From positions 1 through 23,632 of the IMG/VR virus record IMGVR_UViG_3300046463_000770: 23,632 bases of DNA; one strand, given 5' to 3'. Shown here one piece after another: positions 1 to 23,632 of this stretch (its first letter is position 1; each line of letters opens with the position of its first letter). Made by a program: the position numbers and the translations under genes. The stretch comes from a virus. The notes below the pieces were generated by a model. It was not told where the DNA came from. It saw nothing but the letters and a program-made list of their open reading frames with translations, and ran no database searches.

Positions 1-809
1 AAATGGATGCGGCCAGGGCCTTCAAGCCACGGCACCTTGTGGCCGATCGGCTTATGGCTTCCTACTGTGTAGGGGAGCTTGTCCCGGATGCGGCAAGGTG
101 CCGATGTCTTGTTGTCGAGCGTGCTGGTCCAGTCCTCAGCCTCGATCAGGTCGCTGTTGGCTGTGTTGAAGTTCTCGCGCGCGACGGCTGCCGTGTGACT
201 TATTGCGGTACGGACAATAGCGGCAAGATCCTTTCGGGGCCGCTCAAGGAAACCGTCTGCATACCCTGACGCCTTGGTACCGCGGATGCTGCGAACGATC
301 TGGTCGGTCGTCTTGCCTTCAAGGTAACCAGTGCGAACCGCGTTACGGACCTTCACCATTCGATTAGCGGCAACCTCACTACCCCAATTGCGCAGTAATC
401 GCCCTTGGAATGGTCGAGCCATCGCTGCCGCATAAACCTGCTCTGCATTGATACTGACAATCGGGAAGCGAACCAGCACAGGCTCAGGAACGGTCACCGT
501 AAACAGGTCTTGCTGCCATTTGATCTCGTAGCCCGACAGGTCTTTCAAATCCTTCTGCAGTTCCTTCACGACCTGACTATAGGCTGCGTCGTTTATGGAG
601 CGGACCTCTGCCAGAAGCGCTTCAAGGCGCTCCACCGTGAATGATTCAGCCGGAAGCCGTTCAAGGGCCTTGGCCAGCGCGTCAGTCAGGCTTGAATCAG
701 ACTGATTGAGCAAGGCGATGATGCGGCGCACCACGCCGAGCTTGTACTGGTCGAGCGAAACTGAGTGAGCAACGCTCTCGTTGAGCAGGATCTCGTTTAC
801 GGTTGGCAT
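1..809 (-). CDS. Phage head morphogenesis protein (SPP1 gp7 / Mu gpF type), 3' end outside window
   Basis: Minor head protein that is normally incorporated in the procapsid next to the portal. The minus-strand frame is open from ATG at 809 to the left edge, so the C-terminus is missing. About 269 residues are visible. The last ones show the signature of the gp7/Mu-F head domain: RTAISHTAAVARENF, then WTSTLDNKTSAPCRIRD, PIGHKVPWLEGPGRIH, after which a CR pair is normally expected. The start codon overlaps the portal stop (TAATG), which indicates translational coupling. Order small terminase, large terminase, portal, head protein is standard for tailed phages. Family assignment is confident; the exact role (minor capsid versus morphogenesis factor) is inferred from the family. 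Confidence 0.88.
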   Translation of the reverse strand, partial: MPTVNEILLNESVAHSVSLDQYKLGVVRRIIALLNQSDSSLTDALAKALERLPAESFTVERLEALLAEVRSINDAAYSQVVKELQKDLKDLSGYEIKWQQDLFTVTVPEPVLVRFPIVSINAEQVYAAAMARPFQGRLLRNWGSEVAANRMVKVRNAVRTGYLEGKTTDQIVRSIRGTKASGYADGFLERPRKDLAAIVRTAISHTAAVARENFNTANSDLIEAEDWTSTLDNKTSAPCRIRDKLPYTVGSHKPIGHKVPWLEGPGRIH

Positions 810-2200
810 TACAGCACCCCGAGGCCTGGGCCTTGTGCGGCGATTTTGGCAGATTCCTCTTCCCAGTTGATGTCGCTGGACACTACGTTACGGCGCTGCA
901 TCTCAGAGAACAGGGTTTGGTCGGACAGTCGGCCTTGCGATGCCATGTTGAGCAGCAGTGGCAGCGTCGTTTCCGGTGCGAAGTCGATGTCGAAGTTGCC
1001 CTGCACCTGGACGTGACCACCTTCCGGCAGACCGCTCAGCTCAGCGAAGTGCTGGAGGATCTGGTCAATCCCATCCTCAAGCCCGCTTGCCATGGTCTGA
1101 AGCGGGCTCATCTCCTGAGCCGCCTCTTCCTCGGCCTGCGTGGCCGTCTTGACGGACTTGGTTTCTTTCTGGAGCAGCTTGGCCCCAGCTACGCGCATCT
1201 GATCCTCAAGGTCAGCCAGCGATGTACGGCCAGCCTCGATCGATGCGCCGGTGTGCTCGACCCACTTCATGTCGCCGCCGGTGGGCAGCTTCGTGGCGTT
1301 CGCGGTGCCGACCTTCAGCTGCCAGGTGTCGTCATCGATGCCTGAGATAGCCAGCATCGGCACTCGAGCAACATGCAGGATGTTGTCCTGATCGCTTTGG
1401 GACTGCCAATGTTTGGCGTTGAGGTAGGCCAGTTCAAGCAATGGTGGCTTGGCGGTCATGAAGCCTGTGCGGTCGGTATAGATCGTCGTCAGCGGGATAT
1501 GCCCGAGAGACGTCTTGCCTTCGCCATGCAGAACCCAGGTCTTCTTGCCGTCGGCTTCCTGCTCGCGAAAGACCATCCATGCGCCAGGGATCAGCACGCG
1601 AATCTGCTTGATGGACCTCATGCCGAACAGGCCGTCCTCTTCCTCGACCGACTCCATGTAACGGAACTGGGTCAGGACGTGCTCGCCACCGTTATTGCTG
1701 GTTCGCCAGCCGAGCACCTGTTGAGGGCGGATCATGATGGCGTAAGGGCGAGCTTTGACGGCTTGAGCATCTGCCAAGGTAACCAGCTGCTCGGTATCAC
1801 CGCTCGGCTTGATGTTCGGGTATTCAGCCAGCGCATGGCACAGACCGTGTGACAGTGCTTGGGTGAAGAAAGACTGCGCCCAGACCTGCAGGTTGTTGCC
1901 CTGGCGGTCGAAGTCCTCGGTGAGGTCAACAATCGCCGGCGGAACATCCTCGCCCAGCACGATCGGCTCAGCGAAGACGCGGCCGGTGTTGTTCTTCACT
2001 GTCTCGCGGTACGCAGGGAACAGGGTGGAGAGGCTGATCCGCTTCCGGTAGTCCTCGACTTCTTCTTTCGGCCACTTCGGCAACAGCGCTTCACCAGCCT
2101 CGCGCATCGCCCGGGTGCCGCCCATCAAAGGATCGACGATGTCCCAGTCTTCGCGCATGGCGTCTACTGCCGGTAGCGTTTTGCTCGGGTCATCAGACAT
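809..2200 (-). CDS. Phage portal protein (DUF4055 type)
   Basis: Forms the dodecameric ring at the capsid vertex through which DNA is packaged and to which the tail joins. I recognise it as the DUF4055 portal type: an N-terminal block with MREAGEALLPKWPKE and YRKRISLSTLFPAYRE, a middle block with RPYAIMIRPQQVLGWR, and a C-terminal helix-rich part. The open frame extends to 2383, but ATG at 2200 is chosen because the longer version runs into the large terminase gene and the upstream translation is Arg-rich shadow sequence. This gives 463 aa, a normal portal size. It starts two bases after the TerL stop and overlaps the next gene by one base. The Shine-Dalgarno site is weak, so coupling to TerL translation is likely. 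Confidence 0.9.
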   Translation of the reverse strand: MSDDPSKTLPAVDAMREDWDIVDPLMGGTRAMREAGEALLPKWPKEEVEDYRKRISLSTLFPAYRETVKNNTGRVFAEPIVLGEDVPPAIVDLTEDFDRQGNNLQVWAQSFFTQALSHGLCHALAEYPNIKPSGDTEQLVTLADAQAVKARPYAIMIRPQQVLGWRTSNNGGEHVLTQFRYMESVEEEDGLFGMRSIKQIRVLIPGAWMVFREQEADGKKTWVLHGEGKTSLGHIPLTTIYTDRTGFMTAKPPLLELAYLNAKHWQSQSDQDNILHVARVPMLAISGIDDDTWQLKVGTANATKLPTGGDMKWVEHTGASIEAGRTSLADLEDQMRVAGAKLLQKETKSVKTATQAEEEAAQEMSPLQTMASGLEDGIDQILQHFAELSGLPEGGHVQVQGNFDIDFAPETTLPLLLNMASQGRLSDQTLFSEMQRRNVVSSDINWEEESAKIAAQGPGLGVL

Positions 2201-2202
2201 AT

Positions 2203-3687
2203 CTAGATTCTCAGAGGTGCGGTGGATGCGGTGCGTACACGCTTGGTCTTGGCAACGGCGAAGTATCTGAAGGCGTCGGAACCGTGGGATGTTTTGTCGT
2301 GAAGCGGCTTGTCTTTCCAGCACCCGCGGTTCTCGTCCCACTCCTTGCGGTAGTTTTCGAGGTGACCGATGCCTTCTTCGCACTTGGACTCATCGAACAC
2401 GCAGAGCGGAAGAATCTCCCGCGCCGCCTCGATGCCGGTGTCAACGCCTGTCTTGGGAACAACCTGGAACCGAATGGAGTACTTGTCCCCGTCGATCACA
2501 TAGCCCTCTTTGGCGATGTCCTTGCGGCTCTTGGCGTCACTGCCAAACTCGCGGTTCTCGATGTCGTGCGGCCCCCAGTGCTCGGAATAGGTGTAACCCT
2601 TGTCCTTGAGCACCTTCATGTAATGCCGCAGGCCTTCGCCGGAGTTCTCGTAGTAGTCGATGACGTGGTATTCGGTGCCGACCTGACGCACGAACCAGAT
2701 GGCCGTGGAGTCGCCGACGCCAATGTCCCAGAAGGTCATCACAGGCAAATGGCTGTTGTCCGGCACACCCCCTATGCGTTTGTTGGCATAGAGCTTGGCG
2801 AACTGCTTGGCGTAGTACGCGCCCTCGACCGACTGTTGGAACGCTTCGGTCGGCACTGACGGGTATTCCCGCTTCATGTCGTCGCCGAGGGATTTCTCCT
2901 TGGCCGCGTACCAGGCGCGCTGACCATCATTCGTGATGATCCCGTGCTTGGCTGCCAACTCATTGAAGTAGTCGGTCAGGCGCTGCGGGATGACCACGCC
3001 AGTCGGGTCAAGCCGGTAGTCTTTGTTCTTCCACCAGCTGAAGAAGAAGAACTTCCAGTCCAGCAGGCCCAGGGGCACACCGGACATCTGTTGCTTCTCG
3101 GCGCTCTGCGAGTACTCGAAGAAGTAGCCAGATCGACCTTCTGCCGTCGACTCGATCGTGACGAAGCAGTCAGTGGCCACAGCCTCAAAGGCGCCGGTTA
3201 CGATCTCGCGAGCTTTATGTGGGAACTTTGCGCAGATCTTCCCGAACTCGGAAACGTGCAGGTAACGCAGCGTGCCGCCCCGGAAGGACGTGGAAACGTA
3301 GATCGAGCCGCCCTTACTGAACACCAACTCGCCGGATGCATCATTGCGCGCCGGGTTGGCCTTACGGATCTCAGCGGGCAGGTTGTCGTAGGCGTACTTG
3401 ACCTTCTCCCGGAACAGGCGCTTGGCGTCGTTCAGGGTGTGGGCGATCAACGCGCACTTGGCCGACTCGAACAGAGCCGCGTCCAGCTGGATGATGCAGC
3501 ACTCAGTGGTAAAGCCGAGCTGGCGAGCCTTCAGGATGATGTTGCGGGTATGCAGCCCATCGAAGTACTCGACCTGCTCGTCCGTCATCCGGAAGCGGAC
3601 CTTCTTGCCCTGCTTGTCCGTTATGAAGTAGAGATTGTTCAGCCTCCAACGCTTATCCCGGAGCAGCGCTATGTGCTCGGGCTTCAT
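2203..3687 (-). CDS. terL: Terminase large subunit
   Basis: ATP-driven DNA-packaging motor and headful or site-specific nuclease, acting at the portal of the prohead. 494 aa, usual size for the family. The N-terminal ATPase shows a Walker A-like KARQLGFTT at residues 53-61, a Walker B-like RYLHVSEFG at about 141-149 with Glu147 as probable catalytic residue, and a coupling motif TIESTAEG at about 178-184. The C-terminal RNase H-like nuclease shows WDIGVGDSTAIW with Asp321 and Asp326, and a late SHGSDAFRYF motif near residue 475 that supplies another metal-binding Asp. It starts one base after the small terminase stop, in the same operon. Call is firm; I cannot tell cos from pac packaging. Confidence 0.95.
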   Translation of the reverse strand: MKPEHIALLRDKRWRLNNLYFITDKQGKKVRFRMTDEQVEYFDGLHTRNIILKARQLGFTTECCIIQLDAALFESAKCALIAHTLNDAKRLFREKVKYAYDNLPAEIRKANPARNDASGELVFSKGGSIYVSTSFRGGTLRYLHVSEFGKICAKFPHKAREIVTGAFEAVATDCFVTIESTAEGRSGYFFEYSQSAEKQQMSGVPLGLLDWKFFFFSWWKNKDYRLDPTGVVIPQRLTDYFNELAAKHGIITNDGQRAWYAAKEKSLGDDMKREYPSVPTEAFQQSVEGAYYAKQFAKLYANKRIGGVPDNSHLPVMTFWDIGVGDSTAIWFVRQVGTEYHVIDYYENSGEGLRHYMKVLKDKGYTYSEHWGPHDIENREFGSDAKSRKDIAKEGYVIDGDKYSIRFQVVPKTGVDTGIEAAREILPLCVFDESKCEEGIGHLENYRKEWDENRGCWKDKPLHDKTSHGSDAFRYFAVAKTKRVRTASTAPLRI

Positions 3688-3688
3688 G

Positions 3689-4306
3689 TCAGGCTTCCTT
3701 CGATAGATCGTCCATCAGTTTGGAGAGTTCGTCAGAGTCATCGCCGCCAGCTTTGGCGTCGAGGTCATATGCTTGTCGTTCAAGAAGGACCAGAGTCTTC
3801 AGCGTCTCGGCCAACTCCTTCATGGTCTTGGTGCGCGATGGAAGCGAAGCCATCTTGCTGGCCAGGGCGAGCACATCGCTCATGTCCGGGCCATCGCCGC
3901 TGTCTGCATCCTTGAGCTGGGCGATCAACTCTTTCAGCGTGCCCTGCTCGTCGGTCAGACCTTCTAGCTCATCCAACAGCTTGTTGGCGAGCCTACGCGA
4001 CCGACCAATGTCAGTCCGGTGAGCCATCCTGATGTCAGCGATGACCTCAGCATTGGCCTCTACGATTCCACGCTCGGTTGCCAGCGCTTCCGTGGAAACC
4101 TTGCTGGAAACCTCACGCTTGGAAACCAGCGAATCAGCCTTGGCCTTGATCTTCGCCTTGAGATCCCGCTCCCATCCTTCAGCCTTTGCCCGCTTGTTGA
4201 TTGCGGTGTGCGAGACGCCACTTGCTGAGGCTATCTCGCGAACGGAGAGCAGGCCGGCCCGGAAGAGCTGTTCAATGCGCTCCCAGTCGGGTTGCTTTGC
4301 CGCCAT
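3689..4306 (-). CDS. terS: Terminase small subunit
   Basis: DNA-recognition subunit that selects the packaging site and hands DNA to TerL. 205 aa. The N-terminus is a helix-turn-helix of the small-terminase kind: LSVREIASASGVSHTAINKRAKAEGW at about residues 20-45 (read here in two overlapping pieces, the recognition helix being SHTAINKRA). The middle is charged and helical, and the C-terminus has LETLKTLVLLERQAYDLD-like sequence common in terminase small subunits. A good ribosome site, AAGGA, lies 8 bases before the ATG. It follows the HslV-like gene by 12 bases and precedes TerL by one base. Assignment rests on the HTH and the position directly upstream of TerL; high confidence. Confidence 0.87.
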   Translation of the reverse strand: MAAKQPDWERIEQLFRAGLLSVREIASASGVSHTAINKRAKAEGWERDLKAKIKAKADSLVSKREVSSKVSTEALATERGIVEANAEVIADIRMAHRTDIGRSRRLANKLLDELEGLTDEQGTLKELIAQLKDADSGDGPDMSDVLALASKMASLPSRTKTMKELAETLKTLVLLERQAYDLDAKAGGDDSDELSKLMDDLSKEA

Positions 4307-4318
4307 GTTGAATTCCTT

Positions 4319-4753
4319 CTACTGCTCAGTCTTGATCGTGAGCGTTCTGATCTTGCCGCCCGAGTAGATGTCGCGCTTCACGGCTGCTCGTACCGCTTCC
4401 GCTGCGCTTGCACCCATGTCCATTGCAGCCAGGGCATACGGGGCTCCACTACCAATGGCGTCAGGGTTCGACTTGTCGAGGTCTTGCCTCCAGATGCCGG
4501 TGTCGTCGTCATGACCGATCAGCATCAGATTGCCGCTATCGACGACGTAGCCTGAACACTCCACAGGTGCAGATGAAGGCGTCCCGAAGTAGGCAGCGAT
4601 CAACGCTTTCTCGTCACACACGGTGCCTGACAGGAAGAAGCTGACCCCATCAACAACCGTGCACTTCTGCGCTGTGTCCGAAACGATACGGTTGTTCCGG
4701 GTTTGTCGACCGTCATAGGCGATCACGCCGTCTTTGTAGGCAATGGTCGTCAT
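4319..4753 (-). CDS. HslV-like Ntn hydrolase (proteasome beta-subunit fold)
   Basis: Probable N-terminal-nucleophile hydrolase resembling the bacterial proteasome subunit HslV. It begins MTTIAYKDG, so removal of Met would expose Thr as nucleophile, as in HslV (MTTI). YDGRQT at residues 13-18 matches the catalytic Asp region, a Lys at about 30 in AQKCTVVDG fits the active-site Lys position, and IGSGAPYALAAMDMGAS matches the GSGGPYA helix of the family. At 144 aa it is shorter than HslV (about 175). No HslU-type ATPase is present in the window. It sits just before the terminase genes and starts in an ATGA overlap with the upstream gene. Fold is well supported; substrate is unknown. A role in prohead maturation or in counter-defence is only a guess. 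Confidence 0.75.
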   Translation of the reverse strand: MTTIAYKDGVIAYDGRQTRNNRIVSDTAQKCTVVDGVSFFLSGTVCDEKALIAAYFGTPSSAPVECSGYVVDSGNLMLIGHDDDTGIWRQDLDKSNPDAIGSGAPYALAAMDMGASAAEAVRAAVKRDIYSGGKIRTLTIKTEQ

Positions 4754-4965
4754 GTGTTGTGGCCTTCCAGCGGCTGAGCAAAGGTGAACTTGACGCCTTC
4801 ACCCGGACTGTACGTTGAGTAGCTGGCAGCCTGGAGGATCACCTCCTCTCCCAGCACGTCCTCAGCGGCATCACCGTACTTGGCGACCAGCGCAGCCTTG
4901 AGCTCATCAGAGGACAGAGTCAGCGTGATGTCGTTGAAGTGAATCAACGTCTTCTTGATGGTCAT
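4750..4965 (-). CDS. Uncharacterised 71-aa phage protein
   Basis: Not recognised. ATG at 4965 is chosen over the longer frame because it forms an ATGA overlap with the upstream membrane protein gene, and its own stop forms an ATGA overlap with the HslV-like gene. The protein is soluble-looking and acidic in the middle (AKYGDAAEDVLGEEV), with no membrane segment and no signal peptide. Its two-sided tight coupling to the membrane protein and the Ntn hydrolase suggests it belongs functionally with one of them, for example as a partner or regulator of the hydrolase. That is inference from position only. Confidence 0.65.
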   Translation of the reverse strand: MTIKKTLIHFNDITLTLSSDELKAALVAKYGDAAEDVLGEEVILQAASYSTYSPGEGVKFTFAQPLEGHNT

Positions 4966-5141
4966 GGCTTCGCCTCGTCGCTCACTTCGATCTGTCGAAA
5001 TCGCATCGCCTTCTTGGCCTGCGCGGACACGATGTCCGTGTCGACCTCCATGCCGATCATCCAGGCGAAGACGTAGCAGGCTCTCAGGTAGAGAACGAAC
5101 CACCACGGCAGGTAGGCCTGCAACTGGAAGGTCTTGGCCAT
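4962..5141 (-). CDS. Small single-helix membrane protein, 59 aa
   Basis: Predicted inner-membrane protein of unknown function. The sequence has one strongly hydrophobic aromatic stretch, LPWWFVLYLRACYVFAWMIG at residues 11-30, followed by a charged tail. ATG at 5141 is chosen because GGTGA lies 5 bases upstream. The earlier in-frame ATGs at about 5153 and 5165 lack a ribosome site, although the frame stays open to 5372. It overlaps the downstream gene by ATGA. A lipobox-like AIGC occurs in the open frame just upstream, so a longer lipoprotein form cannot be fully excluded (see findings). Its position between the lysis-type genes and the packaging genes is compatible with a lysis accessory or superinfection-exclusion role. 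Confidence 0.6.
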   Translation of the reverse strand: MAKTFQLQAYLPWWFVLYLRACYVFAWMIGMEVDTDIVSAQAKKAMRFRQIEVSDEAKP

Positions 5142-5265
5142 GGGAGTCACCATGCAAGTCGACATGGAAGTGCAACCAATTGCCAATATTCCGAGCGTTC
5201 CCGGCCTATTCGAGCAATCTATTGCGTGTGGAGTGGCGCCCGCACGAAGCCAGGCACCCTTTGGT

Positions 5266-5496
5266 TTAACTAAATGGATCAGCTGGTTTGGCGATCGAGC
5301 GCACAAACCACATGAATCCCTGCTGTAAGTTGGTCTTGGCAAGGGCCAGCAATCGAGGATCAACGCCTTCAATCTGCCCGATCTGCTTGAACAACTCGCC
5401 GGCGTCGGCTTCCAACGCCTTGATGGAGTTCATGCCATCGATCTCAGATTGACTGAGGTCGCGATATCCGCTGATTTTCTTGTGCTGATTGTCCAT
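5266..5496 (-). CDS. acb2: Acb2/Tad1-hairpin domain protein, probable anti-CBASS sponge
   Basis: Small helical protein of 76 aa whose opening, HKKISGYRDLSQSEIDGMNSIK, and closing block, AKTNLQQGFMWFVRSIAKP, match the Acb2/Tad1 helical-hairpin family as I know it. Phage Acb2 is a hexameric sponge that binds cyclic di- and trinucleotides made by CBASS (and signals of related systems), so that the effector is not activated. Tyr11 and Lys26, which I recall as ligand-binding residues in the Pseudomonas phage PaMx33 protein, fall at the same numbers here. The ATG at 5496 has GGTGA/AGGG upstream. It lies between the holin-like genes and the packaging genes, a place where lambdoid phages often keep this gene. 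Family assignment is fairly confident; activity is inferred. Confidence 0.8.
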   Translation of the reverse strand: MDNQHKKISGYRDLSQSEIDGMNSIKALEADAGELFKQIGQIEGVDPRLLALAKTNLQQGFMWFVRSIAKPADPFS

Positions 5497-5517
5497 CGGT
5501 GGTCACCCTTGGGAAAT

Positions 5518-5742
5518 TTAAGCGGCTGGCTTGTCGGTCGGTGTCAGGTTCGACTGCGGGATCGCACGCACGATGGCGATTGCAGCGGCGAGCAAGCCAT
5601 TCACCGCAGCGAACAGGCCCGGGCTCACCAGCGCCTGGAGCGATGGCCAGAAGTAAGCGACGGTGTTGAGCAGCGCCAGAAGGCCAGCCAGTTGAACGCT
5701 GTACATCTTCCAGAGCTGTTGCCATTGGGGAATCAGGTTCAT
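5518..5742 (-). CDS. Holin-like protein, 74 aa
   Basis: Probable phage holin, an inner-membrane protein that forms the lesion that lets endolysin reach the wall. The start MNLIPQWQQLWKMYSVQ followed by a hydrophobic helix (LAGLLALLNTVAYFW, residues 19-33) and a second helix (GLFAAVNGLLAAAIAIVRAI, about 42-61) and a polar tail matches a common small holin type (DUF7940-like). ATG at 5742 is chosen over the upstream Met because it gives the family-type N-terminus, an ATGA overlap with the previous gene and an AAGG/GGCGG ribosome site. Three membrane-protein genes are stacked here, so this is the best but not the only holin candidate. Confidence 0.72.
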   Translation of the reverse strand: MNLIPQWQQLWKMYSVQLAGLLALLNTVAYFWPSLQALVSPGLFAAVNGLLAAAIAIVRAIPQSNLTPTDKPAA

Positions 5743-6071
5743 GTCTTGTCCGCCTTGGTGGGTTCGTTGTTCAGGCATTGTTCGCAGTGCAGGTACCGGC
5801 AGAGCCAGCTCTTGACGATCGGCCAGTGGTTGGCAACGAACCAGTGTCTCAGGCCAGCCAATGCAAGTGCTCCGTGGAAGGTGACGCCGGCAACCGTCGG
5901 CGTGATGTACACAGCCTCGGCTCGCGTGACGATGGCAAAGCCTGAGATGGCGATCGTGATGTAAATGACTTTCCCGACGATGCCGTCACTCACTTGCTTG
6001 GCCAGCACACACCAAAGTGCATGCAGCGCAACAATGGCGATGAACATGGTGCTCAGGGTTTGAATGCTCAT
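5739..6071 (-). CDS. Phage membrane protein, 110 aa
   Basis: Predicted inner-membrane protein with three hydrophobic segments: MFIAIVALHALWCVLA (about 9-24), GKVIYITIAISGFAIVT (about 33-49) and a weaker one near GVTFHGALALAGLRHWF (about 62-78). The C-terminal tail is Cys-rich (CRYLHCEQC, about 91-99), which could bind a metal or form a disulfide. ATG at 6071 is supported by GGAGG 6 bases upstream and by an ATGA overlap with the upstream gene. It is sandwiched between two other membrane-protein genes in the lysis position. It may be a holin accessory or antiholin; I do not recognise a named family. Confidence 0.65.
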   Translation of the reverse strand: MSIQTLSTMFIAIVALHALWCVLAKQVSDGIVGKVIYITIAISGFAIVTRAEAVYITPTVAGVTFHGALALAGLRHWFVANHWPIVKSWLCRYLHCEQCLNNEPTKADKT

Positions 6072-6394
6072 GGACCGCCTCCACCGAACCGCTGGCGAAT
6101 GAACGCCCATAGGTCGGCAGCCTTGATGGCCCGGGTAACTGCGGCGATAAGCGATCCGCCAAATGTACCAAGCAGGAATCCGACACCAGCAACACTGCGC
6201 GGCTCAACCACTCCAAAGTAGGAGCTGACCAAGCCAGTTAGGTAATGGGCGCAGACCGCACCCGAAAAGATGAAGATCGCCCAGGCCTTTCGGTCTACCA
6301 GGTCCTCTCTGTGCCAGAAGCTTGCGGCGATTGCGCCGAGTAGCCCTGCAAATGCCCAGCTGAGCCAATCGATCAGGCGATGAATAAATTCCAT
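6068..6394 (-). CDS. Phage holin-type membrane protein, 108 aa (first gene of late operon)
   Basis: Predicted membrane protein with three hydrophobic helices: LSWAFAGLLGAIAASFW at about 11-27, WAIFIFSGAVCAHYLTGLVSSYFG at about 38-61 (split into two by its length) and SVAGVGFLLGTFGGSLIAAVT at about 67-87. It ends with a Gly-rich GGGGP tail. This pattern resembles phage holin or lysis-accessory proteins found directly upstream of small terminase genes in Pseudomonas phages. ATG at 6394 has GAGAGG 8 bases upstream. It is the first clear gene after the terminator-rich spacer downstream of Q, so it should depend on Q antitermination. Function is inferred from topology and place. Confidence 0.68.
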   Translation of the reverse strand: MEFIHRLIDWLSWAFAGLLGAIAASFWHREDLVDRKAWAIFIFSGAVCAHYLTGLVSSYFGVVEPRSVAGVGFLLGTFGGSLIAAVTRAIKAADLWAFIRQRFGGGGP

Positions 6395-6541
6395 GCGCTC
6401 GACCTCTCAGTTGCATGTGTGAAATAAAAGGGCGCCCGGTACGGCGCCAAGCGCTGCGGACAGCGGCGTATGAGGGGAATTAAAAAGGCCGGCGTGAAAG
6501 GCTCAAACGCTGATGAGCAGCGGTGAATTCTAGGCAATAAA

Positions 6542-6564
6542 AAACCCCGCACTAGGCGGGGTTT
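6542..6564 (-). terminator. Intrinsic terminator, minus strand
   Basis: Nine-base perfect stem, AAACCCCGC (6542-6550) with GCGGGGTTT (6556-6564), and loop ACTAG. Read on the minus strand it is followed by a T-rich run (TTTTTTATT), so it should stop leftward transcription. It lies 148 bases before the first late gene and 21 bases after the stop of the small ORF at 6586. Confidence 0.85.
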
Positions 6565-6585
6565 CAGATGAGGGCTAGCCTCGAA

Positions 6586-6801
6586 TCAAACGGGGATCTT
6601 ACCGTTGGCCATGCAACCACTCGAAATTGCGGCAAGTACTGCAGTGATTGGTTGAAAGCATTGCGTCACGAAATTACTCATCATCAAACTACCCTCATTC
6701 GCAAAATTATTTACTGTTGCGATCAGCGATTCTGGTGGAAAGGACAGCATGGTCAGAAGGACCGTTAAAACGAACAGAATCACAATTTGAGTAGCCGACA
6801 T
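6586..6801 (-). CDS. Possible small membrane protein, 71 aa
   Basis: Uncertain gene. From ATG at 6801 the product has one hydrophobic N-terminal segment (IVILFVLTVLLTMLSF, about residues 6-21) and a neutral C-terminal part with no recognisable domain. Against it: no convincing ribosome site (the nearest AAAGG is about 15 bases away) and no recognised relatives. For it: a strong leftward terminator begins 21 bases after the stop, and the stretch would otherwise be an empty space of more than 300 bases. The transcript could instead be a short noncoding late leader RNA. Confidence 0.35.
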   Translation of the reverse strand: MSATQIVILFVLTVLLTMLSFPPESLIATVNNFANEGSLMMSNFVTQCFQPITAVLAAISSGCMANGKIPV

Positions 6802-6902
6802 GGCCGGATTTGAACCTTTCGATCCCCACAAACTGGCACCTAGCATACGCCATTGCGGTATGTGAAAACTATACCACATTTCAGGCCCATTCTAAACAGA
6901 AT

Positions 6903-6924
6903 AGCCCGACTCAATGGCCGGGCT
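6903..6924 (-). terminator. Probable intrinsic terminator, minus strand
   Basis: Stem AGCCCG (6903-6908) with CGGGCT (6919-6924) and a 10-base loop. On the minus strand the tail is ATTCTGTTT, a moderate U tract. It sits 17 bases after the stop of the 91-aa gene at 6942-7217. Confidence 0.6.
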
Positions 6925-6941
6925 TGTTCGCTAATCCTAGA

Positions 6942-7217
6942 TTACTCAGATTTTTTCAGCATCACGTTTATCGTGCCGATACACAGGGCAATCGGCTCAT
7001 CGCCTGAAGGAAAAGCAAACAGATTCCCAGTTCCTCCTACCGTTGGACGATACATGTCCTCATGCGCTATACGATCCGCCAGGGCCTTATCTACGCAATA
7101 AGCGACGACTTTTTCGCCGCATTCGACTCGCCACAGATTTTTATGTCCGAGCAGGGGGCCAACATCGTCTTTGATAGCTGCGGTGGAAATCAGGCTCAGC
7201 GTGTAAGTGGTGCTCAT
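6942..7217 (-). CDS. Uncharacterised 91-aa protein between Q and late genes
   Basis: Not recognised. ATG at 7217 is chosen because AAGGAAGTAGAG directly precedes it, a strong ribosome site; the open frame upstream contains the terminator at 7266-7288 and is not coding. The protein is soluble and contains a KNLWRVECGEKVVAYCVDKALAD segment in its middle (about residues 27-48), with two Cys residues 8 apart, but no catalytic motif. It is flanked on both sides by leftward terminators, so it forms its own short unit within the Q-controlled spacer. It could be a small late or lysogeny-expressed accessory protein. Confidence 0.65.
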   Translation of the reverse strand: MSTTYTLSLISTAAIKDDVGPLLGHKNLWRVECGEKVVAYCVDKALADRIAHEDMYRPTVGGTGNLFAFPSGDEPIALCIGTINVMLKKSE

Positions 7218-7265
7218 CTCTACTTCCTTTTGAGTGAAAGCGAGAATCATACAGCCAACACAGAA

Positions 7266-7288
7266 AAACCCGACGCAGAGTCGGGTTT
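7266..7288 (-). terminator. Intrinsic terminator, minus strand, downstream of Q
   Basis: Perfect nine-base stem AAACCCGAC (7266-7274) with GTCGGGTTT (7280-7288), loop GCAGA. On the minus strand it continues TTTTTCTG. It is the first of three leftward hairpins between the Q gene and the late operon, in the position of a tR'-type terminator. Confidence 0.85.
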
Positions 7289-7362
7289 GGCTGTGTTGTC
7301 GCGCTTGAAAAGCTGAACACCGTGCCATGAAAACAGGTCGCTATCCGCGTGGAAAGACTTTT

Positions 7363-7752
7363 TTATGCAGCCTCGCGAGCTCCTTCCAAAGCGCAGTCAA
7401 TCCAGGCAACGCCGGCTTTGATGACCTCCCGCGCCTTTGCCTCTCCTATGCCATTCTCTCTGGCGACTCGTAAAGCGGGCCACTTGGCGCCGAAATAAAG
7501 CCAAATGAAATTCCCCATCTGATCATCACGCTTGATCAGGCGAGAAACTGCACCATCCACTGCTAAAGCCAGATCATCGGTCAGCGAGTACCCCTTCACT
7601 CCTCCTTCGCACGGGGTGTTGTCGCGAATCAGAGCGTAAAGCGGTGACACGTACCGCGGCACGCCCTTCCCATCCATACGCCAGTAACCCCACTGCTCCA
7701 GCAGCCACTCGGTATCCCCCAGGGGCTTGTCAATGTACGTTCGCTTTTTCAT
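7363..7752 (-). CDS. Q: Phage antitermination protein Q (PF06530-like)
   Basis: Late-gene antiterminator that binds DNA near the late promoter and modifies RNA polymerase so that it reads through terminators. 129 aa. I recognise the family by the N-terminal LGDTEWLLEQWGYWRM block, then PCEGGVKGYSLTDDLALAVDGAV, and the C-terminal AREVIKAGVAWIDCALEGARE, which resembles an HTH-bearing end (GIGEAKAREVIKAGVAWID). Place and context agree: last gene of the early operon, followed by terminators and then lysis and packaging genes on the same strand. Its ATG overlaps the stop of the upstream gene (ATGA). Confident on family, inferred for mechanism. Confidence 0.85.
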   Translation of the reverse strand: MKKRTYIDKPLGDTEWLLEQWGYWRMDGKGVPRYVSPLYALIRDNTPCEGGVKGYSLTDDLALAVDGAVSRLIKRDDQMGNFIWLYFGAKWPALRVARENGIGEAKAREVIKAGVAWIDCALEGAREAA

Positions 7753-8039
7753 GCGGCCTTCCTCGGGGCTGGATTACTCAGGCCAAACAGATCACGCAGC
7801 AACCAGTCGGCAGGCTTGTTCTTGGCGTTACCTTCGATCAGCCATCGCTGGCCATAATCATGAAAACCGATTTCGGCCCGCATGCCATGCCAAGAGGCGA
7901 CTATGTCCAGCAAGCAAGCCAGTGCGTTGGGGCCGCCAACCTTGACCTTGGCCAACTCTTCGCCTGCAATCTTTAAAAACTGGCGCTCGAAATCACTCAT
8001 GCTTTTGCGCGGAAGCACTGCAGCAACTTGACCATTCAT
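7749..8039 (-). CDS. Uncharacterised early-operon protein, 96 aa
   Basis: Not recognised. ATG at 8039 is preferred over the internal Met (MSDFERQF) because it makes an ATGA overlap with the end of the helicase gene and has GGGGGAA about 10 bases upstream. The product is soluble, with a helical first half (FERQFLKIAGEELAKV) and an aromatic middle (GFHDYGQRWLIEG). It ends in an ATGA overlap with Q. Position between replicative helicase and Q is where lambdoid phages carry ninR-type recombination or Holliday-junction accessory genes, but no nuclease motif is visible here. Confidence 0.65.
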   Translation of the reverse strand: MNGQVAAVLPRKSMSDFERQFLKIAGEELAKVKVGGPNALACLLDIVASWHGMRAEIGFHDYGQRWLIEGNAKNKPADWLLRDLFGLSNPAPRKAA

Positions 8040-9406
8040 TTGGCGTTCCCCCTGTACTTGCTTACGAAGGGACGATTCATCTCGACCTCTTCATCGGATG
8101 GATACGAGTTGCCGCAGAAATCGACGAAGCGTCCATATTCCCCCTGTTGCTGGACAAGGCAGCTACCAACCTTCGCGTGCCGACACTTGGGCATGATCAA
8201 CTCGGTTACGCCGTTTTGGCCCTCCTCGCTGTCCATGTCACGGTGAACCAGGATGATGCAGCTGGCGTCGGCCTCGATTTCGCCAGAATCACGCAGATCA
8301 CTCGCTTGAGGTCTCTTGCCCACCCGCTTTGTGGAGTCACGGTTCAGCTGTGAGAGCTCAACGACCGGGACGCTGAGTTCCTTGGCAAGGCGGAGAAGCG
8401 CTTTGCTGATCGCACCAACTTCCTCGCTTCGTGTCCGCCCTCTCCTCTCTGACTGAACGAGCCCCAGATAGTCGACCATGATTCCGGCCAGGCCGTGCTC
8501 ACGCTGACATTGCCTTGCGGTTGATCGAATGCTCGCCGGGGTCTGATGCGGATCGTCACAAATGAACAGCGGGGCTCCGTGCGCCTTGGCTACGGCTCCG
8601 ACCATTCGAGCCCAGTCGTCGTCCTGCATCTTCTCCGGATTGTCGAGCCGCCGTAGGTCCACACCACCAAGGGACGCGATAGCACGAACGCCCAGTTCCT
8701 CTCCCGGCATTTCGATTGAGAACACCAGCCATGGCAGCCTGGCAACGCAGGCGTTGTGCTGGGCGATTTGCAGTGCCAGCGTGGTTTTCCCACTACCTGG
8801 CAGGCCGGCGATGATGGTTACCTTCTTTGGGCGAATCCCTTGCATCAGCTCATCAAGCTTTTCGAGCCCGGTCGATGGCCAATCCGGTCTCAGGCCGAGA
8901 TGCTTGTCATTGACGCCTTCAGCCGCCCGCCCCATGACCTGATCCAAGCGGTGATACTTCGGGTGGTCGTCATCTAGGTCGCGTAGATCTGCAGTGGCCT
9001 GCTGAGCCATCGCGATGATCTCGGCCACAGATCTATCCTCACTGACTTGCTCTCTGATCACGTCGGCAGCCTGGACAACCTGGCGCAGTACGGCGCGCTC
9101 TCGAACGTGTCGCGCGTAGGCCTTCCAGTTGGCAGTACTAGGGACGTTCTTTGCTATTTCAGCAGCGAAGGCCAGCATGCTGTCGCCGCTCGGTAAGATG
9201 GGCCGTGACAATCCAACAGTTACAGGGTCAATCGGATCGCCACTCGCCTGACACTCGATAATCGCCTGATACAACGCGGCATTTTCCAGGTCATGAAAGT
9301 CCGAGGTTTTAACCTTGCTAGTGATGTCGTCGAAGAGGGTCGGGTCCATCATAATTGCCCCCAGGACGCCGTGCTCCGCCTCGATGCTGAACAGTTCCCT
9401 AGTCAT
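8036..9406 (-). CDS. DnaB-like replicative helicase
   Basis: Hexameric 5'-3' helicase for prophage replication. 456 aa, typical for DnaB. The N-terminal domain starts FSIEAEHGVLGAIMMDP, as in DnaB N domains. The RecA-like C-terminal domain has Walker A GLPGSGKTT at 201-209, the FSIEMPGEEL motif at about 229-238, Walker B MVDYLGLVQ near 310, and late DNA-binding/arginine-finger sequence SQLNRDSTKR and LRDSGEIEADA. ATG at 9406 is used because it overlaps the DnaC-like stop (ATGA) and gives the standard N-terminus; the frame extends eight codons further. It works with the upstream loader and O-like initiator. Confidence 0.93.
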   Translation of the reverse strand: MTRELFSIEAEHGVLGAIMMDPTLFDDITSKVKTSDFHDLENAALYQAIIECQASGDPIDPVTVGLSRPILPSGDSMLAFAAEIAKNVPSTANWKAYARHVRERAVLRQVVQAADVIREQVSEDRSVAEIIAMAQQATADLRDLDDDHPKYHRLDQVMGRAAEGVNDKHLGLRPDWPSTGLEKLDELMQGIRPKKVTIIAGLPGSGKTTLALQIAQHNACVARLPWLVFSIEMPGEELGVRAIASLGGVDLRRLDNPEKMQDDDWARMVGAVAKAHGAPLFICDDPHQTPASIRSTARQCQREHGLAGIMVDYLGLVQSERRGRTRSEEVGAISKALLRLAKELSVPVVELSQLNRDSTKRVGKRPQASDLRDSGEIEADASCIILVHRDMDSEEGQNGVTELIMPKCRHAKVGSCLVQQQGEYGRFVDFCGNSYPSDEEVEMNRPFVSKYRGNAK

Positions 9407-10206
9407 ACTGCACCTCGCGCAGATGTCCAATTGAATCCGATAGCTTGCCCACCAGCTTGCCGCAAGCGATCCAACGCTCGATCCCCGATGTAACGAGCGA
9501 GATCCGCGGTAGCAAGATTGGAAACAACTACGGTCGGCAGGACGAACTGGTAACGTCGGTCAATCACCTCATGAAGAACCCCCAACTCATACGCGCTACC
9601 GCTTTGAGCACCCACCTCATCAATCACCAACAGATCAAAGCTCGAAAGTTCGTCAAGGACATCTCTATCTGAATACTCGGCGCTTCGATCCATGGCGCCC
9701 TTGAAGACGCGGATTATCTCAGCTGCTGTGACGATTACCGCTTGAGCTCCATGCTCGCGGATGACGGCCTGGACCATCGCGCAAGCCAGATGGGTTTTGC
9801 CGTTACCAACGTTGCCCGAAAGAACAAGTGAACGGCCGGCGGCGTAGTTATCGGTAAATTGGGCAACATAGTCCTTGCAGGCACCTAGCGCCTTGGCCAT
9901 ACCTGCGCCTCCTTCAGCGGTCCTGTATGTGTCGAATGTGCACCCGCTGAAACGTGGGGAGATACCAGAACCTACGAGCAGCTTGTTCAGGTCTTCCGTT
10001 TTCTTTCTATCCCTCGCCAGGATGTGTACCTCCGCCGATTTCGGAGCTGTGTGCAAAGCCTCCCAGTGGCAATGCTTGCAACCACGAGTCAACACAGAGC
10101 GGTCGAACTGCTCAATCTCGGAGCTGCTCACGGAGCCATGCAACGGACATTCGAGATCAAAAAAGCGAACACGAGGCTGTCTGCAAAAATTAGAAATTCG
10201 CGCCAC
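9403..10206 (-). CDS. DnaC-like helicase loader (AAA+ ATPase)
   Basis: AAA+ ATPase that loads the replicative helicase onto the origin opened by the initiator. 267 aa. The N-terminus has a CPLHG and a CKHC pair (residues 20-23 and 43-46) that could bind zinc. The ATPase core has Walker A GNVGNGKT at 131-138, Walker B DLLVIDEVG at 191-199, and sensor I VVVSNL at about 230-235. Start is GTG at 10206: GGAGGTGAAGA lies just upstream and no ATG is close. The first 17 bases overlap the end of the initiator gene. Distinguishing DnaC from DnaI/IstB-type loaders is by context; the adjacent DnaB-like gene supports a loader. Confidence 0.9.
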   Translation of the reverse strand: MARISNFCRQPRVRFFDLECPLHGSVSSSEIEQFDRSVLTRGCKHCHWEALHTAPKSAEVHILARDRKKTEDLNKLLVGSGISPRFSGCTFDTYRTAEGGAGMAKALGACKDYVAQFTDNYAAGRSLVLSGNVGNGKTHLACAMVQAVIREHGAQAVIVTAAEIIRVFKGAMDRSAEYSDRDVLDELSSFDLLVIDEVGAQSGSAYELGVLHEVIDRRYQFVLPTVVVSNLATADLARYIGDRALDRLRQAGGQAIGFNWTSARGAV

Positions 10207-10996
10207 TCTTCACCTCCGGATACATCTCTTGTGTATGGTTCGGCAGACCGTGAAAGGCCGATGTTTTCCCGGTCTTTGCGGTAGTGCCAGGCAGTACCGA
10301 ATCCGGGTAGATATCGCTCCACGAATTGGTGGTTGAGTTATCCAGGACAGCATCAGGGTCGGGGTGATTGGCCAGCTTCTTGGCAATCAACTGACAGGCG
10401 CGCTCGGTCAGATCCTTGCGCTTGGATTTACGCATTTCGCAAAACCCAACCCAGGACTCAGTCGATGCGTTCTCCGGCTTAGCAGCCAGTGGATCAAACT
10501 TGCTCGACTTCTCCTTCGCTTGAGCGCCAGCAGGCTTGCCTGCGCCTTCTTTTGGTTTATTAACGGGTAGTTGACGGATAGATGACGGATTGGGTGCATG
10601 TGGTGCACCCCGTTCTGTCGTCATTTGCACCCCGTTCTGTTGTGATTTGCACCCCGTTACGTCTTCATTTGCACCTCGTTCATCACGGGGTGCATCAGGT
10701 GCACCCCGCTCAACGGCCATGTCGTAGACCACCGGACGACGATCGTGCCTATCGATATAGGCCGCCGCGATCGCTTGGTTGCCGCGGCGAATCACTCCCA
10801 GAGCCTCGAGTGCTTCGAGCTTGTACTTGACCGTCCGCACGGCTAGGCCAGTGTCATCGCTCAAACTGTTCGTTGAGGGAAACGCGCCTCGTCCATTCTT
10901 GTCGGCGTAGTTGGCGAGGCAAAGGAGAACGTGGCGAGCAGTGGACTCCTCGACCAGTCGCTGCTCGAGAGCCCAGACCATTGACTGAATGCTCAT
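10190..10996 (-). CDS. O-like replication initiator with winged-HTH N-terminus
   Basis: Probable initiator that binds iterons within its own gene and recruits helicase and loader. 268 aa. The N-terminus is the HTH_36-type winged helix found in phage O and DnaD-like proteins: ESTARHVLLCLANYADKNG, then AFPSTNSLSDDTGLAVRT and YKLEALEALGVIRRG at about 17-70. Residues about 95-135 are low-complexity and contain repeated RGAP-AP peptides, because the DNA there is the iteron array. The C-terminal part (SWVGFCEMRKSKRKDLTERACQL, about 180-202) resembles the helicase-recruiting end of O-type proteins. Translation start ATG 10996. Gene order initiator, loader, helicase matches lambdoid modules. Confidence 0.82.
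   Translation of the reverse strand: MSIQSMVWALEQRLVEESTARHVLLCLANYADKNGRGAFPSTNSLSDDTGLAVRTVKYKLEALEALGVIRRGNQAIAAAYIDRHDRRPVVYDMAVERGAPDAPRDERGANEDVTGCKSQQNGVQMTTERGAPHAPNPSSIRQLPVNKPKEGAGKPAGAQAKEKSSKFDPLAAKPENASTESWVGFCEMRKSKRKDLTERACQLIAKKLANHPDPDAVLDNSTTNSWSDIYPDSVLPGTTAKTGKTSAFHGLPNHTQEMYPEVKSGANF
10592..10708. repeat. Iteron array, probable phage replication origin
   Basis: Four direct copies of a TGCACCCCGTT-type sequence begin at 10604, 10626, 10648 and 10670, exactly 22 bases apart (the fourth reads TGCACCTCGTT). A fifth TGCACCCCG begins at 10700. Inverted copies lie at 10592-10598 (GGGTGCA) and 10686-10694 (CGGGGTGCA), each separated by five bases from a direct copy, so both ends carry a palindrome-like pair. 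An AT-rich patch with TTTTGGTTTATTAA at about 10550-10563 and two GACGGAT repeats (10573-10590) adjoin on the left. Iterons inside the O gene next to an AT-rich tract are the lambda-type origin arrangement. Confidence 0.82.
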
Positions 10997-10999
10997 ACG

Positions 11000-11221
11000 T
11001 CAGAGCTCCATCTCGTCAGTAACGCGCTTGATGAAAGCTTCGTAAGACTCAGCCATGATGAACCCCTGATCTTCCAGAGCCTGCCTATACGCCTTGGCGC
11101 TGCCGTAAAGCACCCAGCGCTCGCGCTCAGGGAGATGTCGAAAGCTTGCATAGGTTGGCCAAGGGCCGGCGGTCTTGCAGGCCGTAGTGGGCTCTGGATG
11201 ACGCTCGCGCAAAATACTCAT
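11000..11221 (-). CDS. Uncharacterised 73-aa early protein
   Basis: Not recognised. A small basic-to-neutral soluble protein with an aromatic centre (RHLPERERWVLYGSAKAYRQALED, about residues 28-51), predicted mostly helical. It starts with one base of overlap with the preceding gene (TAATG) and ends three bases before the initiator start, so it is co-translated in the early operon. No motif indicates function. Its reading frame is well supported by spacing rather than by similarity. Confidence 0.68.
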   Translation of the reverse strand: MSILRERHPEPTTACKTAGPWPTYASFRHLPERERWVLYGSAKAYRQALEDQGFIMAESYEAFIKRVTDEMEL

Positions 11222-11601
11222 TAGTTGTCCTCCCGATCGGAAGGAACAAAATCCGCTTCACCGTCTCGCATGGCGCGCAGCCCCAACACTGCTGCAGCAG
11301 CAACGCGTTGAGCAAAACCAATTTCAAGGTTCGTGTAACGACCGCCCATGCCCATAATTGCGAACTGAATTGCATGGAAAGCTTCGGTTTCGTCAAAGGC
11401 CGCCAACGCACTGACTTCTTGGTCGAAGAAAGTCATACCCTTTTCCCAGTCGGCAGCGACGCCTGGATTGTTCCGTGGCCAATTGACCATGCGCCCCTGA
11501 GCGTCACGCGCTGTAAAACTCAAATCGTCGCGCGTACAAATCAGCGGATAGTTGATCAACATCAGCCGACGAGCTTGTTCACTACCGATTGCGTGTGCCA
11601 T
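11221..11601 (-). CDS. Uncharacterised 126-aa early protein
   Basis: Not assigned to a named family, although its type is common in Pseudomonas prophages between the regulators and the replication genes. ATG at 11601 is chosen because GAGGT lies 8 bases upstream and the longer frame (to 11727) crosses a hairpin at 11653-11674. The protein is soluble, with a DDLSFTARDAQGRMVNWPR segment (about 24-42) and an Ala/Gly-rich helical C-terminal half (MGMGGRYTNLEIGFAQRV). It overlaps the next gene by one base (TAATG). Confidence 0.7.
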   Translation of the reverse strand: MAHAIGSEQARRLMLINYPLICTRDDLSFTARDAQGRMVNWPRNNPGVAADWEKGMTFFDQEVSALAAFDETEAFHAIQFAIMGMGGRYTNLEIGFAQRVAAAAVLGLRAMRDGEADFVPSDREDN

Positions 11602-11652
11602 GATAAATACCTCTACGAGATGTGTTGTCCTGGTTGCACAGGACGATTTGAT

Positions 11653-11674
11653 AAGCCCGGTTCCCGCCGGGTTT
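11653..11674. terminator. Hairpin between CII-like gene and early operon, possible attenuator
   Basis: AAGCCCGG (11653-11660) can pair with CCGGGTTT (11667-11674), including one G-T pair, around loop TTCCCG. The tails are not clean T runs on either strand (GTTACTTT on plus, ATCAAATCG on minus). It lies in the 147-base gap between the CII-like gene and the next early gene, where lambdoid phages carry tR-type terminators, so leftward attenuation is possible. Confidence 0.4.
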
Positions 11675-11748
11675 GTTACTTTCTGAGCCGGGCGAATTTC
11701 ATCATCCGCCCGCTTGAAATAATGCAAGTCCTGTCCTGGCCGACGTGT

Positions 11749-12171
11749 TCACGCCGCCCTCACCGACTCTTCGAGCACCAGTAAGCTCTGCCGCACATGG
11801 CCGATTTCTTTCTGGATGCCCGCCTTTTCAATCTGCGATACATGCCCATCAGCAATGGCGTCATGAACAGCGCGGGACACATCCCCCGACTCAGCAGCCA
11901 GGTGCACCAGCGCTTGAATCAGGCTGATACCTTCAGGCCTCACAAGAGGCACCAACTCGTATCCCAAGGCGCTCGCCAGCAACTGCAGTGGCTCAGGATT
12001 TTTGCTGTGCACCAGAATCTGTAGGAACTGCTCCAGATTCAGCCGATGCGAGTCGTCATTCGGGTTGCTGCGGTTGAGCAGTGCGGTGTGGCTCATGCCC
12101 ATCAGGTGAGCCAATCGCTTTGGCCCCGCATCAAGCACTGCCTCATGAATTGCGCGATGTACTTGTTCCAT
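11749..12171 (-). CDS. CII-like regulator (Phage_CP76 / PF06892 type)
   Basis: Probable DNA-binding regulator of the CII/CP76 family that promotes or tunes the lysogenic decision. 140 aa. The N-terminal HTH region is KRLAHLMGMSHTALLNRSNPND at about 18-39, followed by HRLNLEQFLQILVHSKNPEPLQLLASALGY (about 42-71), a block I associate with CP76 proteins. The C-terminus is a long helix (HVSQIEKAGIQKEIGHVRQSL). ATG at 12171 is chosen because GAGGT lies 9 bases upstream and the protein then begins like its family; the longer frame reaches back into cro. It is the second gene after Cro in the leftward operon, the classical cII position. Confidence 0.78.
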   Translation of the reverse strand: MEQVHRAIHEAVLDAGPKRLAHLMGMSHTALLNRSNPNDDSHRLNLEQFLQILVHSKNPEPLQLLASALGYELVPLVRPEGISLIQALVHLAAESGDVSRAVHDAIADGHVSQIEKAGIQKEIGHVRQSLLVLEESVRAA

Positions 12172-12238
12172 TCGGGAAACCTCTTGGCGGTTGTCGTGGC
12201 AGCACATCCTGTCGTTGAGCGAAACTTTGCTCATCGGA

Positions 12239-12484
12239 TCAGGCGGCAGATTGCTCGGAGCTGGTGGATGAATTACGCAGATAAGCCCAGTCGATATCAG
12301 GACGCAGCTCTTCACACGTCACCGCCCTCCCCGACTCGCGATCAAGATTGATGGCGAGTCCGGGACCAGCCAGGCGATACCCGTAGGCAATCTGTTTGAG
12401 GTTGCCGACGCTGGTGCCGCTTCGCTCGGCTAGAGCTTCCAGTTGGGCCGGCTCCAAGGAGCGGATGAGGTCGAGTAGCGTCAT
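12239..12484 (-). CDS. Cro-like repressor (YdaS/Cro HTH)
   Basis: Small HTH protein expected to bind the shared operator and shut down repressor synthesis at the start of lytic growth. 81 aa. Helix-turn-helix: LEALAERSGTSVGNLKQIAYG at about residues 15-35, followed by a GPGLAINLDRESGRAVTCEELRPDIDWAYLR tail (about 40-70, quoted here in family terms) that is typical of YdaS/Cro-type proteins. ATG at 12484 has GGAGAT 6 bases upstream. It is divergent from the CI-like gene across a 98-base control region with matching operator-like repeats, and is first in the leftward early operon. Confidence 0.85.
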   Translation of the reverse strand: MTLLDLIRSLEPAQLEALAERSGTSVGNLKQIAYGYRLAGPGLAINLDRESGRAVTCEELRPDIDWAYLRNSSTSSEQSAA

Positions 12485-12582
12485 GGTGATCTCCGAAAGA
12501 GCTCCAGATTACACTTTGCTAATTTACATGGCAATAGCAATTAATAATTTACTGTTTGCTAACGCAGGGTCACTATTCGCCT
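12485..12582. promoter_or_regulatory. cro/cI divergent control region with operator repeats
   Basis: AT-rich 98-base spacer. Leftward (cro) promoter: TTGCCA at 12534-12529, 17-base spacer, TAATCT at 12511-12506. Rightward (cI) promoter: TTTACA at 12523-12528, 16-base spacer, TAATTT at 12545-12550. Operator-like repeats: TTTGCTAATTT at 12515-12525, TTTGCTAA at 12555-12562, and an inverted, diverged ATAGCAATTAAT at 12534-12545. One copy lies between the cro promoter hexamers, and the next overlaps the cI promoter start region. Promoter hexamers are by eye. Confidence 0.75.
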
Positions 12583-13008
12583 ATGGATATGAAAACTCTT
12601 CGGGTCGAAGCGCTGCGGCGTGTAATCGGCCAACTCAGCCAGAAAGATTTCGCCGACCAGCACGATCTGGACGCTTCCTATTTGTCCCAGATCCTCAATG
12701 GGCATCGAGGCCTGGGAGAGAAAGCCGCGCTCAATCTTGAGCAAAAGATCGGGTTGGCACCTGGCATCCTCGTAAATCCCAGTGGACAGGGTTCCAACAT
12801 CATCGAAGGTGAGTTCGGACGCTTTGAGGTCGTGCGCGAGCAGTCCCCTGCATACCAAGCCATGCTGGGAACCGCTTCACCCAAGTCGATCGCCATTATC
12901 GATAAACTGGCCAGAGCTGCGGCTAAGGGTAAGCTTCAGGAGTCGGACCTTGTGCTACTGGAAGGCATCGCTGGCCTGCTCGAAAAAGCCCACTCCGAAA
13001 AGCCATGA
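12583..13008 (+). CDS. CI-like prophage repressor, HTH only, no visible S24 domain
   Basis: Probable prophage repressor. 141 aa from ATG 12583. The HTH covers about residues 19-57: SQKDFADQHDLDASYLSQIL, then NGHRGLGEKAALNLEQKIGL. The C-terminal part (SIAIIDKLARAAAKGKLQES, DLVLLEGIAGLLEKA) is helical and short. It lacks the Ala/Cys-Gly cleavage site and Ser/Lys pair of LexA/S24-type repressors, and the length (about 140 versus 210-240) leaves no room for one. Start choice is uncertain: no strong ribosome site, and ATG 12589 is also possible. It is divergent from cro and followed by a terminator at 13024. Role as the main immunity repressor is inferred from position. Confidence 0.82.
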   Translation: MDMKTLRVEALRRVIGQLSQKDFADQHDLDASYLSQILNGHRGLGEKAALNLEQKIGLAPGILVNPSGQGSNIIEGEFGRFEVVREQSPAYQAMLGTASPKSIAIIDKLARAAAKGKLQESDLVLLEGIAGLLEKAHSEKP

Positions 13009-13023
13009 ACCACAGATAGCAAA

Positions 13024-13044
13024 AGCCCGGCACTAGGCCGGGCT
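13024..13044. terminator. Terminator between convergent cI and antirepressor genes
   Basis: AGCCCGGC (13024-13031) pairs with GCCGGGCT (13037-13044), loop ACTAG. Plus-strand tail ATCTTTACTT and minus-strand tail TTTTGC make it usable in both directions. It separates the repressor (ends 13008) from the convergent Rha-KilAC gene (ends 13055). Confidence 0.85.
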
Positions 13045-13054
13045 ATCTTTACTT

Positions 13055-13843
13055 CTACTTCAGCAAGTCCTCTTCCCTGCTCAGCCACATCGCCTGAAGC
13101 TTGGTCAGCCCCTTGCCGGTGATCAGCGTCGAGCACGTCGGGATCGTGCCATCGATTGGATGCTCGAAGGTGCCAAGCTTCACATCGAGTAGACCTGCCT
13201 CGATCTTCACCTGATAGGGTTCGTTCGTCCTGGTCACCCAACCCTTCTGGCGCATGAACTGCAGCAACCGAGTACGGCCGGTGCCGATGATCTTCGCGGC
13301 CTGGGCTGCGTTGTACGTCTTGTGGGACACCGCGACCATGTCATGGAAAGCCACCTTCGGCGCATCCTGTTCCACCTTCACTTCAAGTTCATGGTTCTCC
13401 TTGGAGAGTTCGATGTTGTCCGCCTCCAACGCAACGACCTTCGTCACGTTTTCGGTGAGCAGCGCCAGGAGTGTGCGAGGGTCGCTCAGTGCTGCTGCGT
13501 AGTCGAAGGCCGGCTTAGCAATCTGCTCTTCCAACTCCTGCCAGCGATCAACCAAGCGAGCCGTGAATTCTGGGCAGAGTTGGGCGACGACTACGAAGCT
13601 ATCGCGCTTGTTGACCAGGTACTCCTGAACGACAACACCGTTTCCGGCCTTTGGCCCATCCTGCATTGCAGGTTGGGAGATGACACCCTTCGTTACGAGC
13701 CGGTCTATCGCTATCTTTACGTTGTCATGGCGGGAGACAACCAGATCCGCGATTTCGCGGGAGGACATTCTTCGCGGCACGCTCTGTTGAATCTGAAAAT
13801 GTGTCGCGACGCCGGTTTGCCGTTGCTGACTAGAGGAAATCAT
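13055..13843 (-). CDS. Rha-family antirepressor with KilAC (ANT) C-terminal domain
   Basis: Phage regulatory/antirepressor protein. 262 aa. N-terminal Rha domain (about 25-105): RRMSSREIADLVVSRHDNV, IAIDRLVTKGVI, YLVNKRDSFVVVAQLCPEF and ARLVDRWQELE. A linker with coiled-coil character (about 138-160) leads to a KilAC domain (about 165-260): KVAFHDMVAVSHKTYNAAQ, AAKIIGTGRTRLLQFMRQKGW, and a LTKLQAMWLSREEDLL end. ATG 13843 has GGAGAGAG 6 bases upstream; 25 further codons upstream overlap the DUF3077 gene and are excluded. It overlaps that gene by ATGA. Antirepressors of this type bind and inactivate phage repressors. The target here is unknown, but the adjacent non-cleavable CI is an obvious candidate. 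Confidence 0.87.
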   Translation of the reverse strand: MISSSQQRQTGVATHFQIQQSVPRRMSSREIADLVVSRHDNVKIAIDRLVTKGVISQPAMQDGPKAGNGVVVQEYLVNKRDSFVVVAQLCPEFTARLVDRWQELEEQIAKPAFDYAAALSDPRTLLALLTENVTKVVALEADNIELSKENHELEVKVEQDAPKVAFHDMVAVSHKTYNAAQAAKIIGTGRTRLLQFMRQKGWVTRTNEPYQVKIEAGLLDVKLGTFEHPIDGTIPTCSTLITGKGLTKLQAMWLSREEDLLK

Positions 13844-14151
13844 TGCGCTCTCTCCAAGCCTGCATGCGTCGAATCGACAATAACCTTCGCTGTATTCGCA
13901 GCCCGAAACAGAAGCCATGCTTGATTAGGCGTAATCCCATCGACCCCCATAGCAGCGGCTTCAAGCGACGATTTCAACTCACTAAGAATGCAGGAAGCCT
14001 CCTCGAGGGCATCTGTTACTGGGATCCCGGGCCGAACAGCAAGCAGGTGTTCTTGGTTCGGGTTGCAAATCGTGAAAGACAACTCCACCGTGACCGGCAT
14101 ACAGATAGCGCCAGCATTGAGTTTTTCGTTTACTGCGGTATGCTTATCCAT
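13840..14151 (-). CDS. DUF3077 family protein
   Basis: 103-aa protein that I recognise as DUF3077, a family common in Pseudomonas genomes and prophages. The conserved block is VRPGIPVTDALEEASCILSE (about residues 39-58), followed by a helix ending in AWLLFRAANTAKVIVDST (about 78-95). ATG 14151 has AGGA 8 bases upstream. It is translationally coupled to the antirepressor (ATGA overlap), so both are made together. The biochemical role of the family is not known to me; co-expression hints at a regulatory or antirepressor partner role. Confidence 0.78.
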   Translation of the reverse strand: MDKHTAVNEKLNAGAICMPVTVELSFTICNPNQEHLLAVRPGIPVTDALEEASCILSELKSSLEAAAMGVDGITPNQAWLLFRAANTAKVIVDSTHAGLERAQ

Positions 14152-14182
14152 GACGTTTTTCCTAGTAGATTGACGTTATCCA

Positions 14183-14215
14183 AACCTCAGCGCCGGCCAG
14201 CGCTGAGGTTTTTTT
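14183..14215. terminator. Strong hairpin with T-run between arc-like and DUF3077 genes
   Basis: Ten-base stem AACCTCAGCG (14183-14192) with CGCTGAGGTT (14201-14210), loop CCGGCCAG, then seven T on the plus strand (14209-14215). No plus-strand gene ends here, so the T-run serves rightward read-through from the cI side. On the minus strand the same stem is followed only by TTTGG, which would make a weak attenuator within the arc-ant operon. The T-run overlaps the stop codon of the Arc-like gene. Confidence 0.7.
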
Positions 14216-14378
14216 ATGCCTGCTGTTTTCCACGCTCAATCTCCTGCTCTAGAGACTTCCTCAGACGAAAGACAATTTCGCCGCTAAGGCTGCGACCGTT
14301 TTCAGTGGCCTTCGCTTCAAGCTTCTCCCTCATCTCACAGAGCATTCTGACGGCGGTGGTGATTTTTAAAGTCTTCAT
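14214..14378 (-). CDS. Arc-like ribbon-helix-helix DNA-binding protein, 54 aa
   Basis: Short gene found by translating the minus strand. The product reads MKTLKITTAVRMLCEMREK, then LEAKATENGRSLSGEIVFRL and RKSLEQEIERGKQQA. NGRSLSGEIVFRLR at about residues 27-40 is the helix of Arc/Mnt-type ribbon-helix-helix proteins (compare NGRSVNSEI in Arc). The basic N-terminal strand would contact the DNA major groove. AAGGAGG lies 4 bases before the ATG, the best ribosome site in the window. It is first in the minus-strand unit with the DUF3077 protein and the antirepressor, and diverges from the XRE repressor. By analogy with P22 Arc it should repress its own operon. Confidence 0.85.
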   Translation of the reverse strand: MKTLKITTAVRMLCEMREKLEAKATENGRSLSGEIVFRLRKSLEQEIERGKQQA

Positions 14379-14488
14379 AGCGCCTCCTTATGTGCGTTTT
14401 GTGAGTTTAATGCTTTTTGTGACTTCGTCAAACATTTTTGCTTTTTGTGCGTTTGCTGTACGCTTCTAGACACGTACAGGGGATCGAC
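14379..14488. promoter_or_regulatory. Divergent arc/XRE control region with direct repeats
   Basis: Leftward promoter for the arc-ant unit: TTGACG at 14431-14426, 16-base spacer, TAAACT at 14409-14404. Repeats that may be operators: TGCTTTTTGTG at 14411-14421 and again at 14439-14449 (28 bases apart), and a related TGTGCGTTTTGTG at 14391-14403. They overlap the leftward promoter. A rightward promoter for the XRE gene is less clear; TTGTGC with TAGACA near 14446-14473 is a weak candidate. Confidence 0.6.
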
Positions 14489-14977
14489 ATGTCCAACGAT
14501 TTCGCTTCAAAACTCATTTCCCAGAGGAGTGAGAAAAACCTTACACAGCAACAACTTGCTGACGCCATCGGAATTACTCCATCGCAGATATCGCGGTACG
14601 AGTCAGGCCAGGCTAAGCCTCGAAAAACCGTGTTAATAAAGCTTGCTAAAGCTCTAGGCGTTGAGCCTGAAGCACTACAAGCTGACGGTGAACCTGATGA
14701 TGTTGAGCTGATGTTCGACGTTAATTTTCGAGACTTCGGTAAAATGCGTTGCTCCTTGCACTTCTCAAGGTCGCAGCACGCGAAGCTCACAGAGATGTAT
14801 GAAGACCTCGACGAAAAAGGCCGAGTGGATTTGCTCGGTGGTCTCCTGAAGAAAGCCACGCTTGAATCGGATATCTATGTAGAAGAAGGCCGAAAATTAA
14901 TTCCGCAGAATGATGAGATAACCGGCATTTCAGCGCGCTTCATCAATCCTCATGAAAAAAACACCAAGCCCAACTAG
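14489..14977 (+). CDS. XRE-family transcriptional repressor
   Basis: 162-aa regulator. A clear XRE helix-turn-helix occupies about residues 8-62: LISQRSEKNLTQQQLADAIG, ITPSQISRYESGQAKPRKTV, LIKLAKALGVEPEAL. The rest is helical (SRSQHAKLTEMYEDLDEKGR, GGLLKKATLESD) without a peptidase domain. ATG 14489 is chosen because AGGGGAT lies 7 bases upstream; the upstream frame covers the operator region. It diverges from the Arc-like gene and probably represses that promoter, taking the place Mnt has in P22. No clear intrinsic terminator follows within the next 170 bases. Confidence 0.85.
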   Translation: MSNDFASKLISQRSEKNLTQQQLADAIGITPSQISRYESGQAKPRKTVLIKLAKALGVEPEALQADGEPDDVELMFDVNFRDFGKMRCSLHFSRSQHAKLTEMYEDLDEKGRVDLLGGLLKKATLESDIYVEEGRKLIPQNDEITGISARFINPHEKNTKPN

Positions 14978-15147
14978 TGCGCCCCAACCTTGTGATCCGC
15001 AGGAGCTCAAACATCGCAATGAAACAGGCAATAGGGGAGAAATAGATCTGTGGGTTGCGACATTCTTGTTTCCAGGTAAGGGAATGGAAACAGATTGAAT
15101 GAGAGGGGCACATGACAGGAAGGGCTTACATGGGTACATATGCCATG
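14978..15147. other. Intergenic region with an inverted repeat (15067-15092)
   Basis: 170 bases between the convergent XRE and coiled-coil genes. TGTTTCCA (15067-15074) and TGGAAACA (15085-15092) form a perfect eight-base inverted repeat with a ten-base spacer. The stem is AT-containing and not followed by T residues, so it is not a standard terminator; it could be a protein-binding site. Nothing else is seen except a 25-codon plus-strand ORF (15112) that I do not accept. Confidence 0.4.
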
Positions 15148-16254
15148 TCATGCCTCAGGAAGGTCGTCAGGCTTGATCGCTGTAGCTAGGTAAATCGCTT
15201 TGTGTGGCGGTGTTTTTTCGGCAGGTACATTCAATCCCAAGAGGCTGCAAAACTCCCGCTGGATCGTACCCTGCTTCGGCTGCCGCATCTCAGGCGTGTA
15301 TTGGGCCCAGTACTTCAAAGCGACTTGGCGCATAACTTCGAGTTCTTTTGTGGAATACGGAAAATTAAGGCCGTTTTCTTCTATCACAGCAAGCTCAACG
15401 TTCTTTCTCTCCTGATGCAGCTTGCGCAACTCAGTGGTTAATACTTTAAAAGCCTCATCGTCTAAACGCTTTTTATCAGCCAGGTCACGCAACTGACTAT
15501 CCAGGGTACCAACCATCGATTCTGCGGCCTCTGCGCGGGCGGTTAAAGTATCAAGCTCATTTTTTGCTTTTAGCATTTCGCGAATATCATTGAGACCTGA
15601 ACTGCCACTTTCCTGGCGTAATTTTTTAAGCTCAATTTCGGCTTCATGTGCCCGACATTGTAGATCCTGACTACTCAGGGTTACTTGATCAAGTTGCTGG
15701 CGTATATGAGCGACAGCAGAGAGGGCTTCCTTCAAGTGGTGCTTCGCAACATAGCCTTCATACTCAGCATCCCTTCTCGCAGTTTGCTCTCTATGGCATA
15801 AGTGCCGCAGTCTCTCCAAATCGGAGTCTTGCGGTTGATCACCACCATTAATTTTAGCACCAAGAGCTTGAATATCAGCTGGTTGAAACAATGCATATCT
15901 TTCGGTCAGGAGTGTCCGGCCCTCCCACATAGTCCAATACGCTTCATCTCCCGGCTCACTCTCGAGAAATACCGGCCCCTCAAAAATTATATCGAGAGTG
16001 GTTTCGGTTCCGGCGTACTTGAGAGCCCTAGGCTTCAAGACTTTCTGAATCCCACACCCACTAACCTCATGATTACCTACGGCATCTATATCCCAACCAT
16101 TTATCCCGTCAACGTTCATATAAACGAGGCATTGTCTTGACTCGCACAAGTCCAAAAGATCATTACCCGTCAACTTCGTTTGGGTAATAGCCCTCAACCA
16201 TTGAACGGCTTGATCAATTGTCAGATAGTCGAGTAGCTTATAGACCTTTTCCAC
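15148..16254 (-). CDS. Uncharacterised coiled-coil protein, about 368 aa
   Basis: Not assigned to a family. Three parts are visible: an N-terminal region beginning KVYKLLDYLTIDQAVQWLRA; a middle of about 120 residues rich in heptads (KKLRQESGSSGLNDIREMLK, NELDTLTARAEAAESMVGTL, LTTELRKLHQERKNVELA) that should form a long coiled coil; and a compact C-terminal block (STKELEVMRQVALKYWAQYT, KAIYLATAIKPDDLPEA) that I have the impression recurs at the ends of otherwise different Pseudomonas proteins. GTG at 16254 is preferred (GGGG 7 bases upstream, natural N-terminus); the frame extends to GTG 16284. Monocistronic, in the cargo segment. DNA-mimic, defence or regulatory roles are all possible; none is shown. 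Confidence 0.72.
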   Translation of the reverse strand: MEKVYKLLDYLTIDQAVQWLRAITQTKLTGNDLLDLCESRQCLVYMNVDGINGWDIDAVGNHEVSGCGIQKVLKPRALKYAGTETTLDIIFEGPVFLESEPGDEAYWTMWEGRTLLTERYALFQPADIQALGAKINGGDQPQDSDLERLRHLCHREQTARRDAEYEGYVAKHHLKEALSAVAHIRQQLDQVTLSSQDLQCRAHEAEIELKKLRQESGSSGLNDIREMLKAKNELDTLTARAEAAESMVGTLDSQLRDLADKKRLDDEAFKVLTTELRKLHQERKNVELAVIEENGLNFPYSTKELEVMRQVALKYWAQYTPEMRQPKQGTIQREFCSLLGLNVPAEKTPPHKAIYLATAIKPDDLPEA

Positions 16255-16440
16255 TTCAGAACCCCGTGCGCTGCCACTGGCCACCCACCAGCAATAGCAT
16301 CCAGTCTATCGCCAGTTAGCAAAATGTAACAGTCAAGCAGACGCATCAATGGAACACATCGATTGACGCGGAATGCGCTAGGCTTAAGTACGTTTTTCCG
16401 AAACCTGATGGATAGATCTGTTAAAACAAGGAGAATCTCC

Positions 16441-16800
16441 GTGGCGTACGCACATAAAACAAAAAACTCAGCCATCGCACTAGCGGTCACATTCGCATTC
16501 GTTTACTCGAATACATCCCTGGCTGAGCCAAAATTCGCGATCGCTGGTGTGGGCGCCCTATCGTGTGGCCAGTACCTAAGACCCCCTTCAGTTAATAAGG
16601 AGATGTCTGACGCCATGGTTGTAACATGGATACAAGGCTACTTGAGTGGAGCCAACACTCAACGATTTATGGATAGTGAAACGAGCATGAAGAAGCAGCC
16701 GGATGGAGAGACATTGACGGCCTTCGTCGATAAATATTGCCGTGATCACCCACTGGAAACCGTTTACCAAGCATCTATGAATTTGGATCAAAGCTATTAG
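16441..16800 (+). CDS. Small exported (periplasmic) protein, 119 aa
   Basis: Predicted Sec-exported protein. GTG at 16441 is chosen because AAGGAG lies 8 bases upstream and it places a signal peptide at the N-terminus: charged AHKTKNS, hydrophobic AIALAVTFAFVY, then a cleavage site at about SLA-EP (residues 30-32). The mature part has two Cys residues, one in ALSCGQYL and one in DKYCRDHP, likely a disulfide, and a central VTWIQGYLSGANTQRF block. The layout resembles small HdeA- or Rap1a-type periplasmic proteins, but I cannot assign a family. It is followed by a terminator and is flanked by divergent or separate units, as expected of a lysogenic-conversion (moron) gene. Confidence 0.72.
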   Translation: MAYAHKTKNSAIALAVTFAFVYSNTSLAEPKFAIAGVGALSCGQYLRPPSVNKEMSDAMVVTWIQGYLSGANTQRFMDSETSMKKQPDGETLTAFVDKYCRDHPLETVYQASMNLDQSY

Positions 16801-16817
16801 GACTCGTAGAATCACAT

Positions 16818-16840
16818 GCCCGTGATTGAGCGGGCTTTTT
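16818..16840 (+). terminator. Intrinsic terminator after exported-protein gene
   Basis: Stem GCCCG (16818-16822) with CGGGC (16831-16835), eight-base loop, then TTTTT (16836-16840). It lies 17 bases after the stop at 16800. Confidence 0.85.
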
Positions 16841-16942
16841 ATGCGTCATGAAAACCGTCTCTCAGTACCGGTTGCTAATGGTGATTTAGCTACCATGAAT
16901 GATACGGTCGTTCTCCTCAGCTCTGAGTGAAGAGACAGCAGC

Positions 16943-18193
16943 ATGGCCGCACTCGAAAAGCGCTATCCCCGCGAGTCGTTCACCAAGAAGCTGGAGCGGA
17001 TCTGCCAACGGCTGGATGAGGCATCGATTCGCAACATCGCTCACAAAGATTTTTTCAACAACGCAACAACGTCTCAGGTCGAGATCACTTCGCTATGGGT
17101 TGTGGGCTCATATGCCCGCGGCGCACTGATGTGTGGCGACCTGGATCTTGTCCTTGAGTACCAACTTGTCGAAGGTCCCCAACCTGCGCCCAGGAGAATA
17201 ACGAAGACTTTCTTCGGCGCCATTCCGTACGTCAGCTATTACTTCGGAAAACCAGAGAGCAGCACGTCGGGGGTGGTATTCCCTGACGCAATCCCGATTT
17301 GGACCGAGCCTGGCTGCGACTGGAGACTTGCGATCGATTCTATTAAGCCTGTCCCTAGCGCCGGTCGTGCAAAACGGGAGACAGACTCGATCCCATTACG
17401 ACCGGAACAGCTGTACATGGAACCGGAGCATCTGCAGGCGATAGCGGCCCAGGAGAAAGAGGGCCTGCTTGAGTGGGAGTTTGTTGAGTTCACCGCGGCC
17501 GACCTCGAAACTGTACCAACAGAAGAGATCAGCGAGCGAGATAGAAAGCTCCTTCGGATTGCCCCCATGATGGCGAAGAAATCCCAGGTGCTTATACCCG
17601 CGATAATTCGGCTGATGACAAAACACGAACGCTTTGGAGTCTGGGACTCCTCAGACAGCTATCACGTAAAGTTTAACTGCGGGGCCACAGCTCTACTGCT
17701 GGGGCGCCCTGCCTTGCCCTACAACCCGTTCGACGATGAGCCAACCATCAAGCAGTACGCACTCATCCCGCATTTGAGCCAGAAAGGCCCTAATGGTGCC
17801 TGGTTAATTCGGCGCGGGGCCAACCATCCGGACACTCAAGCTCTCGCAGGCAGACACGCCTTTTATCTCGGGAGTCCAGGATCCCCAGAGACGGTGGCGT
17901 ATCGTGATCTCAATAAAACCTGGTCAATGGAAATGCTCGAGCTTTTCAATACACACGACGACGCCAAAGAGTTTGCTGCGATGCTGGATGAGGGAAGTGA
18001 CTTGCCCGCGACAGAGATTGGTAGAGCCGAAGGGCTAGAGCTGATCTCGCTCTTTGCTTTGGTGGACATCGTCGAGATTGGAGAGCATCAGTTTGCGATG
18101 ACACACGCCGGCGCCGCTTACTCTGAGCGAGACAAGGCGACGATGGAAGAGATCACCACCGCCCTCCCCCCTAGTGACCGCGATCAATGCTGA
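16943..18193 (+). CDS. Polymerase-beta-type nucleotidyltransferase, prophage cargo
   Basis: 416-aa protein with the nucleotidyltransferase signature VVGSYARGALMCGDLDLVLEY: Gly55-Ser56 of the GS motif, and Asp66 and Asp68 as the metal-binding pair. The third catalytic carboxylate is not obvious; candidates lie at 115-132 (VVFPDAIPIW, CDWRLAID). The remaining 280 residues are unassigned and include FNCGATALLLGRPALPYNPF and a helical end. Such enzymes transfer NMP to RNA, protein or small molecules; in mobile elements many belong to defence or toxin systems. It has its own terminator-bounded unit, a weak ribosome site (AAGAGA), and its last 10 bases overlap a convergent small gene. Enzyme class is confident; target is unknown. 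Confidence 0.78.
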   Translation: MAALEKRYPRESFTKKLERICQRLDEASIRNIAHKDFFNNATTSQVEITSLWVVGSYARGALMCGDLDLVLEYQLVEGPQPAPRRITKTFFGAIPYVSYYFGKPESSTSGVVFPDAIPIWTEPGCDWRLAIDSIKPVPSAGRAKRETDSIPLRPEQLYMEPEHLQAIAAQEKEGLLEWEFVEFTAADLETVPTEEISERDRKLLRIAPMMAKKSQVLIPAIIRLMTKHERFGVWDSSDSYHVKFNCGATALLLGRPALPYNPFDDEPTIKQYALIPHLSQKGPNGAWLIRRGANHPDTQALAGRHAFYLGSPGSPETVAYRDLNKTWSMEMLELFNTHDDAKEFAAMLDEGSDLPATEIGRAEGLELISLFALVDIVEIGEHQFAMTHAGAAYSERDKATMEEITTALPPSDRDQC

Positions 18194-18396
18194 AGCTTGA
18201 TCCTGGCCAGCCCCTGTTTGATGTGCCCGGCGTTCTCACCAATCGCCTCTAGGGCTCCACGGACGTTGTCACCGGCGTCGACATGGCCCTGACTCTCGAC
18301 GAGCAGGGTTAGCTCCATCAGAGCAGCCTCAAGGGCAAGCTGGTTGTGGTACAGACGCTCAAGGACATCAGGCAGAGAGTATTCGGGGGTAGACAT
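18184..18396 (-). CDS. Uncharacterised helical 70-aa protein, convergent with nucleotidyltransferase
   Basis: Not recognised. ATG at 18396 (GGAA about 9 bases upstream) is preferred over the longer frame to 18453, which runs into a hairpin. The product is acidic and almost wholly helical: SLPDVLERLYHNQLALEAALMELTLLVESQG, then RGALEAIGENAGHIKQGLARI. Such small helical proteins are typical Pseudomonas prophage accessories. It ends inside the nucleotidyltransferase gene (10 bases of tail-to-tail overlap), so the two mRNAs are complementary at their 3' ends. Confidence 0.65.
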   Translation of the reverse strand: MSTPEYSLPDVLERLYHNQLALEAALMELTLLVESQGHVDAGDNVRGALEAIGENAGHIKQGLARIKLQH

Positions 18397-18692
18397 GGTT
18401 TCGATTCCGTTCGAGGGAGTGGGGAGCTTAGCAGCGGGAATGACTGACAACAAAAAACCCGCGCATGGCGGGCTCTCTGCATGGGGTCAAATCCTTTTGT
18501 TCACTCAATCTGCGCTGCGTTCTGTGAGGACTTTGTGAAAAACATGTCGCAGATACGAAAAAGCCCGGCGCTAGGCCGGGCTCTTTATGCACGTGGCCAA
18601 ATCCCTTTGGCTGACTGCAGTGTGCTTGGTGGGTGTGACGAAGGCGTGACAGGGTAGATACGAAAAGCCCGGCGTTGGATCGGGCTTTGGTT
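18397..18692. repeat. Terminator-rich intergenic region with a diverged tandem repeat
   Basis: About 300 bases without a gene. Three hairpins: CCCGC/GCGGG at 18458-18472 (minus-strand tail TTTTTTG), AGCCCGGC/GCCGGGCT at 18562-18582 (minus tail TTTTTCG), and AAAGCCCG/CGGGCTTT at 18664-18688 (minus tail TCG after TTT). AGATACGAAAA followed by GCCCGGCG occurs at 18551-18570 and again at 18656-18674, and the sequence after the first two hairpins is alike (CTCT-TGCA-GG-CAAATCC-TTT), so a unit of about 105 bases seems to be duplicated and diverged. The last hairpin serves as terminator of the minus-strand gene ending at 18693. Confidence 0.7.
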
Positions 18693-19178
18693 TTACGCAG
18701 CAGCGCTGTCCTGAAAGGGGAGCTGAAGCTCCTCGACGTCATATGTGAAGTCGAGAACTATCTGTATTGGCTCCTGAGAGCGATCTTTCGTGTTGTACAC
18801 ATCAACGTCTGTTTTCAGTTGATAGCAATCACCGACAATTTGCTGTCTACGTTGAGCGAAAGACCTCACGAAGTGTTCTCGAGGTGCTAATTCGTCATCA
18901 ATATCAGCCCAGAGCGAAAGCGTCTTGTTGCCTTTTTTCGATCTGACAGCATGTTTTGCTCTGTAACGCTGACCGTTCTTGTTGGTTCTGTACTCTTCAC
19001 GAAAAGCTTGAGAGATATCTGAAGCAATCGCGTCAATAATTGTTTTGGTGTTGGGTTTGTGAAGGCCGTTCTTATATGCCCACGCCGCAATCGCGTGAGC
19101 ATCAATCAGGCCATCATCACCGACTTCTTTTTTGTATCGTTCAAGATATAATTTTATCTGATTGGAATAAGCAGTCAT
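18693..19178 (-). CDS. Third gene of HigB/HigA-ImmA module, unknown function
   Basis: 161 aa, no named family. I recognise the type as one often found directly downstream of HigA/ImmA-like genes. Visible blocks: NQIKLYLERYKKEVGDDGLI at the N-terminus, FREEYRTNKNGQRYRAKHAV in the middle, SLWADIDDELAPREHFVRSF, QRRQQIVGDCYQLKTDVDVY, and IQIVLDFTYDVEEL at the C-terminus. The middle is strongly basic and the ends acidic, which would fit binding to nucleic acid or to the toxin. ATG 19178 has AAGGGG 6 bases upstream. It follows the HigA-ImmA stop by only 10 bases and is closed by terminator hairpins, so it belongs to the same mRNA. Confidence 0.75.
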   Translation of the reverse strand: MTAYSNQIKLYLERYKKEVGDDGLIDAHAIAAWAYKNGLHKPNTKTIIDAIASDISQAFREEYRTNKNGQRYRAKHAVRSKKGNKTLSLWADIDDELAPREHFVRSFAQRRQQIVGDCYQLKTDVDVYNTKDRSQEPIQIVLDFTYDVEELQLPFQDSAAA

Positions 19179-19188
19179 AAGTACCCCT

Positions 19189-20307
19189 TCAGCTTGAAAG
19201 TGATCCCCAGCCATCGGCATCAGCCGAAGGCAAGACGAAGCTTCTTACTTTAACTTGATGCTTTCTAAGGAAGTCGTGGCGCTCAAGCTTTCTCTGGAGC
19301 TGGCCTACAACTATCCCAGGGTGGACTTTAATTCTTTGTGCGAACAAAATAATCTTTTGCTCTGAAAAGTACGGCTGAACGCGAGAAACAAAATCGTTAA
19401 GCTGTTTGACTGGAACGCAAAATTCTTGCGCCGCCTCGTTGGCAAGCTTCTCGCACTCGTCTAGCTCTCCATCAGTAGACCCTAAATCAAGGTCTACTAT
19501 CGGCATGTCGGAATGTCGTCCATCTTCTCTTAGAACGTGTTCAATCTCGTGCCGAAGTACAAACCAAAAATTGTCTATTCTGTCGTAACGAAGGGTCATA
19601 CCGATCACTGGCTTGTCCTCCGATAGCCAGAAGCAGGCACCATCTATTCGTGAACCAGATATAGCCTCTACAAAAACTAGTCGAACGCCGGCTTCCGCAA
19701 GGATTCTTGGTACGTGTCGAATTTCTTCAGCGGAAAGCAGTAAATTTTTTAAACTGTCTACGGCAGCCAGCAACTTCTCTTTTTTATAAGATGTAATGAC
19801 CTGTCTGTCGGCCATGAGCCTGACACGGAAAAGCCATGCAAGCTGAAGAGAAGTAACATCCAAAGCAACATCGGTCTTCTTTGCGTAGTGAGTCAGATTT
19901 GGATGATCTTGTAGTGTAGGTATGTTGAAAAAATCACAAAACCGTTGCTCAAGAACATCTAGATTTTCACTTGCCTGAATCCAGCCGCGTCTAAGCATTT
20001 CCCGTACAGGGAATTTGCTGTACAAATTAGCCTTTCTAGCGACACTACTGTGTTCTGTTTTAACTTTAGAGAGCTGGTATTGACTCTCTAAACTCATCCA
20101 GTACTCAGCAGATGTTCCGAAAGCCTCGGCAAGCCCTTTCGCTGTTTCAGGCGTTACGGCTCGCTTCCCAGCGATCAGCTCACTAATAAGGCGCGGCGGG
20201 CGGTCCAGAATGTCCGCAAGTTCTTGCTGACTCCACTCTCGCGCTTCCAGCTCTTCCCGCAGGAACTCTCCTGGCGGAAATACTTCAGCAGGCACGCGTG
20301 CGCTCAT
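19189..20307 (-). CDS. higA: HigA-type antitoxin fused to ImmA/IrrE metallopeptidase domain
   Basis: 372 aa, about three to four times a plain HigA. The N-terminus is a HigA-type HTH (about 10-80): PPGEFLREELEAREWSQQEL, ADILDRPPRLISELIAGKRA, TAKGLAEAFGTSAEYWMSLE. The C-terminal half is an ImmA/IrrE (COG2856) peptidase: FVLRHEIEHVL with HEIEH at 253-257 binding zinc, and NEAAQEFCVP at about 290-299, whose Glu is the usual third ligand. It likely neutralises the HigB-like toxin and represses the operon through the palindrome upstream, while the peptidase could cleave itself or another regulator in response to a signal. It follows the toxin gene by 16 bases. Confidence 0.87.
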   Translation of the reverse strand: MSARVPAEVFPPGEFLREELEAREWSQQELADILDRPPRLISELIAGKRAVTPETAKGLAEAFGTSAEYWMSLESQYQLSKVKTEHSSVARKANLYSKFPVREMLRRGWIQASENLDVLEQRFCDFFNIPTLQDHPNLTHYAKKTDVALDVTSLQLAWLFRVRLMADRQVITSYKKEKLLAAVDSLKNLLLSAEEIRHVPRILAEAGVRLVFVEAISGSRIDGACFWLSEDKPVIGMTLRYDRIDNFWFVLRHEIEHVLREDGRHSDMPIVDLDLGSTDGELDECEKLANEAAQEFCVPVKQLNDFVSRVQPYFSEQKIILFAQRIKVHPGIVVGQLQRKLERHDFLRKHQVKVRSFVLPSADADGWGSLSS

Positions 20308-20323
20308 AATAATAACTCTCCTG

Positions 20324-20620
20324 TCAGTGATAGTCGGCTATTTCAACGATTCCGATGACTTTGCAGGGGTGATTTCCTCTGATTTCCAGAATTAGACGCC
20401 ACTGTAGATTTAGTCTGATCGAATGCTGGCCTTCTCTGCTTCCTTTCAATTTTTCACAGTGCAGCGACTTCACTGCGTATAGATCTCTCTCATCACTAAA
20501 CGCACGAATTTGCTGCATACGCCTTCGGAAGGCGCGGACTACGTCCTGTGAATGACCTGCTGTGAATCTAGCTTCAACCTCAAGTCTATCCAGGTCTTCA
20601 TCGTCGAATTCAACGTCCAT
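20324..20620 (-). CDS. higB: HigB/RelE-type toxin
   Basis: 98 aa. RelE-superfamily toxin expected to cut mRNA at the ribosome. Family blocks: GHSQDVVRAFRRRMQQIRAF (about 22-41), DERDLYAVKSLHCEKLKG (43-60), and GQHSIRLNLQWRLILEI (about 64-80), in which the basic and aromatic residues of HigB active sites are retained. It precedes the antitoxin gene, as in other higBA loci. A leftward promoter with hexamers at 20655-20650 and 20632-20627 and a palindrome at 20665-20679 lie upstream. The predicted transcription start falls at or within a base or two of the ATG, with no ribosome site, so the mRNA may be leaderless. Confidence 0.88.
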   Translation of the reverse strand: MDVEFDDEDLDRLEVEARFTAGHSQDVVRAFRRRMQQIRAFSDERDLYAVKSLHCEKLKGSREGQHSIRLNLQWRLILEIRGNHPCKVIGIVEIADYH

Positions 20621-20626
20621 GGCGCT

Positions 20627-20679
20627 ACTCTAGATCAAGGCGTAAAAAACGTCAAGTGACGTCATTACACCTAGTGTAA
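20627..20679 (-). promoter_or_regulatory. higBA promoter and palindromic operator
   Basis: Minus-strand promoter TTGACG (20655-20650), 17-base spacer, TAGAGT (20632-20627). Two palindromes: ACGTCA-AG-TGACGT at 20649-20662, which overlaps the -35 hexamer, and TTACAC-CTA-GTGTAA at 20665-20679 just upstream. The second has the form of known HigA operators, and both are placed to allow autorepression. Confidence 0.75.
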
Positions 20680-20759
20680 AGATGGTGTTCCGATCAATCA
20701 AGCCGGATCGTCCCTGCCTCGCATAATCCTTCCCGCCTTCACCTCATCATCGTAAGCAG

Positions 20760-20948
20760 TCAGCCTGCCATCGCAATTCTCAGTGCTACCGCAGCCTCAA
20801 GCAGTTTATTCGCCTGGTTCGAGACAGTCGTCGCTAAGGCATCATTTCCAGCGTCCCTTAGCATTGCTGCTAAATCGAGCAGTTTCCCCACCTCGATCTC
20901 AACGACGCGAACGGATTCGGTTATCTGGTATTGAAGTGAGTGCGCCAT
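20760..20948 (-). CDS. Small helical protein, 62 aa
   Basis: Not recognised. ATG at 20948 with AGGG about 8 bases upstream is preferred over the longer open frame to 21110, whose translation looks like noncoding sequence. The protein is predicted to be all helix (SVRVVEIEVGKLLDLAAMLR, TTVSNQANKLLEAAVALRIA) and could dimerise through these helices. It lies on the minus strand upstream of the toxin-antitoxin unit, separated by its promoter. No function is suggested by the sequence. Confidence 0.6.
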   Translation of the reverse strand: MAHSLQYQITESVRVVEIEVGKLLDLAAMLRDAGNDALATTVSNQANKLLEAAVALRIAMAG

Positions 20949-21110
20949 GCCGCCAGCCCTCGCTCCAGATCGGCTGTGATTCCCGTGCGCCGGGTGATCC
21001 GCAGTACCTCTAATGGTTGTCGCGACAACAGTTGACCGGGTTAACCCTGAGCTTGGCGCGTCTACAGATCGCCGCCTAGCCAGATGAATCAGCACGCAAA
21101 CATGCCCCAC

Positions 21111-21465
21111 CAGAACACGCGCCGCTCTTGAACCTTAGTGAAGCTGTTGCCATCGTCCGAGCTCGGAACAACGTGTGCCCTTCTCGCCCGTACAACTTGC
21201 TAACGACGCGAAATTTATCACCATTGAATCGCCACTACGAGAAGCGCCGCAGCGAATCTTCCGGTCTTCTCCAAAATTAGCAAAACATCATTTAGCAATT
21301 TGTATTGACGATTTATTTAGCTTTTGCTAATTTTACATCGCATCTCCTTTGCCTCGTGGCAAAACTAAGCCATCACCAAATTTGCGAATGCCAACAACGC
21401 GGCGGGACTTTGCTCGCCCTGGAGAAACTGTGTCGTTGGCGAGCCTTAACCCGAGAGGTTGCACA
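21111..21465. promoter_or_regulatory. Upstream region of the int operon with immunity-operator motifs
   Basis: About 350 bases without an accepted gene. It holds copies of the cro/cI operator motif: CTTGCTAACG at 21196-21205, AAATTAGCAAA at 21274-21284 (inverted TTTGCTAATTT), TTTAGCAATTT at 21291-21301, and TTTGCTAATTT at 21323-21333. A plus-strand promoter TTGACG (21305-21310) with TAATTT (21328-21333, 17-base spacer) overlaps the last copy. The open plus-strand frame from TTG 21349 is treated as leader because a better start lies at 21466. Confidence 0.7.
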
Positions 21466-21651
21466 GTGATTACTCAAACACAGAACCCAGCAAGCGAATT
21501 CGCGGAGTTTGGCCAGCGCCTTATAGACCTGGGCATGGCAATGAAGCGCGACCAGACCACGGTGAGGGATCTTCAGGAGCTAGCAAAAGCGTGCGGCATC
21601 AAGCTGCTGGCCCTTCGCTTCGTGCCTGGCGCAGAGGTGCGCAATGGCTAA
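21466..21651 (+). CDS. Uncharacterised 61-aa protein, first gene of int operon
   Basis: Not recognised. GTG at 21466 is chosen because GAGAGG lies 8 bases upstream; the frame is open back to TTG 21349, but that stretch covers the promoter region and lacks a ribosome site. The product is small and helical (EFAEFGQRLIDLGMAMKRDQ, VRDLQELAKACGIKLLALRF). It overlaps the next gene by 8 bases, so translation is coupled. Position at the head of the recombination operon suggests a small regulator or accessory, without direct evidence. Confidence 0.6.
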   Translation: MITQTQNPASEFAEFGQRLIDLGMAMKRDQTTVRDLQELAKACGIKLLALRFVPGAEVRNG

Positions 21652-22027
21652 AACGATCCTGCAGGTCCATCAAGGCGGCGTCCATTTCTACCTGAACACA
21701 GAGAGCTCATCACCCAACACCGGGCACAGGAACCGGTACCGGCTGTTCAAAACTGAAAACTATGGCCGTGACAAGTCGGGATGGATTCAGGTTGGTTCGA
21801 TGGCTGGGCAGGAATTGAAATCAATTGAAGGTGAGGCTGCGTTGTTTGAGGCTTGCGAGAAGCTCTTTGCCAGTAAAAATCCCCACTGTTATGGACACCA
21901 TGGGGCTATACGCGGCACAGCAGGCAAGTGGGAGGGAGAAGCCTTCCCTATCCGCCAAAGCCACCTGAAATCGAAATTGGCGGCCGAGCCCGCCTGCAGC
22001 GTCGGCCATGACGTGAGGAAGATATGA
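21644..22027 (+). CDS. Uncharacterised 127-aa protein in int operon
   Basis: Not recognised. ATG at 21644 overlaps the previous gene by 8 bases, and its stop overlaps the next start by ATGA. The first half is aromatic and basic (GGVHFYLNTESSSP, HRNRYRLFKTENYGRDKSGW), followed by an acidic stretch around IEGEAALFEACEKLF and a His/Cys-containing segment (NPHCYGHHGAIRG). With CYGHH and a second Cys near the end (EPACSVGHD), zinc binding is possible but not established. Confidence 0.65.
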   Translation: MAKTILQVHQGGVHFYLNTESSSPNTGHRNRYRLFKTENYGRDKSGWIQVGSMAGQELKSIEGEAALFEACEKLFASKNPHCYGHHGAIRGTAGKWEGEAFPIRQSHLKSKLAAEPACSVGHDVRKI

Positions 22028-22410
22028 CCGCAGATCTTGCACTCCTCCCCCGCTTTATACGGGCCAAACAGGCGCCCGCTTATCTTGGTATGTGCCGCGC
22101 CGTGTTTGACGCCGAAGTTCGCCCGCACATCCACGAATTCCCGATTGGGAAACAGGGCGTTGCATTCGACAGGCTTGAACTGGACGCATGGGCAGACGCG
22201 TACATCGAGTCGATGGCAATTGAAAAAGCCAGCAATGAGGACAACAATCGGCCCCGCAGTGGGCGCCAAGGAGTTAATAAATGGCGCGAAAAACAATCTC
22301 CGGCCTCTACGAGAGGAACGGAATCTGGCACATCGACAAGGTCGTCAGAGGTCAGCGACTTCAGGAAAGCACTGGAACAAGCGAAAGGCAGGAAGCGGAG
22401 CAGTACCTGA
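22024..22410 (+). CDS. AlpA/Xis-like excisionase candidate, 128 aa
   Basis: Probable MerR/AlpA-type winged-helix protein acting as excisionase or as regulator of the integrase. The HTH-like part is LLPRFIRAKQAPAYLGMCRAVFDAEVRPHI (about 7-36, in two overlapping pieces), with GKQGVAFDRLELDAWADAYI (about 43-62) as the following strand-helix typical of AlpA. ATG 22024 has GAGGAAG close upstream. The last 43 residues, which are Ser/Arg/Lys-rich, are encoded in a region that overlaps the integrase gene by 130 bases in another frame. The order Xis-like gene before integrase is usual. Xis function is inferred. Confidence 0.72.
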   Translation: MTADLALLPRFIRAKQAPAYLGMCRAVFDAEVRPHIHEFPIGKQGVAFDRLELDAWADAYIESMAIEKASNEDNNRPRSGRQGVNKWREKQSPASTRGTESGTSTRSSEVSDFRKALEQAKGRKRSST

Positions 22411-23477
22411 TTCACCGGCTGGAAAAGCTCAGGCAGGAAAAGGTCTATGGCGTGCGCCAGGTTCGTACCTGGCGTGAGGCCGCCACGCGATTCCTGGTTG
22501 AATTCAAGGACCAGGCGTCGATCGGACTGTCCGCTTCACATATTGAACAGCTGGACCCGTACATCGGTGATCTGCCGATCACCCATATAGATGACGGAAC
22601 CCTGGCTGCTTTCAAGCGAGATAGGCAGAAGCCGACGACAAGCGAAAAAGGGAAGTTGAAACCAGGAGTCTCGAACCGGACAGTGAACATCGCCTTACAG
22701 CGAATCGTTCGGATCCTAAACCTGTGCCACAGGAAGTGGCGAGACGCAGAGAAACGGCCGTGGCTGGATAGCGTGCCGATGATCTCGATGCTGGAAGAAA
22801 GGAAGTCGAGCAGGAAGCCCTACCCCATGTCATGGGCAGAGCAGTCAATGTTGTTCGCGGAAATTCCTGACCACCTGTTGAGGATGTCGCTCTACAAGGT
22901 GAACACGGGTTGCCGGGAACAGGAAGTCTGCAAGCTTCAGTGGGATTGGGAAATTCGGGTGCCGGAACTGGGAACGAGCGTGTTCCTGATCCCTGCTGAC
23001 TTTGGCGGGAGGAGTGAAAAATCTGGTGTGAAGAACGGCGATGAGAGGCTAGTGGTGCTGAACAAGGTGGCGATGTCGGTCATCGATGGGCAGCGCGGTC
23101 TGCATTCGAAGTATGTCTTCCCGTATGGGCAGCCGGACGAACACGGTGCGACCCCGATGCACCGGATGAATGACACAGCGTGGAAGAAGGCCAGGGTGAG
23201 AGCGGCGGCGAAGTGGGAAGTGGAACACAAGTCACCGGCACACCCTGGGTTCAGATCGATCAGGATTCACGACCTTAAGCACACCTTTGGCAGAAGGCTA
23301 CGTGCAGCGGGCGTGACACTGGAAGATCGGAAGGCGCTCTTGGGGCACAAGAATGGCAGCGTTACGAGCCACTATTCTACCGCAGAGCTCGAGCAGTTGA
23401 TTGAGGCGGCAAACAAAGTATCAGCGACCGATTCGAGAGGACCGGCATTGACCATCTTGAGGAGGAAAACGGGATGA
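22281..23477 (+). CDS. int: Tyrosine-recombinase integrase
   Basis: Site-specific recombinase of 398 aa that inserts the phage at the adjacent tRNA-Pro. N-terminal arm-binding region about 1-55, core-binding domain about 60-170 (TWREAATRFLVEFKDQA, VSNRTVNIALQRIVRILNLC), catalytic domain from about 180. Catalytic residues: Arg212 in NTGCREQEV, a Lys near 251, His330 in IHDLKHTFGRR, His356 in LLGHKNG, and nucleophile Tyr365 in SHYSTAE. The second catalytic Arg (position 333) is Lys: HDLKH in place of HDLRH. ATG 22281 has AAGGAG 7 bases upstream. The gene ends 69 bases before the tRNA. Confidence 0.95.
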   Translation: MARKTISGLYERNGIWHIDKVVRGQRLQESTGTSERQEAEQYLIHRLEKLRQEKVYGVRQVRTWREAATRFLVEFKDQASIGLSASHIEQLDPYIGDLPITHIDDGTLAAFKRDRQKPTTSEKGKLKPGVSNRTVNIALQRIVRILNLCHRKWRDAEKRPWLDSVPMISMLEERKSSRKPYPMSWAEQSMLFAEIPDHLLRMSLYKVNTGCREQEVCKLQWDWEIRVPELGTSVFLIPADFGGRSEKSGVKNGDERLVVLNKVAMSVIDGQRGLHSKYVFPYGQPDEHGATPMHRMNDTAWKKARVRAAAKWEVEHKSPAHPGFRSIRIHDLKHTFGRRLRAAGVTLEDRKALLGHKNGSVTSHYSTAELEQLIEAANKVSATDSRGPALTILRRKTG

Positions 23478-23506
23478 ATCCCCGCAAAAGTCCCTGCGCA
23501 TGAAAA

Positions 23507-23530
23507 AGCCCAACTGGTTAGAGTTGGGCT
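23507..23530 (-). terminator. Terminator after tRNA-Pro, minus strand
   Basis: Perfect eight-base stem AGCCCAAC (23507-23514) with GTTGGGCT (23523-23530), loop TGGTTAGA. The minus-strand tail is TTTTTCATG, so it stops leftward transcription of the tRNA. On the plus strand the tail is AAGTC, which makes a poor integrase terminator. Confidence 0.8.
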
Positions 23531-23546
23531 AAGTCATTGAATAATA

Positions 23547-23590
23547 TGGTCGGGACGGAGTGATTCGAACACTCGACCCCTAGCACCCCA
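23547..23590. other. Probable phage attachment site in the 3' half of tRNA-Pro
   Basis: The integrase gene ends 69 bases away and points at the tRNA 3' end, the standard arrangement for integration into a tRNA. The core should lie in the 3' half of the tRNA, and the sequence left of about 23547 should then be phage DNA. The other attachment site is outside the window, so the core cannot be defined; the limits given are approximate. Confidence 0.5.
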
Positions 23591-23623
23591 TGCTAGTGCG
23601 CTACCGGACTGCGCTACGCCCCG
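23547..23623 (-). tRNA. tRNA-Pro(GGG)
   Basis: 77-base cloverleaf on the minus strand. Acceptor CGGGGCG pairs with CGTCCCG, D arm contains AGCGCAGTCCGGTAGCGC, anticodon stem CTAGC/GCTAG encloses ATGGGGT with anticodon GGG, and the T arm is GAGTG-TTCGAAT-CACTC. The CCA end is encoded. All stems pair (one G-T in the acceptor), so the gene is intact. Its 3' end faces the integrase. Confidence 0.95.
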
Positions 23624-23632
23624 ACTAGGCGT

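Follow-up and report, generated by a model that had tools for sequence, protein, structure and literature searches.

The locus at 13055-14977 of the window (the whole analysed stretch of 23,632 bases from an IMG/VR virus record, whose close relatives are Pseudomonas prophages) is very probably an immI-type antirepressor switch, in which three brakes would act on the antirepressor, namely an XRE regulator and an Arc-like protein on transcription and a sar-like antisense RNA on translation. The gene for this RNA is predicted on the opposite strand between arc and the DUF3077 gene, where the original prediction had overlooked a strong hairpin with a T-run oriented against the operon. Its assignment as sar-like is based on compensatory changes in the RNA, on synonymous-site constraint over its promoter and on the detection of P22 sar by an RNA-only model. 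The features of the region are as follows.

11749-12174, minus strand: CII-like (CP76) regulator (Pfam Phage_CP76, 2.1e-27)
12239-12484, minus strand: YdaS/Cro-like regulator of the immC-like cluster (Pfam YdaS, 1.8e-7)
12556-13008, plus strand: open reading frame of XRE1, the prophage-repressor candidate, with a likely ATG at 12583 (PHROG transcriptional regulator, 1.1e-6)
13055-13843, minus strand: Rha-KilAC (Roi-like) antirepressor, ant (ANT/KilAC, 8.7e-21, and Phage_pRha, 3.3e-7)
13840-14151, minus strand: DUF3077 protein, 103 aa (Pfam DUF3077, PF11275, 1.6e-6, 28.7 bits, above the cut-off of 21)
14117-14122 and 14139-14144, plus strand: predicted antisense RNA promoter within DUF3077 codons, TTGAGT, 16 bp, TATGCT (conserved register, codon entropy)
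14149-14215, plus strand: predicted sar-like antisense RNA, ~67 nt (covariance-model matches, covariation, fold z -7.9)
5' end of this RNA, plus strand: hairpin covering the DUF3077 start and ribosome site (conserved with compensatory changes)
14182-14211, plus strand: terminator hairpin of this RNA, ending beside the arc stop and followed by a T-run
14214-14378, minus strand: Arc-like ribbon-helix-helix (RHH) protein, 54 aa (Pfam Arc, 5.9e-9)
14379-14488: shared control region between arc and XRE
14431-14426 and 14409-14404, minus strand: arc promoter, -35 TTGACG and -10 TAAACT
14393-14408, 14411-14426 and 14439-14454: three direct repeats in the shared control region
14456-14479: palindrome CTGTACG-N10-CGTACAG in the shared control region
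14489-14977, plus strand: XRE regulator in the Mnt position, ATG at 14489 (Pfam HTH_3, 8.3e-19)

The four genes on which the original prediction was built (XRE, Arc-like, DUF3077 and Rha-KilAC) are all intact at their claimed places with the immC-like cluster adjoining, and the arc ribosome site, which had been called the best in the window, is indeed a perfect AAGGAGG, the sole other AAGGAGG-N4-9-ATG falling within a longer open reading frame. For the antirepressor, a start at 13843 is likelier than one at 13918. When the antirepressor was used as a query against viral contigs, 31 loci were obtained, of which 25 (L004-L028) show the order regulator, DUF3077, antirepressor, convergent XRE1, YdaS and CII. 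With the Arc-like gene included behind a divergent regulator, this order is seen in some 25 IMG/VR contigs as well as named Pseudomonas genomes, a recurrence that is not expected by chance. A short RHH gene lies directly 5' of the target of the antisense RNA in P22 and in all of 56 loci except L010; there the automatic scan did not pick one up, but a 69-aa RHH-like open reading frame is visible. Among solved structures, an engineered P22 Arc and P22 Mnt come closest to the Arc-like protein. The anatomy agrees with a second layer of immunity next to the immC-like cluster.

Elsewhere in the window, the stretch 18693-20620 (minus strand) resembles a PD-Lambda-2-type anti-phage system within the prophage: it encodes a HigB-like toxin, an XRE protein with a match to PADLOC PD-Lambda-2_B (4e-48) and one further open reading frame. 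Beside the immunity region, a nucleotidyltransferase-like protein is encoded at 16943-18193 on the plus strand (DNA_pol_B_palm, 4e-4, under the Pfam cut-off), and a tRNA-Pro gene at the window end (23547-23623) adjoins an integrase gene and is a likely attachment site.

A P22 immI-type locus has a divergent RHH repressor, Mnt, where the window has an XRE protein. The slot opposite arc is occupied by an XRE protein in some related loci and by a Mnt-like RHH protein with Arc-domain similarity in others, and hence the proposal that XRE stands in Mnt's place captures a real alternation. The control region between the divergent genes is 97% identical to that of phage Medea1 over 14393-14465, and the arc coding sequence is 73% identical.

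The textbook antisense RNA sar of P22 has been known mainly in P22-like phages. Among the relatives of the window, the sequences of the corresponding hairpin vary while the structure is kept, and the DUF3077 ribosome site is covered by a further hairpin. RNAalifold gives 12 terminator pairs, 8 of them with changes on both sides. Over 41 structurally aligned sequences, which were fitted to the covariance model and are thereby biased towards paired cells, 96.1% of the cells are paired versus 75.2 +/- 1.0 in shuffled alignments and 31-49% in slid controls, and 169 cells carry compensatory changes versus 49.8 +/- 6.0 after shuffling; the slid controls and the differences between stems speak against the fitting bias as the whole explanation. 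An initial MAFFT alignment of the antisense RNAs had misplaced their 5' ends and was discarded in favour of the covariance-model alignments. In 28 of 28 cases, folding is more stable for the antisense strand (mean -28.5 kcal/mol) than for the sense strand (-22.3 kcal/mol), as the G-U pairs of the former turn into A-C mismatches on the latter; the window has a fold z of -7.9 on the antisense and -4.6 on the sense strand.

The sar of P22 has its own promoter; for the antisense RNA of the window, a promoter conserved in register is predicted. Four bases ahead of the start-codon complement lies a -10-like hexamer that reads TATGCT in the window and TATTCT, TATTAT, TAATAT or others elsewhere. The pattern TAnnnT is present at this register in all loci (56/56) and all divergent clusters (12/12), compared with at most 1/12 at the other offsets tested. 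The best -35-like hexamer stands at a 16-bp spacer in 11/12 divergent clusters. The window promoter itself fits sigma-70 only fairly well (8/12), without the TGn extension found in most other copies. Constraint on the same stretch is visible in the coding sequence: for the conserved residues of prophage-type DUF3077 (34 distinct genes), normalised codon entropy is 0.08 in codons 2-15 and 0.66 later (p 4e-5), and the -35 codons AAA-CTC-AAT are invariant. A pattern scan for these codons returned mostly unrelated contigs.

The relation to P22 sar was recovered with R2, an RNA-only covariance model built from Pseudomonas-type sequences only, without P22, promoter or protein information. Over P22 immI (1.6 kb) its sole significant match is P22 sar (30.1 bits, E 1.7e-6, roughly calibrated), matched over its whole length and at the place marked by Rfam RF00262. 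Conversely, RF00262 scores 44.8 bits against the Pseudomonas locus L238 (gathering threshold 43) and finds six more loci below the gathering score, in each case at the position found by R2. On the window, Rfam gives no match at gathering thresholds and a permissive search yields chance matches only; RF00262 in particular has no match there at E<=1; the relative L238 passes the gathering threshold.

R2 was scanned over 398 Pseudomonas genomes and 30 loci were fetched. In 24 of them the match covers a start codon and is accompanied by the -10-like hexamer, and 17 of the 24 had not gone into model building. All 17 new loci have the RNA antisense to the start codon, an Arc-like gene upstream and TAnnnT at -10 (17/17). 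Ten of their targets could be typed, as four Bro-N, one AntA, three P22_AR_N and two Phage_pRha proteins, and by eye the remaining seven are similar, one of them (L245) truncated. By comparison, none of 16 control matches (the six remaining R2 loci and ten from the class-level search) carries the TAnnnT hexamer; they are ordinary terminators without hexamer or antirepressor frame. This class-level search, in which R3 was run beyond Pseudomonas over 369 class genomes, gave besides G001 itself only matches of at most 38 bits, which were ordinary terminators in the ten loci checked. The reverse test, with 19 P22_AR_N loci in 249 genomes, showed the RNA in 5/5 loci with an Arc-like gene and 0/14 without, the Arc-like gene being scored within the fetched stretch only. 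No report of sar in Pseudomonas was found in the literature searched.

Two further arrangements were seen. At L287, L288 and L289, one antisense RNA seems to precede two antirepressor genes in tandem, with a P22_AR_N gene following the RNA at a distance of ~1 kb. At L085:2233-2432 of a Pseudomonas genome, close to an ordinary DUF3077 gene, the C4 antisense RNA of Rfam is found together with its targets and isrK, which is another antirepressor-type RNA circuit.

In P22, sar blocks ant translation, and Mnt and Arc repress transcription (PMC11016777, PMC2629481, PMC13397905). The mechanism that we infer for the window adds expression of the RNA, protein-DNA and protein-protein targets and an effect on XRE1 to what the sequence shows, namely the gene arrangement, the conserved RNA structure, the constraint on the promoter, the relation to P22 sar and the coupling geometry. 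The XRE protein in Mnt's place would repress the promoter of the arc-DUF3077-ant operon from the shared control region in the lysogen, and upon infection or induction, with XRE not yet accumulated, the operon would be transcribed until Arc binds the shared control region and damps it. A constitutive antisense RNA of ~67 nt, starting within the DUF3077 codons and ending at the terminator beside the arc stop, would pair with the DUF3077 ribosome site and block DUF3077 translation. The ant gene starts on the DUF3077 stop codon, an overlap present in 38/38 DUF3077 loci (ATGA in the window), so that blocking translation of DUF3077 should lower that of ant as well. Antirepressor that is set free would inactivate XRE1, the main repressor candidate, and favour lytic growth. 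XRE1, which is the convergent neighbour of the antirepressor in the relatives too, is the probable target of Ant. No S24 peptidase match is seen in either XRE protein; XRE1 is thus probably not RecA-cleavable, and an antirepressor route to induction is plausible.

The analogy with P22 immI is supported for the operon of Arc and antirepressor and for the divergent regulator, and is strengthened by the sar-like RNA, but the role suggested for DUF3077 as a partner in antirepression finds no support in the comparative evidence. XRE, Arc, antisense RNA and antirepressor occur together without DUF3077 in phage Medea1 and in a P. aeruginosa plasmid record, and since such homologous modules are common, DUF3077 is dispensable to the module in general. 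As a diagnostic partner it was rejected as well, ordinary paralogues being widespread: some DUF3077 match occurs in 168/398 Pseudomonas genomes and the prophage type in 9 of these. Ordinary matches mostly begin near model position 20-24 and stay under 57 bits, and no antirepressor relative was seen in their fetched loci, while the prophage type scores above 150 bits, has an N-terminal extension overlapping the antisense promoter and always adjoins Arc and Ant in the loci examined. Residues 1-39 of the predicted structure have pLDDT <50 and the rest forms a helical hairpin too generic for fold search; no PDB relative was found.

That the co-conservation reflects a protein partnership, with DUF3077 as an obligate co-antirepressor (or anti-antirepressor) of Ant, is an unlikely reading, to which the constant coupling of prophage-type DUF3077 to a Rha-KilAC gene lends some weight. 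It is opposed by the DUF3077-less homologous modules, including Medea1 with its near-identical operators, in which the antisense RNA lies directly on the antirepressor; the antirepressors of these modules are, on the other hand, different proteins, and a partnership special to the window Ant may exist. The data support DUF3077 as the predicted first target of the RNA, translationally coupled to ant. It is tentatively conceivable, with something approaching an even chance, that the antisense RNA has shifted from the antirepressor to the interposed DUF3077 gene, creating a translational relay in which silencing by sar would hit DUF3077 directly and reach ant via start-stop coupling alone, and that the N-terminal extension exists because it encodes the antisense promoter. 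At L020-L028 and L056, the N-terminal domains of the coupled antirepressors differ from prophage to prophage and the KilAC end is mostly alike, as if swapped.

Control of an unrelated accessory (moron) operon by the XRE/Arc pair, rather than of the lysogeny decision, would have a precedent in the Medea1 module, which sits among tail genes as does the P22-like 'ant moron' (PMC2629481), but is improbable given that the module of the window family adjoins immC-like genes and that every typed downstream gene belongs to an antirepressor family. Least probable of all is that the near-symmetric hairpin immediately 3' of arc is a mere terminator or attenuator of the arc transcript with no antisense RNA made, as the T-run follows it on the opposite strand only, the G-U pairs favour that strand in 28/28, a promoter-like element stands upstream in fixed register, compensatory changes preserve the 5' hairpin over the start codon and the model detects the proven P22 sar.

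Cumulatively, these data indicate a broad sar-like family in Pseudomonas prophages in which one architecture is kept while the regulator (XRE or Mnt-like), the target (DUF3077, Bro-N, AntA, P22_AR_N or Rha) and even the promoter sequence change, which offers a natural swap set for finding out which elements an antirepressor switch cannot lose. Sar-type regulation would span several antirepressor families, and in the window the RNA would act on an interposed gene. An N-terminal MxNNST-like motif common to unrelated antirepressors may be explained as the coding imprint of the antisense -10 box.

Compared with P22 immI (mnt, arc, sar, ant), the window shares the divergent regulator, the short RHH Arc first in the operon, a predicted antisense RNA after arc and over the start of the next gene, and a downstream antirepressor, with similar dimensions (arc of 54 aa versus 53 in P22, arc-to-next-gene gap of 62 nt versus 68, divergent gap of 110 nt versus 90). 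It differs in having XRE for Mnt, in an antirepressor of another family, which carries Phage_pRha and KilAC only and lacks the P22_AR_N domain (PF10547) of P22 Ant, in adjoining immC-like genes and in the interposed DUF3077 gene, which bears the antisense promoter. The predicted RNA resembles sar (RF00262) in its length of ~67 nt, its two hairpins, its placement and strand with respect to arc and the following gene, whose ribosome site it covers, and its terminator beside arc; its sequence is too divergent for RF00262 and its target is DUF3077, not ant. HK022/HK97 Roi/Rha antirepressors are ~38% identical to the window Ant over 89% of its length, in a genomic setting that differs from that of the window. 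For the Medea1 module (L106:3184-4107), the annotated Rha start overlaps arc, and ribosome site and homology favour a start ~85 nt downstream. The XRE/Arc/Rha module of Medea1 has the antisense RNA architecture of the window along with the nearly identical control region, but no DUF3077, the RNA lying directly over the rha start.
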